This document shows positions 1 through 64,000 of a stretch of 64,000 nucleotides of DNA, one piece after another. The translations under genes and the position numbers were made by a program. The notes under the pieces were generated by a model, which saw only the letters and a program-made list of their open reading frames with translations, was not told the DNA's origin and ran no database searches. Every line of letters starts with the position of its first letter. Within the stretch, counting starts at the first letter, position 1. Origin of the DNA: Acidimicrobiia bacterium (GTDB taxonomy: Bacteria; Actinomycetota; Acidimicrobiia; Acidimicrobiales; MedAcidi-G1); the NCBI GenBank assembly GCA_012959995.1, contig DUCC01000016.1, positions 1-64,000 on the forward strand, written 5' to 3'.

Positions 1-218
1 GTCGAAAAAGCAAACACCGTAAACCACTTCACCCCCAACTCATCGGCACCCTCCAGAACGTCCATCAACGATTGCTCACCAGCGGTATGACCTTCGGTAC
101 GGGGCAAACCCTTGAGTTCTGCCCACCTCCCGTTGCCGTCCATGACCGCCGCAATGTGTTGAGGGATACGCGTCGAGTCAAGATCGTCAGGCGAACACGG
201 CGTTAGAAAATCATTCAC
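1..218 (-). CDS. uppS: Undecaprenyl diphosphate synthase, N-terminal part (cut by window edge)
   Basis: The minus-strand frame beginning at a GTG at 216-218 reads an acidic leader and then RIPQHIAAVMDGNGRWA, the signature start of cis-prenyltransferases, followed by GLPRTEGHTAG and KWFTVFAFS. In this family the DGNGRW segment holds the catalytic Asp and diphosphate-binding residues; the enzyme builds the C55 lipid carrier for cell-wall synthesis. Only about 72 residues lie inside the window. The GTG start is chosen because it is the only start codon upstream of the conserved motif that stays in frame. Identification is firm; the exact start is less so. Confidence 0.9.
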   Translation of the reverse strand, partial: MNDFLTPCSPDDLDSTRIPQHIAAVMDGNGRWAELKGLPRTEGHTAGEQSLMDVLEGADELGVKWFTVFAFS

Positions 219-255
219 AAGCGAAATCTACCGCCCCAACCTCTAACCTCGGGGC

Positions 256-2178
256 ATGACCTTGGCGGAAGATGCAAGCATCGCTTTAGAAACCATTTGC
301 GGTGCCCTCCCCGGAGGCGGCGAACGCCGGCCTGGGCAGGATTCCATGACCCGCTTAGTGGCCGACGCCATCACCTACCAAAAGCACGCAGTGGTACGCG
401 CCGGCACCGGAACCGGCAAGTCTTTGGCCTACCTGATCCCAGCCATTTTGGCTGATCAACCGGTCATCGTGGCCACCGCCACCAAAGCCCTCCAAGACCA
501 GTTAGCCAACAAAGACCTTCCCTTCCTCCAAGAAAACCTCGGCCACTCTTTTAGCTTCGCCGTACTCAAAGGGCGCGCTAACTACGTATGCCGGCAAAAA
601 CTAAACGAACTAGAACGAGCCAACCAACAACAAACCCTCGGCAGTTTGGCCGAAGGATTACCTGACCACGCCGACCCGAAACATTTAACCGCTATTGCCG
701 AATGGGCCGACGAAACAGACACCGGCGACCGGGCAGAACTCTCATTCGAACCCCGAGCCGCCACTTGGGGAGCAGTTAGCGTCGGCTCAAACGAATGCCC
801 CGGACGCATACGCTGCCCCGCCGGAGAAGAATGCTTCGCCGAAAAAGCCCGAGACGATGCTGCCCTAGCCGACATTGTCATCACCAACCTGTACCTCTAC
901 GCCATCGACATTGCCATAGAAAACTCATTTCTGCCCGAACACCAAGTAGCCATTTTAGACGAAGCCCACAAAACCGAAGAAGTGTTTTCTACCTCGCTGG
1001 GTTTCGAAATTCACGCCGGACGATTCCGTTCCCTTCACCGGACGGCCAGCGGCGTACTCACCGCTTGCCCGGAACTCGACCAGACCGAAGAACTGGCCGG
1101 CCTCATGGAAGATGCCCTTGCTCCCAGCAACGGAAACCGCGTGGTACCCGCTGAACTCCCACCCTTGGCCCGAGCCCTCGAACTGGCCGACACCAGACTC
1201 GGTGCGCTTGATGCTGTTTTGCGGAAAATCCAAGACAAGACAGAAAAAAATTCACTCAAAGGCATCGAAACGGCCAGCAAAATAACCCGTACCCGCCAAG
1301 CTCTCGGATCACTTCTAGAATCCGTTCAGGCCGCCCGATCCCTGGACAACAACAAAGTCGCCTGGGTAGATCGACTTAACGGGCGCATGGTGCTGGAAGT
1401 CGCTTTGATCACTGTGGACCACATTTTAAAAGAAAGCCTCTGGCCAGAACGCACGGTTATTTTGACCAGCGCCACCGTGCCCGCCAACCTTGCTCAACGC
1501 TTGGGGCTAGAAACCGATGACTTTGAATACGCCGATGTGGGCAGCCCCTTTAATTTTGAAAACCAATCGCTGCTTTACTGCGCTGCGCACCTGCCCGACC
1601 CCCGCCACCCCGACTACCGACAAGCACTCCACGACGAAATCGAGCACCTCATTGTGGCCGCGGGCGGGCGCACCCTCGCCTTGTTCACCAGTCGCAAGGC
1701 GCTCAACGAAGCCACCGAATATCTCAGGCCCCGTTTGCCCTGGCACATTTACCATCAAGACGACCTACCCAAACCAGCGCTCATGGCGGCCTTTGCCGAA
1801 GACGAACAATCTTGCCTCTTTGGCACCAAAGGCCTTTGGCACGGTATTGACGTTCCGGGCCGCACCTGTTCGCTGGTCATCATTGACAAAATACCTTTCC
1901 CTAGCCCTCGCGACCCGTTGCTGAGTGCGCGCCGAGAACGGGTGGGCGACAACTCTTTTCGCCAAATTGATCTTCCGTTAGCCGCCACCGAACTTGCCCA
2001 AGGCGTGGGCCGGCTTATCCGGTCTGGCACCGACCTTGGGGTGGCTGCCGTGCTGGACTCCCGCTTGGCAAAAAACAAGGGCTACCGCTACGACCTCCTC
2101 GATGCGCTGCCTCCCATGGAACGCTCCGCCGACCCAGAAATAGCCCGAAACTACCTGCAACGCATCACCGAAAACTAG
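256..2178 (+). CDS. DinG/YoaA-family Fe-S cluster ATP-dependent DNA helicase
   Basis: This 640-residue protein has the layout of XPD/DinG superfamily 2 helicases. A Q-like RPGQ motif sits near residue 25, Walker A GTGTGKS at 50-56, and the DEAH box at 235-238. Cysteines 112, 181, 187 and 193 lie between motifs I and II, where this family binds a 4Fe-4S cluster. ILTSATVP (motif III) and a C-terminal QGVGRLIRS (motif VI) complete the helicase core. Such enzymes unwind DNA during repair and resolve R-loops or structured DNA. It is encoded opposite to the era and uppS genes that flank it, in the place where many actinobacteria carry recO. Confidence 0.92.
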   Translation: MTLAEDASIALETICGALPGGGERRPGQDSMTRLVADAITYQKHAVVRAGTGTGKSLAYLIPAILADQPVIVATATKALQDQLANKDLPFLQENLGHSFSFAVLKGRANYVCRQKLNELERANQQQTLGSLAEGLPDHADPKHLTAIAEWADETDTGDRAELSFEPRAATWGAVSVGSNECPGRIRCPAGEECFAEKARDDAALADIVITNLYLYAIDIAIENSFLPEHQVAILDEAHKTEEVFSTSLGFEIHAGRFRSLHRTASGVLTACPELDQTEELAGLMEDALAPSNGNRVVPAELPPLARALELADTRLGALDAVLRKIQDKTEKNSLKGIETASKITRTRQALGSLLESVQAARSLDNNKVAWVDRLNGRMVLEVALITVDHILKESLWPERTVILTSATVPANLAQRLGLETDDFEYADVGSPFNFENQSLLYCAAHLPDPRHPDYRQALHDEIEHLIVAAGGRTLALFTSRKALNEATEYLRPRLPWHIYHQDDLPKPALMAAFAEDEQSCLFGTKGLWHGIDVPGRTCSLVIIDKIPFPSPRDPLLSARRERVGDNSFRQIDLPLAATELAQGVGRLIRSGTDLGVAAVLDSRLAKNKGYRYDLLDALPPMERSADPEIARNYLQRITEN

Positions 2179-2228
2179 CTGTCCCTTACGCACGCCCAAA
2201 CCCTTCAGAAACCAAATAGCCAAAACCT

Positions 2229-2257
2229 CGTGACGTGGGATCTGACCCCAGGTCACG
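2229..2257. repeat. Intergenic palindrome with TGGGATCTGACCC core
   Basis: An inverted repeat lies between the convergent ends of the helicase gene and era. The arms CGTGACGTGGG (2229-2239) and CCCAGGTCACG (2247-2257) pair with one G-G mismatch around the loop ATCTGAC. The core TGGGATCTGACCC recurs with one changed base at 36874-36886. It could act as a bidirectional terminator, but no T-run follows it; a dispersed palindromic repeat is the alternative. The rest of 2179-2327 shows only a weaker GAAGGC/GCCTTC pairing. Confidence 0.55.
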
Positions 2258-2327
2258 ACTGGGGAAGGCGGAGGTGAGCGTTGGGGCCTTCTAGGAAGAC
2301 AGGTTGGGAGCCTGGCTGGAAGCGTGT

Positions 2328-3209
2328 TTAGTAGCCCAGTTGATCGAGGGAGCGGGGCTCGCGTGACCAGCGTTTATCCACTCGGACAAACAAGTCGAGA
2401 AAGACTTCTTCCGGCAATTGGGCCCGGGCCTTGATCCCGACCTGTTTAAGCACTGCACCTTTTTTGCCGATGACAATGCCTTTTTGCGATTCTCTTTCCA
2501 CCAAAATCTCTACCCGAATGCGCGGCCACTCCCATTCAGTTACCCGCGTCGCCACTGAATGCGGCAACTCTTCTTTAAGTACCGCCAACAGTTGTTCACG
2601 CACCAACTCAGCCACCCAAAAAGATTCCGGCACATCAGTAATCATGTCATCCGGGTAATACTGCGGGCCCTCCGGCAAAAGGGTCAGCACATGGTCAACC
2701 AACGCATCCACTCCTTGACCCGTAGTAGCCGACACCGGAAAATAATCCAAAAAGGAAAAACCCGCCGCCTCCGACAATTGCGTCAAAATGCGGTCCGCTC
2801 CCACCTTGTCAATCTTGTTCAACACCAAAATAGTTCGATCAGTCGGCAAACTGGAAGCAATCATGCGGTCGCCTTTACCAATATCCCCATCGGCTTCAAC
2901 CAGAAACAGCACCACATCCATGTCTGCCAAAGCACCGCGAGCCGTAGCGTTTAAACGCTCCCCCAACAGCGACTTGGGCTTATGAATACCCGGTGTATCG
3001 CAAAAAACCACCTGGGCGCCCGGACGATTCAATACCCCACGAATCTCATTACGGGTGGTCTGCGGCTTATCCGACACAATGGTCACCTTGGTTCCCAACA
3101 CGGCATTAAGCAAAGTGGACTTCCCCACATTGGGGCGCCCCACCAAAGTCACAAAACCCGACCGGAAATCCGGCTCTTGGCTTTCACTCGACAACACTTG
3201 CTCATTCAT
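2328..3209 (-). CDS. era: GTPase Era
   Basis: At 293 residues this has the normal length for Era, the GTPase that binds 16S rRNA near its 3' end during 30S subunit maturation. G1 motif GRPNVGKS spans 24-31, the TTR switch region follows near 51, G3 DTPG is at 71-74 and G4 NKID at 131-134. The C-terminal KH domain shows the GIVIGKKG loop near 245. Its ATG lies inside the last codons of the upstream corC-like gene (8-base overlap), so it is the distal gene of the phoH-ybeY-corC-era operon and is probably translationally coupled. Confidence 0.97.
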   Translation of the reverse strand: MNEQVLSSESQEPDFRSGFVTLVGRPNVGKSTLLNAVLGTKVTIVSDKPQTTRNEIRGVLNRPGAQVVFCDTPGIHKPKSLLGERLNATARGALADMDVVLFLVEADGDIGKGDRMIASSLPTDRTILVLNKIDKVGADRILTQLSEAAGFSFLDYFPVSATTGQGVDALVDHVLTLLPEGPQYYPDDMITDVPESFWVAELVREQLLAVLKEELPHSVATRVTEWEWPRIRVEILVERESQKGIVIGKKGAVLKQVGIKARAQLPEEVFLDLFVRVDKRWSREPRSLDQLGY

Positions 3210-4515
3210 GGTTAGCCACCTCAGGGCGAGAAATATTCACTGACGCAATTTCGTTCACACGCAAACTCATAATCCTACGACCCACAACTTCCTCCACCGT
3301 AAAAACCCACTGGCCGATTTCTCCTTGCTCGTTCACCTCAGGAACATGACCCAAGGCATCGAAAACCAGCCCCCCAACCGTTTCCCAACCGCCCTCCGGC
3401 AACGCTCCTGTCAACAAATCGTTCAACTCATCAACCGGCATTTGGCCCTGTACCCGCAAACCGCCGCCCGCCAAATGTTGAACCAGTGGATCCTCATGAT
3501 CAAATTCATCAATGATTTCCCCCACCATTTCTTCCAACAAATCCTCCATGGTCACCAAACCAGCCGTGGCCCCATGTTCGTCTACTACCACCACCAATTG
3601 AAAACGACCGACTTGCATTTCACGCAACAACTCGTCGGCCGCTTTAGTCTCCGGCACATACCGCAACGGGCGAACAAAATCCGTCAAAGAAGATCGCTGC
3701 GGACCCCCTGTTTCAAAACAACGGAGAAGATCTTTAGCGTGGATGGCCCCCGCCAAGTCGTCAATATCACTCAACATCACCGGCAATCGGCTATGGCCAG
3801 TAGCCACCGCCACCGCAACCGCATCTTCCACCGTTGCCTCCGAACCCAAAACAACCATGTCCGGGCGAGGAACCATCACCTCACGCACCAAAGTGTCACC
3901 AAAGGCAATAACCGACTCAATCATGTCGTGTTCATCTTCGTCAATAGCGTGCGAAGCCAAAGCATGGTCAGCCACCGCCAACAATTCTTCTTCTGAAACC
4001 GTCGACTCATCTTCCTCAGAGACCCGCACCGCAGTTCGCGGTGTGAGACGTTCAACGATCAGCATCAACAGGTAAGCCAGCCAACGCAAAGGAACTATGC
4101 GCTCCACTAAACGAGCTTTTTTAGCCAACCGCAAAGCGGCTTCTTCGGGCCGGCGCAAAACCCAACCTTTAGGCCACGCCTCAGCAATCACAAAAAATAA
4201 AACCACAAAAGCCGCCATCACCGCACCGGTGGCACTGTTTCCAAAATGATCCGGAATCAAAAAAAGCGCCAAAATAACACTAGTTACCCGCACCCCGGTG
4301 TGGAGCAAAAACAAAGGGCCAAGGAACCTCAGCCGATCCTCCAAAACTCCCACCAAGATTTCTGCGACTTCACCCTGCTCGCTACGGGTTCTAAGAATCA
4401 CCTCTAAACGCGAGCGGCGCATACGAATAAACGCCGTTTCGACAGCAGTGAACCATCCCGAAACAAGCAACAACACAACCAGCAACAGCCCAGAAAAAAG
4501 GTCCGCGTTATCCAT
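3202..4515 (-). CDS. CNNM/CorC-family membrane protein with CBS pair
   Basis: This 437-residue protein begins with a DUF21/CNNM transmembrane domain (several hydrophobic segments in the first 160 residues, with TAVETAFIRMRRSRL early on). Two CBS domains follow (about 200-325, with VMVPRPDMVVL and VVVDEHGATAGLVTMEDLLEE), then a CorC_HlyC transporter-associated domain near 345-420. Members are linked to magnesium or cobalt homeostasis and were once annotated as hemolysins; the transported ion here is inferred only from family. It overlaps ybeY upstream by 8 bases and era downstream by 8 bases. Confidence 0.92.
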   Translation of the reverse strand: MDNADLFSGLLLVVLLLVSGWFTAVETAFIRMRRSRLEVILRTRSEQGEVAEILVGVLEDRLRFLGPLFLLHTGVRVTSVILALFLIPDHFGNSATGAVMAAFVVLFFVIAEAWPKGWVLRRPEEAALRLAKKARLVERIVPLRWLAYLLMLIVERLTPRTAVRVSEEDESTVSEEELLAVADHALASHAIDEDEHDMIESVIAFGDTLVREVMVPRPDMVVLGSEATVEDAVAVAVATGHSRLPVMLSDIDDLAGAIHAKDLLRCFETGGPQRSSLTDFVRPLRYVPETKAADELLREMQVGRFQLVVVVDEHGATAGLVTMEDLLEEMVGEIIDEFDHEDPLVQHLAGGGLRVQGQMPVDELNDLLTGALPEGGWETVGGLVFDALGHVPEVNEQGEIGQWVFTVEEVVGRRIMSLRVNEIASVNISRPEVANHE

Positions 4516-5011
4516 GGAGAAACTTCACTAAATGCTCGTCTTGCCGTGCTTCCATAACGGCCCGTTCCTCAGGGTGGTAATGGTCGTGACCCAAAAGATG
4601 CAAAATGCCATGCACCAGCAACAAGGCCAATTCGTCCATCGCGTTGCGTCCCAAAATCTCTTCCGCTTGCCGAAAAGCCACCGCCGGGCAAATAACCACG
4701 TCGCCTAAAAGCTGCGGGCCTGGCCCAGAAAGTTGCGCTATCTCCGCCGGTTCCAAAAGCGGAAAAGCCAAAACATCGGTAGGCCCCGAACTGTCCATAT
4801 GCGTTTGGTTTAGTTCGGTCATCGCCACTTCGTCTACAAAGTGGATCGTTAACTCCACCCCGCAGGTCGCTAAGCCCTCGCTGCTTAAAACCTGTTCCGC
4901 CAACGTTTGCCAAGTATCAAGATCAACATCGATTTCATCGCACTCATTGACCATCACGACCATTAGATCAGTATTTTTTTGCCGGGAAAAAAGGCCAGAG
5001 TTTTCGTTCAC
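4508..5011 (-). CDS. ybeY: Endoribonuclease YbeY
   Basis: YbeY is a metal-dependent RNase used in 16S rRNA 3'-end maturation and ribosome quality control. The diagnostic HxxxHxxxxxH zinc site is present as His134, His138 and His144 in HGILHLLGHDHYH. The length of 167 residues is normal. The start used is a GTG that overlaps the phoH stop codon (GTGA arrangement); internal Met17 or Met20 are possible alternatives, because the first 16 residues are not typical of the family. It lies between phoH and corC, its usual position. Confidence 0.95.
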   Translation of the reverse strand: MNENSGLFSRQKNTDLMVVMVNECDEIDVDLDTWQTLAEQVLSSEGLATCGVELTIHFVDEVAMTELNQTHMDSSGPTDVLAFPLLEPAEIAQLSGPGPQLLGDVVICPAVAFRQAEEILGRNAMDELALLLVHGILHLLGHDHYHPEERAVMEARQDEHLVKFLHG

Positions 5012-6051
5012 GAAGGCTCCGCACGAGAACCTTGCGGGCGAGTATTTTTGAAATCCTCATCGTAAGCATTCACGATGTCTTGCACAATGCGGTGGCGCAC
5101 CACGTCTCGGCTAGAGAGATGTACAAATGAAAGATCTTCGATGTCACTCAATAAATCTTCTAACCCATCAAGGCCACTACGTCCACCTGGCACATCAATT
5201 TGACTGGCGTCGCCGGTGACCACCACCTTTGACCCAAACCCGATACGGGTTAAAAACATTTTCATCTGCTCCGGCGAAGTGTTTTGCGCTTCATCCAAAA
5301 TAATAAAAGCATTGCTTAAGGTCCTCCCCCGCATAAACGCCAGCGGGGCCACTTCTACTTCGTTTCGTTCCAACATGCGTTCGGCATTTTCGTCATCCAC
5401 CATGTCAAACAGTGCGTCATAAAGGGGCCGCAAATAAGGGTCAACTTTGGCCAGCAAGTCGCCGGGCAAAAAACCGACCCTTTCGCCAGCCTCTACCAGC
5501 GGACGGGTAAGGACGATCCGGTCCACGTCCCCGTTTTTTAGGGCCCGCACTGCCATGGCTACGGCCAGCCAACTCTTTCCCGTACCGGCCGGGCCGATGC
5601 CAAAAGTAATGACCCCGTCACGAATCGCTTCCACATACTTCATTTGCCCCGCCGAACGAGGCCGCACCGGTTTACCCCGAGCAGAACGCAAAATTTCTGT
5701 AGTTAAGACCGCCGCAGGCTCTTCACCTTGACGCACCATGTCGATGGTGCGCTCTAAAGTGTGTTGATCCAACGGGTGGCCTTTTTCTAAAATGTGCACC
5801 AATTCGCCGAACAAGCGCCCCACCAACGAAGCTTGCCTGCCCGTTAAGTTGACTTGGTTACCGCGAATATGTATCTGTACCTCTGGAAACGTTGCTTCGA
5901 TACGACGTAGCAAACTGTCGTGATCGCCCACCAAGTTGGCCATAAGGTCGTTGCTCGCAACATGAATCTGCACCGAAGCCTGCCCAGTTGAGCCTTCTTG
6001 GTCAGCGCCCTGGTTCGGCGAGGTTCGGGGGTCGGTGGAGGTCTCGTGCAT
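5008..6051 (-). CDS. phoH: PhoH-family ATPase
   Basis: At 347 residues this matches PhoH/PhoL proteins. Walker A GPAGTGKS is at 153-160 and Walker B with DEAQN at 253-257, followed by the conserved TGDASQIDVPGG stretch. An N-terminal nucleic-acid-binding module precedes the ATPase, with VQIHIRGNQVNLTG near 58-71. It is a predicted RNA-linked ATPase or helicase paired functionally with YbeY. It is the first gene of the phoH-ybeY-corC-era operon, read away from a divergent small gene at 6141; the roughly 90-base gap should hold promoters for both. Confidence 0.93.
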   Translation of the reverse strand: MHETSTDPRTSPNQGADQEGSTGQASVQIHVASNDLMANLVGDHDSLLRRIEATFPEVQIHIRGNQVNLTGRQASLVGRLFGELVHILEKGHPLDQHTLERTIDMVRQGEEPAAVLTTEILRSARGKPVRPRSAGQMKYVEAIRDGVITFGIGPAGTGKSWLAVAMAVRALKNGDVDRIVLTRPLVEAGERVGFLPGDLLAKVDPYLRPLYDALFDMVDDENAERMLERNEVEVAPLAFMRGRTLSNAFIILDEAQNTSPEQMKMFLTRIGFGSKVVVTGDASQIDVPGGRSGLDGLEDLLSDIEDLSFVHLSSRDVVRHRIVQDIVNAYDEDFKNTRPQGSRAEPS

Positions 6052-6140
6052 CAGTGGCCCAAGACTATCTTGGTTGAGGTAAACCTTGCCGAGAATTTAC
6101 AAATGTTGCTGTAGAGACCGACAAGCCATAATCTCAGCCC

Positions 6141-6692
6141 ATGACCTTAGACCCCATGGATGAATCGCTTAAGCGTTTGGCAGACGATGCCATCGCCGCT
6201 GAAGCGGTGCGCCAAATAGGTCACGAAGCATGGCTGTATCAACGCTCCGCTGAATCCTCACATCTTCTTGGGGTACTGCTTGACCTCGCGGAACGCAACG
6301 AACCAGTCACCCTGCTGCTTGCTTCGGGCACCCAACGTCAAGGCCATGTTGAGTTAGTGGGCCGCGACGTGGTGGGGCTGCGCACCAGCCAAGGCAAGCG
6401 CTCGCTTTTTGCGTTGAAGCATCTGTCGGCGGTTATCCCCGACCCTGCCGCACCAGAGATTATTGGCGACCGCGAGTTGACCGCCGAACAAACAGATCGC
6501 TTGCCGCATTTTCATACCGTGCTGGAAGAACTCCTCGAAGACCCGCCCCTGGTTGCCGCAACCATGGCGGGCCGCCAAGAGCCAGTGGTTGGGTCGTTTA
6601 TCCGACTCGGCCTCAACGTGTTGGTAATCCGTCAAGCCGATGGTTCCTCGGCACACATCCCCGTTGCGGCGCTCGAAGAGTTCGCCCTTTAA
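6141..6692 (+). CDS. Conserved hypothetical protein, beta-rich, possible SH3/LSm-like domain
   Basis: I do not recognise a named family for this 183-residue protein. The middle part (about 50-100) alternates short hydrophobic strands with polar turns: EPVTLLLASGTQRQGHVE, then GRDVVGLRTSQGKRSLFA, a pattern seen in small barrel folds of the LSm or SH3 type. No membrane segment, signal peptide or cysteine pair is visible. It is divergent from phoH and isolated from other plus-strand genes. Codon usage matches the neighbours, and the frame is long and clean, which supports a real gene. Confidence 0.7.
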   Translation: MTLDPMDESLKRLADDAIAAEAVRQIGHEAWLYQRSAESSHLLGVLLDLAERNEPVTLLLASGTQRQGHVELVGRDVVGLRTSQGKRSLFALKHLSAVIPDPAAPEIIGDRELTAEQTDRLPHFHTVLEELLEDPPLVAATMAGRQEPVVGSFIRLGLNVLVIRQADGSSAHIPVAALEEFAL

Positions 6693-6729
6693 CCGGCACA
6701 CGAACAGGCACACATAGCAGGACCCACGT

Positions 6730-7119
6730 TTACTTCTTACGTTTGCGTTTCTTTTTCTTTTTTCCGACAGCTCGACCTAAACGCCCGCGCCGGGCCGCTT
6801 TTTTCGTAGCTTTTTTATTTTCGGCATCCACCTCAGCACGCATCTGTGGGCCCGCTGCGTTGACAATGTCTTCTACCGAATCCAACAAAGCAGCGATGCT
6901 GCCATCTTCCCCCAAACCTTTGGGTTCTTCCGGAGTGGCAGGAGTAATCAAAGTGCCGTGGCTCCAGTTGACATCAACCATGCGTCGGGCAAACGACGGG
7001 CAATCTTCTGGGCATCGCCAGGGCGCCTCAGGAGCAAGATCTAAATTGCACTTTCGTACCGTGTCCCCGTTGGGGTAACTTCGGCTTTCGAAGTGTTTAC
7101 ATTCTTGACGCATCGGCAT
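6730..7119 (-). CDS. Hypothetical protein with four conserved-looking cysteines and a poly-lysine tail
   Basis: This 129-residue protein starts with a compact cysteine module: C7, C24, C36 and C40, the last two in WRCPEDCPSF, plus H9. This suggests a zinc or Fe-S site. An acidic middle section follows, then a strongly basic end with KKKKKRKRKK. I know of no firm function. It lies 55 bases downstream of sufB on the same strand and may share its transcript, so a role linked to Fe-S assembly is possible but unproven. The basic tail could contact nucleic acid. Confidence 0.72.
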   Translation of the reverse strand: MPMRQECKHFESRSYPNGDTVRKCNLDLAPEAPWRCPEDCPSFARRMVDVNWSHGTLITPATPEEPKGLGEDGSIAALLDSVEDIVNAAGPQMRAEVDAENKKATKKAARRGRLGRAVGKKKKKRKRKK

Positions 7120-7174
7120 AGAAGCACCCTAATCAAGAATCAAAACAAGTCGGGGGGATACCCAACTCTGGCCC

Positions 7175-8578
7175 TTAACCGACCGAACCTTCCATCTGTA
7201 GTTCAATCAGACGGCTCCACTCCACGGCGTACTCCATGGGCAAAGTGCGGGTAATCGGTTCGATGAAGCCGTTCACCACCATTGACATAGATTGCTCTTC
7301 GGTTAGCCCGCGGCTCATCAGGTAAAAGAGTTGATCATCGGCCACCTTGGACACCGTTGCTTCGTGGCCGATAATCGCATCGTCGGAACCCACCTCCATG
7401 TAGGGGTAAGTATCGGAAATACTTTCGTCGTCCAAAATAAGTGCATCGCATTGAACGTGGCTTTTGCAACCCTGAGCGCCTTCTTCTACCCGGATCAACC
7501 CACGGTAGCTAGAGCGGCCGCCACCTTGTGAAATAGATTTCGACACAATCTTTGAGGTGGTTTCTGGTGCGGCGTGAGTCATTTTGGCTCCGGCATCTTG
7601 GTGCTGTCCGGGGCCGGCGTAAGCCACCGAAAGCACTTCGCCAGAAGCCTTAGGGCCCACCATTACTACGGCCGGGTATTTCATAGTTAACCGTGAACCA
7701 ATATTGCCGTCGATCCACTCCATGTGGCCTTCGGCTTCTACCCGAGCCCGTTTGGTCACCAAGTTGTACACGTTGGTAGACCAGTTTTGGATAGTGGTGT
7801 AGGTAACCCGAGCCGATTTTTTAACCACAATTTCTACCACCGCGGAATGCAACGAATCGGTGCTGTAAGTAGGGGCCGAGCACCCTTCGATGTAGTGCAC
7901 CTCTGAACCCTCATCGGCGATGATCAGCGTGCGCTCAAACTGGCCCATGTTTTCGGCGTTGATGCGAAAGTAGGCCTGTAACGGCATTTCTACTTTGACT
8001 CCGGGCGGCACATAAATAAACGACCCGCCACTCCATACGGCAGAGTTCAAAGCAGAGAACTTGTTGTCGTTAGGGGGAATTATCCGCCCAAACCAGGCCC
8101 GCACGATCTCTGGATGTTCACGCAAAGCGGTGTCCATATCGCAGAAAATAACCCCTTGTTCTTCAAGGTCTTCGCGGTTGCGGTGGTACACCACTTCAGA
8201 CTCATACTGGGCCGTTACCCCGGCCAGATATTTGCGTTCCGCTTCGGGGATACCCAATTTTTCGTAAGTGTCTTTGATGGCGTCGGGCACGTCATCCCAC
8301 GAATCGTTGAGGCCGCCGGAAGGCTTGATGTAGTAGTAGATATCATCAAAGTCAATGCCGTCCATATCGCCACCCCACCACGGCATAGGGCGTTTGAGGA
8401 ATTTTTCGTGGGAGCGCAAACGAAAGTCACGCATCCAGTTGGGCTCGCCTTTCATCCAGGAGATTTCTTGGATGAGGCGTTCGTCGAGGCCTTTGGAGGG
8501 CTTGAAAACGTAGTCTTCTTGGTCGCTCCACCCCAGTTTGTATTTACTGAGGTCTACTCCGATGTCTACGGTAGTCAT
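7175..8578 (-). CDS. sufB: Fe-S cluster assembly scaffold SufB
   Basis: The 467-residue product matches SufB throughout: [18 protein letters not shown] near 88, [21 protein letters not shown] near 190, [20 protein letters not shown] and the late [12 protein letters not shown] region with the conserved Cys. SufB works with SufC and SufD to build 4Fe-4S clusters. No sufC, sufD or sufS is adjacent here, so the other suf genes must lie elsewhere or be arranged differently. Upstream lies a roughly 110-base AT-rich leader containing GTAGGAG, well before the ATG; no clear operator was identified. Confidence 0.96.
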
Positions 8579-8686
8579 GATGTGGGTACTCCAAGCCGAG
8601 GTGGGTATTTCTCCTACGCTGATAGTAACAATTATTCGAGGAAAAGTAAGGACAATTTATCAAGAGACCTCCACCGCAAAGACTCG

Positions 8687-9472
8687 CTAGTAAATCAACT
8701 CGCGTTGTTGACGGTCTAACCAACCCAACAATACCGCAATGGCCCGCGGGTCATGACGCAAATGATGTCCCGCCCCAGAAATCATACGCAACTCGCCCGC
8801 CCCATGGGTACCAGACAAAAGGCGGGCATCTAAAGGCGGCACCACCTCATCGTCGCTGCCATGCACTACCAACAATGGTCGAGGTGTCAACTGAATAACC
8901 GCCAACTCTGCAGAAATATCTGACAAAGACGCTTTCCACTCATCAAAATCTTTGGGCGGCGCCGACTCGTCAACCAGCCCCGCTTTTCGTGCATGCAACA
9001 ACAACCGTCGAGGGTTATCTGCCCAATCATTAAAATCTGCTGGGGTGGCCAAAGCCGCTACTCCCTTTACGCGTAGATCAACTGCTCCTGCACAAACCGC
9101 CAACGCTCCCCCGGTACCAAAACCTGCGGTCCACACTGCCCCTACCTCAGGAAGCCCAACCAGATGCTCAATGGCTGCCAAAAGGTCGTCACGCCACCCT
9201 TGCAAACTAAACGAACCTTCAGAACCAGGCATGCCCCGCAGGTAAGGCACCATCACCACCCACCCCATTTCGGCGGCCATGCGTTCGGCCAGTTCCGGAA
9301 AAGTAGCCGGCGAGTTTGCTCCGCCGCCCGGGCCGCTAGGGAACCCGTGCGCAATAACCACCGCCGGGCAGTTCTCGCCTCCACCGGGCGGGAGAGCCAA
9401 GTGAGCCATCAGAGCCAAGCCCTCAGATTCAAAAATGATTTCTGACGAACAAAGTGGTCCAGAGGCAGTCAA
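8687..9472 (-). CDS. Alpha/beta hydrolase family protein with altered nucleophile elbow
   Basis: The 261-residue protein has an alpha/beta-hydrolase layout: oxyanion-region HGFPSGPGG near 42-50, strand-turn-helix TAGFGTGGALAV near 115-126, an acid candidate in VHGSDDEVVPP, and a C-terminal histidine in GAGHHLRHDP. The normal GxSxG elbow reads G117-F-G119-T-G121, so the usual serine is replaced by glycine. The acid and histidine are retained. It may use Thr120, have changed chemistry, or be non-catalytic. No signal peptide is seen, so it should be cytoplasmic. It precedes a gamma-carbonic anhydrase-like gene on the same strand. Confidence 0.85.
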   Translation of the reverse strand: MTASGPLCSSEIIFESEGLALMAHLALPPGGGENCPAVVIAHGFPSGPGGGANSPATFPELAERMAAEMGWVVMVPYLRGMPGSEGSFSLQGWRDDLLAAIEHLVGLPEVGAVWTAGFGTGGALAVCAGAVDLRVKGVAALATPADFNDWADNPRRLLLHARKAGLVDESAPPKDFDEWKASLSDISAELAVIQLTPRPLLVVHGSDDEVVPPLDARLLSGTHGAGELRMISGAGHHLRHDPRAIAVLLGWLDRQQRELIY

Positions 9473-9481
9473 GAAATATCC

Positions 9482-10000
9482 TTAACCGATTCTTCGCAGT
9501 TGTTCTTTGAACTGGCGGCCTCGAGCAACGTAAGCCTCGGCGCTCAGCATGTTTGCGTCTTCGGGAACCACGCCTTCTCGTACGGTGGCTGGCACACCGA
9601 GCACCAGCGAACGGGGCGGCACAATGGTCCCGTTACGCACCATGGCGTTCGCTCCCACTATGGACCCTCGCCCAATCACTACTTCATGAATAACCACCGA
9701 ACCTACGCCAATGAGCGACCGGTCCTCAATGGTGCAACCCTCCAAGTGACAAAGGTGGCCCAGAGTGACGTCTTCGCCAACCACGGTAGGGAGGTCTGGC
9801 GTGCAATGCAGAACCACGTTGTCTTGCACCGACGAACGCGCCCCCACCGAAATAAAACTGTCGTCGGCTCGGATAACCGCATGGGGCCACACGCTGGCTT
9901 CTGGCCCAATGATTACGTTTCCAATGATCACCGCTTCGGGATGAATATAAGCCGACGGGTCGATGCGAGGCTCCACGTCACCTATGGCGTAGATAGGCAT
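9482..10000 (-). CDS. Gamma-carbonic anhydrase-like left-handed beta-helix protein
   Basis: This 172-residue protein is a hexapeptide-repeat (left-handed beta-helix) member of the gamma-carbonic anhydrase/YrdA group. Turns of the type IGxxxxV run from about 25 to 150. His65 (NVVLH) and His82 (LGH) match two zinc ligands. The third, normally His in a LHGC context, is Glu87 in LEGC, with a displaced His85. Zinc binding is therefore plausible but carbonic anhydrase activity is uncertain. It sits between the hydrolase and flavin reductase genes, all on the minus strand. Confidence 0.88.
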   Translation of the reverse strand: MPIYAIGDVEPRIDPSAYIHPEAVIIGNVIIGPEASVWPHAVIRADDSFISVGARSSVQDNVVLHCTPDLPTVVGEDVTLGHLCHLEGCTIEDRSLIGVGSVVIHEVVIGRGSIVGANAMVRNGTIVPPRSLVLGVPATVREGVVPEDANMLSAEAYVARGRQFKEQLRRIG

Positions 10001-10045
10001 TACTTCACCGACCCGAAACCGTAGATGGGTTGAAGGCTTCGACCA

Positions 10046-10522
10046 TCACTGATCGAACTTCCCGTAACTACCGCCCAGGAACACCATGGGCGAGGCTTCA
10101 CGACCCAAAGCCACTTCTTCGACATGGCCCAATACTAAAAGATGGTCGCCCGCTTCGATTACTTCGTGAATTTTGCAGTCGATGCTGGCCACGCAAGCCA
10201 ACAGTCGTGGTGAGCCAGTTGCGGTCAACTCCCATTCAACCCCTTCCCAAGGGTCGGTGTCTTTCATAAAGAAACGGCCGCACAAGTCAGCTTGATCATC
10301 AGCAAACACGTTGACGCAAAATGCTCCCGAGGGTCGCATGCGGTTCCACGACCGAGCTTGGTGGCCGGTGAAAAACCCCACCAATGGTGGGTCCACCGAA
10401 ACCGAAGTAAACGAACCGATAACTACTGCCTGAGGAGCCTCACCGTCCATGCCGGTCACCAAGGTCACCCCGGTGGGGTAACGCCCCATCACTTGCCGGT
10501 AAACATCTTCATCTATAGACAC
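10046..10522 (-). CDS. Flavin reductase-like FMN-binding protein
   Basis: This 158-residue protein has the flavin-reductase/HpaC fold features: MGRYPTGVTLVTG near the start, IGSFTSVSVDPPLVGFF around 36-52, SGAFCVNVFADDQ near 85-97, and DHLLVLGHVEEV near 126-137. Such proteins use NAD(P)H to reduce FMN or FAD for a partner monooxygenase. No obvious monooxygenase is directly adjacent, although an LLM-type oxidoreductase occurs at 23.9 kb. The substrate and partner are not predictable from the sequence. Confidence 0.88.
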   Translation of the reverse strand: MSIDEDVYRQVMGRYPTGVTLVTGMDGEAPQAVVIGSFTSVSVDPPLVGFFTGHQARSWNRMRPSGAFCVNVFADDQADLCGRFFMKDTDPWEGVEWELTATGSPRLLACVASIDCKIHEVIEAGDHLLVLGHVEEVALGREASPMVFLGGSYGKFDQ

Positions 10523-10566
10523 AGAACTCTCCTCATTTTTTTCGGAGGTTAGTCGCCCCAGAAGGC

Positions 10567-11499
10567 TTAATTGGCACTCAGCGCCGTCGCCTCTTTAATT
10601 ATTGAGTCTGGCGCCTCCAACGGGAAAGAAATTACCCGGCTTTCCCAAGCAGCGGAAACCTTCTCTATGTTGAGGCTCTCGGCTTTTTTCTGTGCGTCAA
10701 TGAGCATGGCGTCAATTTTTTCATCATCGTGTGCCGGGTCGTGGTGAAAAAGCACCAACTCTTTGACCCCCGCTTGGTGGGCCACCTCAAGGGCGTAATC
10801 AACGGTGCAGTGCCCCCAATGGGTTCGGTCAGCGAACTCTTCTGGGGTGAACTGGGCATCGTGAATCAAAAGATCCGCTCCGGCGGCTAACGCCAACACC
10901 GCGGGGTCCACGCTTTGGCCATCGTTGCGCGGCTGCTGATGATCGCTGATGTAGACCACGCTGAGCGAACCAGTAGGCGCCGAGGCAGACGCAACTTCTA
11001 AGCGGTAACCGTTAGTGGCCCCAATGTGAGGAACCGGCAACGCTGTAACCATGGCTGCCCCCACGGCAAAAGAAGCTTCGTTGATGTCGTAAAAAATGAT
11101 ATCTCCGGCTAAGTCACGAAACCCAATAGGAAAAAACGGGGGCGCCATAAACTGGTCAAAGGCTGCCTCCAGCGAACAGCCATCTTCGGGCGGACCATAC
11201 ACCTCAAGGCGAGCCCCTACTTGATTTATTGGCGCAAAAAACGGCAACCCTTGCACATGGTCCCAATGCAAGTGACTAACCAATGCGGTGCCATGAAAGG
11301 GTCGGCGAGCATCAGCCAACTGTTTGCCGTAATAACGTAAACCGGTACCCAGATCAAAAATGATTGGGTCGCTATCGGGCAGGTCAACTACCACGCAAGA
11401 AGTGTTTCCGCCATACCGTTGGTTACTTTCACACGAGCACGGGGTGGACCCGCGCACTCCGTAAAACGTGACGTCTAGCGACGCAGCCTCAGCATTCAT
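10567..11499 (-). CDS. MBL-fold metallo-hydrolase
   Basis: The metallo-beta-lactamase motif is present as SHLHWDH (HxHxDH) with further ligands in ISDHQQP, IHDAQF and VLFHHDPAHDD. A serine- and cysteine-rich N-terminal GVRGSTPCSC segment resembles a subgroup related to RNase Z and cyclic-nucleotide phosphodiesterase-like hydrolases. The start is placed at the ATG at 11499, giving MNAEAASLDVTFYGVRG; an upstream start at 11529 would add ten unlikely residues. The gene is divergent from the selenoprotein pair, separated by about 85 bases that should contain promoters for both. Confidence 0.88.
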   Translation of the reverse strand: MNAEAASLDVTFYGVRGSTPCSCESNQRYGGNTSCVVVDLPDSDPIIFDLGTGLRYYGKQLADARRPFHGTALVSHLHWDHVQGLPFFAPINQVGARLEVYGPPEDGCSLEAAFDQFMAPPFFPIGFRDLAGDIIFYDINEASFAVGAAMVTALPVPHIGATNGYRLEVASASAPTGSLSVVYISDHQQPRNDGQSVDPAVLALAAGADLLIHDAQFTPEEFADRTHWGHCTVDYALEVAHQAGVKELVLFHHDPAHDDEKIDAMLIDAQKKAESLNIEKVSAAWESRVISFPLEAPDSIIKEATALSAN

Positions 11500-11585
11500 T
11501 GTTCGCGAGGGTAGGGAGCATCTTGGCATATCTCACAAACTGTGACTGATTTCTCATCAAGGCAAATATCTGTCAGACTGCCCCG

Positions 11586-13031
11586 GTGCCCACAAAAGTT
11601 GACTTCGCTCCCCTCCCCGATGGGGTTTCGGTAATTGTTAAATCCGACTGCCCGGCCTGCTTGCTTGCTGCCGATGTGCTTATCGAACTTGGCCAGGCCG
11701 GCCACATCACCTTGTACAGCCAAGACGACCCGGCTTTCCCCACCACCGGAGATTGGGTAGTCGACGACACAGATCTCGCCGTCAGTTGGCACCACGACAT
11801 CGAGGCCGTACCCACCCTCATAAAAACCGTAGACGGTGTAGAAACCGAACGCACCGCAGGTTGGAACCGTGCCGCATGGGAATCAATTACCGGCGTTACC
11901 GGTTTGGGCCCTGATCTGGTGGATTTTAAACCTGGTTGAGGTTCTCTTTCGGTTGACCCCGGGCGGGTCGACGAACTAAGGGTCCGCTACAGCGGAAACA
12001 CCATCCAGGCCCGCCGCATTGAGGTCGCCACCCTCGAAGACCCTATGGAAGCGCTTTTTGACCGAGGATGGACCGACGGCCTTCCGGTGGTTCCTCCTAC
12101 CGAAGCTCGGGTTTTACGCATGTTGGAAGGCACCACCCGAAGCCCCCAAGATGTGGTGGCTGTCGTGCCCCCCGATTTAGCAGAATGCACAGTAGAAAAA
12201 GCGGCCATTAACGCGGTGATGGCCGGTTGCTTGCCCGAATATTTTCCGGTGGTTTTAACCGCGCTCGAAGCTATCTGCACCGACCAATTCAACATGCACG
12301 GGGTGCTGGCCACCACCATGTCGGTGGGGCCCATCTTTGTGGTTAACGGGCCTATAACCGAACGCATTGGCATGAACTCTGGCGTCAACGTGTTGGGTCA
12401 CGGCAACCGTGCCAACAGCACCATCGGTCGTGCGGTGCAACTCATTGTTCGTAATCTCGGCGGTGGTGCTCCCGGCGGCATTGACCGAGCCACCTTAGGA
12501 CATATGGGCAAACAAGGTTTTTGCTTCGCTGAAGCACCTTCTGCCTGGACCTCGCTGGCCCAAGAAGAAGGGTTCACCGCCCAGCAAAATACGGTGACCG
12601 CTTTCGCCGGGGAAGGCCCGCGCTTACTTTTTGATCAACAAAGCCGCAGCCCAGAATCGTTAGTACGTATGTTGGCTGACGGTTTACGCTCTACCGTGTC
12701 TTCTCGCATGGTCATGGGCATTGATGCCATGTTGGTGCTCTCGCCCGAGCACCTGTCCCGGTTTGTTGATGCCGGATGGGACCGCTCACGTTTTCTGACT
12801 GAACTGAGTGAACTTTTGGTCATTGACGCCGATGACATTATTGTGGGCGCTCACGGCATTGACGAGGGCATCCCAACCGGTTTTGCTGGCCTGCAACTCC
12901 CCAAGTTTCGCCCCGGCGGTTTGCTGATCGTTCACGCCGGGGGGTCCGCTGGTTTGTTCTCGGCCATCATCGGCGGTTGGCTAAACGGAAACACCGGCAG
13001 CGACCCGGTTACCAAGGAGATACCACTATGA
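11586..13031 (+). CDS. Selenoprotein: thioredoxin-like CPAC domain, in-frame UGA (Sec118), large C-terminal domain
   Basis: Two open frames in the same phase, 11586-11936 and 11940-13031, are separated only by a TGA at 11937-11939. Read as selenocysteine they make one 481-residue protein. Residues 1-117 look like a thioredoxin fold: SDCPAC with Cys22/Cys25, and EAVPT as a cis-proline candidate. Sec118 lies in FKPGUGSLSVDPGRV. A roughly 360-residue domain follows, starting ALFDRGWTDGLPVVPPT and holding glycine-rich HGNRANSTIGRAV. The only start codon available between the two halves is an ATG at 12045, 105 bases after the TGA, and the coding-like sequence between them argues for readthrough. 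A stem-loop follows the TGA. The stop overlaps the next gene's ATG. I know of no assigned enzyme activity; a thiol/selenol redox role is inferred. The GTG start lacks a clear ribosome site. Confidence 0.88.
11952..11972 (+). promoter_or_regulatory. Bacterial SECIS candidate after UGA 11937
   Basis: GTTGACCC (11952-11959) pairs fully, with one G-U, to GGGTCGAC (11965-11972) around the five-base loop CGGGC. The stem begins 12 nucleotides after the UGA. SelB-type recognition elements lie just downstream of the Sec codon in bacteria and have a short stem with G-containing loop, which fits. Actual SelB binding is inferred. Confidence 0.75.
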
Positions 13032-13558
13032 CCCAAAACTTAAATGCCGTAATGCTGGACCCCACCGCAGAAAACCAGCCCGAGCAACGGCCTCTCTGTG
13101 ACCGTCCCGCCACGCTCCAAGGTTTGACCGTGGGCTTGTTAGATATTTCTAAACCTCGGGGCAACGTGTTTTTAGATCATCTCGAAACACTGTTGAGTGG
13201 CCAGGGGGCCGAAGTGCGCCGGTACGTCAAACCCACCTTTGCCAAACCAGCTCCGGTTGACCTGCGCCACGAAATCGCCACCAGTTGCCATGCGGTTATT
13301 GAAGCACTCGCCGATTGAGGTTCTTGTACCACGTGCAGTGTGCACGACATCAACGATTTTGAACGGCGAGGCATCCCCGGGGTTTTTGTGGCCTCCGCCC
13401 CTTTTGTGGACGCTGCGGAAATCCAAGCCAAAGCGCTGGGTCTTGAGGTAGCACGCGTATTCACCACTCACCCTATTCAGGACCGCACTGACCATGAGAT
13501 GCGATCACTGGCCGAAACCGCTTTTGCGCAACTGGTAGAAAAAATCACCGCCCCGTAG
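13028..13558 (+). CDS. UGSC-family selenoprotein (Sec97-Gly-Ser-Cys)
   Basis: Two in-phase frames, 13028-13315 and 13319-13558, are joined by TGA at 13316-13318, giving a 176-residue protein. The decoded motif is EALADUGSCTTCSVHD, with Sec97, Cys100 and Cys103. This is the defining Sec-Gly-Ser-Cys signature of a family known as UGSC (seleno)proteins, in which Cys can replace Sec in homologues. The N-terminal half (GLTVGLLDISKPRGNVFLDHLE) and C-terminal half (IPGVFVASAPFVDAA) suggest an alpha/beta fold. A strong ribosome site AAGGAG at 13014-13019 precedes the ATG, which overlaps the previous TGA stop as ATGA. A stem-loop follows the UGA. Function is unknown; it is probably a partner of the preceding selenoprotein. 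Confidence 0.92.
13332..13346 (+). promoter_or_regulatory. Bacterial SECIS candidate after UGA 13316
   Basis: CGTGCA (13332-13337) and TGCACG (13341-13346) form a perfect six-pair stem around a GTG loop, starting 13 nucleotides after the UGA codon. Position and size fit a SelB-recognised element. The stem also encodes the TCSV residues, so it is constrained by both RNA and protein. Confidence 0.72.
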
Positions 13559-13565
13559 CCCACCT

Positions 13566-14501
13566 CTAGGGGAGAACGAAACCGTTATTGGTTTCTTGCG
13601 CTAACCCATCGGCCACCACGGTGGCTGCTACTCGTTGTGCCCGCTGAGGATCATCAGGCCACCCCATGACCGGCGCTAAATGGTCTCCGTTAACCGGGCC
13701 CAGCCCCAAAGCGGCCACCAGTCGCCCCCGACCTTGCCGGTCTGAGCCTTCAAATCGAGATTGTTTACCGGCCACCCCCGCTGAGCCAGGCGCCGGATCT
13801 GGCCCATTTTTTTCTCGGTTCCCTTGCCATACACAAGCCTCAGCAATCGGACATTGTTTACAACGAGGCGCACGGGCCCGACACACCATGGAGCCCAAAT
13901 CCAAAACTGCTTGATTCCACGCCCACCCGGCCCCTACCGGCACCGAAGCATCAGCCATGTCTTGTGCTTGCCGAGGCTTCAACGAGCACCCGGCGAAACG
14001 TGCCAAAACCCGCCCCACGTTGGTGTCCACCACCGCAGCGTCTTGTTCAAAAGCAAAGGCCAGAACTGCTCGAGCTGTGTAAGGCCCTACCCCCGGTAAA
14101 GCCAGCAGCGCCGGCAGCTCGTCAGGCACTACGCCGTGGTGTTCGTTAACCAGCACCGTGGCGCAACGATGCAACATCACGGCCCTCCGGTTGAAGCCCA
14201 GGCCAGACCATTCCTGCACCACCTCCCCTGCTGACCCGGCCGCGCAGGTGGCGGCATCGGGGAACCGCTCTAAAAAGGTTGGCCATCGAGGCAACACCCG
14301 GTCAATTTGTGTTTGTTGCAACATCACTTCAGCCACCAGAACCGCCCAGGGGTCTCGCGTGTTGCGCCACGGCAAGTCGCGAAGCCATTCAGCGCCCCAG
14401 GCCAAGACCGCTACGGGCAGGAGCGGCTGCGAAATACTGTGGTCAGATTCTTTTGGAGCAGGCACAAAACTCACGCTAGTTCCCAATGGAGAACTCTTCA
14501 T
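13566..14501 (-). CDS. mutY: A/G-specific adenine glycosylase MutY, short form
   Basis: MutY removes adenine mispaired with 8-oxoguanine. The 311-residue product keeps catalytic Glu58 (AEVMLQQTQ), the helix-hairpin-helix LPGVGPYTARAV near 135-146, catalytic Asp159 in VVDTNVGRV, and the Fe-S ligands Cys207, Cys214, Cys217 and Cys223 in the expected C-x6-C-x2-C-x5-C pattern. The region after residue 225 is short and does not show the full NUDIX-like 8-oxoG recognition domain seen in longer MutY proteins. The start is uncertain, because the first 25 residues are not family-like. It is convergent with the selenoprotein operon, whose stop is only 7 bases away. Confidence 0.93.
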   Translation of the reverse strand: MKSSPLGTSVSFVPAPKESDHSISQPLLPVAVLAWGAEWLRDLPWRNTRDPWAVLVAEVMLQQTQIDRVLPRWPTFLERFPDAATCAAGSAGEVVQEWSGLGFNRRAVMLHRCATVLVNEHHGVVPDELPALLALPGVGPYTARAVLAFAFEQDAAVVDTNVGRVLARFAGCSLKPRQAQDMADASVPVGAGWAWNQAVLDLGSMVCRARAPRCKQCPIAEACVWQGNREKNGPDPAPGSAGVAGKQSRFEGSDRQGRGRLVAALGLGPVNGDHLAPVMGWPDDPQRAQRVAATVVADGLAQETNNGFVLP

Positions 14502-14543
14502 CCATGTCGGCAGTTGGGTCTGACGCTTGCTAACGTCCCTGCT

Positions 14544-15050
14544 GTGCCTGAATCAAACCTTGACCTAACAAAAATTCTTCAAACGGAGCTTCACCCGGTA
14601 GGCAGTCAGGCCCGCCCGGTGAGCGAGTTTTTAACCACTTTTCCGCTGGCCATAGTTGCCCTTGACCCTTTTACTCATGAAAGTTCTTGGCTGCTCGATA
14701 CCGCACGGCGGGTCTTAACAAACTTCCAAGGAGCCGACGTGCGGGTGGCTTACTTGGTGGCCGGCACCAACGCCGAGAGGGCTGCTCAGTTTCTTGGCCC
14801 ACTCGCTGACGAAGTCCTCACCTTGGCCGACCCCGACCGCTCGCTAGTTAGTGCGCTGGGTCTTGAGATTCTTCCTGCCTTTGCCGTTATAAGACAAGAC
14901 GGTTCGTTGTTGGCTTCGGCCCAAGGGTGGGACCCAGAAACATGGCGACCGGTGGCCGAAAGCTTGGCTGCCTTAACCTCTTGGTCTCGACCAGAGTTTC
15001 CGGTAGCCGGCGACCCTTCCCCCTACGCCGGTACCGCAGCCCAGGGGTAG
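14544..15050 (+). CDS. Thioredoxin-fold protein lacking active-site cysteines
   Basis: The frame is open from far upstream, but that part lies over mutY; a GTG at 14544 gives a sensible 168-residue protein. It reads as a thioredoxin-like alpha/beta fold: FPLAIVALDPFTHESSWLL, VRVAYLVAGTN, then VSALGLEILPAFAVIRQDGSL with a cis-proline-like LPAF and a final helix after WDPETWRPVAE. No cysteine is present, so it cannot be a thiol oxidoreductase and may be a binding or chaperone-like relative. It lies 34 bases upstream of a dehydrogenase gene and is probably co-transcribed. Confidence 0.72.
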   Translation: MPESNLDLTKILQTELHPVGSQARPVSEFLTTFPLAIVALDPFTHESSWLLDTARRVLTNFQGADVRVAYLVAGTNAERAAQFLGPLADEVLTLADPDRSLVSALGLEILPAFAVIRQDGSLLASAQGWDPETWRPVAESLAALTSWSRPEFPVAGDPSPYAGTAAQG

Positions 15051-15084
15051 CCTCTGACGCTGACGTAATGGCCTTTAACACGCA

Positions 15085-16017
15085 ATGACTCAGTCTCCTC
15101 GTCCAAAAATTGCTGTCGCTCCCGATACTCGGCCGACCATGCACCGTCAACTTTGTGCGGCGGTAGAAGCCGGTGGCGGGCAAGTTTCTCCCCTTGAAGA
15201 AGCCACTGGTTTAGTTTGGGCCGACCCGGCACGCCCGGACCTTTTCCCCGAGATGGCCACCCGTGCGCCGCACCTCGAATGGATTCAACTGCCCTATGCC
15301 GGCATTGAGCCTTTTGCTCAGCACCTCGACCCCCAGTGGACGTGGACTTGCGGCAAAGGCGTTTACTCCAACGAGGTGGCCGAAACTGCTTTGGCCATGA
15401 GTTTGGCCGGTTTTAAAAACCTTCACGACTATGCCCGGCAACAGTCTTGGAGCGGCCCGGTAGGACGAGTGCTTTCGGGCAGCCACATCACCATTTTGGG
15501 GGGCGGAGGCATCACCCGAAGTTTATTGCCTTTGTTGGCACCATTTAATTGTGACATTTCTGTGGTTCGCCGCTCTGGCGAACCCATGGAAGGCGCCAAC
15601 CGAACCCTGACCTCTGCTCGTTTAATGGAAGTTCTGCCCCGCACCGACTTACTGATTTTGGCTCTTTCCTTGACCGCAGAAACTCGCGGCATTATTGGTG
15701 CTGCAGAACTTGCGGCGTTGCCGGAGCACACATGGATTGTCAACGTGGCGCGCGGTGGCCACATTGATACTGAGGCCCTGGTGCAGGCTTTAAAAACCAA
15801 CAGCATCGGCGGGGCTGCGCTCGACGTCACCGACCCCGAACCTCTCCCCGACCAACATCCTCTCTGGTCGCTCCCGAATTGTTTGATCACCCCTCATATT
15901 GGCAACACCCCCGACATGGGCCTTGAGGTGTTGGTGCCCTTCATAGAAGAAAACGTCCGTCGGTTTAGCCAAGGACAAGAGTTGCTGGCCCCAGTTGACG
16001 TTTCGCTGGGTTATTAA
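15085..16017 (+). CDS. D-isomer-specific 2-hydroxyacid dehydrogenase family protein
   Basis: This 310-residue NAD(P)-dependent dehydrogenase has a Rossmann motif ITILGGGGITRSLLPLL near 134-150 and the signature strands NVARGGHIDTEALVQAL and ALDVTDPEPLPDQHPLW, with the catalytic His in TPHIGNT. The conserved catalytic Arg and Glu fall in the VNVARGG and DVTDPEP stretches. The family interconverts 2-keto acids and D-2-hydroxy acids (glyoxylate/hydroxypyruvate, lactate or phosphoglycerate relatives); the substrate cannot be set from sequence alone. The nucleotide motif is GGGGIT rather than the usual GxGxxG, but close. The next gene starts at its stop codon. Confidence 0.92.
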   Translation: MTQSPRPKIAVAPDTRPTMHRQLCAAVEAGGGQVSPLEEATGLVWADPARPDLFPEMATRAPHLEWIQLPYAGIEPFAQHLDPQWTWTCGKGVYSNEVAETALAMSLAGFKNLHDYARQQSWSGPVGRVLSGSHITILGGGGITRSLLPLLAPFNCDISVVRRSGEPMEGANRTLTSARLMEVLPRTDLLILALSLTAETRGIIGAAELAALPEHTWIVNVARGGHIDTEALVQALKTNSIGGAALDVTDPEPLPDQHPLWSLPNCLITPHIGNTPDMGLEVLVPFIEENVRRFSQGQELLAPVDVSLGY

Positions 16018-16401
16018 GTGTCTTTGGCTATGCCCAATATTTCTGCTTTACTTTTAGCAATAGTTTTTCTGGTGGCCGGGGTAAACAAACTTCGCCGCCC
16101 CCTTGATACCCGGCGTTCGCTGCGAGATTTCGGGCTCCCCGCGCCTCGCCAACTCAGTATCGCTCTCCCGCTAGTTGAGTTACTTACCGCTTTTTTGTTG
16201 ATCATTAACCCAGCCACCGGGGGGCCTTGTGCGGTGGCTTTGCTTAGCGCTTTTACCGTGTTGCTGATCGGTCGCCTACGGGCTGGGTTGACCCAAGGGT
16301 GCGGTTGTTTCGGCGCCTGGTCGACCCGACCACTGTCTTGGCGAGACGTGGCCCGCAACCTCATTCTGATTGCTTTTGGGGTGACTGCCACGCTGGGTTA
16401 A
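16018..16401 (+). CDS. MauE/DoxX-like membrane protein
   Basis: This small integral membrane protein (127 residues from the GTG at 16018, or 123 from the ATG at 16030) has four hydrophobic segments and the motif GCGCFG near 97-102 in the loop before the last helix. MauE/DoxX relatives with a CxCFG motif are linked to thiol-disulfide redox chemistry at the membrane, for example with cytochrome or amine dehydrogenase maturation. The partner here could be the thioredoxin-fold protein two genes upstream, but this is inference. It directly abuts the preceding dehydrogenase. Confidence 0.8.
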   Translation: MSLAMPNISALLLAIVFLVAGVNKLRRPLDTRRSLRDFGLPAPRQLSIALPLVELLTAFLLIINPATGGPCAVALLSAFTVLLIGRLRAGLTQGCGCFGAWSTRPLSWRDVARNLILIAFGVTATLG

Positions 16402-16463
16402 GACCCTGCCCCAAAGGTTTGCTAGTTTCCTTTGTCACCCATTACTACTAAAGGATTAACGCC

Positions 16464-17192
16464 ATGACCGACCTTTCCTGTGCCCAAGACTCTGCCCAAG
16501 CCGTTCAGGTGCTGGGCGCTCGTTTCATGCTGGACCGCACCACCTTTGGCCGCGGCGTTGAAATCGGCCTACCCAAGAGCATGGCCAGTTACGTGATGGG
16601 GCGCATGGGCGTCATTGGCGATATCTCTGCTCAAGAAGCCACCGATGCTGCTTGGTGTATCAACTTTGACATGATCAACGAAAACTGGGTAGATGACCTC
16701 AGCCCTTCGGCCGCTGGCGCTTTGTATACACAAATTTGTGTAGAGCAGGGCCGCACATATCTTGAAGGTTTTGCCGGGGCAGCCCGCTTGGCTGAACTGG
16801 CCGGGCGCATTGCCGACGCCGCAGATGATACCGATGCTGCACTTTTTGCCGGGTGGCGTGACGCAGACCGGCCCGACGACGCTGAAGGATTGGCCTATTT
16901 GTTAGTGCAGGTAGTGCGGGAGTTACGTTTTTGCCGCCACGCCGCGGCAGCTCGAGCCGCCGGCGCATCCCCCGTTTCTCTGGTCCAAGCAAAAAATGGT
17001 GGCTCCAACGTAGGCATCTTTGGTTGGGCAGACAGCGCCGACCAACCGGCTGACCCACAAACGGTGGCCGACATCGAAACGGCCACCGAAGCCGCCTCGG
17101 CTCTTGATCATGCCGTGCTCAACGACGACGAGCAGGCAGAGTACGTTGGCTTGGTAAGCGCCGCCTTGGCCCACGCTGAGGCGCAAAACTAA
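16464..17192 (+). CDS. Conserved hypothetical helical protein (possible SCO6745/EvbL-like)
   Basis: I cannot place this 242-residue protein firmly. It is alanine-rich and predicted helical, with MLDRTTFGRGVEIGLPKSMASYVMGRMGVIGDISAQEA early and a late GSNVGIFGWADSAD. The pattern recalls the actinobacterial SCO6745/EvbL family, whose members have an N-terminal domain followed by a helix-turn-helix-like region, but the match is from memory and weak. No membrane segment or cofactor motif is seen. It lies 43 bases before an acyl-CoA synthetase gene, so the two may be co-transcribed. Confidence 0.75.
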   Translation: MTDLSCAQDSAQAVQVLGARFMLDRTTFGRGVEIGLPKSMASYVMGRMGVIGDISAQEATDAAWCINFDMINENWVDDLSPSAAGALYTQICVEQGRTYLEGFAGAARLAELAGRIADAADDTDAALFAGWRDADRPDDAEGLAYLLVQVVRELRFCRHAAAARAAGASPVSLVQAKNGGSNVGIFGWADSADQPADPQTVADIETATEAASALDHAVLNDDEQAEYVGLVSAALAHAEAQN

Positions 17193-17235
17193 ACCTCCGT
17201 TACTAAAAACTCTCAATAAGAAAGCAGGAATTTTC

Positions 17236-18858
17236 ATGGATGGCTTAATGATGGACACGCCGTTGTCGCTGATTCACCTCTTCGACCGAGCCGAGCGTCT
17301 TTTTTCCGACAAAACAATCGTCACCGCTACCCCCACAGGACGCGAACGCTTAACTTACGGGGCGTGGGCCGAACGCACCCGACGCCTGGGCGGGGTGCTT
17401 GACAACTTGGGCATCTCGGACGACGGCCGGGTAGCTACCTTTGCTTGGAACACGGCACGGCACCTTGAACTCTATTTCGCTCCTCCTTGTTCTGGGCGAG
17501 TAGCACACACCCTTAACCTGCGGCTTTTTCCCGATCAGTTGGCTTACATCGTTGACCATGCCGAAGACGAGGTCATCTTTTTAGACCATTCGGTAGCCGG
17601 CCTTATTTGGCCCCTCATGGACAAGTTCTCCACCGTGCGCCACGTGGTATTGATGGACGATGGTGCCCCAGCTCCCGATGTCGACGCCATCCGAGCCGAC
17701 GTGCACGACTACGAAGAATTGTTGGCTGCCGCAGACCCCGTGGAATGGACGCGAGTAGAAGAAAACCGAGCCGGTTCCATGATGTACACCTCGGGCACTA
17801 CCGGCAACCCCAAAGGGGTGGTTTACTCGCATCGTTCCATGGTGCTCCATACTTTTGGCGCCATGATGGCCGACACTTTAGGGGTTTGCGAAAGCGATGT
17901 AATTTTGCCAGTGGTACCGATGTTTCATGCCAACGCTTGGGGTTTAGCCCACGCCGCAGTAGCCACTGGAGCCACCATGATCATGCCCGGCGCTAACTTA
18001 AGTGCCCCGGCTTTGGCCGACTTACTAGAAAGCGAAAAAGTAACCTTGGCCGCCGGCGTACCAACCATTTGGATGGGCGTGCTGGCCGAGTTAGAAGGCC
18101 GAGACGTTTCTTCATTGCGGGCTATTCCGTGTGGAGGTTCAGCGGTGCCTAAAACGTTGTCGGAGGGCTTCCGTGAAGCCACTGGGCTGCCCTTATTGCA
18201 AGCTTGGGGCATGACCGAAACCAGCCCCTTGGCTGCGGTGTGTGGCATCAAGTCCACCATGGCTCACCTTGATGATGATGCAAAAGCCGATATTCGCACC
18301 GGGGTAGGGCTCATTACTCCTGGGGTGGACTTTCGCATTATTGACACCGAAACCGACACCGAACAGCCTTGGGATGGAGCGTCACGGGGCGAATTGCAGG
18401 TGCGGGGCCCGTGGATTGCTCGGTCTTACTACAACGACGAACGAGCCAACCAATCATTCACCGACGACGGTTGGCTCAAAACAGGAGACGTCGCTACTTG
18501 CGATGCCGAGGGGTACATCCGCTTGGTTGACCGCACCAAAGATTTAATCAAGTCGGGCGGCGAGTGGATTAGTTCGGTTGAGTTGGAAAACGAAATCATG
18601 GCACACCCTCAAGTTGCAGAAGCAGCGGTCATTGGCGTGGCGTCCACTAAGTGGGGCGAGCGTGCCATGGCCTGTGTGGTGGCCGCCGAAGGCGCCGAAC
18701 TGTCCTCCGACGACATTTTGACTTGGCTGGACGGCCGGGTACCGAAGTGGTGGACGCCCGACCGCGTGGAGTTCATTGATGAAGTACCGAAAACTTCGGT
18801 AGGTAAATTCTCAAAGAAAACCTTGAGGGAGCGTTTCGCCGACGTGGTGGTTGATTAA
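17236..18858 (+). CDS. Fatty-acyl-CoA synthetase (AMP-forming)
   Basis: This 540-residue ANL-superfamily ligase activates a carboxylic acid to acyl-AMP and then acyl-CoA. The P-loop-like motif [18 protein letters not shown] is near 181-198, the AWGMTETSP motif A5 near 318-326, and GWLKTGDVA with [14 protein letters not shown] near 414-440. The late [13 protein letters not shown] contains the catalytic lysine. Substrate chain length is not clear; the overall look is of medium- or long-chain acyl-CoA ligases. It starts at an ATG preceded by AGCAGGA; an internal Met5 is possible. Confidence 0.93.
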
Positions 18859-18988
18859 CTTACGTTCGGATATTACAACACAATGTTTGGTATAGGCCAT
18901 CCGTTGTGACATGATCTAGCACGAGCAATAACTACTTACAACAAGTGGCCCACCATCCGGGTTGGCCTTAAGAGTTGGGGAGACTTTC

Positions 18989-19729
18989 GTGGAATTATTT
19001 GACCCATGGTTTGGAACAGGCGGGGGCGGTGAAGCCCTTGGGCGTTACGCCCACTATTTGGCCGGCATTACCTGGATTGGCCTCTTGTACTTCTTTAACT
19101 TCATTCAGGGGGCTGCCTTTGGTGAAATGGGGGACGCTGCTCGCGGCGAGGCCTTACGCAAGATTACTTGGCGCACCTTGTGGTGGTTCCGTTGGGCTGC
19201 TGCCTTAACTTGGGTGTCTGGTATCTGGATTCTCTTCCACCAAGACCGTCTTTTCGACAATATGGATTATTGGAAGACCGCCCCCGGCATGGGCATCGCT
19301 TTTGGCGTTCTCTTGGGTACCACCATGGCCGCCAACGTATGGATGATTATTTGGCCAGCTCAGCAAATCGCTATCGGTTCTTCGGTCAGCGTGGCTAACG
19401 GCGGCGAAGCCGACGCAGAAGCACCAGCAGCCGGCAAACGTGCAGCACGGGCCAGCCGGGTAAACACCTTGTTCTCCATTCCTTTGGTCTTTTTCATGAT
19501 GTGGCCCAACCACTTCGGCGGAAACTTCGCCAACCCTGAAGGCGGCACCCGAGCCATTATTTGGGCCATCTTCGCCATCATGTGGATCGGCATGGAACTC
19601 TCGGCCGTGGGCAAGATCGGCGGTTACGACGGTGCGCTAAACAGGATTGTTTTAGACAAACACCAAGACACCATCAAGTACGGGTTGGCTATTACCGCCG
19701 TGCTCTACTTGTTGTTTGAAATTCTCTAA
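18989..19729 (+). CDS. Urate-oxidase N-terminal-like (PuuD/DUF989) integral membrane protein
   Basis: The product, about 246 residues from the GTG at 18989 (GGGGAG seven bases upstream), has several membrane helices. It shows HYLAGITWIGLLYFFNFIQG near its start and MMWPNHFGGN later, both features of the membrane domain of PuuD-type urate hydroxylases. The C-terminal cytochrome c domain of full PuuD is absent. An alanine-rich linker (EADAEAPAAGKRAARASR) joins the two halves. Related short proteins are common in marine bacteria and their role is not settled. A TTG 27 bases upstream is a less likely start. Confidence 0.85.
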   Translation: MELFDPWFGTGGGGEALGRYAHYLAGITWIGLLYFFNFIQGAAFGEMGDAARGEALRKITWRTLWWFRWAAALTWVSGIWILFHQDRLFDNMDYWKTAPGMGIAFGVLLGTTMAANVWMIIWPAQQIAIGSSVSVANGGEADAEAPAAGKRAARASRVNTLFSIPLVFFMMWPNHFGGNFANPEGGTRAIIWAIFAIMWIGMELSAVGKIGGYDGALNRIVLDKHQDTIKYGLAITAVLYLLFEIL

Positions 19730-19744
19730 GCAGTAAATCTTTTT

Positions 19745-19779
19745 CACAATGGCTCGCCTCTTTGGGGCGGGCCATTGTG
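19745..19779. terminator. Strong hairpin between convergent genes
   Basis: CACAATGGCTCGCC (19745-19758) pairs with GGCGGGCCATTGTG (19766-19779), 14 pairs with one G-U, around TCTTTGG. It lies between the ends of the PuuD-like gene and the oppositely read cupredoxin gene. A run of Ts precedes it on the plus strand but none follows on either strand, so it is a terminator-like or mRNA-end-protecting hairpin rather than a textbook intrinsic terminator. Confidence 0.55.
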
Positions 19780-19807
19780 CGTTCTGGCCTTTGCCGCTTA
19801 CCACAAC

Positions 19808-20194
19808 TTATTCAACCAGCAATTGAGCTTCCATGCCTGCTTCTCTGTGGCCAGAAATATCACAATAAAGGATGTAACCGCCCGCCGTTAAAGACAGCGT
19901 GCCGACCTCAGTTTCACCGTTCGCTACTTCTAGGCGCATCTGTTCTTCGTAGCCTTCGACGACCAAAGTATGGGCTTGAAAGCCATCGAGTACATATTCG
20001 ATGCGTACTTGGCCGGCCACTGCTTCGTAGCGGTCTTGAGCAAAGTCTTGCGAGTCGTCGGCCACCACTCGCACAGTGCCCGGCTCAACTGGGGCAACAG
20101 GGCCTTTAATGTTTCCTCCCCCGCAAGCGACCAACCCTAAGGCCGTACCCAAAAAGAGAGCAGGAAACTTTAAAGAAATCTTTTCGCTATTCAT
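19808..20194 (-). CDS. Cupredoxin-like lipoprotein
   Basis: A 128-residue exported lipoprotein: basic start, hydrophobic helix and lipobox LVAC with Cys24, then a Gly/Pro linker. The remaining 85 residues look like a cupredoxin beta-barrel, with a full set of candidate type-1 copper ligands: His75 (AHTL), Cys111 (YCDISGH), His116 and Met121. This is a small electron carrier predicted to be anchored outside the cytoplasmic membrane. It is convergent with the PuuD-like membrane gene and divergent from the lipid kinase gene. The copper assignment is inference from ligand spacing. Confidence 0.85.
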   Translation of the reverse strand: MNSEKISLKFPALFLGTALGLVACGGGNIKGPVAPVEPGTVRVVADDSQDFAQDRYEAVAGQVRIEYVLDGFQAHTLVVEGYEEQMRLEVANGETEVGTLSLTAGGYILYCDISGHREAGMEAQLLVE

Positions 20195-20227
20195 GCTTTC
20201 AGGCTAACCATGCACCATGATGAAACC

Positions 20228-21106
20228 ATGAGCGAAATAGCACTTTTAGTAAACCCGGCCGCCCGGGCAGGTCGTGCGGCGAGCGACCTTCCCAAAATCC
20301 TTGACCGCCTCGCTCACCATGGCCTCAAACCTGAGGTACTGGAAACCCAAACCCCTGAAGCTGTTTCGCAAGCCATTGTGACTTCCTCCGCAGAACGTAT
20401 TTTACTGGCCGGCGGCGACGGAGTATTACACCATGCCCTTCCTGCGCTGACGCACTGTGGGCGCATTTTGGGGTTGATTCCCTCGGGCACCGGCAATGAC
20501 GCCGCACGAGCTTGGGGCCTCCTGGCCGGCGACTTAGCCAGCCAAGTTGACCGAGCCCTCGCTGACCCCACTGCGATAGATTTGATTACCGGTGGGCCTC
20601 AACCGGTGGCCACCAGCGTTATTGCCGGCTTCCCTACGGCGGTAAATGAACGAGCCAACACCATGCGTTTTCCCAAAGGAAGCGCCCGGTACACAATGGC
20701 CACGCTGGCCGAGTTGCCGAAAATGCAGCCGCAAGATTACTGCTTAACTTTAGATGGTCAAGCACACCAGATAAAAGCCGCAGTAGTTGCTGTAGCAAAC
20801 ACCGCTTTTTTTGGTGCCGGCATGGCCATTTGCCCCAACGCCGACCCCACCGACGGGGTACTAGATATTTGTGTGGTAGGCGATGTAGGTCGCCTTGGAC
20901 TCTTGCGTTCTTTTACAAAAATTCGCTCCGGAAGCCACGTTGGCCACCCCAAGGTGACCATGTTTCGGGCCACTGAAGTAAGCGTCCAAGGGGTTGGGCC
21001 GGCGCGCGGCGACGGCGAAACACTCAGCGAGCTACCACTAACCTTGCGCAGCGACCCGGGCGCACTCTTGGTGGCCGGAGTTGGGCTAAGGTCAATGCAT
21101 GACTGA
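20228..21106 (+). CDS. Diacylglycerol/lipid kinase family protein
   Basis: The catalytic domain of DagK/YegS-type lipid kinases is recognised by IALLVNPAARAGRA at the start, the nucleotide-binding LLAGGDGVLHHALPAL near 60-75, and LIPSGTGNDAARAWG near 85-100. These enzymes phosphorylate diacylglycerol or related lipids at the membrane. The start at 20228 gives MSEIALLVNPA; the upstream ATG at 20210 adds six residues (HHDETM-type) and is possible. The last codons overlap the start of the SelW-like selenoprotein gene by 8 bases, suggesting coupled translation. Confidence 0.9.
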   Translation: MSEIALLVNPAARAGRAASDLPKILDRLAHHGLKPEVLETQTPEAVSQAIVTSSAERILLAGGDGVLHHALPALTHCGRILGLIPSGTGNDAARAWGLLAGDLASQVDRALADPTAIDLITGGPQPVATSVIAGFPTAVNERANTMRFPKGSARYTMATLAELPKMQPQDYCLTLDGQAHQIKAAVVAVANTAFFGAGMAICPNADPTDGVLDICVVGDVGRLGLLRSFTKIRSGSHVGHPKVTMFRATEVSVQGVGPARGDGETLSELPLTLRSDPGALLVAGVGLRSMHD

Positions 21107-21377
21107 CCAAACCACTTACCAAATTGAAATCACCTACTGCGTGCCTTGAGATTATTCGCCCTACGCCGTGAGCGTAGTAAATGACCTGCTCTCCAACTAT
21201 CAACACATCATCACCGACCTCAAGTTGATTACCGGCAGCAAAGGGATCTTCGACGTCACGGTCAACGGCAAGATGGTCTACTCCAAAACCCAAACAGGCC
21301 GCCACGACGAACCGGGCGAAGTGTTGGGCTTGTTTAAAGAACTGGTCGGCCCTGAGGTAAATGTTTTCGGGTCTTGA
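21099..21377 (+). CDS. SelW/SelT/SelH-like (Rdx family) selenoprotein
   Basis: From the ATG at 21099 the frame reads MTDQTTYQIEITYCVP, then TGA at 21147-21149, then DYSPYAVSVVNDLL and on to a stop at 21377. With UGA as selenocysteine this is a 92-residue protein with the redox motif Cys14-Val-Pro-Sec17. This is the CxxU motif of the thioredoxin-fold Rdx family. The body (LKLITGSKGIFDVTVNG, then VYSKTQTGRHDEPGEVL) matches the family closely. A stem-loop follows the UGA. The downstream Val-start fragment alone would lack the active site. The protein is probably a cytosolic thiol redox protein of oxidative-stress defence. Confidence 0.94.
21161..21177 (+). promoter_or_regulatory. Bacterial SECIS candidate after UGA 21147
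   Basis: CTACGC (21161-21166) pairs perfectly with GCGTAG (21172-21177) around loop CGTGA, 11 nucleotides after the UGA. Spacing and size match the stem-loops found after the other two in-frame UGA codons in this window. Confidence 0.75.
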
Positions 21378-21476
21378 CCCAAGAATCTTTTTCGAGTTCT
21401 TTACTTTTACTCCCCAACCGGTAAGATCGCCCTCTCATCTCTTGGTCATTTGACCAGAACAACAACAGGAGCAATC

Positions 21477-21893
21477 ATGGGCCTTGATGGCAGCGAAACC
21501 CTAGAAAACCTGAAAGCCGCCTTTGCTGGCGAATCTCAGGCCAACCGTCGTTACCTCTACTTTGCCAAGGTGGCTGATGTTGAGGGCTACCCAGACATTG
21601 CCGGCAACTTCCGCGACACCGCCGAAGGGGAAACTGGCCATGCTCACGGCCACCTAGATTACATAAAAGCAGTCGGCGACCCCGCTACCGGCTTGCCTAT
21701 AGGCGACACGCTAGAAAACTTGGCCGCAGCCGTAGCCGGCGAAACCCACGAGTACACCGAGATGTACCCCGGGATGACCCGCACCGCTCGTGAAGAAGGC
21801 TTCGATGAAATTGCCGACTGGTTCGAGACCTTGGCTAAGGCCGAAAAAGCTCACGCCGGTCGTTTTCAGGCTTTGTTGGACGAAAACAGCTAA
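21477..21893 (+). CDS. Rubrerythrin-like ferritin-family diiron protein
   Basis: The start is the ATG at 21477 preceded by CAGGAGC, giving [30 protein letters not shown]. This is the classic opening of rubrerythrin, including the first iron-ligand Glu in the AGESQA helix. [11 protein letters not shown] and AGETHEY supply further Glu/His ligands. The 138-residue product lacks the C-terminal rubredoxin CxxCG domain of full rubrerythrin, so it is a rubrerythrin-type peroxidase without its own electron donor. It is followed by a strong hairpin and then by the Fe-S oxidoreductase and DUF3501 genes with which it commonly clusters. Confidence 0.9.
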
Positions 21894-21920
21894 ACCTGTC
21901 CACAACCATTCTTTTCAAAT

Positions 21921-21948
21921 GCCGGCCTTGCCTTCGGGTGAGGTCGGT
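21921..21948 (+). terminator. UUCG-loop stem after rubrerythrin gene
   Basis: CCGGCCTTGCC (21922-21932) pairs along its whole length with GGTGAGGTCGG (21937-21947), using three G-U pairs, closed by the very stable TTCG tetraloop. It lies 28 bases after the rubrerythrin stop and 23 before the next ATG. It may partly terminate or stabilise the short rubrerythrin mRNA. Confidence 0.55.
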
Positions 21949-21970
21949 GTTTGCGTTCTAGAATTAACCC

Positions 21971-23320
21971 ATGGCTGATCACCTCTCTTACCAACCCACG
22001 TCGGGGCTGACTTACGACCCGAATGATGATCATTATTGGGATGCTGATGCTCTACAACAAGAGATTGACCGCACCTTTGAAATCTGCCACGGATGCCGCA
22101 TGTGTTTCAAATATTGCGACAGTTTCCCCTCGTTGTTTTCCTTTATTGACGACCAGCACGATGGGGACGTACGCAAGATTACCGAACCGCAAACCGCCCT
22201 GGTCATGGACCAATGCTTTCAGTGCAAACTCTGTGAGGTGCAGTGCCCCTACACGGTGCGCGACAGCCACGAATTTCAGTTGGATTTTCCCAAACTGGTG
22301 CACCGTTACAAAGCCCAACGGCATAGCGAAGAAGGGTCTAGCCTTCGTGACCGTTTGTTAAGCGACCCCGACCGAACCGCCAAGTTGGCCCGAGCCAGCG
22401 GCGGTCTCGTCAACACCTTGAACCAACGCAGCGGTTTGCATAGAAAGTTTTTAGACAAGGTTTTGGGGATACACCCTGATAAAGATCTTCCCACTTTTAC
22501 TCGCCGGACCTTTACCCAATGGGCCCAAGGACATGGCCTCATCAAAGCCCCCGACCAAGGCGAGGTAGTGCTTTTTCCCACCTGCTACGTCGAACACAAC
22601 GAACCTCAAGTGGGCCGCGACACCATAGAAGTCTTTGAAAAAAACCAGATAGCGGTGACCTGCGAAAAAGGCTTAGCTTGCTGTGGCATGCCGGCCTGGG
22701 AAACCGGTGATCTAGAAACCCTTCGCCAACGGGCCGCCACCAACCTTAAACGCTTAGCCCCCCACGTGGCGGCCGGCAAAAAAGTAGCGGTCATCAACCC
22801 CACTTGTTCCATGATGCTGCGTCAAGAATACCCCGAGTTAGTAGCACCCGCCGACCGTCTGGAAGCCCAAGCATTGGCCGAAGCAGTGGTCGATGCTGGC
22901 GAATACCTTTGGTCGCTGCGCAACGAAGAACGCTTCAACACCGACTTCGCCTCCACCCCCGGTGATATTAGTTACCACACCCCTTGTCACCTTCGTGCTC
23001 AAGCGGTGGGCTTTAAGGGCCGCGACCTGTTGCGCAATATTCCTGGAGTAAAACCCAAGACCACCATGGAGTGCTGTGGCCACGACGGCACCTACGCCAT
23101 GAAGACCGAAAGTTACGAGGTTTCGGTACGCATCGGCAAAAAAGCTTTCGAGGGTATGGCCGCCGCCGATGCTGAAGTCTGGGCTACCGACTGCCCGCTG
23201 GCTGCTCTGCAATTCGGTCAACATGCCGACCGTCGACCCCTTCATCCCATGACCATTTTGGCCCGGGCCTACCGGCCCGATGGCTTCCCGACCCCCGTTA
23301 TTCCAGAGGAACCTTCATGA
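21971..23320 (+). CDS. GlpC/HdrD-like (Fe-S)-binding oxidoreductase subunit
   Basis: A 449-residue protein with two ferredoxin-type 4Fe-4S motifs, CHGCRMCFKYC near 37-47 and CFQCKLCEVQC near 79-89, then two CCG domains. The first CCG domain has FPTCYVEHNEP and LACCGMPAWETGD, the second YHTPCHLRAQ and MECCGHDGTYA. This is the arrangement of anaerobic glycerol-3-phosphate dehydrogenase subunit C and heterodisulfide reductase D. Together with the rubrerythrin and DUF3501 neighbours it likely forms an electron-transfer or peroxide-defence unit, with this protein as a possible electron donor (inference). It overlaps the next gene by 4 bases. Confidence 0.9.
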   Translation: MADHLSYQPTSGLTYDPNDDHYWDADALQQEIDRTFEICHGCRMCFKYCDSFPSLFSFIDDQHDGDVRKITEPQTALVMDQCFQCKLCEVQCPYTVRDSHEFQLDFPKLVHRYKAQRHSEEGSSLRDRLLSDPDRTAKLARASGGLVNTLNQRSGLHRKFLDKVLGIHPDKDLPTFTRRTFTQWAQGHGLIKAPDQGEVVLFPTCYVEHNEPQVGRDTIEVFEKNQIAVTCEKGLACCGMPAWETGDLETLRQRAATNLKRLAPHVAAGKKVAVINPTCSMMLRQEYPELVAPADRLEAQALAEAVVDAGEYLWSLRNEERFNTDFASTPGDISYHTPCHLRAQAVGFKGRDLLRNIPGVKPKTTMECCGHDGTYAMKTESYEVSVRIGKKAFEGMAAADAEVWATDCPLAALQFGQHADRRPLHPMTILARAYRPDGFPTPVIPEEPS

Positions 23321-23904
23321 ACCTTCCCCCCCACCATGTACGTCGTAGCCAGATTGTCGACTTTGAAACTTACGCCGACCAGCGAGACAGCGAACGACAA
23401 GCCGCTATGGCCATCAAAGCGCCGAGACGAGTGCATCTCGGCGACTACTTAACTTTTCTTTTTGAGAACCACGCCACCATTCGCTATCAGGTGCAAGAAA
23501 TGATGCGGGCCGAAAAAATTGTGCGCGAATCATCTATTGAAGAAGAGCTCTCCACCTACAACGAACTTCTGGGCGGAGTAGGGCAATTGGGCTGCGCTTT
23601 ACTTATAGAGATCGCCGCCGAAGTCGACCGTAAACCTTTGTTGATCAAATGGCTGGGCCTTCAAGCACACCTTTATTTAGTCCTCAGCGATGGGTCCCGG
23701 GTGTACGCCGAGTTCGACCCGGCACAAGTGGGCGATGACCGGCTTTCTGCCGTGCAGTACCTGACCTTTTCTTTGGATCAAGTTGAACCCGGTGGTGGGC
23801 CAGTAGCGGTGGGCTGCGACTTCCCTGACCTCACCGACGAGATAGCGTTAACCGCCGAACAGCAATCTGCGCTGGCCGCCGACTTGGCCGCTACTCAGGT
23901 CTAA
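23317..23904 (+). CDS. DUF3501 family protein
   Basis: A 195-residue protein with the start RRSQIVDFETYADQRDSER and RRVHLGDYLTFLFENHATIRYQVQEM typical of DUF3501. The family is consistently found next to rubrerythrin and a GlpC-like Fe-S protein, as here, but has no assigned biochemistry. The ATG overlaps the upstream stop by 4 bases, which supports co-translation. Its 3' end overlaps the convergent LLM oxidoreductase by 4 bases. No cysteine cluster or membrane segment is seen. Confidence 0.88.
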   Translation: MNLPPHHVRRSQIVDFETYADQRDSERQAAMAIKAPRRVHLGDYLTFLFENHATIRYQVQEMMRAEKIVRESSIEEELSTYNELLGGVGQLGCALLIEIAAEVDRKPLLIKWLGLQAHLYLVLSDGSRVYAEFDPAQVGDDRLSAVQYLTFSLDQVEPGGGPVAVGCDFPDLTDEIALTAEQQSALAADLAATQV

Positions 23905-24746
23905 AGACCCGCTTTAATTTCTGCTAACTGGTCAAGCATCGGCAACACCTTGTCGGCTCCTTCAGGAGGCAAACCAAACACCACGCGGTTAACGCCTAAA
24001 GCGGCGAACTCTTCTATCTGCGCTCGATCGTGGGGTGCCCCATAAATAGTGACCTCTACCTCATCAGGGTGGCGGCCGGCTTCTTCACATGCTTGATCTC
24101 GAGCAGACAACCATGTGGCCGGGTCAAAGTCGCCGCGACCGGCAATGGGAATCCACCCGTTGCCGTAACGCACCGCCCGGTTTAGCCCACCAGGAAAAGC
24201 ACCCCCCACATGGATCGGTGGATGTGGTTTTTGTATTGGCTTGGGGTTCGCCACTAGCGGCGCAAACTCCACTTGTTGGCCGTGGTACTCCGCCGGGTCA
24301 TTCTGCCAAATGGTTTTCATAGCTTCCATTTTTTCACGCATCAAACCAAAGCGGCGGGCGGGGTCGGTGCCGTGGTTCTGCATTTCTTCGAGTCCCCAGC
24401 CTGCTCCGATGCCCAACAAAAAACGCCCTCCGGAGAGGACGTCAAGGGTGGCCACTTCTTTGGCCAACTGAATAGTGTCGCGTTGGATCACCAAGGCAAT
24501 ACCGGTTGCTACTTTTAGTTTGGTGGTAACTGCCGCCACTGCGGAAAGCACGACAAAGGGATCCATGGTGTCGTAATACATTTGTGGCAGCACTGACCCA
24601 CCTGGCCAGGGCGCCGTGCGATCCACGGGAATATGGCTGTGCTCAGCCACCCAAAGCGACTCAAAGCCGCGGCTTTCTAACGCTGGCCCCAACACGGTGG
24701 GAGCAATGGTGTACGCGCATGGAAAAATACTTACCCCGAACTCCAT
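23901..24746 (-). CDS. LLM-class, F420-type oxidoreductase
   Basis: The 281-residue TIM-barrel protein has the luciferase-like monooxygenase signature. It begins MEFGVSIFPCAYTIAP with ESLWVAEHSHIPVDR, and carries LKVATGIALVIQRDTIQLAKEVATLDVLSGGRFLLGIGAGWG around 77-117. A KPHPPIHVGG motif follows near 175. This subgroup usually uses coenzyme F420, consistent with an actinobacterium. No function-specific partner is adjacent. The substrate is unknown. Confidence 0.9.
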   Translation of the reverse strand: MEFGVSIFPCAYTIAPTVLGPALESRGFESLWVAEHSHIPVDRTAPWPGGSVLPQMYYDTMDPFVVLSAVAAVTTKLKVATGIALVIQRDTIQLAKEVATLDVLSGGRFLLGIGAGWGLEEMQNHGTDPARRFGLMREKMEAMKTIWQNDPAEYHGQQVEFAPLVANPKPIQKPHPPIHVGGAFPGGLNRAVRYGNGWIPIAGRGDFDPATWLSARDQACEEAGRHPDEVEVTIYGAPHDRAQIEEFAALGVNRVVFGLPPEGADKVLPMLDQLAEIKAGL

Positions 24747-24861
24747 TGACGCTCCTCTTTGTGGCAGACCTCTTTAGGCTCAGAAATTCTACTTATAGCC
24801 TGCTTAGGACACCATAGACCTCAACGTACAAAAAGAAAACCAGCCTCTGTTTGCTTTTCCT

Positions 24862-24880
24862 GATAATGACCGTTATTATC
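24862..24880. promoter_or_regulatory. Palindromic operator candidate for the TetR gene
   Basis: GATAATGACCGTTATTATC is a 19-base near-perfect palindrome (eight of nine positions pair, the ninth is G opposite T) ending 5 bases before the TetR ATG. TetR repressors typically bind such sites over their own promoter. It lies on the AT-rich side of the intergenic region, where a promoter is expected. Confidence 0.6.
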
Positions 24881-24885
24881 GCCCC

Positions 24886-25554
24886 ATGGCTCTTGACGTT
24901 ACATTGGATGTTCCCCTCCAAGAACAAGCAGTTACCTCTGGTGGCGACATTAGCCATCGCCTTCTCCACGCCGCCGCTGAACTCTTTGCCGAAAAAGGCT
25001 ACGAACAAGCTGGCGTGGCCGAAATAGCCCGCCGAGCCGGCGTCACCACCGGTGCTATTTACAGTCGGTACACCGGCAAAGCGCAATTGATTCTGGATGC
25101 CGTTGAGCACCACATGCCCGACGAAATCACTCGCCTCCTGCGCTCCGCCACTGATCAACGGTCCCCCACCGTGGTCCTGGCTGAACTCGGCGAGCACCTT
25201 CTCGATGACCTGCATGAAGGAACCGGACTTTTTTTAGAAGCCATCGTGGCCTCTCGCCGAGACCCTGAACTTTCTGAGCGCATCCAAAAACAAATTGACG
25301 AAGAAGAGCAGCAACTGGCCGGCCTCATTACCGCCGCCAAGACGGCTGGATTGCTCGACCCAGAACTTGATGACCTTGCCGTAGTGCGTCTCGCTCACGC
25401 CATCGGTTTCGGCATGATCTTGACCCGCACCATGGGTCTCAACCTGCCCTCCCCTGAGGCTTGGACCAAACTAATCAACCGTTTCATCTCAAGTTTGTCC
25501 CCCCCAATCCGACCACCAAGACTAGCCACAACTCAACAAAGGACCATCCAATGA
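24886..25554 (+). CDS. TetR/AcrR-family transcriptional regulator
   Basis: The 222-residue protein has a typical N-terminal TetR helix-turn-helix: RLLHAAAELFAEKGYEQAGVAEIARRAGVTTGAIYSRYTGKAQLI around residues 25-70. The C-terminal ligand-binding part is not recognisable as to ligand. Its stop overlaps the start of the diiron protein gene as ATGA, so the pair is almost certainly one operon. The palindrome just upstream suggests autoregulation. The natural signal could be a substrate of the diiron enzyme, which is inference. Confidence 0.92.
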   Translation: MALDVTLDVPLQEQAVTSGGDISHRLLHAAAELFAEKGYEQAGVAEIARRAGVTTGAIYSRYTGKAQLILDAVEHHMPDEITRLLRSATDQRSPTVVLAELGEHLLDDLHEGTGLFLEAIVASRRDPELSERIQKQIDEEEQQLAGLITAAKTAGLLDPELDDLAVVRLAHAIGFGMILTRTMGLNLPSPEAWTKLINRFISSLSPPIRPPRLATTQQRTIQ

Positions 25555-26702
25555 CAGCCACCGAAAACCCCGTAAGCGACGAATACTCATTGGCCAACTA
25601 CGCCAACGACCCAGAGCGCATATCTGAATACTCGGTTTGGAACAGCGACGTCACCTCGGCTATTCACACCGTAGAAGACAACGCCGATGCCATCTTCACC
25701 TGGGACTACGACAAAGGGTCACGGCCGGCGTTAGACAAACTCTACGAAAAAGCCAAGACCTCTCAGTGGAACGGTCAGACCGACTTAGATTGGTCAATAG
25801 ATGTTGACCCCTACGCAGTACTCACCGCCGCTGACCCACTTGAAGTTCAGTATTTCGCCGAAAACCCCGAGTCGCCGCTTTACAAATTCAACGAAAAAGA
25901 ATGGACCGAGTTGGGAGTGGAATCCTTCAAATGGAGCCTGGCCCAATTTATGCACGGTGAACAAGGTGCCTTGATCTGTACAGCAAAAATTGTAGAAACC
26001 GTGCCCTGGATAGACGCCAAATACTACGCCGCCACCCAAGTAATGGACGAAGCTCGCCACGTAGAAGTCTTTGCCCAATATCTGGACACCAAAATGGGCG
26101 GTATTGACTACCCCTGCAACACCCATCTGGGTTTACTCCTTGACGACATCGTCAACGACAGTCGATGGGACATGACCTACTTGGGCATGCAGATCATGGT
26201 GGAAGGCTTGGCCTTAGCGGCCTTTGGCTTCATGCATCAAACCACCGAAGAACCCCTGCTGAAAAAGCTTTTGCGCTACGTCATGGCCGACGAAGCCCGC
26301 CACGTAGCTTTTGGGGTAATTACCCTCAAGGAAATTTACCAAGACATGACAGCCGCCGAACTCCGCGACCGCCAAGTATTTGTCTTCGAAGCAGCCCTGC
26401 GCATGCGCGACCGCTTCATGCGCCAAGAAGTATGGGAACGCGTGGGAGTCGATGTAAAAGACATGGTGAAGTTCCAGTTATCAATGCCCGACGAACTGCG
26501 AATATTTCAACGCATGCTCTTTTCAAAGATCGTCCCCAACTGCCGCAAACTTGGTTTGTTGGATGCCGGCGACGGATGGCTACGCGACCGCTTCACCGAC
26601 ATCGGGGTCATCGAATTTGAAAACTGGGTAGATACCGGCGAAGAGTATCTAGAGCTTGATGAAGTAACCAAAGACCGGGCCGCTGAAGAAGCAGCGAGCT
26701 AA
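25551..26702 (+). CDS. R2-like ferritin-fold diiron protein (oxygenase-type)
   Basis: Starting at the ATG overlapping the TetR stop, this 383-residue protein has a full diiron ligand set. Glu137 (HGEQGA), Glu167 and His170 (DEARH) fill the first half of the bundle; Glu218 (VEGL), Glu248 and His251 (DEARH) fill the second. This is the E/ExxH plus E/ExxH pattern of R2-like or AurF-like oxygenases. It is probably a cytoplasmic oxygenase or oxidase controlled by the linked TetR protein. Substrate unknown; a nearby electron donor is not evident. Confidence 0.85.
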   Translation: MTATENPVSDEYSLANYANDPERISEYSVWNSDVTSAIHTVEDNADAIFTWDYDKGSRPALDKLYEKAKTSQWNGQTDLDWSIDVDPYAVLTAADPLEVQYFAENPESPLYKFNEKEWTELGVESFKWSLAQFMHGEQGALICTAKIVETVPWIDAKYYAATQVMDEARHVEVFAQYLDTKMGGIDYPCNTHLGLLLDDIVNDSRWDMTYLGMQIMVEGLALAAFGFMHQTTEEPLLKKLLRYVMADEARHVAFGVITLKEIYQDMTAAELRDRQVFVFEAALRMRDRFMRQEVWERVGVDVKDMVKFQLSMPDELRIFQRMLFSKIVPNCRKLGLLDAGDGWLRDRFTDIGVIEFENWVDTGEEYLELDEVTKDRAAEEAAS

Positions 26703-26723
26703 CCCTTCTTCGCAAAAAAGGCT

Positions 26724-27017
26724 TTACTCCTTCTCGTTGGCCTGCAGGTGATGACGAATCACCTCATCAATAATAAAGCGCAAAAACTTCTCAGAAAAAA
26801 CGGGATCCAACCCAGCCTGCGCAGAAAGCTCACGAAGCCGCTCCACCTGTTCGGCTTCTCTCCCCGGGTCGGCCGGCGCCATACCTGATTGCGCTTTATA
26901 TTCCCCTACCTTGCCGGTGACCTTAAACCGTTCGGCCAACAACACGATGAGCGCCGAATCAATATTGTCAATACTGGACCGGTAACCGATCAGCACCTCG
27001 TCGTTTTGGTCGCTCAT
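26724..27017 (-). CDS. Chorismate mutase (AroQ type)
   Basis: A small helical protein of 97 residues from the ATG at 27017, which has GAAAGGA seven bases upstream; a start 21 bases earlier is less likely. YRSSIDNIDSALIVLLAERFKVTGKVGEYKAQ matches the first helix of AroQ chorismate mutases, with the active-site Arg and Lys positions in place. VEQLRELSAQAG-like and FLRFIIDEVIRHH segments follow. It converts chorismate to prephenate in Phe/Tyr synthesis. It is convergent with the diiron protein gene. Confidence 0.87.
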   Translation of the reverse strand: MSDQNDEVLIGYRSSIDNIDSALIVLLAERFKVTGKVGEYKAQSGMAPADPGREAEQVERLRELSAQAGLDPVFSEKFLRFIIDEVIRHHLQANEKE

Positions 27018-27137
27018 TATTTTCCTTTCGCTTCTCACAGGGTAGGCCCTCGCCGCCCTGCTTGACTTACCATTTGCAAACTGGGCTATTCTCCGTATCT
27101 AACCACTCACCCCTTTAACCAAACAAGCGAGCCCTTC

Positions 27138-28667
27138 ATGGAAATCCCTCTTACCATTACCGACTACCTTGACCGGGCCGAACGAGTTTACGGCGACCGC
27201 ATAGCCATTATTGACGAGCCCAATCAACCAGCCCCCGCTCTGTCCGACCTGACCTACCGACAACTAGCGCAATCAGCACGGGCCCTGGCCGCTGGCCTTG
27301 ATGGTTTGGGCTTAGCCATCGGCACCCGCGTCGCCATGGTCTCGCACAATTCAGCCCGACTTTTGGTGTTTCTTTTCGGTACCAGCGCCTACGGGCGGGT
27401 TGGCGTGCCCATCAACTTTCGCCTCAGCAAACCAGAAATACAATTCATCCTTAACCACTCAGAAGCCGAGGTGCTGATCATTGACCCCGAGTTGGCTGAA
27501 CAACACGGCGACTTCGACGTAAAACACCAATTCACTGCTGGCCCAGAATCCGATGCACTCTTTAACTACGACGTCGCTCCTCAACCGTGGGAACCCAGCG
27601 AACACGCCACCGCCACCATCAACTACACCAGTGGAACCACCGCTCGCCCCAAAGGGGTCGAGATGACCCACCGCAACCTCTGGCTCAACGCCGCAGTGTT
27701 CGGATGGCAAAGCGGGGTCAACGACCGCGAGGTCTACCTCCACACTCTGCCCATGTTTCACTGCAACGGCTGGGGCATGCCTTACGCCATCACCGGAATG
27801 GGCGGTCAACACATTATTTTACGCAAAGTAGACGGGCCAGAAATCTTGCGCCGCATTGAACGACACGGAGTCACCTTGCTTTGTGGCGCTCCCGCGGTAA
27901 TCACCGCCGTCCTAGAAGCCGCCGCCGACTGGGACGGGCCGATCCCTGGTGCCGCAACTATGCGCATCGTGGTGGCCGGTGCCCCACCGCCCACCAGCAT
28001 CATTGAACGAGTAGAAACCGAACTGGATTGGGAATTCATCCAGATTTACGGGCTCACCGAAACAGCACCGCTGCTCACCATGAACCGCTCCCGAGCCGAA
28101 TGGGACCACCTTGACGCCGGACAACGCGCCGTTGAACTCTCCCGCGCCGGAGCCCCCGCCCTCGGGGTAGAACTCAGCACAGCCCCCGATGGGGAACTCC
28201 TGGCTCGCAGCAACCATGTACTAAAAAGCTACTGGGACCAACCAGAGGGAACCGAAAAAGCTTTAGCCGACGGGTGGTTTCATACCGGTGACGGCGCCAC
28301 CATTGGTGACGACAACTACGCCACCATTACCGACCGAAAAAAAGATGTCATTATTTCTGGCGGAGAAAACGTGTCATCCATCGAAGTGGAAGACGCTCTT
28401 TTCTCACACCCTGCGGTAGCCGAAGCAGCGGTCATCGGGGTACCTCACGAAAAATGGGGAGAAACAGTAAAAGCCCTCGTAGTTTGCACCGATACTTCAA
28501 TAACCGAAAATGACCTTATTGACCATTGCCGCGAACTGCTCGCCCACTACAAGTGCCCCACCTCAGTGGAGTTTCGCCACGAACTCGACCGCACAGCCAC
28601 CGGAAAGTTGCAAAAGTTTAAATTGCGTGCTCCTTACTGGGAGCACCTAGATCGTCAAATAAATTAA
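27138..28667 (+). CDS. AMP-forming acyl-CoA synthetase family protein
   Basis: A 509-residue ANL ligase, a second such enzyme in the window. Motif TINYTSGTTARPKGVEMTH is near 155-173, QIYGLTETAP near 294-303, GWFHTGDGA near 379, and DRKKDVIISGGENVSSIEVED near 396-416. The C-terminal RTATGKLQKFKLR holds the catalytic Lys. It joins CoA to a fatty or aromatic acid; the substrate is unclear. Its stop codon shares its last base with the ATG of the following membrane protein gene (TAATG). Confidence 0.92.
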   Translation: MEIPLTITDYLDRAERVYGDRIAIIDEPNQPAPALSDLTYRQLAQSARALAAGLDGLGLAIGTRVAMVSHNSARLLVFLFGTSAYGRVGVPINFRLSKPEIQFILNHSEAEVLIIDPELAEQHGDFDVKHQFTAGPESDALFNYDVAPQPWEPSEHATATINYTSGTTARPKGVEMTHRNLWLNAAVFGWQSGVNDREVYLHTLPMFHCNGWGMPYAITGMGGQHIILRKVDGPEILRRIERHGVTLLCGAPAVITAVLEAAADWDGPIPGAATMRIVVAGAPPPTSIIERVETELDWEFIQIYGLTETAPLLTMNRSRAEWDHLDAGQRAVELSRAGAPALGVELSTAPDGELLARSNHVLKSYWDQPEGTEKALADGWFHTGDGATIGDDNYATITDRKKDVIISGGENVSSIEVEDALFSHPAVAEAAVIGVPHEKWGETVKALVVCTDTSITENDLIDHCRELLAHYKCPTSVEFRHELDRTATGKLQKFKLRAPYWEHLDRQIN

Positions 28668-29254
28668 TGGCTTTTATTTCACCGCGCAAGTTCATGTGGG
28701 CGATAAAGGCTTCGCTGGCCGCTTGCCTGCTGCTGGGGCTTGTATTCCCCGACATCCCCGGCGTCATCGGTAAAGGCTGGCCTGAACGAGCCGTCGGTTA
28801 CCCTATTTCGGCGTTGATTGTCCCCCTCATCTGGTTTCTCGCCACCCGGCGAAAACCAGTTAATCAACGAAACTACCCCTACCTCGCTGACGCTTTACTG
28901 GTGCTACCTTTTGTTTTAGACCTCGCCGGCAACTTGGTGAACCTCTATAACACCGTGCACAACTTTGACGACTTCTTACATTTCATTAACTGGGTGTTTT
29001 TAGTAGCGGCCTTAGTGATATTTCTGGCTCCCGCTGGTTTAGCCCGCTGGAACCTGACCCTTCTGGGCGCAGGATTTGGCGCTTTAGCCATAGTGGCTTG
29101 GGAAGGCATGGAATGGATTGTGCAATCCATGGGCACCGCCGGGCTACAACTCACCTACGACGACACGGTAAGCGATTTGGTGCTGTCTACTTCCGGGGGT
29201 ATTTTCGGTGCCATTTTGGCCGCCCGCTTTTTAACTAATCAAGTCACCGCTTAG
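28667..29254 (+). CDS. Integral membrane protein, YjdF/DUF2238-like
   Basis: A 195-residue hydrophobic protein with about six membrane helices. The segment DALLVLPFVLDLAGNLVNLY, followed by FDDFLHFINWVFLVAALV, resembles the DUF2238/YjdF membrane family, in which an Asp/His-rich intramembrane motif is conserved. Its function is not known. It overlaps the acyl-CoA synthetase stop by one base and the convergent phosphotriesterase gene by 4 bases, so it is likely translated from the synthetase mRNA. Confidence 0.75.
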   Translation: MAFISPRKFMWAIKASLAACLLLGLVFPDIPGVIGKGWPERAVGYPISALIVPLIWFLATRRKPVNQRNYPYLADALLVLPFVLDLAGNLVNLYNTVHNFDDFLHFINWVFLVAALVIFLAPAGLARWNLTLLGAGFGALAIVAWEGMEWIVQSMGTAGLQLTYDDTVSDLVLSTSGGIFGAILAARFLTNQVTA

Positions 29255-30273
29255 CTTTTAGCCAGCGCAGGCAAAGGCTCCCCAGCAAAGAACCTTCGCG
29301 GGTTATCTACCACCAACTTGTCGATCTCTGCTTGCGTAACCCCTCGGTCAATCAACATGGGCACGATCTCGCGATCAAACCGGGTGGGTTCCATTACTTC
29401 AGCCAACTGGCTCATGGCGTGCGACGGAAACGGTTCGCCGCGCCAACACCACACCGAGTCGTGGCTCACCACCACCCGGTCGCCAGCCCCCTGACGCAAA
29501 AGGCGCACCAACGCATCCACACGATCTTCATCAGACATAAACGCCTCAATGCCAAAACGGTCGAAACCTAAATAACTTCCGCCGGTGGCAATACCTAGGT
29601 GATAGTCGGTGTCGGTGCTGCCGCATGAGTGGCCGATAACTATTCGATGCGCAGGCACCTCAGCGTCCACCAATACTTGTTGTTGAATGTCTCCTACCGC
29701 TCCGTCGTCGGTGTGCGTCGTGATAGGAGCCCCGGTAACGCAAGATGCTGCCGCTACGGCGTTAAACACCGTGCGTTCGTAATCAGACATTCCTCCATGA
29801 CCGGTGCCGCATTTAATTATTCCCGCCCGCACCCCGGTGGTGCCGATGCCCTCGGTGAGTTCGGCCACAAACTGTTCGGTCATCACCGGCTGAATATCTT
29901 CGTACTGGCCTTTATGCAGCCAATAGGCCACCCCGCCACCTTCCTGCCGGTACAAACCAGTAGCACAAATAATGTTGAAACCCGTGGCCTCGGCAACCTC
30001 AACCATCAACTCCACATCACGACCCAAGTCAGATGGACAAGGGTCCAGCAGCGAGGAGTAGCCCAAATCTTGCAATTCTGCGATGCGATCTATACAGACG
30101 GCCCTCATATCAGCACGCGAAAGACCCGGGCGGCTGGTGTGCGATTCCCAACCGGAATACCCCACAGTTAGATGCTCATGCATCAACGTGCGTCCCAACT
30201 GATCAGGCGAAATAGCACCCGTAACTGTAGAAATTGTGGCAAGAGAAGTCGAGGTGGCCGGTTTAGCGTTCAT
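29251..30273 (-). CDS. Phosphotriesterase-family (PTE/PHP) metal hydrolase
   Basis: The binuclear metal centre of the amidohydrolase-fold PTE family is visible: LMHEHL (HxH), IIKCGTGHG with the lysine that is carbamylated, THTDDG and GHSCGSTD histidines, and Asp in SHDSVW. The protein is about 340 residues from the ATG at 30273; an upstream ATG at 30303 adds ten residues. Family members are organophosphatases or, more often, lactonases. The natural substrate cannot be read from the sequence. It is convergent with the membrane protein gene. Confidence 0.9.
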   Translation of the reverse strand: MNAKPATSTSLATISTVTGAISPDQLGRTLMHEHLTVGYSGWESHTSRPGLSRADMRAVCIDRIAELQDLGYSSLLDPCPSDLGRDVELMVEVAEATGFNIICATGLYRQEGGGVAYWLHKGQYEDIQPVMTEQFVAELTEGIGTTGVRAGIIKCGTGHGGMSDYERTVFNAVAAASCVTGAPITTHTDDGAVGDIQQQVLVDAEVPAHRIVIGHSCGSTDTDYHLGIATGGSYLGFDRFGIEAFMSDEDRVDALVRLLRQGAGDRVVVSHDSVWCWRGEPFPSHAMSQLAEVMEPTRFDREIVPMLIDRGVTQAEIDKLVVDNPRRFFAGEPLPALAKS

Positions 30274-30423
30274 TACAAAAACATTACACCTTGTGGGATC
30301 CACGGCAAAAATCGCTGCTCAAGTTGCGCTGGTGACCACCGTCACCTAACCTTTAAAAGTCGTCCACCGACGGATGACATTCCCAAATTGGGATATACCT
30401 AATGAACCGAGGGGGTTCCCCAT

Positions 30424-31560
30424 ATGAGCAAGCTTTTCAAGCTTCTCGCTTTGTTCCTTTCAATTGGTCTTGTTGCCGCAGCATGCGGTAGCGACTCCGG
30501 CGACGAAGGCACAAGCACCACTGCAGCTCCGACTACCGCAGCTACCGCAGATACTGAAACCACTGCCGCACCTACTACAGCCGTTGAGCTGGTTGAAGGC
30601 ACCAGCCTTCTTCAGGTAGTGCAAGATCGAGGCACCGTAAACTGTGGCGTCGGCTCGACCGCCGTTGCTTTCTCAGTAATCCAGCCTGACGGAACTTCCG
30701 CCGGCTTCGATGCTGACTACTGCCGAGTAATTGCCGCCGCCGTTTTGGGCGACGCAACTGCCGTGACTTTCATTCCTTTGACTTCTTCTGAACGCTTCAC
30801 CGCTGTTCAGACCGGTCAGGTTGACTTGCTCATGCGTACCACCACTTGGACTCAAAGCCGGGACACCGACTTAGGTATGGACTTTGGCCCAACCACCTAC
30901 TTTGATGGCCAACAGCTGATGGCTCGTATTTCCGACGGTTTCTCCGGTTCATCCGACATCGCTGACCTTGAAGGCACCATCGTTTGTGTAAACGCTGGTA
31001 CCACCACGGAAAAGAACATCAGTGAAGCTGCCCGTTTGCAAGGCGTAAACATCACCTTGCAAACCTTCGAAGGTAGCGATGAAGTTTACGACAGCTTCAT
31101 CAGCGGCGCTTGCGACGTAACCACCACCGATGGTTCTGCTTTGGTAGGCCGTATGGCCAAGCACGAAATGATTGGTGAATGGATCATTTTCCCCGCTACA
31201 CCTATCTCCAAGGAGCCTCTCGGCCCCGTGTACCCACAGAACGACTCTGTATGGGGCGACGTCATCAACTGGTCTGTTTACGCCACCGTCATTGCTGACG
31301 AGTACGGCATCAACAACAGCAACGTTGACGACTTCCTCACTGAGCCTGGTGAAGTCGGCCGCCTTTTGGGCACCGACGAAGGTGAATTGCAGACCGTTAT
31401 GGGCCTTCCCGCCGATGCCTTCTACCAAGTCATCAAGCAGGTTGGTAACTACAGCGACATCTATAACTCCAACTTGAACCCAGTGGGCTTGTTCCGTGAA
31501 GGTTCAGCTAACGCTCCTGCAGCAGACGGTGGGCTCATCTACGCTCCACCAATGCGCTAA
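30424..31560 (+). CDS. Polar amino-acid ABC transporter substrate-binding lipoprotein
   Basis: A lipoprotein signal with lipobox VAAAC (Cys21) is followed by a Thr/Ala-rich linker to about residue 60, then a type 3 periplasmic-binding fold of the AapJ/BztA kind: VLQVVQDRGTVNCGV-like start, FDADYCRVIAAAVLGD, LTSSERFTAVQTGQVDLLMRTTTW. The length of 378 fits. It binds L-amino acids outside the membrane and hands them to the permeases encoded next. A ribosome-binding run GAGGGGG precedes the ATG. It is separated from the first permease gene by a large stem-loop. Confidence 0.94.
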   Translation: MSKLFKLLALFLSIGLVAAACGSDSGDEGTSTTAAPTTAATADTETTAAPTTAVELVEGTSLLQVVQDRGTVNCGVGSTAVAFSVIQPDGTSAGFDADYCRVIAAAVLGDATAVTFIPLTSSERFTAVQTGQVDLLMRTTTWTQSRDTDLGMDFGPTTYFDGQQLMARISDGFSGSSDIADLEGTIVCVNAGTTTEKNISEAARLQGVNITLQTFEGSDEVYDSFISGACDVTTTDGSALVGRMAKHEMIGEWIIFPATPISKEPLGPVYPQNDSVWGDVINWSVYATVIADEYGINNSNVDDFLTEPGEVGRLLGTDEGELQTVMGLPADAFYQVIKQVGNYSDIYNSNLNPVGLFREGSANAPAADGGLIYAPPMR

Positions 31561-31594
31561 GTAGATAAAAAGAGTTACTGATTAACGTGATGGC

Positions 31595-31634
31595 CCCGTT
31601 GCTGGCGAGATGCCCTGCATCTCCCAGCAACGGG
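31595..31634 (+). terminator. Intercistronic stem-loop after binding-protein gene
   Basis: CCCGTTGCTGG plus GAGATG (31595-31612, one bulged C) pairs with CATCTC plus CCAGCAACGGG (31618-31634), 17 pairs around CCCTG. Such hairpins between a binding-protein gene and its permease genes typically lower permease expression relative to binding protein. No T-run follows at once, so it may protect the upstream mRNA end rather than fully terminate. Confidence 0.65.
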
Positions 31635-31726
31635 CCCTTCCGCGCTTGAGCAGCATTTTTGTTCTATCCTCCTGACCAACCAAGGTGGCTTCGCATTGGC
31701 CACCACCCTCTTCGTAAACTGGACCA

Positions 31727-33301
31727 ATGACTGCACCAGTCGAACAACCGTCGAACACTAAACTAGCGGTAGCCCAAAGGGTGCCTCTGTGGCGCGACGT
31801 GGTTGTCCTCAAATGGTTTACTCAAGTTAGTTTGCTCGCCGTGGTACTGGCCGCCCTCTGGGTCTTTGTGGGTCAAGCCGGCAACAACCTACGCGCTAAA
31901 GACATCAGCATCGGCTTTGAATTCATTGACCGCCCCGTAGACATTCAGTTAAGCGAGGGCATCGATACCTTGCCCAACAGCGGGGGACGAGCGCTCTGGG
32001 TCGGCATGGTCAACACCTTACGCGTCGCCGCCGTAGGCATTGTTTTCTCCACCATTTTGGGCGTTTTCGTTGCTTTGTCTCGCCTCTCCAACAACTGGAT
32101 GCTCCGCAAAATCGGTGCTATGTGGGTTGAAAGCCTTCGCAACGTTCCGTTGCTCGTGCAGATCATCTTTTATTCTTCCGTCATGGCCACCCTGCCCAGG
32201 ACCACCTTTTTGGACCCCACGGCGGCAGCTGGCCCGTTAAACCAAGACCAAGGCCCAATTCACAACTGGTTGCATATCTCCAACAAAGGACTCTCTCTCC
32301 CTCGAGTATTCATCGCCGATGGGTTTTACCAATGGGCTATCGTCATTTTGCTGGGGGCCATTGCTGCCTATTTTGTGCGCAAACAACGCCTCAAATTGCA
32401 CGACGAAACCGGGCGGGAGACCTCCCCCATCTTGTGGGCTACCGGCACATTAGCGCTCTTCGGCTTCATCGGCCTTTTTATTCACCCAGTTTTTTCCTTC
32501 GTGGGGCCCATCATGGGTGGGATAGCTGGCCTGATTGACTCATTGACCATCCCCATAACCCAAGCGGCGATTTCCGTCATCGCGGTACTGCTCGCTCTGC
32601 GTTGGATTCGAAAATTTCGCGCTGACCGCCGTAGCGGGTCTGGCCATCTCAACTTAAGCGACGATGACTGGTTCCGCATGATCTTTGCCGGCCTCGCCTC
32701 GGTGGTGGTCATTGTAGTGATCTACAAATGGACGGGGCTGTCCTCTTGGTTGCTCAACTCAGGACAAGACCTCTTTAGGCTGGCCGAAACGAAGTTCAAC
32801 GTTGATGGGGCCGCTCGCCCGTTTGATGCCATGCGCCCCGATGTTCTCAAACCTGGCAATTTCGCCAACTACGGTCTGAACGGTTTAACCATGACTCGAG
32901 GCTTTGCCGCCTTGTTCTTTGGGGTGACGTTCTACCACTCAGCGCATATCGGTGAAATCCTTCGAGGTGGCATTCTTTCTGTGCCTAAGGGCCAGGTCGA
33001 GGCAGCCAGTGCCGTCGGTTTAAACCGTGCTCAGTCCCTACGCCGAGTCATTCTGCCTCAAGCATTTCGTATTTCTTTACCGCCACTCGGTAACCAGTAT
33101 CTAAGTTTGACCAAAAATACTTCGCTGGCTATCGCCGTGGGCTACAGCGACATTGTGCAGGTTGGGCAAACCATCTATAACCAAACCGGAAAGGCCCTCC
33201 CCGTTATGTCGGTGTGGATGCTCTTCTATCTCGCTTGTTCGCTTACCATTTCGGTGGTCGTGAACTTCTTTAATATGCGTCTCAAGTTGGTGGAGCGATA
33301 A
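31727..33301 (+). CDS. Polar amino-acid ABC transporter permease (AapQ-like)
   Basis: A 524-residue membrane protein. It has an N-terminal helix, then NTLRVAAVGIVFSTILGVFVALSRLSNNWMLRKIG, typical of HisM-type permeases. It ends with the EAA signature in EAASAVGLNRAQSLRRVILPQAFRISLPPLGNQYL. At 524 residues it is longer than usual for AapQ (about 400), because extra hydrophobic segments sit between the two halves of the permease domain. It forms a heterodimer with the next permease, into which its stop codon runs by one base. Confidence 0.93.
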   Translation: MTAPVEQPSNTKLAVAQRVPLWRDVVVLKWFTQVSLLAVVLAALWVFVGQAGNNLRAKDISIGFEFIDRPVDIQLSEGIDTLPNSGGRALWVGMVNTLRVAAVGIVFSTILGVFVALSRLSNNWMLRKIGAMWVESLRNVPLLVQIIFYSSVMATLPRTTFLDPTAAAGPLNQDQGPIHNWLHISNKGLSLPRVFIADGFYQWAIVILLGAIAAYFVRKQRLKLHDETGRETSPILWATGTLALFGFIGLFIHPVFSFVGPIMGGIAGLIDSLTIPITQAAISVIAVLLALRWIRKFRADRRSGSGHLNLSDDDWFRMIFAGLASVVVIVVIYKWTGLSSWLLNSGQDLFRLAETKFNVDGAARPFDAMRPDVLKPGNFANYGLNGLTMTRGFAALFFGVTFYHSAHIGEILRGGILSVPKGQVEAASAVGLNRAQSLRRVILPQAFRISLPPLGNQYLSLTKNTSLAIAVGYSDIVQVGQTIYNQTGKALPVMSVWMLFYLACSLTISVVVNFFNMRLKLVER

Positions 33302-35121
33302 TGACTGAAATCCAATCATCCGCCGGAGTACCGGTTATTACAGCTCCTCCACAGGAGCCACATCTACCACCCAAAGAATGGTTAAAGAAAAACCTCTTCT
33401 CCAACGTGGGCAACACCCTCATCACCATAATTACCTCACTGGTGGTCTTATCTTTGGCCAAAGGCTTGCTGGGTTTTGCCTTCAACCCTGACCGACAGTG
33501 GGATGCCGTGGCCGTCAACTCACGGCTCTACATGTCCTTTGCCTACCCCGAAGCGCAATACAACCGCATTTGGTTCTCTTTTGCAACCCTTTTGGTCCTG
33601 GCCGGGCTCTCTATGGCCATTTGGCGAGGCGGCACCCGTGTGCCTTTCGCTCGCCTTGCTAAATCATCTTTTTCTTTTGGCGTTGGCCTGGCCATCATGG
33701 TCTTGCTGGCCCCATTAAGCACCTCCGGAACCATCAAATGGGAAATAGCAGCTGGTGTAGTATTGCTCGCTGGCTTTATATTCAAGCGAAGCGCCAATGA
33801 AAACGAAGATGAAGGTGATGGACGATCTCTCAGCTCGCTCACCCTATTGGTTGGTACCTTTGCTTCAATTATCGCCACCCTTTGGTTTATCCCCTACGGC
33901 CGCCATTCTTTTGTCGGGGATCGCACTCCGCAGGTCATGTCAGAGCCTGGCACGGTAGCTTTTAGCACCCAACTGCCGTGGACTATCATGTTGTTTGTTC
34001 TAGTTGGGGCCTACTACCTCGGCGTTGTTCTTCGTGATCGCCTCCCCGAAGGGCGTACCCGGGGCGTCTTACTGGGCCTCTGGTTGCTCTCTCCGTTTTT
34101 CTTGATCTATCTCGTGCTTCGCGATCCATCCTTCACCATGAATCACGTGTTATACACCGACATTCCCCTGGTCTTAGGGTTTTTAGTAGTCGGCGGCTTG
34201 CTCCTTTATACGCTCACCAAACCTAGTTTGGGTGAAATCGGTCGAATCGTCGCCATGCTGATACTTTTGGTCGGTTTTGGCTCTTTCCTGACCCCGATGC
34301 GCATGATCGTTCGCATTTTCTTAATCGCCTTGGGCCTTTTCTCCTTGGCTGCTCCCACTTTCAGCGGAGATAAATCTACCCGTCGGCGGTATTCCAGCAT
34401 CTGGTCTGGGTTCATACTCATTACCGGTTGGTTAATTACCGCAGTCAACACGCCCTCAACGGTAGAGGTACCCGGTGATTTGTTCTTTGGCGGAGCGACC
34501 CTTACTTTGGTAGTAGCGTTTTTCACCATTGTTTTGTCTTACCCCTTTGGCGTATTGCTGGCCCTCGCTCGCACCTCCAATATGCCGATCTTTCGTTTGC
34601 TGGCCACCACGTTCATTGAGTTCATCCGAGGTGTTCCGCTGATCACCATCTTGATCTTCTTTTCGGTGATGCTCCCCCTCTTTCTGCCCGAGGGAATGGA
34701 CCTGCCTGAGATTACCTCGGTAACCATCGGTTATGCCCTCTTCTCAGCCGCCTACGTAGCGGAAAACATTCGCGGTGGGTTGCAATCGGTCACTCGCGGC
34801 CAACACGAAGCAGCCGAAGCAGTCGGCATGTCTACCTCGCAAAAAACCGTGTTCATCGTTTTACCTCAGGCCCTACGCATGTCTATTCCTCCCATGGTGG
34901 GCCAAACCATCGGTACCTTCAAAGAAACGTCGCTGCTCTACATCATTGGCCTCTTCGACCTGCTCTATGTCGGTCGATCGGTCATCCCAAACCAAACAGC
35001 TTTCATCGGTTCCGCCCGTGAAAACTTATTCTTTGTCTCAGTGCTTTACTGGGTCATTTCCTATTCCATGTCGAAAGCCAGTCAACGCATTGAAAAGCGT
35101 GTCGGCCTCGGCGAACGATGA
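33301..35121 (+). CDS. Polar amino-acid ABC transporter permease (AapM-like), long form
   Basis: The 606-residue partner permease has an unusually large N-terminal membrane part of about 370 residues with roughly ten predicted helices, then the conserved permease domain: GGATLTLVVAFFTIVLSYPFGVLLALAR, EFIRGVPLITILIFF, and the EAA loop EAAEAVGMSTSQKTVFIVLPQALRMSIPPMVGQTIGTFKETSL. Typical AapM proteins are shorter, near 380 residues. The added membrane region may be a fused or strongly extended N-terminus. It starts one base inside the previous stop and lies 12 bases before the ATPase gene. Confidence 0.92.
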   Translation: MTEIQSSAGVPVITAPPQEPHLPPKEWLKKNLFSNVGNTLITIITSLVVLSLAKGLLGFAFNPDRQWDAVAVNSRLYMSFAYPEAQYNRIWFSFATLLVLAGLSMAIWRGGTRVPFARLAKSSFSFGVGLAIMVLLAPLSTSGTIKWEIAAGVVLLAGFIFKRSANENEDEGDGRSLSSLTLLVGTFASIIATLWFIPYGRHSFVGDRTPQVMSEPGTVAFSTQLPWTIMLFVLVGAYYLGVVLRDRLPEGRTRGVLLGLWLLSPFFLIYLVLRDPSFTMNHVLYTDIPLVLGFLVVGGLLLYTLTKPSLGEIGRIVAMLILLVGFGSFLTPMRMIVRIFLIALGLFSLAAPTFSGDKSTRRRYSSIWSGFILITGWLITAVNTPSTVEVPGDLFFGGATLTLVVAFFTIVLSYPFGVLLALARTSNMPIFRLLATTFIEFIRGVPLITILIFFSVMLPLFLPEGMDLPEITSVTIGYALFSAAYVAENIRGGLQSVTRGQHEAAEAVGMSTSQKTVFIVLPQALRMSIPPMVGQTIGTFKETSLLYIIGLFDLLYVGRSVIPNQTAFIGSARENLFFVSVLYWVISYSMSKASQRIEKRVGLGER

Positions 35122-35132
35122 GGTAACTAACT

Positions 35133-35921
35133 ATGAATGAAACAGACAACACCATCACCACCACTCGCTCAGGTCGCGACCTAAGTGACGCCCCAGACAT
35201 GATTGTCTGTAGCGGCGTTTCTAAGTGGTACGGCGACTTTCAAGCCTTAGAAAACGTTTCGGCCACCATTAAAGAACAAGAAGTTGTGGTAGTGCTCGGC
35301 CCTTCTGGGTCGGGAAAATCTACGTGGATCCGCTGTATCAACCGCTTGGAACATCATCAAGAAGGCGACATCACCGTTGACGGGGTAGAACTCACCAACG
35401 ACATGCGCAATATTGAAAAAATCCGCTCCGAAGTAGGGATGGTGTTTCAACAGTTCAACCTATTCCCTCACCTTTCGGTACGTGACAACGTTACTTTGGC
35501 CCCTATTTGGGTGCGTAAAAAGCCTAAAGCAGAAGCTATCGAGCAGGCGAATGAACTCTTGGAATTAGTGGGCATCCCTGAACAAGCCGACAAATTCCCT
35601 GGGCAGCTCTCGGGCGGTCAACAGCAGCGGGTAGCTATTGCTCGAGCCTTGGCCATGGAACCACGCATCATGCTGTTTGACGAACCAACCTCTGCTCTTG
35701 ACCCTGAGATGATTAAAGAAGTGCTGGATGTAATGAAAGACTTGGCTCGTTCGGGCATGACCATGATGGTGGTAACCCACGAAATGGGCTTTGCTAAAGA
35801 AGTAGCCGACCGGATCATCTTTATGGAAGAGGGACAAATCGTTGAAGTGGGCACGCCTGAACACTTCTTCACCAACCCCACCGAGGACCGCACCAAGCTC
35901 TTCTTGTCGCAGATTCTCTAA
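35133..35921 (+). CDS. Polar amino-acid ABC transporter ATP-binding protein (AapP/GlnQ type)
   Basis: The 262-residue ATPase carries Walker A GPSGSGKS near 54-61, the Q-loop [13 protein letters not shown], the ABC signature [15 protein letters not shown] near 153-167, Walker [16 protein letters not shown] and the switch His in [16 protein letters not shown]. It matches the amino-acid (PAAT) group of importers. With the preceding three genes it makes a complete importer for L-amino acids. The order binding protein, two permeases, ATPase is that of aapJQMP. Confidence 0.96.
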
Positions 35922-35967
35922 ACCAGACAAGGTGTCATTTCCTCTTGCCTTGATCTAAGGTGCGGCA

Positions 35968-36816
35968 ATGAACGTTGAACATCTAACTGGAGTACTGGGT
36001 GCTCGAATCTCTGGGCTTGATCTCACTACGCTGAACGAACAACAAACCGCATCATTGAGGGCGGCCATCTGCCAACACCAGGTAGTCGTAATTCCCGGAC
36101 AGGCCCTCTCCCCTGCCCAACAGACGGCTTTCAGCCACCAATTAGGGCCTTTTTCTCCCGTACCTTTTGTTGAACCTCTGGCCGGGTTTCCCGAAGTAAT
36201 TGGGGTAATAAAAGAAGCCTCGGAACCTGAAGCATTTAATTTTGGTGGTGTGTGGCACAGCGATTTTTCTTTTCTTGAGGCGCCACCGGCCTTCACTGTT
36301 CTTCACGCCATTGACGTCCCCAAGGTGGGCGGCGACACCGTTTGGTCCTCCATGACCGCTGCTTGGGAGGCGCTAACTCCCGACCAGCAAGAGCGTTTTA
36401 CTGAGATGACTGCTGTGCATTCCGCTAGTGCTTCGTATTCCCCAGCACAACAGGCGCTTCACTCAGGACTCTCCAGCATGGACATACGCACCTCTGATGA
36501 TGCCGAAGATACTCAAGAACACCCGCTGGTTTGCGTCCACCCAGAAACCGGCGAGACCGCTCTTTTCTTTAACGGCACTTACGTGCGTGGCCTTCAAGGG
36601 CCCGACTTGGGTTCCTCAGATGCAGAAGCAAAAACACTGCAGTGGCTCCACCATTGGACCATCCATATACGGTTCACCTTTCGCCATCGCTGGGCTAACG
36701 GCGACGTGGTTATTTGGGACAACCGCACCACCCAACACGTGGCGCTAAACGACTACCCCGGCCAACGCCGCCAACTCCACCGCACCACGGTCGCCGGCAC
36801 CCCACCCACTAAATAG
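35968..36816 (+). CDS. TauD/TfdA-family Fe(II)/2-oxoglutarate-dependent dioxygenase
   Basis: The 282-residue protein has the HxD...H facial triad: His97 and Asp99 in VWHSDFSF and distal His257 in WDNRTTQHVALNDYPG, with Arg268 or Arg272 as the 2-oxoglutarate-binding residue. The family oxidises sulfonates, chlorophenoxy acids, carnitine-type compounds and others; the substrate here is unknown. It is 46 bases after the amino-acid transporter ATPase and could be co-transcribed. Its stop codon lies inside a long palindrome. Confidence 0.9.
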   Translation: MNVEHLTGVLGARISGLDLTTLNEQQTASLRAAICQHQVVVIPGQALSPAQQTAFSHQLGPFSPVPFVEPLAGFPEVIGVIKEASEPEAFNFGGVWHSDFSFLEAPPAFTVLHAIDVPKVGGDTVWSSMTAAWEALTPDQQERFTEMTAVHSASASYSPAQQALHSGLSSMDIRTSDDAEDTQEHPLVCVHPETGETALFFNGTYVRGLQGPDLGSSDAEAKTLQWLHHWTIHIRFTFRHRWANGDVVIWDNRTTQHVALNDYPGQRRQLHRTTVAGTPPTK

Positions 36817-36855
36817 TTCGTGCTCTGGGGACTGCCCCCAAAGCACGAACTATTT
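36811..36855. repeat. 45-base palindrome covering the TauD-type gene stop
   Basis: AAATAGTTCGTGCT (36811-36824) pairs perfectly with AGCACGAACTATTT (36842-36855). After a C-A mismatch it continues as TGGGG/CCCCA around loop ACTGC. The left arm includes the TAG stop of the dioxygenase gene. No T-run follows, so it is a terminator-like or repeat element of unknown type; see the related hairpins near 2.2 and 42.1 kb. Confidence 0.65.
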
Positions 36856-36870
36856 AGGTTTAATCTGTTT

Positions 36871-36891
36871 ACCTGGGATGTGACCCTAGGT
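36871..36891. repeat. Intergenic palindrome with TGGGATGTGACCC core
   Basis: ACCTGGG (36871-36877) pairs with CCCTAGGT to 36891, one G-U, around loop ATGTGAC. The core TGGGATGTGACCC differs by one base from the core of the palindrome at 2229-2257. It sits between convergent ends of the dioxygenase and dehydrogenase genes. Confidence 0.5.
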
Positions 36892-36917
36892 TCGGTTATT
36901 TGGAATTCGGTTGCGTG

Positions 36918-37802
36918 TTACTGATCGCGGAGAAGATCCATAAGCGATGAGGTGTCCCAACGGCCATGGCCTTGGCGTTGCAAACGAGCGTAATATTGAT
37001 CGACCAAAGCAGTTATCGGCAACGAAGCGCCTATACGTTCTGCTTCGTCAAAAACGATACCTAAGTCTTTACGCATCCAATCCAAAGCAAATCCGTGATC
37101 AAAATGACCATCCAACATGGTGGTTGCCCGGTTGCTCATTTGCCACGAACCGGAAGCTCCTTGGCTGATAGCGGCCAGCACCTTGTCCATGTCTAGGTCG
37201 GCTCGACGGCCAAAATCTAAGGCCTCGGACAGGCCCTGAATTAATCCTGCTATACAGATTTGGTTGACCATTTTGGTGGTTTGTCCCGCTCCAACCGGGC
37301 CAATCAAGTTCACCGCCTTGGCGTACACCTCAAGGATTTCTTCTACCGAGGCGAACGTCTCTTCTGAACCACCACACATAACACTCAGTTGACCGGTTTC
37401 GGCCCCGGCTTGGCCCCCAGAAACCGGGGCATCAACAAAACCGACGCCCTGTTGAACCGCGGCGGCCGCTATCTCCCGAGCTACCTCAGCCGAAGCGGTG
37501 GTGTGATCCACTAATACGGAGCCCGCCGACATGCCCGACAAAATTCCATCTGGCCCAAAAATCACCGACCGTAAGTCATCATCATTACCTACACACACCA
37601 GGACTACCTCTGCTGCAGTTGCCGCCTTACCTGGGGTAGTCGCCGCTACTCCCCCGTGTTCAACTACCCAAGCCTCTGCTTTGGCTGTCGTGCGGTTGTA
37701 CACCGTGGTGGCGTGGCCTGCGGCCTGCAAATGCCCCGCCATGGGGTAACCCATCACCCCTAAGCCCACAAAAGCACAAGTCTTTTTTTGATTATCACTC
37801 AT
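36918..37802 (-). CDS. 3-hydroxyisobutyrate dehydrogenase-like NAD(P)-dependent oxidoreductase
   Basis: A 294-residue beta-hydroxyacid dehydrogenase. The N-terminal Rossmann motif is FVGLGVMGYPMAGHL; FVDAPVSGGQAGAETGQLSVMCGG is the substrate-binding signature near 125-148; catalytic Lys lies in GAGQTTKMVNQICIAG. The family acts on 3-hydroxyisobutyrate, tartronate semialdehyde or similar compounds. Its ATG follows directly after the stop of the upstream MBL-fold gene, so the two form an operon. Codon use is ordinary for the window. Confidence 0.93.
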   Translation of the reverse strand: MSDNQKKTCAFVGLGVMGYPMAGHLQAAGHATTVYNRTTAKAEAWVVEHGGVAATTPGKAATAAEVVLVCVGNDDDLRSVIFGPDGILSGMSAGSVLVDHTTASAEVAREIAAAAVQQGVGFVDAPVSGGQAGAETGQLSVMCGGSEETFASVEEILEVYAKAVNLIGPVGAGQTTKMVNQICIAGLIQGLSEALDFGRRADLDMDKVLAAISQGASGSWQMSNRATTMLDGHFDHGFALDWMRKDLGIVFDEAERIGASLPITALVDQYYARLQRQGHGRWDTSSLMDLLRDQ

Positions 37803-38780
37803 TTACTTTCCTCCATATTTCAACTCAGCCATAGCGGCAAACAGGTCTAACGGTGACTGCAGGTCGCTGCGACCATCGATCTCTCGGTAGATGGCGTGCA
37901 CGTTGACCGCTATGCGCTCCCATTCTCCCCACTGGGCGTAGGGCCCTAAATCAATTTCTTTAACAGCCTGGGCGGCGCTTTGCCCCGCCGCATGACGAGC
38001 ATGGCATTCATCGTTTACAAAAACGAGGTAATCTCGTACCGCGGTTACACCAGCAGCATCGGTTAGCGGGCCATGACCGGGCACGATCACCTCGGCGCCG
38101 AGATCCAAAATCCGATCACAGGCGCCTATCCAGTTTGCTACCGGACCGTCCCAAATAATGGGGGTGCCGTTGATAAACAAAATATCGCCGCAAAATACGG
38201 TACCAGCGGCCGGAAGGTGCACCAAGAGGTCCCCCGAAGTATGTGCCGGGCCGACCTCAATCAACTCCACCGTGCGCCCGCCCACGTCGAGTTGCAATTC
38301 GCCGCTAAAAGTGCGGTCCGGGGTTGGCAGGTCGATACCAGCAAACTCGAACGGTCCAAAGGCTTCTTTGACATAACGGTTGGTGGTTTCGCCTAAATCG
38401 ACCGCCATCAAAGCGGTAATGGCCGCCGGAGGCATCGAACCCATCTCGGCCGCTGCTGCTTCGCTGGTCACTATCTGTGCCCCTGCGTCGCTGAGCAAAC
38501 TGTTGCCGTAGCAATGGTCGCCGTTGGCGTGTGTGTTGACCACCGTGTCTATGGGGCTACCTGCCGTGACCGCAGCCATGGCGTCCAACATGTCCCGAGT
38601 CAAGTTGAGGTCAAACAAGGTGTCAACCAGTAGCGACGACCACTCGGTGGCTAACAACCCTGCGTTGCTCCACCCCCACCCCCCGTCGGGTTGTAAATAA
38701 GCAAACACCCCGTCGGCTACCTCATGAAGCCCCTGGCTATAGGGCACCGAGGCGGAAAGTTGGTCTCTACGATCAGTCAT
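37803..38780 (-). CDS. MBL-fold metallo-hydrolase
   Basis: A 325-residue metallo-beta-lactamase-fold protein with the metal motif NTHANGDHCYGN (HxNGDH, the third position being Asn rather than His). Later ligands are GPAHTSGDLLVHLP and VPGHGPLTD. The HANGDH variant is common among SoxH- or quinoprotein-relay-type and alkylsulfatase-like hydrolases, where one metal-site residue is changed. Substrate unknown. The next gene (3-hydroxyisobutyrate dehydrogenase-like) begins immediately after its stop, suggesting a shared degradative role. Confidence 0.88.
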   Translation of the reverse strand: MTDRRDQLSASVPYSQGLHEVADGVFAYLQPDGGWGWSNAGLLATEWSSLLVDTLFDLNLTRDMLDAMAAVTAGSPIDTVVNTHANGDHCYGNSLLSDAGAQIVTSEAAAAEMGSMPPAAITALMAVDLGETTNRYVKEAFGPFEFAGIDLPTPDRTFSGELQLDVGGRTVELIEVGPAHTSGDLLVHLPAAGTVFCGDILFINGTPIIWDGPVANWIGACDRILDLGAEVIVPGHGPLTDAAGVTAVRDYLVFVNDECHARHAAGQSAAQAVKEIDLGPYAQWGEWERIAVNVHAIYREIDGRSDLQSPLDLFAAMAELKYGGK

Positions 38781-38890
38781 GCCCTGACCTTAGGTCATGA
38801 ACTCCCATACTTCCTTAACCCGCTTCGTTATTTGGGTGCATAAGGTGGCAAGATCAAGGTAATTCGTTCAACAAACAGGAGATAAACCTA

Positions 38891-39823
38891 ATGGGCAACC
38901 TTTGTGCAGGCCGTGTGGCCATCGTGACCGGAGCGGGACGCGGCATCGGCCGTGAACACGCATTGCTGCTGGCCGAAAACGGCGCCAAAGTAGTAGTTAA
39001 CGATATTGGAGCCGAGACCGACGGTGGCGGGGGCGACATTAGCCATGCCCAGTCGGTAGTCAACGAAATCGAAGCCATGGGCGGCGAAGCCATCGTCAAC
39101 GGCGCCAACGTGGCCGACTTTGATGCCGCCGGAGAAATGATTCATCAAGCCATTGACACTTTTGGCAGTTGCGACATTTTGATCAACAACGCCGGTATTT
39201 TACGTGACCGCATGATGTTCTCGATGTCTGAAGGCGACTGGGATTCGGTCATCAACGTGCACCTCAAAGGCACCTTTGCCCCCAGCCATCACGCTGCGGT
39301 GTACTGGCGAGAAAAAGTAAAAAGCGGCGGTGAAGCCTTTGGTCGCATCATCAACACCTCTTCTCCTTCCGGCATTTACGGCAACGTGGGGCAAGCCAAC
39401 TATGGGGCCGCCAAAGCGGGCATCGCTGCTTTTACCATCATCACCGCTATTGAGTTAACCAAATACGGGGTCACCGTTAACTGTTTGGCCCCGGGGGCGT
39501 ACACCCGGATGACCGCTGATTTGCCGGGCTTTAGCGCTATGGATGAAGAAACCCGTGAAGCAATGGGTCCTCGCTGGATTGCTGTACCCGCTACTTGGTT
39601 ATGCAGCGAGGCTGCTCAGAACGTAACCGGCCGCGTCTTTGACGTGGTGGGTAACCGTTTAGGCATTTCTGAGCAATGGCAGTTGGGTCCATCAGGAACC
39701 CAACCTGATGACCCCGCCGACTTGGGCGATCTGATGGCTGAGTTGATGGCCAATGCGCAACTCAATTCCGGCATGGACGGCAACCCCGCCGAAGGCCCCG
39801 GTCGCCCCGGCCACACTATTTAA
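38891..39823 (+). CDS. Short-chain dehydrogenase/reductase
   Basis: A 310-residue classical SDR: cofactor motif TGAGRGIG at 13-20, NNAG at 99-102, catalytic Ser157/Ser158 and Tyr171-xxx-Lys175 (YGAAK). It resembles the dehydrogenase domain of peroxisomal multifunctional beta-oxidation enzymes. Compared with the typical 250 residues it has a C-terminal extension of about 50 residues. It lies just before an acyl-CoA dehydrogenase gene, so it may work on 3-hydroxyacyl-CoA, which is inference. AGGAG stands ahead of the ATG. Confidence 0.92.
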   Translation: MGNLCAGRVAIVTGAGRGIGREHALLLAENGAKVVVNDIGAETDGGGGDISHAQSVVNEIEAMGGEAIVNGANVADFDAAGEMIHQAIDTFGSCDILINNAGILRDRMMFSMSEGDWDSVINVHLKGTFAPSHHAAVYWREKVKSGGEAFGRIINTSSPSGIYGNVGQANYGAAKAGIAAFTIITAIELTKYGVTVNCLAPGAYTRMTADLPGFSAMDEETREAMGPRWIAVPATWLCSEAAQNVTGRVFDVVGNRLGISEQWQLGPSGTQPDDPADLGDLMAELMANAQLNSGMDGNPAEGPGRPGHTI

Positions 39824-39854
39824 ACCCCGCCGGCGAGATACAGGCAACCAATAC

Positions 39855-41093
39855 ATGGCCATTGACTTTTCCCTCACTCCGGAACTCGAAGCGATTCGCT
39901 CTCGGGTACGTACCTTTGTTGATGACGTGGTGCGGCCCGGGGAGCAGCGCATTGAAGGAAAAGGCGACGAACCGTCCTTAGAGGGCAGCGAGCGCATCGA
40001 GGCTTTGGTGGCCATGCGCAAGTTGGCCCACGCCGAAGGGCTCTGGTTGCCTCATATGCCTGTTGAGTGGGGCGGTATGGGGCTCAGCCATGTGGAGCTG
40101 GCCATGGTGCAAGCCGAGGCCGCTCGGTCTCGTTATGGCCCGTGGGTGTTGAACTGTCAGGCCCCCGATGAAGGCAACATGCACACCTTGTTGCATTGGG
40201 GTACTGACCAGCAGAAAGAAAAATACCTTAAGCCTTTGTGTTCGGGCCGCTCGTGGTCTTGTTTTGCTATGACCGAGCCGGAAGTTGCGGGCTCGGACCC
40301 GACGTTGATTCGCACCAGTGGCTACCCCGACGGAGAAGAGTGGGTACTTAACGGACACAAATGGTTTATTTCGAATGCCCATCGAGCCAATTTTGCTATT
40401 TTGATTGCCCGCACCGAAGAGGACCCCGACCTGCCCCAGGCTGCTAACACGGCGTTCATTATTGACCTCCCTCAAGAGGGGTGGAACGATGTGCGTCAGA
40501 TTGAAACCATGCATGGGGCCACGGGGCACAGCGAGATACTCATTGAGGATCTCCGGGTGCATGAGTCACAGATGCTCGGCGGCCGTGGCCAAGGGCACCT
40601 CTTGGGTCAGTACCGGTTGGGTCCGGCTCGTTTAGCGCATTGCATGCGCTGGATCGCTCAAGCCGAAACTGCGTTAGACATGATGGTCGAGCGATCTCTG
40701 GAGCGCTTTAGCCACGGATCATTGCTGGCTGAAAAACAAGGTATCCAGTGGATGATTGCTGACTCCACCATGGAGTTGTACCAATCCAAACTTATGGTTT
40801 TGCATGCCGCTTATAAAATTGACCGCGGTGAAGACTTCAAGTCTGAGGTCTCCATGGCCAAGCATTTTGTAGCCAACGCTTTGGGCCGCATTATCGATCG
40901 CTCTATTCAGGTGCACGGGGCCTTGGGGTATTCCACCGACACCCCGCTAGCCGACATGTACCAACACGCCCGGTGGGCTCGTTTTGCCGATGGCGCTGAC
41001 GAAGTGCACCAAATGCGTATCGCCCAGCGCACCATTAATGCCTTTACCGATTCAGGTTCTACGGCGGCCGCTACCGGCAACCTGCCGATATAG
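39855..41093 (+). CDS. Acyl-CoA dehydrogenase family protein
   Basis: From the ATG at 39855, within the open frame, the protein is 412 residues: MAIDFSLTPELEAIRSRV. Conserved features are WGGMGLSHVELAMVQ, CFAMTEPEVAGSDPTLIRTS with the FAD-contacting motif, GHKWFISNAHRANFAI, and a late RSIQVHGALGYSTDTPLADMYQHARWARFADG. Such flavoproteins oxidise acyl-CoA thioesters and pass electrons to ETF. It is separated from the SDR gene by 31 bases and the two are likely one operon. Substrate chain length is not predictable. Confidence 0.93.
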   Translation: MAIDFSLTPELEAIRSRVRTFVDDVVRPGEQRIEGKGDEPSLEGSERIEALVAMRKLAHAEGLWLPHMPVEWGGMGLSHVELAMVQAEAARSRYGPWVLNCQAPDEGNMHTLLHWGTDQQKEKYLKPLCSGRSWSCFAMTEPEVAGSDPTLIRTSGYPDGEEWVLNGHKWFISNAHRANFAILIARTEEDPDLPQAANTAFIIDLPQEGWNDVRQIETMHGATGHSEILIEDLRVHESQMLGGRGQGHLLGQYRLGPARLAHCMRWIAQAETALDMMVERSLERFSHGSLLAEKQGIQWMIADSTMELYQSKLMVLHAAYKIDRGEDFKSEVSMAKHFVANALGRIIDRSIQVHGALGYSTDTPLADMYQHARWARFADGADEVHQMRIAQRTINAFTDSGSTAAATGNLPI

Positions 41094-41109
41094 CTACTGG
41101 CCAATCTAA

Positions 41110-41991
41110 TTATCGGCAGTCTGCGCCCTGACACGGGTGACATTCCAGGGCCAAGGTGGCATGGGAAATACCTATTTGCTGAAGTTCGCCTTCAAGTTCT
41201 GCACTGATTTCTTGGGCATCGTGCAGGGTGTCAGCGGCTACCACCACGTGGGCGCTGAGCGCCGCGGTGGTGGAATCCACCGACCAAATATGCAAGTGGT
41301 GCACATCGGAAACTTGTGGATGGCCGATCATGACCTCGTTGATGCGGTCAAGGTCAATGTCTTGTGGAGTGCCTTCTAAGAGAATATGGATAGTGCGTCG
41401 AACTAAGCCCACCCCAGACCACAACACCAAGGCAGCGATCAAATAGGAGACTGCCGGGTCTACCCAGCGGGCATCCCACACCATGATGGCCACTCCGGCG
41501 ATTACTACCCCCAGCGAACCGGCGGCGTCGCTGAGCAGGTGCAGGGCTGCCCCGGCCACGTTTACGCTTTGGTCGCCGGTGCGTTTCAACAGCCAAGCGC
41601 TTCCCCCATTAACGATTAAACCAACTAAAGCCACTAAGAACACGCCCAAGCCGTTGACTTCTGGTGGGTCGCCAAGGCGGCGGGTGGCTTCCACCACGAT
41701 CCAAAGAGCGGCCGCCACGAGCAAAACAGCATTGATGAGCGCCCCCATAACTTCGGCCCGTTTCAAGCCAAAGCTATAACGACTGGTGGCCCCTCGGGCC
41801 GCCATGGCTACCGCGAGCACCGCAATTATCAGCGAAAGAACATCTGAGCCTTGATGCACCGTGTCGGCCCATAAAGCCAACGACCCAAAAACCACGGCGC
41901 CGACAACTTGCGCCACCAGCAACACGGTGTTGGCACCCAAAGCCATGCGCAACGATCCAGCGGCCGAATGGTGCTGGTGACTATGCATCAA
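41110..41991 (-). CDS. Cation diffusion facilitator (zinc/cobalt efflux) transporter
   Basis: A 293-residue CDF protein of the CzcD/ZitB group with six membrane helices. The His-rich start HSHQHH and metal-site motifs LWADTVHQGSDVLSL (helix 2) and HLLSDAAGSLGVV (helix 5) are in place. The C-terminal cytoplasmic domain has DVHHLHIWSVDSTTAALSAHVVV and ends with a CHPCQGADC tail, which may bind metal. It exports divalent metal, probably Zn(II), with proton exchange. It is convergent with the acyl-CoA dehydrogenase gene. Confidence 0.93.
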   Translation of the reverse strand: MMHSHQHHSAAGSLRMALGANTVLLVAQVVGAVVFGSLALWADTVHQGSDVLSLIIAVLAVAMAARGATSRYSFGLKRAEVMGALINAVLLVAAALWIVVEATRRLGDPPEVNGLGVFLVALVGLIVNGGSAWLLKRTGDQSVNVAGAALHLLSDAAGSLGVVIAGVAIMVWDARWVDPAVSYLIAALVLWSGVGLVRRTIHILLEGTPQDIDLDRINEVMIGHPQVSDVHHLHIWSVDSTTAALSAHVVVAADTLHDAQEISAELEGELQQIGISHATLALECHPCQGADCR

Positions 41992-42050
41992 ACTCTCTCT
42001 CCATCGGTGGTTGCTGTCCTAAACCCTACCCCTCTTCTCCCCTCCCCTAG

Positions 42051-42081
42051 ATGAGACATGGGGCCTGGCCCCATGTTTCAT
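42051..42081. repeat. Hairpin 1 of a three-hairpin intergenic block
   Basis: ATGAGACATGGGG (42051-42063) pairs with CCCCATGTTTCAT (42069-42081), 13 pairs with one G-U, around CCTGG. It lies in the 228-base gap between the starts/ends of the CDF and DmdA-like genes. A T-rich stretch follows at 42081-42085 on the plus strand. The two neighbouring hairpins are listed separately. Confidence 0.6.
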
Positions 42082-42089
42082 ATTTAAAA

Positions 42090-42138
42090 GAGATACCTGT
42101 GGCTGAGGATGCATCTAGGGCCAGTCCTCTGGTATCTC
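42090..42138. repeat. Hairpin 2 of the intergenic block
   Basis: GAGATACC (42090-42097) pairs with GGTATCTC (42131-42138). The interior holds a partly paired section with GATGCATC at its centre. The arms are short and the loop long, so this is weaker than its neighbours. Confidence 0.4.
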
Positions 42139-42153
42139 CCTATTGGGCAAAGC

Positions 42154-42221
42154 AACTAAGAAGATGTCTGGGGACTAAAGATATTTGAGATGCCTGGGGT
42201 CCGGCCCAGACATCTTTAGTT
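42154..42221. repeat. Hairpin 3 of the intergenic block, reaching the DmdA-like stop codon
   Basis: AACTAA plus AGATGTCTGGG (42154-42172, two unpaired bases) pairs with CCCAGACATCTTTAGTT (42205-42221), 17 pairs. The interior repeats AGATGCCTGGGG as a near-direct copy of the left arm. The right arm runs into the stop codon of the DmdA-like gene, much as the palindrome at 36811 runs into a stop codon. Confidence 0.6.
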
Positions 42222-43329
42222 ACTCGCCGAAAAAGTTGAGATGGGTAGCGGCGAGAACTTCACCCGCCGGAGTGGTGGTAGTGAAATGGCCGCCGGCCAC
42301 CGAGGAAGCCACCAGAACTATCGCCAAGTTGGATTCGTGCTTGGGTGACCAAGTAGCGACCCGCACCTCACCCACGGCCTGGCCATCGGCATCCAGGGCC
42401 GGCCACGGGTGTTCGCTGGTGTCCGTCAAGCGCTCCCCCGACAACAACACGGTAACCAACCGGCGTTTCGGCCCCGCTGCTTGCTCAGCCAACAAGGCCT
42501 CTTTGCCAATAAAATCGTCAGTCCGATCCAGCGACAAAAAGCGCCCCAAGCCAACTTCTAACGGAGTGGCTTCCCCACCGCAGTCAGCCCGATAAGAAAA
42601 CAAACCCGACTCGATGCGCTCGTTCAAAGTAGGGCCACCGGGGTGGATGCCGAACTTCTCGCCGGCCGCCCACACCAAGTTCCACAAATCCATACCCCGA
42701 GAGCCATCTTGCAAAAACAATTCAAACCCGCCTTGGCCGCTCCACCCCGAACGACACACCACCACAGGGATGCCATGGTGTTCAGTGGCCACAAAACCAA
42801 AGAACGGCACCTTGCGCACCCACTCCCCCAACAGGTCGGCCACCGTGTCTTCGGCACGAGGCCCCTGCACAGCCAGTGGCGAAACATCTGGCTCGAATAC
42901 CCGACAATCCATGCCTCGCTCCGCCGCTACTGCCTTAACCCACCACAAAACATCTGAGTCGGCAATCGACAACCAGTACTGGTCATCGGCCAACTTCAAC
43001 ACCATGGGGTCGTTAATCAGCGTCCCTTGGTGATCGCAAAGCGGGGCGTAACGCACCTGGCCTACCCGCATACCCTCAAGGTCACGGGCCGACACGTACT
43101 GCGCCAAAGCAAAAGCATCCGGCCCCACAATTTCTACCTGGCGTTCACAAGACACATCCCACAAAGAAACCCGCTCCATCAAAGCGGTGTATTCCTCGGC
43201 CGGGTCACCAAAGGAAGCAGGCATCAACATGTGGTTATAGACCGTGACATGGGTCAACCCATGAGCGACCAACGCATCAAAAAATGGGGACTTCCTCACT
43301 CGTGAGCCTAAAGGAATTTGCAAAGTCAT
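42220..43329 (-). CDS. DmdA-like aminomethyltransferase (GcvT family)
   Basis: A 369-residue GcvT-fold protein that binds tetrahydrofolate. Several stretches resemble the DMSP demethylase DmdA rather than glycine-cleavage Gcv[11 protein letters not shown] near 29, [16 protein letters not shown] near 57, [23 protein letters not shown] near 105-127, [16 protein letters not shown] near 145 and [15 protein letters not shown] near 193. A demethylation reaction moving a methyl group to THF is therefore likely; DMSP as substrate is inference. It overlaps by 4 bases with the GMC oxidoreductase gene upstream, so the two are co-expressed. Confidence 0.82.
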
Positions 43330-45011
43330 AGGTTCATCTCCGATTCGCCATGTCGATACTGCGGTGCGTCGCTGGGCGGCAGCATTTCGTTTCCTAAGAT
43401 CAAGTCAGCGGCCCGCTCAGCCATCATCATGACCGGGGCATAGATATTGCCGTTGGTTAGCGTGGGCATGGCCGAAGCATCCACCACCCGCAGGCCTTGC
43501 ACGCCATGAACCCGCATGCTGGTGGGGTCCACCACCCCGAGCGGGTCGTTACCCATGCGGGCCGTACAAGACGGATGCAACGCCGTTTCAGCATCTTTGC
43601 GCACCCATTCCAATACCGCTTCGGGCCCGGTGACCTCCGGTCCCGGTGAAATCTCCCCGTCGTTGTAGCGGTCAAAAGCCGGTTGGCTCATAATATTGCG
43701 CGCTACTTCAATAGCTTCCGTCCACTCTTGGCGGTCTTCGACGGTAGATAAATAGTTGAACTGCAATTTAGGTTTAGCCAGTGGGTCGTTCGAGTCAATG
43801 CGCACCCACCCCTTGCTGTTAGAAAACATGGGCCCGATATGAAACTGGTAGCCATGGCCCGCCGAAGGCACCGAACCGTCATAACGGATAGCGATAGGTA
43901 AAAAGTGGAACATCAAATTGGGCCACGGAACCTCATCGTTGCTACGTAAAAACCCGCCCGCTTCAAAATGATTCGAAACCCCGGGGCCCCTACGGAACAA
44001 CCATTGCAAGCCAATCCATGGTTTACGCCACCAGGCCAAATTAGGCGCTAACGACACCGGTTCTTTACAGGCGTACTGCACATACACCTCCAAGTGGTCT
44101 TGCAGGTTCTCACCCACCCCGGGGAGGTCCACCACCGGAGTCACCCCAGCCGCTTTGAGCACCGCAGTCGGTCCGATACCGGAGAGTTGCAGCAACTGTG
44201 GCGTGTTAATGGCTCCGGCACACGAAATCACTTCAGCGGCCCGCACCTGGTGCAAGCGGCCTCGCTTGGTGTACTCCACCCCTATTACTCGGGTGCCATC
44301 CATAAGGAACCTGGTGGCTTGCGCTTTGGTCACGACCTTTAAGTTTTTGCGCTTCATCACGGGGTGCAAATATGCCCGAGCGGCCGACAAGCGCCGCCCT
44401 CGATGCACGTTGCGGTCAAAAGCGTTAAAACCCTCTTGGCGGTAACCGTTGACGTCATCGGTCATGGGGTGGCCGGCTTGTTGCACCGCTTCAAAAAAGG
44501 CTTTGAACAGCGGGCTACTGGCCGGGCCGCGCTCTAATTTCAGGGGACCTTCACCACCTCGCCATTGATCCTCACCAGCCAAGCAGGTTTCCATACGGCG
44601 AAAATACGGCAAACAATGCGCCCAATCCCATTGTTGGCAGCCTTCGGTGGCCGCCCACCGGTCGTAGTCCATGGGGTTACCTCGCTGAAAAATCATCCCA
44701 TTTATTGACGACGACCCACCCAACACTTTGCCTCGAGCGTGATACACCCGGCGGCCGCCCATTTCGGGCTCTGGCTCGGATTCGTACATCCAGTCGTAGA
44801 ACCGGTTGCCGATACCCATAGACAACGCCGCCGGCATGTGGATCACCACATCGACTTTCCAATCTCGTCGGCCCGCTTCCAGCAACAACACCTGATTTTC
44901 TGGGTCAGCGCTTAACCGGTTGGCCAGCGCACAACCCGCCGAACCGCCGCCCACGATCAGGTAGTCGTAAGTTTCTGCGTTGTCTACTTTGGTCAAGACA
45001 GTTCCCCTCAT
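43326..45011 (-). CDS. GMC-family FAD oxidoreductase (choline-dehydrogenase-like)
   Basis: A 561-residue GMC oxidoreductase. The N-terminal FAD motif [28 protein letters not shown] is near 21-47. The GMC signature [13 protein letters not shown] follows near 95-107, [18 protein letters not shown] near 265, and the late HPSCTARMG and [19 protein letters not shown] include the catalytic His/Asn region. The closest-looking group is choline or alcohol dehydrogenases. It leads the gene pair with the DmdA-like methyltransferase, which suggests a methylated-compound degradation step (inference). Confidence 0.9.
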
Positions 45012-45089
45012 TTCTTGAGGAGATTCTGCCTTAAAAAACCGCCATGAACACGGTTAAGTCTGTAAAAAGCACCTAGCGTGTTTTGGGTC

Positions 45090-45740
45090 ATGAACTTTCC
45101 TGCCCCCAAGCCCTTGTTTCGTGGAGTCTCGCATCGGGCAGCCTTTATCTCTGCGCTGACTTTGGCCCCCCTGATGATCGCCAAAGCCCCTGGTGTAGGG
45201 CCTCGTTTCATCATCGCTTTGTACTCTCTTTCGATGGTAGCCCTCTTTGGCGTGTCGGCTCTTTATCACCGCATTGATTGGAGCCCGTCGAAGAAAACCC
45301 TGATGCAAAAAATTGACCACATCACCATTTTTGTGGCCATCGCCGCCACTTATACCCCAGTAGCGGTCTTCGTGCTCTCCCCGTGGGCGGGCACCTTGGT
45401 ACTTTGGGTGGTGTGGCTAGGAGCAACTAGCGGCATTGTTATTTATTTACGCTTTCCTCACGCTCCCAACTGGGCCGTAGCTCTTCCCTACCTCATCATT
45501 GGTTGGTCGTTGCTGCCGGTGATAACTGATGCTTGGCACCAACTCGGCGTAGCCGCCTTCTTGCTTCTGCTACTTGGTGGCCTGCTTTACACCGGGGGCG
45601 CCTTGATTTTTGCTTTTCAAAAACCCAACCCTTGGCCAGGCACCTTTGGCTTTCACGAAGTGTTCCACCTATGCACCATTGTTGGGGCCACCTTGCATTA
45701 CATCGCCATCGCTTTTTTCGTGCTTCCCAAGGCCGGTTAA
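45090..45740 (+). CDS. Hemolysin III/PAQR-family membrane protein
   Basis: A protein of about 216 residues with seven predicted membrane helices, of the YqfA/HlyIII family. Metal-site-like motifs are SALYHRIDWSPSKK (with His) near the second helix and the late HEVFHLCTIVGATLHY, which together form the conserved Ser/His/His set of the PAQR superfamily. The start is the ATG at 45090 (MNFPAPKPLFRGVSHR); a GTG 12 bases upstream is possible. The physiological role is unclear, and many members are membrane-homeostasis proteins. Confidence 0.88.
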   Translation: MNFPAPKPLFRGVSHRAAFISALTLAPLMIAKAPGVGPRFIIALYSLSMVALFGVSALYHRIDWSPSKKTLMQKIDHITIFVAIAATYTPVAVFVLSPWAGTLVLWVVWLGATSGIVIYLRFPHAPNWAVALPYLIIGWSLLPVITDAWHQLGVAAFLLLLLGGLLYTGGALIFAFQKPNPWPGTFGFHEVFHLCTIVGATLHYIAIAFFVLPKAG

Positions 45741-45773
45741 CCCCAACAGAGTTTTCGCCGATAACTTAAAGCC

Positions 45774-46781
45774 ATGCAGACAGACTTTCGTAGCGACACC
45801 ATTACCCAAGCCACCGCCCCCATGCGAGCCGCTATGGCAGCCGCCGAAGTGGGCGACGACGTCTTTAGCGAAGACCCCACGGTCAATGAACTCCAAGAAC
45901 GAATGGCCGACCTGACCGGTAAAGAAGCTGCTCTTTTTCTTTCTTCGGGCACCCAATCCAACTTGGCCGCCGTACTCGCTCACGGGCAACGGGGCGACGA
46001 ATACCTCATTGGCCGCAACTACCATATTTTGATCAACGAAGCTTCCGGAGCGTCGGCTTTTGGCGGGTTAGCGCCATGGCCCTTGGCGGTTGACGATCGA
46101 GGCAGCATCGACCCGGCCGAAGTGGCATCTGCCGTTAAAGAACCCGACCAGCACCACCCGGTAACCCGCATGCTGTGTTTAGAAAACACCACAAATGGCC
46201 ATGTGCAGTCAGTGGAACTGGTCACCGAATTAGCGGCGGTGGCTCACCAGAACGACATGGTGGTGCACCTTGATGGGGCTCGCCTTTTTAATGCGGCCGC
46301 CGCACTTGAGGTGCCTATTTCGGCTTTTACTAGCCAGGTAGAGACCGCTTCGCTTTGCCTCTCAAAGGGTCTTGGTGCTCCCACCGGCTCGGTTCTGGTG
46401 GGCGACAAAAAAACTATTGCTCAAGCTTTTCGCATGCGAAAAATGTTGGGTGGCGGCACCCGCCAAGCCGGGCACTTAGCGGCCGCCGGCCTCTATGCCC
46501 TCGATCACCATGTAGAGCGCCTTGTTGAAGATCATCGTCGGGCCGAACGTATAGCGGCTGCTTTATCGAGCCTCGAGGGCCTCGGCGTGGTGCAAGCCAC
46601 CAATATGTTGTGGATCACCCCACCAGCCGAACTTCACGATGCGTTAGACGCCCATCTAACCACCCAAGGCATTGGCTTTTTTCCTTGGAAACCCACCATG
46701 CGTTTAGTAACTCACTTGGGTATTGATGATCAAGCCGAAGATCTACTTATTAGTTCTTTCCAAGAATTTTTTGCCCGCTAA
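45774..46781 (+). CDS. ltaE: Low-specificity threonine aldolase
   Basis: A 335-residue PLP-dependent fold-type I enzyme. It begins TDFRSDTITQATAPMRAAMAAAEVGDDVFSEDPTVNELQERMADLTGKEAALFLSSGTQSN-like sequence (split here for length), the typical opening of threonine aldolases. The PLP-binding lysine lies in SLCLSKGLGAPTGSVLVG near 199-216. HLDGARLFNAAAAL supplies the aspartate that contacts the pyridine nitrogen. It cleaves L-threonine or L-allo-threonine to glycine and acetaldehyde. It stands 33 bases after the HlyIII gene. Confidence 0.94.
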   Translation: MQTDFRSDTITQATAPMRAAMAAAEVGDDVFSEDPTVNELQERMADLTGKEAALFLSSGTQSNLAAVLAHGQRGDEYLIGRNYHILINEASGASAFGGLAPWPLAVDDRGSIDPAEVASAVKEPDQHHPVTRMLCLENTTNGHVQSVELVTELAAVAHQNDMVVHLDGARLFNAAAALEVPISAFTSQVETASLCLSKGLGAPTGSVLVGDKKTIAQAFRMRKMLGGGTRQAGHLAAAGLYALDHHVERLVEDHRRAERIAAALSSLEGLGVVQATNMLWITPPAELHDALDAHLTTQGIGFFPWKPTMRLVTHLGIDDQAEDLLISSFQEFFAR

Positions 46782-46835
46782 AGACGTTTTAACTTTTAAG
46801 TTTTTGCCAGCGACCGTAGGTGGTCCCGCTCAAGA

Positions 46836-47834
46836 CTATTTGCTTACCGTGAGCAGGTAGTCGCCGCGTTTTTCGTCCCAGCGCATAGTTACCAAGTCGC
46901 GGGCGGCGGCCGCTTTGCAGAACTGCAAGAAACCTCGATAGCCCACCGCACGTTCGTTGAACTTTGGTTCACGACGAACCAGCTCGGTTTTTAATCCCGA
47001 CAAAGGGGCACCATTTTTTCCAGCGGTCTCGGCAACTACGGCCGCCAATAAATCAAACGCTGCCTGAGCGGGGCCAGCACCGGTCACTAAATCTACTTCA
47101 GGGTCACGGCGCGGACCGTTAAGCTCCACCACTTTACGCTCGGCCAAATGGCGCAAAAGTTCGGTGAACCCGCGGAAACCATGGTCGGATTCGTTAAACG
47201 TAGGGTCGATACGCACGATGGCCCGTTTCAGCGTTGAGGCTCGCACTTCGTCGTTGGTGCTTTGCATGCCGGCCAGCGTAGAGATCACTAACTCATCCAA
47301 CGAGGGAGTCTCTTCTTCGCTTTCTGTATCAGCATCAGCGCTTTGACTCCGTACTCCTTCGAGGCGTTCGTAAAACAAAAACTCATCACAAGCTGGGGGC
47401 AACAACTTTGAGGTGGACTCTTTTACCCCGATACCAATGACTCGTTTGTCAAGTTCACGGAGTTTATGTACCAGTGGGGTGAAGTCGCTGTCTCCAGTGC
47501 CCAACACGATGGTAGTGATGTAGTCCCGTTCAAAAGCCAACTCGAGGGCGTCGACCACCATTTTTATATCGGCAGAGTTTTTGCGACTGGTCCCCATGCG
47601 TTGCGGGATTTCCAAGAGCTCTACATGATGTCGGGTCAGGTCACGGCGGTCTTCATCAAAGCGACTCCAATCGGCATAGGCCCGGCGATACACCACCCGT
47701 CCTCGCTCGGCCATGGCTCGGGCAATAGGGGCATAATCAAAGCGACGTTGCCCCAGGTTCTCTCGGGCCCCGATGGCTAAGTTCTCGTAATCTAAGAAAA
47801 TAGCAATTCGTTCTTCGGACATATCGTTACGCAT
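46836..47834 (-). CDS. NYN-domain nuclease-like protein with two LOTUS/OST-HTH domains
   Basis: A 332-residue protein. The N-terminal NYN (PIN-like) domain, roughly residues 5-160, has acidic positions in IFLDYENLAIG, KNSADIKMVVDALELAF and VLGTGDSDFTPLVHKLRE, the expected metal-binding set. Two OST-HTH/LOTUS-type winged-helix domains follow: LKRAIVRIDPTFNESDHGFRGFTELLRHL near 205-235 and LKTELVRREPKFNERAVGYRGFLQFCKAA near 283-313. This architecture suggests RNA-binding and cleavage. An internal ATG at 47822 is an alternative start. Confidence 0.9.
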   Translation of the reverse strand: MRNDMSEERIAIFLDYENLAIGARENLGQRRFDYAPIARAMAERGRVVYRRAYADWSRFDEDRRDLTRHHVELLEIPQRMGTSRKNSADIKMVVDALELAFERDYITTIVLGTGDSDFTPLVHKLRELDKRVIGIGVKESTSKLLPPACDEFLFYERLEGVRSQSADADTESEEETPSLDELVISTLAGMQSTNDEVRASTLKRAIVRIDPTFNESDHGFRGFTELLRHLAERKVVELNGPRRDPEVDLVTGAGPAQAAFDLLAAVVAETAGKNGAPLSGLKTELVRREPKFNERAVGYRGFLQFCKAAAARDLVTMRWDEKRGDYLLTVSK

Positions 47835-47887
47835 GACCTTAAGTATGCCACCTTTTGAAGAAAAGCCCAGAAATCAAGGCTTTCTAC

Positions 47888-48298
47888 TTAATGGTCACCG
47901 GGTAAAGCGGGTACATCAGGGTCCAAACGGTGATAGTCGCCTGCTTCTGCCGCATAAATAATTTCTTCAGTTATTAGCCCAGTGGGTTGATCTAGCGAAC
48001 CTGCAGTAATCGAAACTCGCTCAGGTTTGTCGGTGGCTGCCCAAAACAACGACGCTCCGCAGTGGCCACAAAACCCGTAACGCACCGTGGGGGTCCGCTG
48101 GTACCAGGTGAGGGCTTCCTTGGTGTCAAAGTGCAGATCCCTCTCGGCCACCGAGGTAGCGGCCATATGGTGGCCAGTAATACGCCGGCACGGCTCACAG
48201 TGGCAGTCCACCACGTTACGCAAAGGCCCGGTTACTCGGTAGCGCACGCCTCCGCAGTCGCATCCTCCGGTCGCTCTGATTTCTTGGATTTTTTCCAT
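47888..48298 (-). CDS. GFA family zinc-binding protein
   Basis: A 136-residue protein of the glutathione-dependent formaldehyde-activating enzyme (GFA) fold. Zinc ligands lie in GGCDCGGVRYR (C14/C16 region), DCHCEPCRRITGH and GFCGHCGASLFW. The original activity name is disputed for most members, and actinobacteria generally use mycothiol, so the function here is open. No neighbour gives a context clue; the gene lies between the NYN protein and an EamA transporter. Confidence 0.87.
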   Translation of the reverse strand: MEKIQEIRATGGCDCGGVRYRVTGPLRNVVDCHCEPCRRITGHHMAATSVAERDLHFDTKEALTWYQRTPTVRYGFCGHCGASLFWAATDKPERVSITAGSLDQPTGLITEEIIYAAEAGDYHRLDPDVPALPGDH

Positions 48299-48380
48299 AA
48301 CGCACTTTTACACAACTTGCGGCTTTAAATCACCATGCCAACTCACCGCTTCCCTGCTTTTTCTGATTGACTTACTCTCT

Positions 48381-49274
48381 ATGCCATACCAAATTGCTGC
48401 CTTGCTGGCAGCCACCATGTGGGCCTTAAGCAGCCTGGTGGCTGCCGAACCGGTACGCCGCCTGGGCGGGCCAAGGTTTTGCCGCCTCCGTCTTATTCTT
48501 TCTGGAATAGTTTTACTTTTTATCGCCCTTTTTCGCGGGGAGTGGTCCAGCATCGCTCTCGGCGATTTATGGCTGATCTTTCTTTCTTCGGTGGTTGGGC
48601 TCGTTATTGGTGACCTCGGACTTTTTGTGGCCATGGAACGCATCGGGCCGCGCCGCACCTCAGTACTTTTTACTACCAACGCCCCAATAGCGGCGCTCGG
48701 CGGGGTTATTTTATATAGCGAGGCGTTACATTCTTGGGCCCTGTTGGGCGCCATCTGCACGGTAGGCGGGGTCATGTTGGCGGTGAACTTTGGTTCTCGC
48801 CGCGGCGTTGCCGATGCCGTTTTTGAACGGGTAGATGGCCCGCTCAAGGTGGGGGCTATGTGGGCTTCTTTAGGCGCCTTAGGCCAGGCGGTAGGCGCTT
48901 TAGCGATCAAACCGGTTTTCGAACATGGATCCGACACCCTTACGGTGTCTGCCGTACGAGTATTTTTTGCCCTGCCCTTGCTCTGGATTTTCGCCAAACC
49001 CATTGATCGCCTCGCCAAGTCGACCGAACGAACACCAATTTTACGGGGCGACTGGAACCGTATGTTCTTTAGTTCCACCGTAGCCATGGTGGCTGGGGCC
49101 ACCCTGTTGCTTTACGCCATCGGGCACGGCGATACCGGTGTAGCGAGCATTTTGGCCGGCACCACCCCCGTAATCATGTTGCCGTTACTTTGGATAGTCA
49201 CCCGACGCAGCCCGTCGCTCGGGGCTTGGGTAGGCGCTTTATTAACCATTGTCGGTACCGCTCTGTTGATTTAG
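48381..49274 (+). CDS. EamA/DMT-superfamily transporter
   Basis: A 297-residue integral membrane protein with ten predicted helices in two EamA repeats, the first at roughly 3-135 and the second at 150-295. Gly-rich helix pairs are seen in LGDLWLIFLSSVVGLVIGDLGLFVAMERIGPRRTSVLF and in the second repeat GATLLLYAIGHGDTGVASILAGTTPVIMLPLLW. It belongs to the drug/metabolite exporter group; the substrate is unknown. It ends 45 bases before an FAD oxidoreductase gene. Confidence 0.9.
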   Translation: MPYQIAALLAATMWALSSLVAAEPVRRLGGPRFCRLRLILSGIVLLFIALFRGEWSSIALGDLWLIFLSSVVGLVIGDLGLFVAMERIGPRRTSVLFTTNAPIAALGGVILYSEALHSWALLGAICTVGGVMLAVNFGSRRGVADAVFERVDGPLKVGAMWASLGALGQAVGALAIKPVFEHGSDTLTVSAVRVFFALPLLWIFAKPIDRLAKSTERTPILRGDWNRMFFSSTVAMVAGATLLLYAIGHGDTGVASILAGTTPVIMLPLLWIVTRRSPSLGAWVGALLTIVGTALLI

Positions 49275-49319
49275 TTGCCCAAGTCTGTTCAGCGACACCC
49301 AATGATCTAATCTGGGGCC

Positions 49320-50561
49320 ATGTTTGACGTAGTAGTGGTCGGCGGAGGAATTATCGGTGCCTCAGCGACTCGCCATTTGGCACAGTCTGGTGCTTCGGTA
49401 GCAGTCATCGCTCCACCAGAACCGGCAACCCCAGAAACCCACACCGGTCCTTTTGGTGCCTTTCACGATGTTTCGCGGCTCTCGCGCAAGCTTTACCTTG
49501 GTGAGGTAGAAACCGAATTGTCAAGGCGTACCGAAGCCGCTCAGCCCATTATTGAAAGGTTCAGCGATACTCAAGTTTTTAGCGGACCGGCGCATTTATT
49601 TGTTTCTCGCCCCCAAGACGATGAAGGCTTAGCCCGGGCCGTAGCCGCTCTGCCGCCGGGCCATGGGGTGGAGGTGCGAGACGCAGTAGCCATGGCGCAG
49701 CGTTGGCCAGAAATTAGCTTCCCTGCGGACATGGTGGGCTTTTTAGAACCCGGCACCGGCGGGGCGCTCGACCCCCGGGCTTTGGTGGCGGCCCAACTAA
49801 ACGGCGCCCGAGCCTCCGATGCTCAAGTCTTTGGCTTTCCCGCCATTGGTTTGGACCTTGAGCAGCAAAAGGCCACCGTTACCTTGGCCGATGGACAAAC
49901 AGTGACAGCCCGAAAGGCCTTGGTGGCCACCGGGGCCTGGAGCAACCTCAGCGGGCTACTCCCCCGGCCGGTTGCTTTGCGCCGCAAAACCGAAATGGTT
50001 TTATTGGCCGAACTCGACGCCCCGGAGGCCCAACGTTTAGCCAACCTTCCGGTCATGCATTACGTCATTGACCACCCGGCGGCCGGCGATATTTATACTG
50101 TGGCGCCCATCACTTACCCCGATGGGCGCACCATGTTGAAATGGGGCACCAACACCACCGCTGACCGTTGGATCGACACCGAAGCCGACATAAACGCCTG
50201 GTACCGTTCGGGCGACAGCGATCGTATGGTTGAGGCGCTGCGTAGTTCCATTGAAGCCACTTACCCTGGCCTGCGAGCCAGTGCCTGGCACACCCAGCGG
50301 TGCGTCATTACCTACACCACCCACGCCATGCCGTATATCGACGTTTTAGTACCGGACTTGCTTTACTCGGCCATTGGCGGCAACGGTCGAAGCGCCAAAT
50401 GGGCAGACCCCTTGGGCCAGTTGGCGGCCTCACTAACGTTGAACGGCAAGTGGGTAGACGACCTGCCCGCCGAGCGTTTTTCCGTTGACTACACCCAAGA
50501 CCCAGCTATTTGGGAAGGCCGAGACTTACTTTGCGATCGCAAAAGTAACCCCTCGGGTTAA
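49320..50561 (+). CDS. FAD-dependent oxidoreductase (DAO family)
   Basis: A 413-residue D-amino-acid-oxidase-fold flavoprotein. FAD motif VVVGGGIIGASATRHLAQSGASVAVI is at residues 4-29. The central VTARKALVATGAWSNLSGLL segment is the typical second FAD-contact region near 190-210, and the late IGGNGRSAKWADPLGQLAA is the C-terminal FAD-binding part. Family members oxidise N-methyl amino acids such as sarcosine or other amines. The exact substrate is not clear. Confidence 0.9.
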   Translation: MFDVVVVGGGIIGASATRHLAQSGASVAVIAPPEPATPETHTGPFGAFHDVSRLSRKLYLGEVETELSRRTEAAQPIIERFSDTQVFSGPAHLFVSRPQDDEGLARAVAALPPGHGVEVRDAVAMAQRWPEISFPADMVGFLEPGTGGALDPRALVAAQLNGARASDAQVFGFPAIGLDLEQQKATVTLADGQTVTARKALVATGAWSNLSGLLPRPVALRRKTEMVLLAELDAPEAQRLANLPVMHYVIDHPAAGDIYTVAPITYPDGRTMLKWGTNTTADRWIDTEADINAWYRSGDSDRMVEALRSSIEATYPGLRASAWHTQRCVITYTTHAMPYIDVLVPDLLYSAIGGNGRSAKWADPLGQLAASLTLNGKWVDDLPAERFSVDYTQDPAIWEGRDLLCDRKSNPSG

Positions 50562-50580
50562 CCCGACAATTTTAGGTTTG

Positions 50581-50667
50581 TGCCCGGAGTGAGATTTGAA
50601 CTCACACGCTGTTATTAACAGCCGCGGGGTTTAAGCCCACTGCGTCTACCTGTTCCGCCATCCGGGC
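50581..50667 (-). tRNA. tRNA-Leu (anticodon UAA)
   Basis: On the minus strand the sequence runs from GCCCGGATGGCGGAACAGG to TCCGGGC plus discriminator A. The acceptor stem GCCCGGA/TCCGGGC pairs completely. The anticodon stem GTGGG/CCCGC (one G-U) encloses the loop CTTAAAC, anticodon TAA. A long class II variable arm (GGCTGTTAATAACAGC) and a T-stem with TTCAAAT identify leucine. The length is 87 bases and the CCA tail is not encoded. It reads UUA codons. Confidence 0.97.
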
Positions 50668-50745
50668 AGAAACCACTGCCTACGTTAGCCAACGATTGCC
50701 TTACTAAGCACAAACCAGCAAGGTTCTTCTCAAAAATGCTTCTCG

Positions 50746-51051
50746 TTAAGCGGCTAAAGCGTCACTGTCGACCGCCAGCCACAAAGCCGAGCGAGCAATG
50801 TCGGCTCGGGACCCGCTCAAGCCATTGGCTACCACCACGCCCTCAACCATGTCGGCGATTACTGCCCCCCAAGGCCGCTCCCGTACCACCACAGAAATGG
50901 TGGCTTTGTCGCTCCGGCGACGAATAGTGCGTTGCACACCCAACAGCCCCGGAGGGCTCCGAAAGGTCGGAACGTCTAAAGCTATTAAGCGACCCGCTCG
51001 ACCTAACGAGCGGGCGACCTCTGCGAATCGTAGTGACATGGCTTCCATCAC
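50746..51051 (-). CDS. Conserved actinobacterial hypothetical protein
   Basis: A 101-residue protein with SLRFAEVARSLGRAGRLI, then VPTFRSPPGLLGVQRTIRRR, then RPWGAVIADMVEGVVVANGL. I have the impression of seeing this type in other actinobacteria without a known function; I cannot name the family. It is short, basic in the middle, without membrane helices. It is divergent from the PD-(D/E)XK gene by about 35 bases, which supports it being a real gene rather than a shadow of that region. Start uncertain: Met1, Met2 or Met5. Confidence 0.65.
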   Translation of the reverse strand: MMEAMSLRFAEVARSLGRAGRLIALDVPTFRSPPGLLGVQRTIRRRSDKATISVVVRERPWGAVIADMVEGVVVANGLSGSRADIARSALWLAVDSDALAA

Positions 51052-51085
51052 TTCTATTATCTACTAGGGGTGTGACAATGGGGAA

Positions 51086-52048
51086 ATGAACACGCCAGAA
51101 ACGACCTCCAGCCCCCCAGAGCAGCAACTCAACCCCGCCCAACAAGCGGTCGTAGAACAACTCGGTGCACGGCTTGAGGAGCGTCCTCTTTTTGCCGAAG
51201 ACCTGCGCCACCACCTTCGCTCCGCATTGGAAACCGCCGTAGAGCCCCTCATAGAGACACTCCCCCCGGGCCAAGATCTCTTCTTGGCCAAACACCAACT
51301 TGGCCAACTCCACGGATGCCAAACCCGTTACCTCCACGAACAAGAACAAGAATTTGTGTGGGCCGTCAACATTGCCCGAGGCAGCATTGTCCACAAAGCC
51401 GTTGAGTTGGCCATCAACTGGCGACGAGAAATTGAACCCCCGGTCATCATTGACGAAGTCCTGGCCCGCTACGAACAAGATTCCAGCAGCCTCGGAGATT
51501 GGCTTCAAGGCTGCACCGAAGTAGAGCGAGCCGAACTGCGTTCCGAATCTCTTGATGCTTTCACCAAATATTTAGAATGCTGGCCACCGCTGCGGCCGGC
51601 ATGGCGACCGGTAAGCGAAAGCCGTTTACGGTCTGAACTCTGCGGCGGGCGACTCATTTTGTCAGGGCGAGCCGACCTGACCCTCGGAGTAGCCGAAGGA
51701 CACCGAGCAGGCAAAGTCATCATCGACTTAAAAACCGGAAACTTCTCGCCCCTCCACACCGAAGACCTCCGTTTCTACGCCCTCATCGAGGCCTTACGCA
51801 TCGGAGTGCCACCCCGCCTCTTGGCCTCCTATTACTTAGATTCTGCACATTTTATACCCGAAGCAGTAACCGAAGATTTATTGATGGCCACCGTGGCTCG
51901 GGTGGCCGACGCCGCCGCTATCTACATGGACTTGATCCACCACAAGATTGCCCCCACCACTTCTGCTGGGCCACAGTGTCGTTGGTGCGATCTGGCTGAA
52001 ACCTGCGAAACTGGTCGCTCTTTTCTCGAAGAGCAACCTTCTTGGTGA
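51086..52048 (+). CDS. PD-(D/E)XK nuclease-superfamily protein (RecB-like)
   Basis: A 320-residue protein with a RecB-type nuclease signature. GRADLTLG and KVIIDLKTGNFSPLH contain the catalytic acidic and lysine residues (DxK), and RGSIVHKAVELAI contains the upstream His/Glu. A cysteine cluster CRWCDLAETC near the C-terminus, with an upstream C, is typical of RecB-family Fe-S or zinc-binding ends. It has no helicase domain in this gene. It may work in DNA repair. Confidence 0.85.
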   Translation: MNTPETTSSPPEQQLNPAQQAVVEQLGARLEERPLFAEDLRHHLRSALETAVEPLIETLPPGQDLFLAKHQLGQLHGCQTRYLHEQEQEFVWAVNIARGSIVHKAVELAINWRREIEPPVIIDEVLARYEQDSSSLGDWLQGCTEVERAELRSESLDAFTKYLECWPPLRPAWRPVSESRLRSELCGGRLILSGRADLTLGVAEGHRAGKVIIDLKTGNFSPLHTEDLRFYALIEALRIGVPPRLLASYYLDSAHFIPEAVTEDLLMATVARVADAAAIYMDLIHHKIAPTTSAGPQCRWCDLAETCETGRSFLEEQPSW

Positions 52049-52065
52049 CCGTCTCGTTGCCCTTA

Positions 52066-53310
52066 CTAATCGTCAAGGTGGTCAAGTTTTCCTGACCAAA
52101 AAAGCCCGAGCCCACCCAGACCCAGCAACACGCCCCCAATAACCACCACCGGGCGCGGGCCAAAAGCCGAAATTAACGCACCCACCAGCAAGTTAGAAAA
52201 CGGCATAACCCCCAACATGCCCAGCAGATAAATAGCCATCACCCGGCCCCGCACGGCATCATCTACTTGCAGTTGAACCGTTGAGTTCAAGTTGGTAGCC
52301 GACAATAAATGAACCCCACCAATAACCATTAAGGCAGCAAAGCCCACCCAAAACGAGGGAGCCAACCCGAAAATTACTACAGCCACTCCGTAACCAACCA
52401 GCGACACCACCTGCACTCGTGAGCGCCGCAAATTACCCGCCATCCCCGCTACCCACGGAGCCACCAAAACCCCACCGATACCTTGTGCCGAACCAAGCAC
52501 GCCAAACCAGAACGGCGACACTTCAAAAACCTCTTCGGCAAACACCACCACCTGTTGCACCAAAGGCATGGCAAAGGCAGCAATAAGCATGACCGACAAA
52601 ATGGCCGTCCGAATGCCCGGAGCGCCCCACACATAGCGCACCCCCTCACGAAAACCACCCCAAACCGTTGGTTGGTTTTCAGGATCACCCACTTGCCCAC
52701 TGACCAGTTTTGTCGGGTCGATAAGGACCAAAGCAATAGCCACCGGCAAATGAAAGATCGCTACAGCGAGCAAAGCCCACCCCGGGCCCCAAGTACCGAT
52801 GATCAAGCCACCAATGGCCGGCCCGGTTGCTCGAGCGGCATTGAACTGGGTGGAGTTTAGGGCAATGGCATTCGGCAACTCGGAGCGAGGAACACACTCA
52901 GCAACAAAAGCTTGCCAAACCGGCAAACGAACACCATTAATCATCCCACCAACCGCAAGTAGCACCACCCACGGCCAGGGGCTTGACACTCCCTGCGCCC
53001 AGACTAAAGCCATCATTACCGCCACCACCGCTTGCAATCCATTAGTGATGAGCAAAGTATTGCGGCGGTTGCGGTGATCAGAAATCCAACCAGAAAGCGG
53101 ATTCATCACAAACATCGGAACCATGCTGGCGAAGGCAGCAAACCCTACCCACGATGCGGAATCCGTCAGGGTATACATCACCCAACTTCCCGCCACCATA
53201 CGAATCCAACGACCATTGTTGGTAATGAGGCCGCCAGTCCAGAACAAACGGTAATTGCGGTGCCTCATAGCGGGGTACCGTCCCGTTGATTTTTGATGAG
53301 GAGAGTTCAT
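52066..53310 (-). CDS. Major facilitator superfamily transporter
   Basis: A 414-residue protein with about twelve membrane helices, including AMRHRNYRLFWTGG at the start and LSGWISDHRNRRNTLLITNG, the MFS loop 2-3 motif (GxxxDRxxRR-like). Charged motif HLLSATNLNSTVQLQVDDAVRGRVMAIYLLGMLGVMPFSNLLVGA lies in the second half. The layout is typical of the MFS_3/EntS-like exporters. Substrate unknown. It is convergent with the nuclease-like gene and divergent from the enoyl-CoA hydratase gene. Confidence 0.92.
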   Translation of the reverse strand: MNSPHQKSTGRYPAMRHRNYRLFWTGGLITNNGRWIRMVAGSWVMYTLTDSASWVGFAAFASMVPMFVMNPLSGWISDHRNRRNTLLITNGLQAVVAVMMALVWAQGVSSPWPWVVLLAVGGMINGVRLPVWQAFVAECVPRSELPNAIALNSTQFNAARATGPAIGGLIIGTWGPGWALLAVAIFHLPVAIALVLIDPTKLVSGQVGDPENQPTVWGGFREGVRYVWGAPGIRTAILSVMLIAAFAMPLVQQVVVFAEEVFEVSPFWFGVLGSAQGIGGVLVAPWVAGMAGNLRRSRVQVVSLVGYGVAVVIFGLAPSFWVGFAALMVIGGVHLLSATNLNSTVQLQVDDAVRGRVMAIYLLGMLGVMPFSNLLVGALISAFGPRPVVVIGGVLLGLGGLGLFWSGKLDHLDD

Positions 53311-53373
53311 TGTTGCTTACCCTAGAGCCCACCCGCTTAGTCGCACTCACCGGCGTTTGTGGCAAACTACCTC

Positions 53374-54138
53374 ATGGACATTTTGCTAAAAGAAATCCGT
53401 GGCCGAGTTGCTCTGCTTACTTTTAACGACCCCGAACGGCGCAACGTGGTTTCGGCTGAATTAAACGAAGCTTTGTTAACTACCTTTGACGAACTCGAAG
53501 CCGATGAAAACATCGGCGCCGTGGTGCTTACCGGTGCCGGTGGCGCCTTTTGCGCCGGGGCCGTGCTGGACGACTTGCTCGAAGCCGGGCAAACCCAAGG
53601 CGGCGCCTTACCTGAAATCTATTCCGGGTTTTTAAAAGTAGCCCACTCCCCACTAGCCACCGTAGCCGCCGTAAATGGCGCCGCCGTAGGGGCCGGCATG
53701 AACATGATTTTGGGCTGCGACTTGGTTATCGCCGGGGAGTCCGCCCGCTTCGATACTCGGTTTTTAGACATTGGCCTCCACCCGGGGGGCGGCCACACTT
53801 GGCGCCTGCGTAACATCACCGATTTAGCCACCACCAAAGCCATGGTCTTATTTGGTCAGATTTTAGACGGCCAACAAGCCGCCCAACGCGGAGTTGCTTG
53901 GGAATGCGTAAGCGACGAAGATCTCATTGACGTAGCGGTAGCCCACGCCGCTCGCGCCGCTGGGCACCCACGAGATTTGGTAGCTCGCACTAAAGAAACC
54001 CTGCATGCGGGGGCCGCCGTCACCGAATCGGTGGCTTCGGTTCAACTCGAACTTGAACCCCAACAATGGTCTATGCAACAACCGGCGTTTACCGAAATGG
54101 TCGCCAAACTCAAAAACCGCATCGCTAAAAAAAGCTAA
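53374..54138 (+). CDS. Enoyl-CoA hydratase/isomerase family protein
   Basis: A protein of about 254 residues (from the ATG at 53374; a GTG 15 bases upstream would add five). Crotonase-fold motifs are present: AVVLTGAGGAFCAGAVLDDLL near 50-70, which forms the oxyanion hole, and VAAVNGAAVGAGMNMILGCDLVIAG near 95-120. The catalytic position is usually two Glu residues; ARFDTRFLDIGLHPGGG near 124-139 supplies some of these. The exact member type (hydratase, isomerase or related) cannot be settled. It is convergent with the acetyltransferase gene, overlapping by 4 bases. Confidence 0.9.
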   Translation: MDILLKEIRGRVALLTFNDPERRNVVSAELNEALLTTFDELEADENIGAVVLTGAGGAFCAGAVLDDLLEAGQTQGGALPEIYSGFLKVAHSPLATVAAVNGAAVGAGMNMILGCDLVIAGESARFDTRFLDIGLHPGGGHTWRLRNITDLATTKAMVLFGQILDGQQAAQRGVAWECVSDEDLIDVAVAHAARAAGHPRDLVARTKETLHAGAAVTESVASVQLELEPQQWSMQQPAFTEMVAKLKNRIAKKS

Positions 54139-54737
54139 ACCTCAAGCCATCTTCGGGCGAACTCTTCCCTCCGTACCGCCCACTCCTCAGCAGTAAAAGC
54201 AAACTTCAGATGGTCTTCCCAAGTACCGGAAATCTCTAAATAGCGTTCCGCTAAGCCCTCGCATCGAAGATCAAGTTTTTCCACCACCCGCCGCGAAGCC
54301 ACGTTGCGAGGCACTATAGAAATCTGTATGCGGTGCAAGCCCACTACGTCAAAAGCGAAACGCAATAACACCGCTAAAGCTTCTGGGGTGTACCCCTGGC
54401 CGGCCTGTTTCTGATCTACCCAATACCCAACATGGGCGCTCTGAAAAGCCCCACGCACCACGTTGTTTATATTTATTTCTCCCACCAAGGCGTCTTCTAC
54501 AAAAACTCCAAAGCCCCAACCGACCCCCAGTTGGCGTTCTCGCTGGCGTGACCGGCAACGTACCGCAAAAGCTTTTTCATCTTGCGACGGGTCAACGCTC
54601 CCCGCCTCGCGCCGTGGCTCCCATTGGGTGAGCCACTGGCGGTTCCGCTGCCGAATCTCTTGCCATGCACCAAAATCTTGCGTCTCTACCGGGCGCAAAA
54701 GCACCCGCTTACCCCGCAGCGTTGGTGTTTCTTCCAT
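54135..54737 (-). CDS. GNAT-family N-acetyltransferase (RimJ-like)
   Basis: Starting at the ATG at 54737, giving MEETPTLRGKRVLLRPVETQDF, the product has 200 residues. VGYWVDQKQAGQGYTPEALAVLLRFAFD carries the acetyl-CoA-binding QxGxGxxG-like motif (here QAGQGYT). LHRIQISIVPRNVASRRVVEKL is the characteristic RimJ/RimL end. It is probably an acetyltransferase acting on a ribosomal protein or small substrate. The upstream open part in the same frame is over the next gene and is not used. Adjacent to the aminotransferase gene. Confidence 0.88.
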   Translation of the reverse strand: MEETPTLRGKRVLLRPVETQDFGAWQEIRQRNRQWLTQWEPRREAGSVDPSQDEKAFAVRCRSRQRERQLGVGWGFGVFVEDALVGEININNVVRGAFQSAHVGYWVDQKQAGQGYTPEALAVLLRFAFDVVGLHRIQISIVPRNVASRRVVEKLDLRCEGLAERYLEISGTWEDHLKFAFTAEEWAVRREEFARRWLEV

Positions 54738-54778
54738 ACCGCTATTGTGGCCGACAGAAACAGGCAGCACCACCTCGG

Positions 54779-55873
54779 CTAAACGAGAATCTCGTCCAAC
54801 GCCCCCAACAGCATCAAAACGTTGCTTTCTCGGGCGGTGTGGCCCATGGTGCCGATGCGCCAAACTTGGCCGGCCACTGGGCCCAAACCGCCACCGATTT
54901 CTATGTCGTAGCGATCTAAAAGCAGGCGACGAACTGCGGCCTCGTCTTGTCCGACCGGTAACCGATCTTGAGGAACCACCACCGAAGTTAGTTGCGGCAA
55001 GCGGTAACCCTCTTGCGCAAAGAGGGTGAACCCTCGTTCAAGCAAACCTTCCTTAAGTAAGTCGCCACAGGTTTTATGCCGAACTATCACCGCATCTAAG
55101 CCTTCTTCGAGCACCACACCGAGGCCTGCATGCAAAGCAAAAATCATCGAGATAGGAGCCGTGTGGTGGTAAGCCCGGGCACCGCCCCCAGTTACATAAG
55201 CGGCAATAGCTTTAAAATCAAAATACCAGGACGGTGATTTTGGTACAGCACGTTCCAAGGCCCGAGGCGAAACAGTTACCGGCGATAACCCCGGTGGGGT
55301 GCCCAAACATTTTTGTGTCCCGCTGTAGGCCACGTCTACCCCCCAAGCATCAAAGTCTGTGGGTATGCCACCCAATGAGGTCACGGCGTCCACCAGCAAG
55401 AGAGCATCACCTTTACCGGCGCCGAGTTCTTCTAAGTCGTTACACACCCCAGTAGAGGTCTCGGCGTGCACCACCGCTATCACCTTGGGGCTGGGGTGGG
55501 CCTGGAGTAGCAGTTCTGGGTTCAGGGTATGGCCCCACTCCGCATCTACTCGTATGACTTCGGCACCGGTGCGACCAGCCGCATCGCACAAACGACCGCC
55601 AAACACCCCGTTTACCCCTATCACTATGGTGTCGCCGGGGCCCACCATGTTGACCACGGTGGCTTCCATACCCGCCGACCCGGTACCCGAAACCGGAAAA
55701 GTAAGCGGGTTGGTGGTGTGAAACACTTGCCGCAAACGATCACAGGTTTCATCCAACAAAGCAATGAACTCTGGGTCGAGGTGACCCAACAAGGGACGAC
55801 TCAAGGCAGACATGACCTCGGGGTACGGGTTCCCGGGGCCGGGCCCCATAAGCACACGATCAGATACTGGCAT
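54779..55873 (-). CDS. Alanine/serine-glyoxylate aminotransferase family protein
   Basis: A 364-residue class-V PLP aminotransferase. It begins RVLMGPGPGNPYPEVMSAL, the typical start of this group, and has the substrate-binding HAETSTGVCNDL near 136-147. PLP-binding Lys188 is in SGTQKCLGTPPGLSPV. It probably transfers an amino group between glyoxylate and serine or alanine and is a candidate for glyoxylate and glycine metabolism. It stands alone, 45 bases upstream (in transcription) of the acetyltransferase gene. Confidence 0.93.
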   Translation of the reverse strand: MPVSDRVLMGPGPGNPYPEVMSALSRPLLGHLDPEFIALLDETCDRLRQVFHTTNPLTFPVSGTGSAGMEATVVNMVGPGDTIVIGVNGVFGGRLCDAAGRTGAEVIRVDAEWGHTLNPELLLQAHPSPKVIAVVHAETSTGVCNDLEELGAGKGDALLLVDAVTSLGGIPTDFDAWGVDVAYSGTQKCLGTPPGLSPVTVSPRALERAVPKSPSWYFDFKAIAAYVTGGGARAYHHTAPISMIFALHAGLGVVLEEGLDAVIVRHKTCGDLLKEGLLERGFTLFAQEGYRLPQLTSVVVPQDRLPVGQDEAAVRRLLLDRYDIEIGGGLGPVAGQVWRIGTMGHTARESNVLMLLGALDEILV

Positions 55874-55918
55874 TGGTGGCCTCCCTGAAGGCTCCTGATG
55901 ATGAAAAATTTCCGAATC

Positions 55919-56842
55919 TTACCCGTTAACTAGCGAAAAAATCAGGCCATCTAAAATGTCTTTTTCTGACACTAAGCATTCTTGAAAACCAAAGCGCCGC
56001 ATCACCTTGACCAGCACACAAAGGCCGCCCATAATAACGTCTGCTCGTTGTTCTTCTAACCCGGGGTTCGCTAAGCGTTCTTCACGATTTTCGGTAGCCA
56101 GGGTGCGAAAAATATCTTCTACTGCTTCTTTGGTTAAGCGAAAATGGTGGATGCGATCTTGGTCGTAGACCGCCAACCCTTGTTCGATGGCCGCCGCCGC
56201 CGACACCGTTCCGGCCAGGCCCACCAAAGTGGCGGCCGTGGTAATACCTGGGACCTCTCGTTTTACGTCGTCAAGGTGGCCATCCACAATGGTTAAACAA
56301 GCCAACAGTTCTTCGGGCAACACCGGGTCGTGCTCAATCCATTTTTCGGTTAGCCGTACGCACCCAATGTCGCACGAAAGCACCTCTTCGGCTTCGGTGG
56401 TGCCCACCACAAACTCTGTAGACCCTCCCCCGATATCCATAATCACAAACGGTCCATCTTCAGGGTTTAGGTCTGCCGTGGCCCCCAAAAAAGAGAGTCG
56501 CCCTTCTTCCTGCCCAGAAAGCAATTCGGGGCGTACTCCCGCTGCTTTTTCGGCCGCCGCAAAAAACTCTTCAGCGTTGCTGGCATCACGGGCCGCTGAG
56601 GTGGCGGTCATCCGGATCTTTTTCACCCCATGGACATCCAGTACCTGTCGATACTCTTCTAAAACCGCAACCACTCGGGCAATAGCCTCTGGTGCCAAAC
56701 TTCCGGTGGCCTCCACCCCCTGGCCCAGTCGGGTAATACGCATAAGGCGTTCAACGCTGCGTTTTCCGTCGCCAATTAACAACCGGGTGGAGTTGGTTCC
56801 ACAATCAATAGCGGCCACCAACTCTTGGTGAGTTTCACTCAT
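55919..56842 (-). CDS. Ppx/GppA phosphatase family protein (exopolyphosphatase-like)
   Basis: A protein of about 307 residues of the actin-like ASKHA fold. VAAIDCGTNSTRLL near 9-22 is the phosphate-1 motif and FVIMDIGGGSTEFVVG near 133-148 the phosphate-2 motif. Length is close to the short Ppx form. It hydrolyses polyphosphate or pppGpp. The ATG at 56842 is chosen since it overlaps the DUF501 stop by 8 bases; a start at 56863 is less likely. It is the last gene of a minus-strand series from 59620. Confidence 0.92.
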   Translation of the reverse strand: MSETHQELVAAIDCGTNSTRLLIGDGKRSVERLMRITRLGQGVEATGSLAPEAIARVVAVLEEYRQVLDVHGVKKIRMTATSAARDASNAEEFFAAAEKAAGVRPELLSGQEEGRLSFLGATADLNPEDGPFVIMDIGGGSTEFVVGTTEAEEVLSCDIGCVRLTEKWIEHDPVLPEELLACLTIVDGHLDDVKREVPGITTAATLVGLAGTVSAAAAIEQGLAVYDQDRIHHFRLTKEAVEDIFRTLATENREERLANPGLEEQRADVIMGGLCVLVKVMRRFGFQECLVSEKDILDGLIFSLVNG

Positions 56843-57296
56843 GGTCAATGGCCAACTGTTCATGTACCCAACGGCCCACGGGGTCGTCGCCGCCTGCTAA
56901 AAACCAGGCGTAATGGGCATGCAAGCATTTCACCCCTTGACGGGTGCCCCCTACCCCGTTGCTAGGACGATGGCCGGTGTAGTCATCGGGAATCTCTGCA
57001 TCTCGCTCTGCCCCATAGCGTTTATGCGCCGCAGCAAGTTCTTCTGGATCCACCGTTGCTTCGGCGTCTCTTACCCCACCGCTTGATTCCAACGTTCCGA
57101 TGCGGCTACGCAATGCTGGCCCGACCAGCCAGTAGCGGGTGGGCATGGGGCGTCCGCTGTTCAACAGTGGATAGTTGCGAATAACCACCGGGTCGCCGTC
57201 AGGCTCGCGCACCACAATGGTGAAATCCCCGCCGGGGCGCCGGCCCAAGAGTTCGGCCACCCGTTCAATTTCGGCGGGTGTGGGTTGTTCTCCCAA
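56835..57296 (-). CDS. DUF501 family protein
   Basis: A 153-residue protein with RRPGGDFTIVVREPDGDPVVIRNYPLL and GRPMPTRYWLVGP, followed by GGVRDAE, then PSNGVGGTRQGVKCLHAHYAWFLAGGDDPVG, a conserved set of the actinobacterial DUF501 family. The family usually lies next to ppx and often near ftsB and eno; only ppx is seen here. The start is a TTG at 57294-57296, since no ATG or GTG fits in frame. No function is established. Confidence 0.9.
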   Translation of the reverse strand: MGEQPTPAEIERVAELLGRRPGGDFTIVVREPDGDPVVIRNYPLLNSGRPMPTRYWLVGPALRSRIGTLESSGGVRDAEATVDPEELAAAHKRYGAERDAEIPDDYTGHRPSNGVGGTRQGVKCLHAHYAWFLAGGDDPVGRWVHEQLAIDHE

Positions 57297-57301
57297 AATC
57301 T

Positions 57302-57943
57302 TTAAAAGATGATGATCAAGAGCACGACCACGGCTGCTACTGCTAAGACAGGCAACAGGCGCTTAATAACCGGTGCACCCACCGCGTCAAGCAGGTTGAC
57401 CGCTTCGACCTCTTCAGATTCGATGATCTTTACTTCTGGTTTTTCGTTAGGAGTTTCTTCGCCAGATTCTTCGGCCACTGGTGCTGCGGGTTCGGCGTCG
57501 GAAGCAGCAATCAGTTCGCTGAGGTTGTCGGCGAACTGTTTCATGAGTTTCTTTGACACATCGGCCATGATGCCTCGACCAAACTGCGCTACTTTGCCGG
57601 TTACTTTGAGTTCGGTGGTCACCGTTACCCGGGTACCAGTTTCGGTGGTTTTGAGTTGCGCAATAATGTTTGCTGCAGCGTTGCCTGCTCCGCGGGTGTC
57701 ACGCCCTTCGGCGTGTAATACCGCTCGGTAGTTTTCATCGTCTTGTTCTACAAAGCTGGCCGCACCCTTGTATTGGGCGGTAATGGGGCCTACTTTGATT
57801 TTGACGGCGCCACGAAACTCGGTTCCTTCGATTTCTTGGAGTTGCGCTCCAGGCAAGCAGGGGGCGATGCGTTCCACATCGGTCAAAATGCTCCACACCA
57901 AAGCTGCTGGGGCGTCTACTTCAAAGTCGTTGATCAATTCCAT
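57302..57943 (-). CDS. CoxG/SRPBCC-family protein with C-terminal membrane anchor
   Basis: A 213-residue protein of the carbon monoxide dehydrogenase subunit G (CoxG) family. It starts MELINDFEVDAPAALVWSILTDVERIAPCLPGAQLQE and has GAVKIKVGPITAQYKGAASF, the characteristic features of CoxG. After about 150 residues comes an acidic linker, and a final membrane segment VLAVAAVVVLLIIIF anchors the protein. CoxG is thought to recruit the CODH enzyme to the membrane. It overlaps the MobA-like gene by 10 bases, so the two are coupled. Confidence 0.9.
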   Translation of the reverse strand: MELINDFEVDAPAALVWSILTDVERIAPCLPGAQLQEIEGTEFRGAVKIKVGPITAQYKGAASFVEQDDENYRAVLHAEGRDTRGAGNAAANIIAQLKTTETGTRVTVTTELKVTGKVAQFGRGIMADVSKKLMKQFADNLSELIAASDAEPAAPVAEESGEETPNEKPEVKIIESEEVEAVNLLDAVGAPVIKRLLPVLAVAAVVVLLIIIF

Positions 57944-58491
57944 TGTGCTAAATCCTCCACGGTGTCAATGTCGATCGGGTTACCGGCACAGGATACGTCG
58001 GTCACCGGCGCCACCCTCCCTAAGAGTAAATCTCTGGCGCCTTGATCTCCTTGGCGAGGGAACGCTGCCCAGTGCTTTGCCGCCACCTTAAACGGTGGCC
58101 TTCGCTCTCCGCCGAAGTTGGCGCACACCAAGTCACCGGGTTCTTGCGCTACGTCCTGCCAAGCGCTGGTCGGCACTAACGGCGTGTCGCCCAACCCCAG
58201 AATCATCGCTTCGTGGCCTTTCGTTTTCGCATAAGTGGCCGCTACCTGCAGCGACGAGGCCTGACCGGTTTCCCACTGCGGGTTCAATAACACTGTGGCT
58301 TTCGCTGGCAACAGGTCGGCAAGGTCTACGGCACCGGTGACCACAATAAGTTCATCAAGTTCTGCTTGTTGAGCGGCCTCTATGGCCCAAGCGACCAGCG
58401 GTCGGCCTCGAAACGGGGCCAGCAACTTGTGGCCCAGTCCCGTCCAGCGGGTTCCCCCTCCGGCGGCTAATACCACTGCAGCAACGGTCAT
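57934..58491 (-). CDS. MobA-like nucleotidyltransferase (molybdenum cofactor modification)
   Basis: A 185-residue protein with the nucleotide-binding start VAAVVLAAGGGTRWTGLGHKLLAPFRGRPLVAWAI, common to molybdenum-cofactor cytidylyl- or guanylyltransferases. Downstream are ILGLGDTPLVPTSAW and the late ARDLLLGRVAPVTDV. Since the neighbours are XdhC-type and CoxG genes, a role in making the cytosine dinucleotide form of the cofactor for a CODH/xanthine-dehydrogenase-type enzyme is likely (inference). It overlaps CoxG by 10 bases. Confidence 0.88.
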   Translation of the reverse strand: MTVAAVVLAAGGGTRWTGLGHKLLAPFRGRPLVAWAIEAAQQAELDELIVVTGAVDLADLLPAKATVLLNPQWETGQASSLQVAATYAKTKGHEAMILGLGDTPLVPTSAWQDVAQEPGDLVCANFGGERRPPFKVAAKHWAAFPRQGDQGARDLLLGRVAPVTDVSCAGNPIDIDTVEDLAQWN

Positions 58492-58496
58492 CAGGT

Positions 58497-59303
58497 TTAG
58501 TCGTGGATAGGGCCGCTGGTGGCCGAAAGGGCCTGCATGGAGCGGCCGGTATGCAAAGCAATGATCTCTGCCATGATAGAAACCGCTGTTTCTTCTGGCG
58601 TGCGGGCCCCAATGTCTAACCCAATGGGTGACCGCAACCGGTCGAGGCCTGCTTGGTCCACCCCAGCCTCGGTAAAGCGCTGCAACCGGTTGTCGTGGGT
58701 GCGTCGAGAGCCCATAACCCCGATGTAACCCACTTGAGTAGTCAACGCGGAAACTACTGCCGGGACATCAAACTTGTTGTCATGGGTCAGCACACAAACC
58801 GCATCACGTGCTCCCAAAGAAGGGCCAACTTTTTCCAAAAGCCGGTTTGGCCAATCCACCACTACCTCATCGGCTTGGGGAAACCGCTGGTGAGTAGCAA
58901 ACACCGGGCGAGCATCACACACCGTGACACGAAAGCCCAGCACTTTAGCTACCTTTACCAAAGCTCCGGTAAAGTCCACCGCCCCAAAAATAAGCATTTG
59001 AGGGGGCGGTGCAAACGACTCAATAAATACTTTTACTTCTTCTTCCCGAGCCTCGCCGTGGGTTCCATAGTGTCGTACCCCTGAACGGCCCGCAGCGAGT
59101 TCGCCGCGAGCGTCTCGAGCGGCTACCCGGTCCAGCCCGTCGTTTCCTAACGTTCCTTCCCACACGTCGCTACCAGTCACTCGCAGCGGGCGAACCAAAA
59201 GCTTGGCCCCAGTTTTTGGGCCGTCGATGACCGTCACCAAAGCCACCGGCTCTTCGTTGCTGAGCAAGGTTGCTAACCGGTCAAAAAGAGGGGTTTCGGC
59301 CAT
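58497..59303 (-). CDS. XdhC/CoxI family protein (full length)
   Basis: From the ATG at 59303 this is a protein of 268 residues. The N-terminal domain includes LFDRLATLLSNEEPVALVTVIDGPKTGAKLLV. The C-terminal Rossmann-like XdhC domain has QMLIFGAVDFTGALVKVAKVLGFRVTVCDARPVF, VVVDWPNRLL, AVCVLTHDNKFDVPAV and VGYIGVMGSRRTHDNR. XdhC proteins bind the molybdenum cofactor and insert it, sulfurated, into xanthine dehydrogenase or CODH. It follows the short XdhC protein with two bases between stop and start codon. Confidence 0.9.
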   Translation of the reverse strand: MAETPLFDRLATLLSNEEPVALVTVIDGPKTGAKLLVRPLRVTGSDVWEGTLGNDGLDRVAARDARGELAAGRSGVRHYGTHGEAREEEVKVFIESFAPPPQMLIFGAVDFTGALVKVAKVLGFRVTVCDARPVFATHQRFPQADEVVVDWPNRLLEKVGPSLGARDAVCVLTHDNKFDVPAVVSALTTQVGYIGVMGSRRTHDNRLQRFTEAGVDQAGLDRLRSPIGLDIGARTPEETAVSIMAEIIALHTGRSMQALSATSGPIHD

Positions 59304-59305
59304 GG

Positions 59306-59620
59306 CTACCAATCCAACATTTCTAAAAATAGGTGAATGGTGCCGCCGCAAGTAAGCCCTACCGCTAAAGCTTCATCATCGCTATACCCGAAGGTAACCA
59401 TGCGGGGTTGACCGGTCGCTATAACCTCTAAGGCTTCGACTACCACCGCCCCCTCAACGCACCCACCCGAAACTGACCCAGCCACCTGACTATCTTCGCT
59501 GACCGCCATAGAGGCACCCGGCAAACGTGGCCCAGAACCTTCAAGGTCCACCACTCGAACTATCGCTATCTTTTTATCTTGGGCCTGCCAGCGCTGCAGG
59601 TCGGTAATAATTTCTCGCAT
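59306..59620 (-). CDS. Short XdhC/CoxI N-terminal-domain protein
   Basis: A 104-residue stand-alone copy of the XdhC/CoxI N-terminal domain: MREIITDLQRWQAQDKKIAIVRVVDLEGSGPRLPG, then GSVSGGCVEGAVV near 49-61 and GLTCGGTIHLFLE at the end. The two Cys/Gly stretches are the conserved XdhC motifs. It is followed by the full-length XdhC-type protein, so the two probably act together. Split or paired XdhC-type genes occur in other actinobacteria. It is divergent from ppc, 59 bases away. Confidence 0.88.
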   Translation of the reverse strand: MREIITDLQRWQAQDKKIAIVRVVDLEGSGPRLPGASMAVSEDSQVAGSVSGGCVEGAVVVEALEVIATGQPRMVTFGYSDDEALAVGLTCGGTIHLFLEMLDW

Positions 59621-59679
59621 GGGTTTAGGTTAGAGCAATTCATCTACTGTCCCGGCGTTCACCGGATAGCGTTTACCAA

Positions 59680-62412
59680 GTGAACGTTCAGCAAAGCACC
59701 GACCAACCGCAATCCACCAGCACCGCCGATGCTGCGCTACGAGCCGACATTCGCCGCTTAGGGCACCAACTGGGAGGAACCTTGGTGCGCCAGCACGGCC
59801 AAGAACTCCTCGACCTCGTTGAGTTGGTACGTCAGTCAGCGCAAAAACTCCGCCAAAACGATGCGCCAGAAGGCGTAACTCAGAGTTTGACCGCTCTTTT
59901 GGCCGATACCGATGCCCAACAAGCCATCGCTTTAGTGCGAGCTTTTACCGTATATTTTCACTTGGCCAACGTGGCCGAACAGGTACACCGCATTGAAGAC
60001 CTCAATGTGGGGGCCGCTAAGTCAGATAGCCATTTCGAAGAAACAGTGCAGCACCTCATCGAATCGGGGGTGAGCCCGGAGGAAATTTCAGAACTTTTAA
60101 CCCGCACTGAGTTGCGTCCCGTTTTTACCGCTCACCCCACCGAAGCCACCCGCCGTTCAATCTTGAGCAAACTTTCACGCATTGCTGAACTCATCGAGCA
60201 ACGCTGTTCTCCACTGGCCTCGACCTCCGACCACCGTCGCATCGATCGCCGTATCGACGAACTCATTGAAGCCATTTGGCAAACCGATGAAATTCGTCAA
60301 GAACGGCCCGGGCCGCTTGATGAAGCACGCTTTGTGCTCTATTACCTGAGCCAAACGGTACGCCATGCTTTGCCTGATCTGTTTGAAGACATGGCCGCCA
60401 CCCTGAGCGACCTCGGGGTACAGACCGAAGCCACCCAGGTGCCTATTCGTTTTGGTTCATGGGTAGGTGGCGATCGAGATGGCAACCCCAACGTGTCGGC
60501 CCAAACCACTACCGAAGTCCTTGAACTTCAACGCCAACGGGCTTTGGACCTGCTTGTTGTGGAGGTCTCCGAACTTGCTGAAGTGCTAAGCGTCAGCGGT
60601 CGGCTCCATTCGGTGAACCCCCAACTTGCTGCTTTGGTGGCCACCGATGTTGCCGATCACCCAGAAATCATTACCAACGCTAACCAAAACGAGCCCTACC
60701 GATTACGTTGCGCCGCCATGATCTTGCGCCTACAAGACGCTAAACAACGTAAACCAGGCGGTTACCAAAGCGCCCAGCAATTTGCCGACGACCTTGAAAT
60801 GCTGGACCATTCGCTGCGCTCTCATGGCGGCGACCTTTTGGCTGATGGTCGCCTGACTCGGGTGCGCCGCATTTTGGCCGTCACCGGTTTTCACTTTGCT
60901 TCATTAGATATTCGTGAACATGCCGACCGGTTACACGAAGCGCTGGCCTCGCTCTTTGCGCCGCTCGGTATTGATTATCAAGATTTTTCTCCAGAAGAAC
61001 GTCAAAAGCATTTGCTTCAAGAACTCGATAGCCACCGGCCATTAGCGCCCCCCAAATCACACAACGAACATGACGTGCTGGCTTTATTCCGCACGTTACG
61101 CTCCCTGATGGATACCGATGGCGATCACATCGTGGACGGGTTTATCGTTTCCATGACCCGTGGAGTTGACGATATTTTAGCTCCGGTAATGCTGGCAAGA
61201 GAGGTCGGTTTGGTTGACCTCAACCAAAAAATCGCTCGCCTAGATTTTGTTCCACTTTTTGAAACCATCGAGGACTTACGTTCCCTGGGCCCGGTACTCA
61301 CCGAGTTGTTTTCGGTTGATGCCTACCGCCGGCTGCTGGAACTCCGCGGCGGGACCCAAGAAATCATGGTCGGGTACTCAGATTCCAATAAAGACGGCGG
61401 CATCACCACCTCACAATGGGAAATCCATAAAGCGCTTCTTCAAGTACGTAAGGTCACAGAAAGCTCCGGCATCAATATTCGGGTTTTCCACGGTCGCGGC
61501 GGCACCATTGGTCGCGGCGGCGGCCCCACCCACGAATCTATTTTGAGTCAACCCAGCGGGGTCCTCAACGGAGAAGTGAAGTTGACCGAGCAAGGCGAGG
61601 TCATTGCCGATAAATACGGTTTGCCCGCTATTGCTCAACGCAACCTCAACTTGGCGGTAAGCGCACTCGTTGAAGGCTCGTTAACTCACACCTCGCCTCG
61701 CCATGACGAAGCTTCCTTTACCTCTTGGTACCAAATAATGGACCAAGCCTCCGCCGCAGCTTTCGCCGCTTACCGGTCGTTCATCGAAACACCGGGGCTA
61801 CCTGAATACTTTGTTTCTTCTACCCCGGTTGAAGAACTCACCGCACTCAATATTGGTTCTCGGCCTGCTCGGCGCACCACCACTGGCGGCGGTTTAGATG
61901 GCTTACGAGCTATTCCTTGGGTATTTGGGTGGACCCAGTCTCGGCAAATCATTCCCGGTTGGTTTGGGGTAGGCAGCGGTCTCTTGGCCGCTCAAGAAGC
62001 CGGTCACAGCGATGAACTTTCTTCTATGTACACCAAATGGCATTTCTTTCGGACGTTCATTTCTAACGTAGAGATGACCCTGGCCAAAACCGACCTCACC
62101 ATGGCCAAGCACTACGTAGAGAGTTTGGTGGACCCTTCGTTACATCACCTTTTTGACCAGGTCGCCGCCGAACACCAACGAACCCTTGAAGTGGTGGCTT
62201 CCATAACAGGCACCGCTTTGCTGGCCAACAAACCCCTGTTGAAACGCACCCTAGCCGTACGCGACGCTTACCTTGACCCCATCAACATTTTGCAAGTAGA
62301 ACTCCTTAGCCGAGTGCGACAAAACCCTGATGCGGATCGTCACGACGCAACCCGCCGAGCCTTAATGCTTTCCATAAACGGCATCGCTGCTGGCTTACGC
62401 AACACTGGTTGA
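59680..62412 (+). CDS. ppc: Phosphoenolpyruvate carboxylase
   Basis: At 910 residues with a GTG start this is a normal-length PEP carboxylase, which makes oxaloacetate from PEP and bicarbonate. Motifs include FTAHPTEATRRS with the catalytic His near 155, GSWVGGDRDGNPNV near 263, VGYSDSNKDGGITTSQW near 563, and HGRGGTIGRGGGPTHESILSQ with the catalytic Arg/His loop near 605. The C-terminal SINGIAAGLRNTG is the usual end. It interrupts the CODH-maturation genes on the minus strand, which lie on both sides. Confidence 0.98.
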   Translation: MNVQQSTDQPQSTSTADAALRADIRRLGHQLGGTLVRQHGQELLDLVELVRQSAQKLRQNDAPEGVTQSLTALLADTDAQQAIALVRAFTVYFHLANVAEQVHRIEDLNVGAAKSDSHFEETVQHLIESGVSPEEISELLTRTELRPVFTAHPTEATRRSILSKLSRIAELIEQRCSPLASTSDHRRIDRRIDELIEAIWQTDEIRQERPGPLDEARFVLYYLSQTVRHALPDLFEDMAATLSDLGVQTEATQVPIRFGSWVGGDRDGNPNVSAQTTTEVLELQRQRALDLLVVEVSELAEVLSVSGRLHSVNPQLAALVATDVADHPEIITNANQNEPYRLRCAAMILRLQDAKQRKPGGYQSAQQFADDLEMLDHSLRSHGGDLLADGRLTRVRRILAVTGFHFASLDIREHADRLHEALASLFAPLGIDYQDFSPEERQKHLLQELDSHRPLAPPKSHNEHDVLALFRTLRSLMDTDGDHIVDGFIVSMTRGVDDILAPVMLAREVGLVDLNQKIARLDFVPLFETIEDLRSLGPVLTELFSVDAYRRLLELRGGTQEIMVGYSDSNKDGGITTSQWEIHKALLQVRKVTESSGINIRVFHGRGGTIGRGGGPTHESILSQPSGVLNGEVKLTEQGEVIADKYGLPAIAQRNLNLAVSALVEGSLTHTSPRHDEASFTSWYQIMDQASAAAFAAYRSFIETPGLPEYFVSSTPVEELTALNIGSRPARRTTTGGGLDGLRAIPWVFGWTQSRQIIPGWFGVGSGLLAAQEAGHSDELSSMYTKWHFFRTFISNVEMTLAKTDLTMAKHYVESLVDPSLHHLFDQVAAEHQRTLEVVASITGTALLANKPLLKRTLAVRDAYLDPINILQVELLSRVRQNPDADRHDATRRALMLSINGIAAGLRNTG

Positions 62413-62415
62413 GGG

Positions 62416-63534
62416 TTATTCCCCCACCAACTCGGCCAAATAGCGCAGCGACTCCAAATTATGGCCAGCGATAAACCGATCCACGTGAGGTAAAGCCGCC
62501 GCCATGCCTTGGGCCAACGGCGCATACCCGGGAGTGGCTTTTAACGGGTTCACCCACACCACTTGATAAGCCACCCGAGACAACCGAGCCATTTGTTCTT
62601 CCATGATTTCGGGTTCGCCGCGGTCCCAACCATCAGAAAGAATCACCACGGTGGCTCCTCGAGCCATGCCACGAATACCCCACTCATCGTTAAAACAGCG
62701 CAGACCGTCACCCAGCCGAGTGCCCCCTGACCAGTCGTTTACTACCTCAGCGGCCCGAGACAATGCGACATCCGGGTCACGGGTTGAGAGTTCTCTGGTC
62801 AAGCGGGTCAAGCGGGTTCCCAAAGCGAAAGCTTCGACCTGGCTGCGCCCCACCATGGCGGCATGCACGAAGCGAATAAGCGCCCGAGCGTAAGGCTCCA
62901 TGGACCCGCTCACATCGAGTAGCAGAACTAAGCGGCGTGGGCGCTCGCCGGGTTGGCGAAACATTAAGCGGGCCGGTTCGCCCCCGGTACGCAAAGCGGC
63001 CCGTACGGTACGGCGCAAGTCGGGGCGGCCCGAGCGTTGCGTTGCTCGCAAGCGGCGGCTTCGACGACGGCTCCCCGTTAAACGCAGTTGAGTCATCAAC
63101 TGGTGGAGTTCTGCCAGTTCTTGATCGGTGCAGACCGCAAAATCTTTGCTGGCCAGAACCTCGGCATGCGAATAACGCACGCTTACCAAGTCATCGTCGG
63201 AGACCTCTGGTGAGTCTTCGGGGTCTGGGGCTTGCCCAGCATCGTCAAGCAACAACGTCAACGGGGGCAGGTCGGGCACCTCTTGCACCTGTGGGTCGCC
63301 ACCTTGCCAATGGGCAGCAAAAACCTCGTCATAAACCGGTATTTCTTCTGGAGAAGACAGCAAGGTGACCCGGCCGGCCCAGTAAACCGGTGCTTGTTCT
63401 TGGGCTCCGACTTCGGCTACGGCACGGCCAAAATCTAACGTTGAGCCCACCGGAACAGCCAATCCGGCTCGACGCAGCGCTTCAACAAAACCCACCAAAT
63501 GGCGGTCCAAAGTAAGCGGTGCGGTATCCATCAT
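62416..63534 (-). CDS. VWA-domain CoxE-like protein
   Basis: A 372-residue protein with a von Willebrand A domain. The metal-binding MIDAS motif is in LVLLLDVSGSMEPYARALIRF near 205-225, with later TVVILSDGWDRGEP. A large acidic region precedes it. CoxE-type proteins work with a MoxR-type ATPase to mature the CO dehydrogenase active site. It lies 5 bases after the CoxD-like gene, overlapping nothing. The N-terminal DRHLVGFVEALRRAGLAVPVGSTLDFGRAV fits the CoxE opening. Confidence 0.88.
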   Translation of the reverse strand: MMDTAPLTLDRHLVGFVEALRRAGLAVPVGSTLDFGRAVAEVGAQEQAPVYWAGRVTLLSSPEEIPVYDEVFAAHWQGGDPQVQEVPDLPPLTLLLDDAGQAPDPEDSPEVSDDDLVSVRYSHAEVLASKDFAVCTDQELAELHQLMTQLRLTGSRRRSRRLRATQRSGRPDLRRTVRAALRTGGEPARLMFRQPGERPRRLVLLLDVSGSMEPYARALIRFVHAAMVGRSQVEAFALGTRLTRLTRELSTRDPDVALSRAAEVVNDWSGGTRLGDGLRCFNDEWGIRGMARGATVVILSDGWDRGEPEIMEEQMARLSRVAYQVVWVNPLKATPGYAPLAQGMAAALPHVDRFIAGHNLESLRYLAELVGE

Positions 63535-63539
63535 GGGCG

Positions 63540-64000
63540 TCAGCCCTGGCGCACCAAAGCCAAAATGTCACCAAAACCTCGAGCGCTGGCCCGTTGCTGA
63601 TCTTCGCGATATTTCAACAAGGCACTAATGGTGCTGGCAAAAGCTTCTTCATCGAGGTCATCTACCCCCACGGTTACTAATGCTTCTGCCCAATCAATGG
63701 TTTCTGCTACGCCCGGTGGCTTATAGAGCCCCATTTGGCGCAGTTCGGCCGCTACCAGCGCTACATCACGAGCCAACGATAAAGAAACTTCGGGGGCACG
63801 AAGCCGCAAAATCTCTATTTCTCGCTCTACCCCCGGGTGCTCGACCCAGTGGTAAAAGCAGCGTCGTTTCAACGCATCGTGTACGTCACGGGTGCGGTTT
63901 GAGGTGATGATGACCACCGGGGGTTGCTCAGCCGTAAAAGTGCCAAGCTCAGGCACGGTGACCGAATAATCCGAGAGGATCTCCAACAAGAAAGCTTCAA
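63540..64000 (-). CDS. CoxD/MoxR-type AAA+ ATPase, C-terminal part (cut by window edge)
   Basis: The frame stays open from the edge, reading EAFLLEILSDYSVTVPELGTF near the start of the visible part, then VVIITSNRTRDVHDALKRRCFYHWVEHP, a typical sensor 1 and arginine-finger stretch of MoxR/CoxD ATPases. The Walker A and B motifs are outside the window. It precedes the CoxE-like gene on the same strand by 5 bases. About 153 residues of the C-terminal part are visible. Confidence 0.85.
   Translation of the reverse strand, partial: EAFLLEILSDYSVTVPELGTFTAEQPPVVIITSNRTRDVHDALKRRCFYHWVEHPGVEREIEILRLRAPEVSLSLARDVALVAAELRQMGLYKPPGVAETIDWAEALVTVGVDDLDEEAFASTISALLKYREDQQRASARGFGDILALVRQG

Follow-up and report, generated by a model that had tools for sequence, protein, structure and literature searches.

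The window analysed here, a stretch of 64,000 nucleotides from an Acidimicrobiia bacterium (contig DUCC01000016.1, positions 1 to 64,000), carries two overlapping genes on its forward strand. The downstream gene (13028-13558), delimited by translation, family profiles and homologues, encodes a UGSC-family selenoprotein of 176 amino acids, the selenocysteine (Sec) subunit of the pair. It runs exactly from an ATG at 13028 to a TAG stop ending at 13558, contains a single internal TGA, and is preceded by a Shine-Dalgarno-like AAGGAG (13014-13019). Its start overlaps the stop of the upstream partner gene (ATGA). This partner gene (11586-13031) encodes 481 amino acids, which sequence, alignment and model divide into a thioredoxin-like domain (11586-11900), a PGUGSL linker, and a domain of ~320 residues (12033-12986), hereafter BIG. 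No standard start lies between an upstream in-frame TGA and its GTG at 11586. Further along the same strand lie genes for a redoxin-like protein, with a weak Pfam match (14307-15050), and a MauE/DoxX protein (16018-16401); BLAST clusters of the two proteins recur near UGSC, at seven to eight loci in all, and these genes are perhaps part of a thiol-redox neighborhood.

The UGSC protein, the sole copy in its genome, passed both curated family profiles in the search that the first-pass annotation had proposed as a check on its family assignment, scoring 151.1 bits against NF041046 (cut-off 125) and 146.2 bits against PF24696 (cut-off 25). It is thus a full member of the family by profile, length, and motif. 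The family entry itself makes no statement on partner or function. UGSC selenoproteins were already reported in 2008 from the GOS metagenomes, where they were among the commonest selenoprotein families in ocean and lake samples (255 sequences from 37 samples); the same survey also saw a fusion of UGSC with Unknown_1 and guessed a thioredoxin-like fold (PMC2398784). A 2026 review leaves the function of UGSC unassigned (PMC13188914), in agreement with the first reading of this sequence, which considered it not established.

The internal TGA (13316-13318) falls within the motif DUGSCTTC and would encode Sec97. Taken alone, the window simply reads TGA at this position, which might be a normal stop codon or reflect an error in sequencing, leaving the gene broken. 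Against this, the frame of the UGSC homologues stays open through the codon and the sequence after it is conserved. We collected 126 homologues, 123 of which were readable at the Sec position: the same stop-type codon was read as Sec in 111 of them, and the other 12 carry a Cys. All 82 readable rows of the clade with a thioredoxin-fused partner have Sec, and the remaining members divide into 29 Sec and 12 Cys. The codon is TAG in Candidatus Blastococcus massiliensis (L093:7254-7256), as expected, because a UAG-Sec code, along with selenoproteins carrying the UGSC motif, was already reported for its lineage, the Geodermatophilaceae (PMC5330540).

Downstream of the UGA, a hairpin (13330-13348) was identified by covariation as a probable bacterial SECIS element. 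Across the alignment, it forms an eight-pair helix 15-33 nt 3′ of the UGA with 90.7% of the cells paired, and 17 cells changed on both sides of the helix, compared to 4.2 in shuffled alignments (0/500), a signal that relatedness of the sequences could explain in part. When the hairpin was slid along the alignment, every resulting version scored lower for covariation and had both fewer paired cells and fewer cells with changes on both sides. The six inner pairs of the eight form in the window, and an Rfam search matched no SECIS-like family. The genome also encodes complete Sec machinery (selA, selB, selD, and tRNA-Sec), with selA and selB as direct neighbors on a single contig, and UGSC adjoins selA/selB in homologous loci (confirmed by profile at L117). 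Hence, a broken gene appears exceedingly improbable, and the candidate reading as a chance open reading frame or broken gene was rejected on the conserved post-UGA frame, the hairpin covariation, and the Sec/Cys homologues. On these comparative sequence grounds, Sec97 is a genuine selenocysteine, as the first-pass annotation had read it.

The selD gene of this genome has an in-frame TGA of its own (G000:C20:36449-37369), which makes SelD a further probable selenoprotein. In the record of the Paracoccus ferrooxidans plasmid pFER4 (L216:7260-7950), where an annotated selB lies ~3 kb from BIG, the Sec UGA divides UGSC into two entries, each a hypothetical protein; annotation can therefore split genes of the UGSC/BIG type at UGA codons.

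The motif reads D-U97-G-S-C100-T-T-C103-S in the window, contains the [U/C]-G-S-C of the family, and is conserved in the homologues, so that the loss of conservation that was named at the outset as evidence against the redox proposal was not observed. Cys100 (13325-13327) is present in every readable row, 83/83 in the thioredoxin-fused clade and 41/41 among the other members, and Gly115, Pro117, and Phe126 were likewise invariant in the first UGSC alignment. This conservation of Sec97-x-x-Cys100 is consistent with the Sec-Cys redox couple proposed by the first-pass annotation. The resolving third cysteine proposed along with it holds up only by lineage: Cys103 (13334-13336) occurs without exception in the thioredoxin-fused clade (83/83), but only 19 of 41 members elsewhere have it, with W, A, Y, or another residue in the rest, and it is therefore not essential to the UGSC family. 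Two fusions of UGSC and BIG (L078:7390-9111 and L217:7281-9005, Sporomusa termitida) read DMGTSS where the Sec motif would stand; judging from these residues, the redox couple is lost in them while the sequence relationship is kept.

The N-terminal domain of the partner carries a CPAC (CxxC) motif (11649-11660). Thirteen partner members match the thioredoxin profile TIGR01068, and in the predicted model of the window protein (pLDDT 92) this domain is folded like thioredoxin (VIA Z 8.6, rmsd 2.6 over 86 residues); a fold search with the whole partner returned results filled by thioredoxins. Throughout the clade of the window, BIG is preceded by such a domain with CPAC and by a PGCGS linker, which in the window reads PGUGS. 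The corresponding codon (11937-11939) would encode U118, a probable second Sec, as 83 of 86 homologues have Cys there. The linker Cys is replaced by Sec in the window and in two relatives (L079 and L084), which together with L141, a Cys member, form one supported clade. Exchange of Cys for Sec usually marks a redox-active cysteine, and the replacement therefore indicates a redox role for this residue. A hairpin after the second UGA (11952-11972), found by folding in the window and in L079, is weak evidence for a possible SECIS element. Its folding energy is unremarkable, and folding energies at this site did not separate the Sec from the Cys versions (z −0.32 vs −0.35), so it is chiefly the Cys of the homologues that makes the case for Sec118.

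In profile searches, the BIG domain was covered by neither a Pfam nor an NCBIfam model, and where public records annotate it, the entry reads "hypothetical protein"; it merits a dedicated family model. It has many conserved polar residues, including C215 (in MAGC), which is Cys in more than 90% of the members and Ala in two fused ones (L076 and L077). A fold search with BIG gave no convincing relative, only weak matches to class I fumarase (Foldseek E about 1e-3), and a sequence search for PDB relatives returned none for either UGSC or the partner. No BIG homolog was found in a search of phages.

Within the phylum, BIG lies beside UGSC on the same strand, in either gene order, in 36 of 38 UGSC copies, and both copies without an adjacent BIG are near contig ends. 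A scan of named genomes yielded 580 BIG relatives, from which 80 loci were kept, covering Actinomycetota, Pseudomonadota, Chloroflexota, Acidobacteriota, Myxococcota, and others. UGSC was found at 77 of these loci, 76 where it is present and one where it is cut by the contig end after its start. Among 396 genomes, 27 encode both; UGSC over the cut-off never occurs by itself, and BIG does so in three, two of them as partial matches (Fisher p = 8e-39). The two are joined in one chain at five loci (L071, L073, L076, L077, and L078) and at two plasmid loci, and the pair also occurs on haloarchaeal plasmids. By gene order, fusion, and co-occurrence, UGSC and the BIG protein are one genetic unit. 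The first-pass annotation had suggested checking whether the large selenoprotein is a constant partner: the partner is indeed near-invariant, but outside the window only two relatives have it as a selenoprotein.

Where BIG has no fused thioredoxin, genes of the thioredoxin system may lie nearby, as in the plasmid-borne BIG-UGSC-trxB operon of Roseovarius THAF8, the trxB-trxA-BIG-UGSC operon of Arthrobacter ERGS1:01 (also a plasmid locus), and Variovorax SRS16, with a trxB near BIG-UGSC at a plasmid locus. Since many non-fused loci have no such gene nearby, this arrangement is suggestive rather than general. The other neighbors of this branch encode a CoA-transferase III, an AMP-binding ligase, an acyl-CoA dehydrogenase, and an enoyl-CoA hydratase, as well as TRAP, TTT, or ABC transport and LysR regulators, a gene context that suggests small carboxylates as substrates in that branch. 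The clade of the window has no constant metabolic neighbor, its neighbors being largely housekeeping genes, so that the catabolic context might not apply there.

The AlphaFold2 model of UGSC (pLDDT 93) is a five-strand alpha/beta fold that places Sec97 between a strand (89-95) and a helix (98-113). Its nearest PDB matches are receiver-, flavodoxin-, and McrC-like domains, the best VIA match being 8s7v chain H (Z 12.5, rmsd 2.8 over 129 residues), a chain of the MCR activation complex whose size suggests Mmp7 and its McrC-like domain. The likeness is one of fold only, as that domain holds iron-sulfur clusters and has no sequence match to UGSC. Thioredoxins were absent from the best 50 VIA matches, which does not in itself prove a different fold.

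Sequence profiles connect UGSC to the selenoprotein subunits of glycine and D-proline reductases. Fifteen of 27 UGSC members match TIGR01917 (glycine reductase selenoprotein B), at best with E 8.5e-7, two match the PrdB profile, and further matches were to GrdF and GrdH. Aligned by hhalign to GrdB Sec domains of Actinomycetota, UGSC reached 72.9% (E 3e-5), with Sec falling on Sec and an HP motif aligned, and small PrdB-like selenoproteins gave 55.5%. This homology spans only the Sec half of GrdB and PrdB, about 90 residues, and its hhalign value is 73%, not 95%. From the profile matches and the Sec-on-Sec alignment, UGSC resembles a Sec domain of the GrdB/PrdB superfamily that stands on its own. 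UGSC is not a GrdB itself: the window protein scores 16.3 bits against 602.2 for the full-length family, and PF07355 was not reported for it. No GrdE/PrdA-type partner (PF09338) was found in the window genome, and BIG as a relative of GrdE/PrdA was rejected at the sequence level (hhalign 0.1%), so that substrate activation of the pyruvoyl type is not supported. The window genome has two partial PF07355 (GRDB) matches elsewhere (G000:C10:120292-120657 and G000:C36:12254-12430), which resemble the small PrdB-like selenoproteins (UPLC) of its relatives. Other Actinomycetota (L159-L171) encode GrdB-like selenoproteins with UGTGTRCG, most of which adjoin GrdE genes.

Like UGSC, the D-proline reductase PrdA/PrdB/PrdC has a small subunit with a homologous Sec region in which Sec is followed by Cys at +3, and like the pair it has a separate reductant with a thiol/Sec arm. 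However, BIG is not homologous to the GrdE/PrdA family, and the reductant is PrdC there and apparently thioredoxin here. The glycine reductase (GrdB/GrdE with GrdA, Trx, and TrxB) shares with UGSC a UxxCxxC motif (PMC13188914) and a homologous Sec domain, and with the pair a dependence on thioredoxin, which for UGSC is predicted from the genes. It differs in that UGSC lacks the N-terminal half of GrdB and the window genome lacks GrdE.

We propose, with a probability of about 0.6, that UGSC is the Sec subunit of a two-gene, thioredoxin-driven reductase related to, yet distinct from, the glycine and D-proline reductases. BIG would bind a small substrate and activate it, an alpha-substituted carboxylate being the probable candidate. 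The selenolate of Sec97 would either attack the bound substrate or take up its oxidizing equivalent, after which Cys100 would resolve the product into a Se-S bond. The fused thioredoxin could then return the Sec97/Cys100 couple to its reduced state through a relay from CPAC via the PGUGS/PGCGS linker and, in the clade of the window, perhaps also via Cys103. This scheme is mapped onto the one published for PrdB, in which Sec attacks the alpha carbon of bound proline to give a selenoether, a PrdB cysteine cleaves it to leave a Se-S bond, and the thiol-selenol arm of PrdC reduces that bond; glycine reductase uses thioredoxin (PMC3091704).

The UxxC motif and the thioredoxin also fit the design of a thioredoxin-dependent peroxidase or other antioxidant enzyme, in which Sec97 would be oxidized to a selenenic acid, Cys100 would resolve it, and the fused thioredoxin would reduce the product. 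GrdB itself has reportedly shown peroxidase activity, according to the title of a reference cited in PMC3091704, and the lack of consistent metabolic neighbors in the window clade is compatible with such a role. We nevertheless regard it as unlikely, as an invariant partner of 320 amino acids with so many conserved polar residues exceeds what a peroxidase needs, and the non-fused branch has genes for carboxylate transport as its neighbors, along with CoA genes and LysR regulators. Somewhat less probable still is that BIG is the catalyst, for example a dehydratase-like enzyme, and UGSC an electron carrier or maturation factor that keeps a BIG cysteine reduced. The conservation of C215 and the faint fumarase resemblance would agree with this, but the Ala at that position in the two fused members does not, and the kinship with GrdB/PrdB places the Sec of UGSC in a catalytic role.

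The UGSC selenoprotein family and one fusion to Unknown_1 are already known (PMC2398784). Our search of the open-licence literature found no report of the near-obligate partner across phyla, of the thioredoxin arm with its second Sec, or of the kinship with GrdB/PrdB. A bolder and more tentative extension, which we consider rather less probable than the reductase proposal itself, is that UGSC, BIG, and thioredoxin might constitute a third class of selenium-dependent reductase beside the glycine and proline reductases, used mainly by aerobic bacteria and reductively splitting a C-N, C-O, or C-halogen bond in small carboxylates; the chain that binds the substrate would then also contain the electron donor and a second Sec. 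The near-invariant partner, the built-in electron donor, and the PrdB/GrdB kinship would turn an "unknown redox protein" into a defined complex open to assay, and an abundant marine selenoprotein family would thereby gain a testable function.
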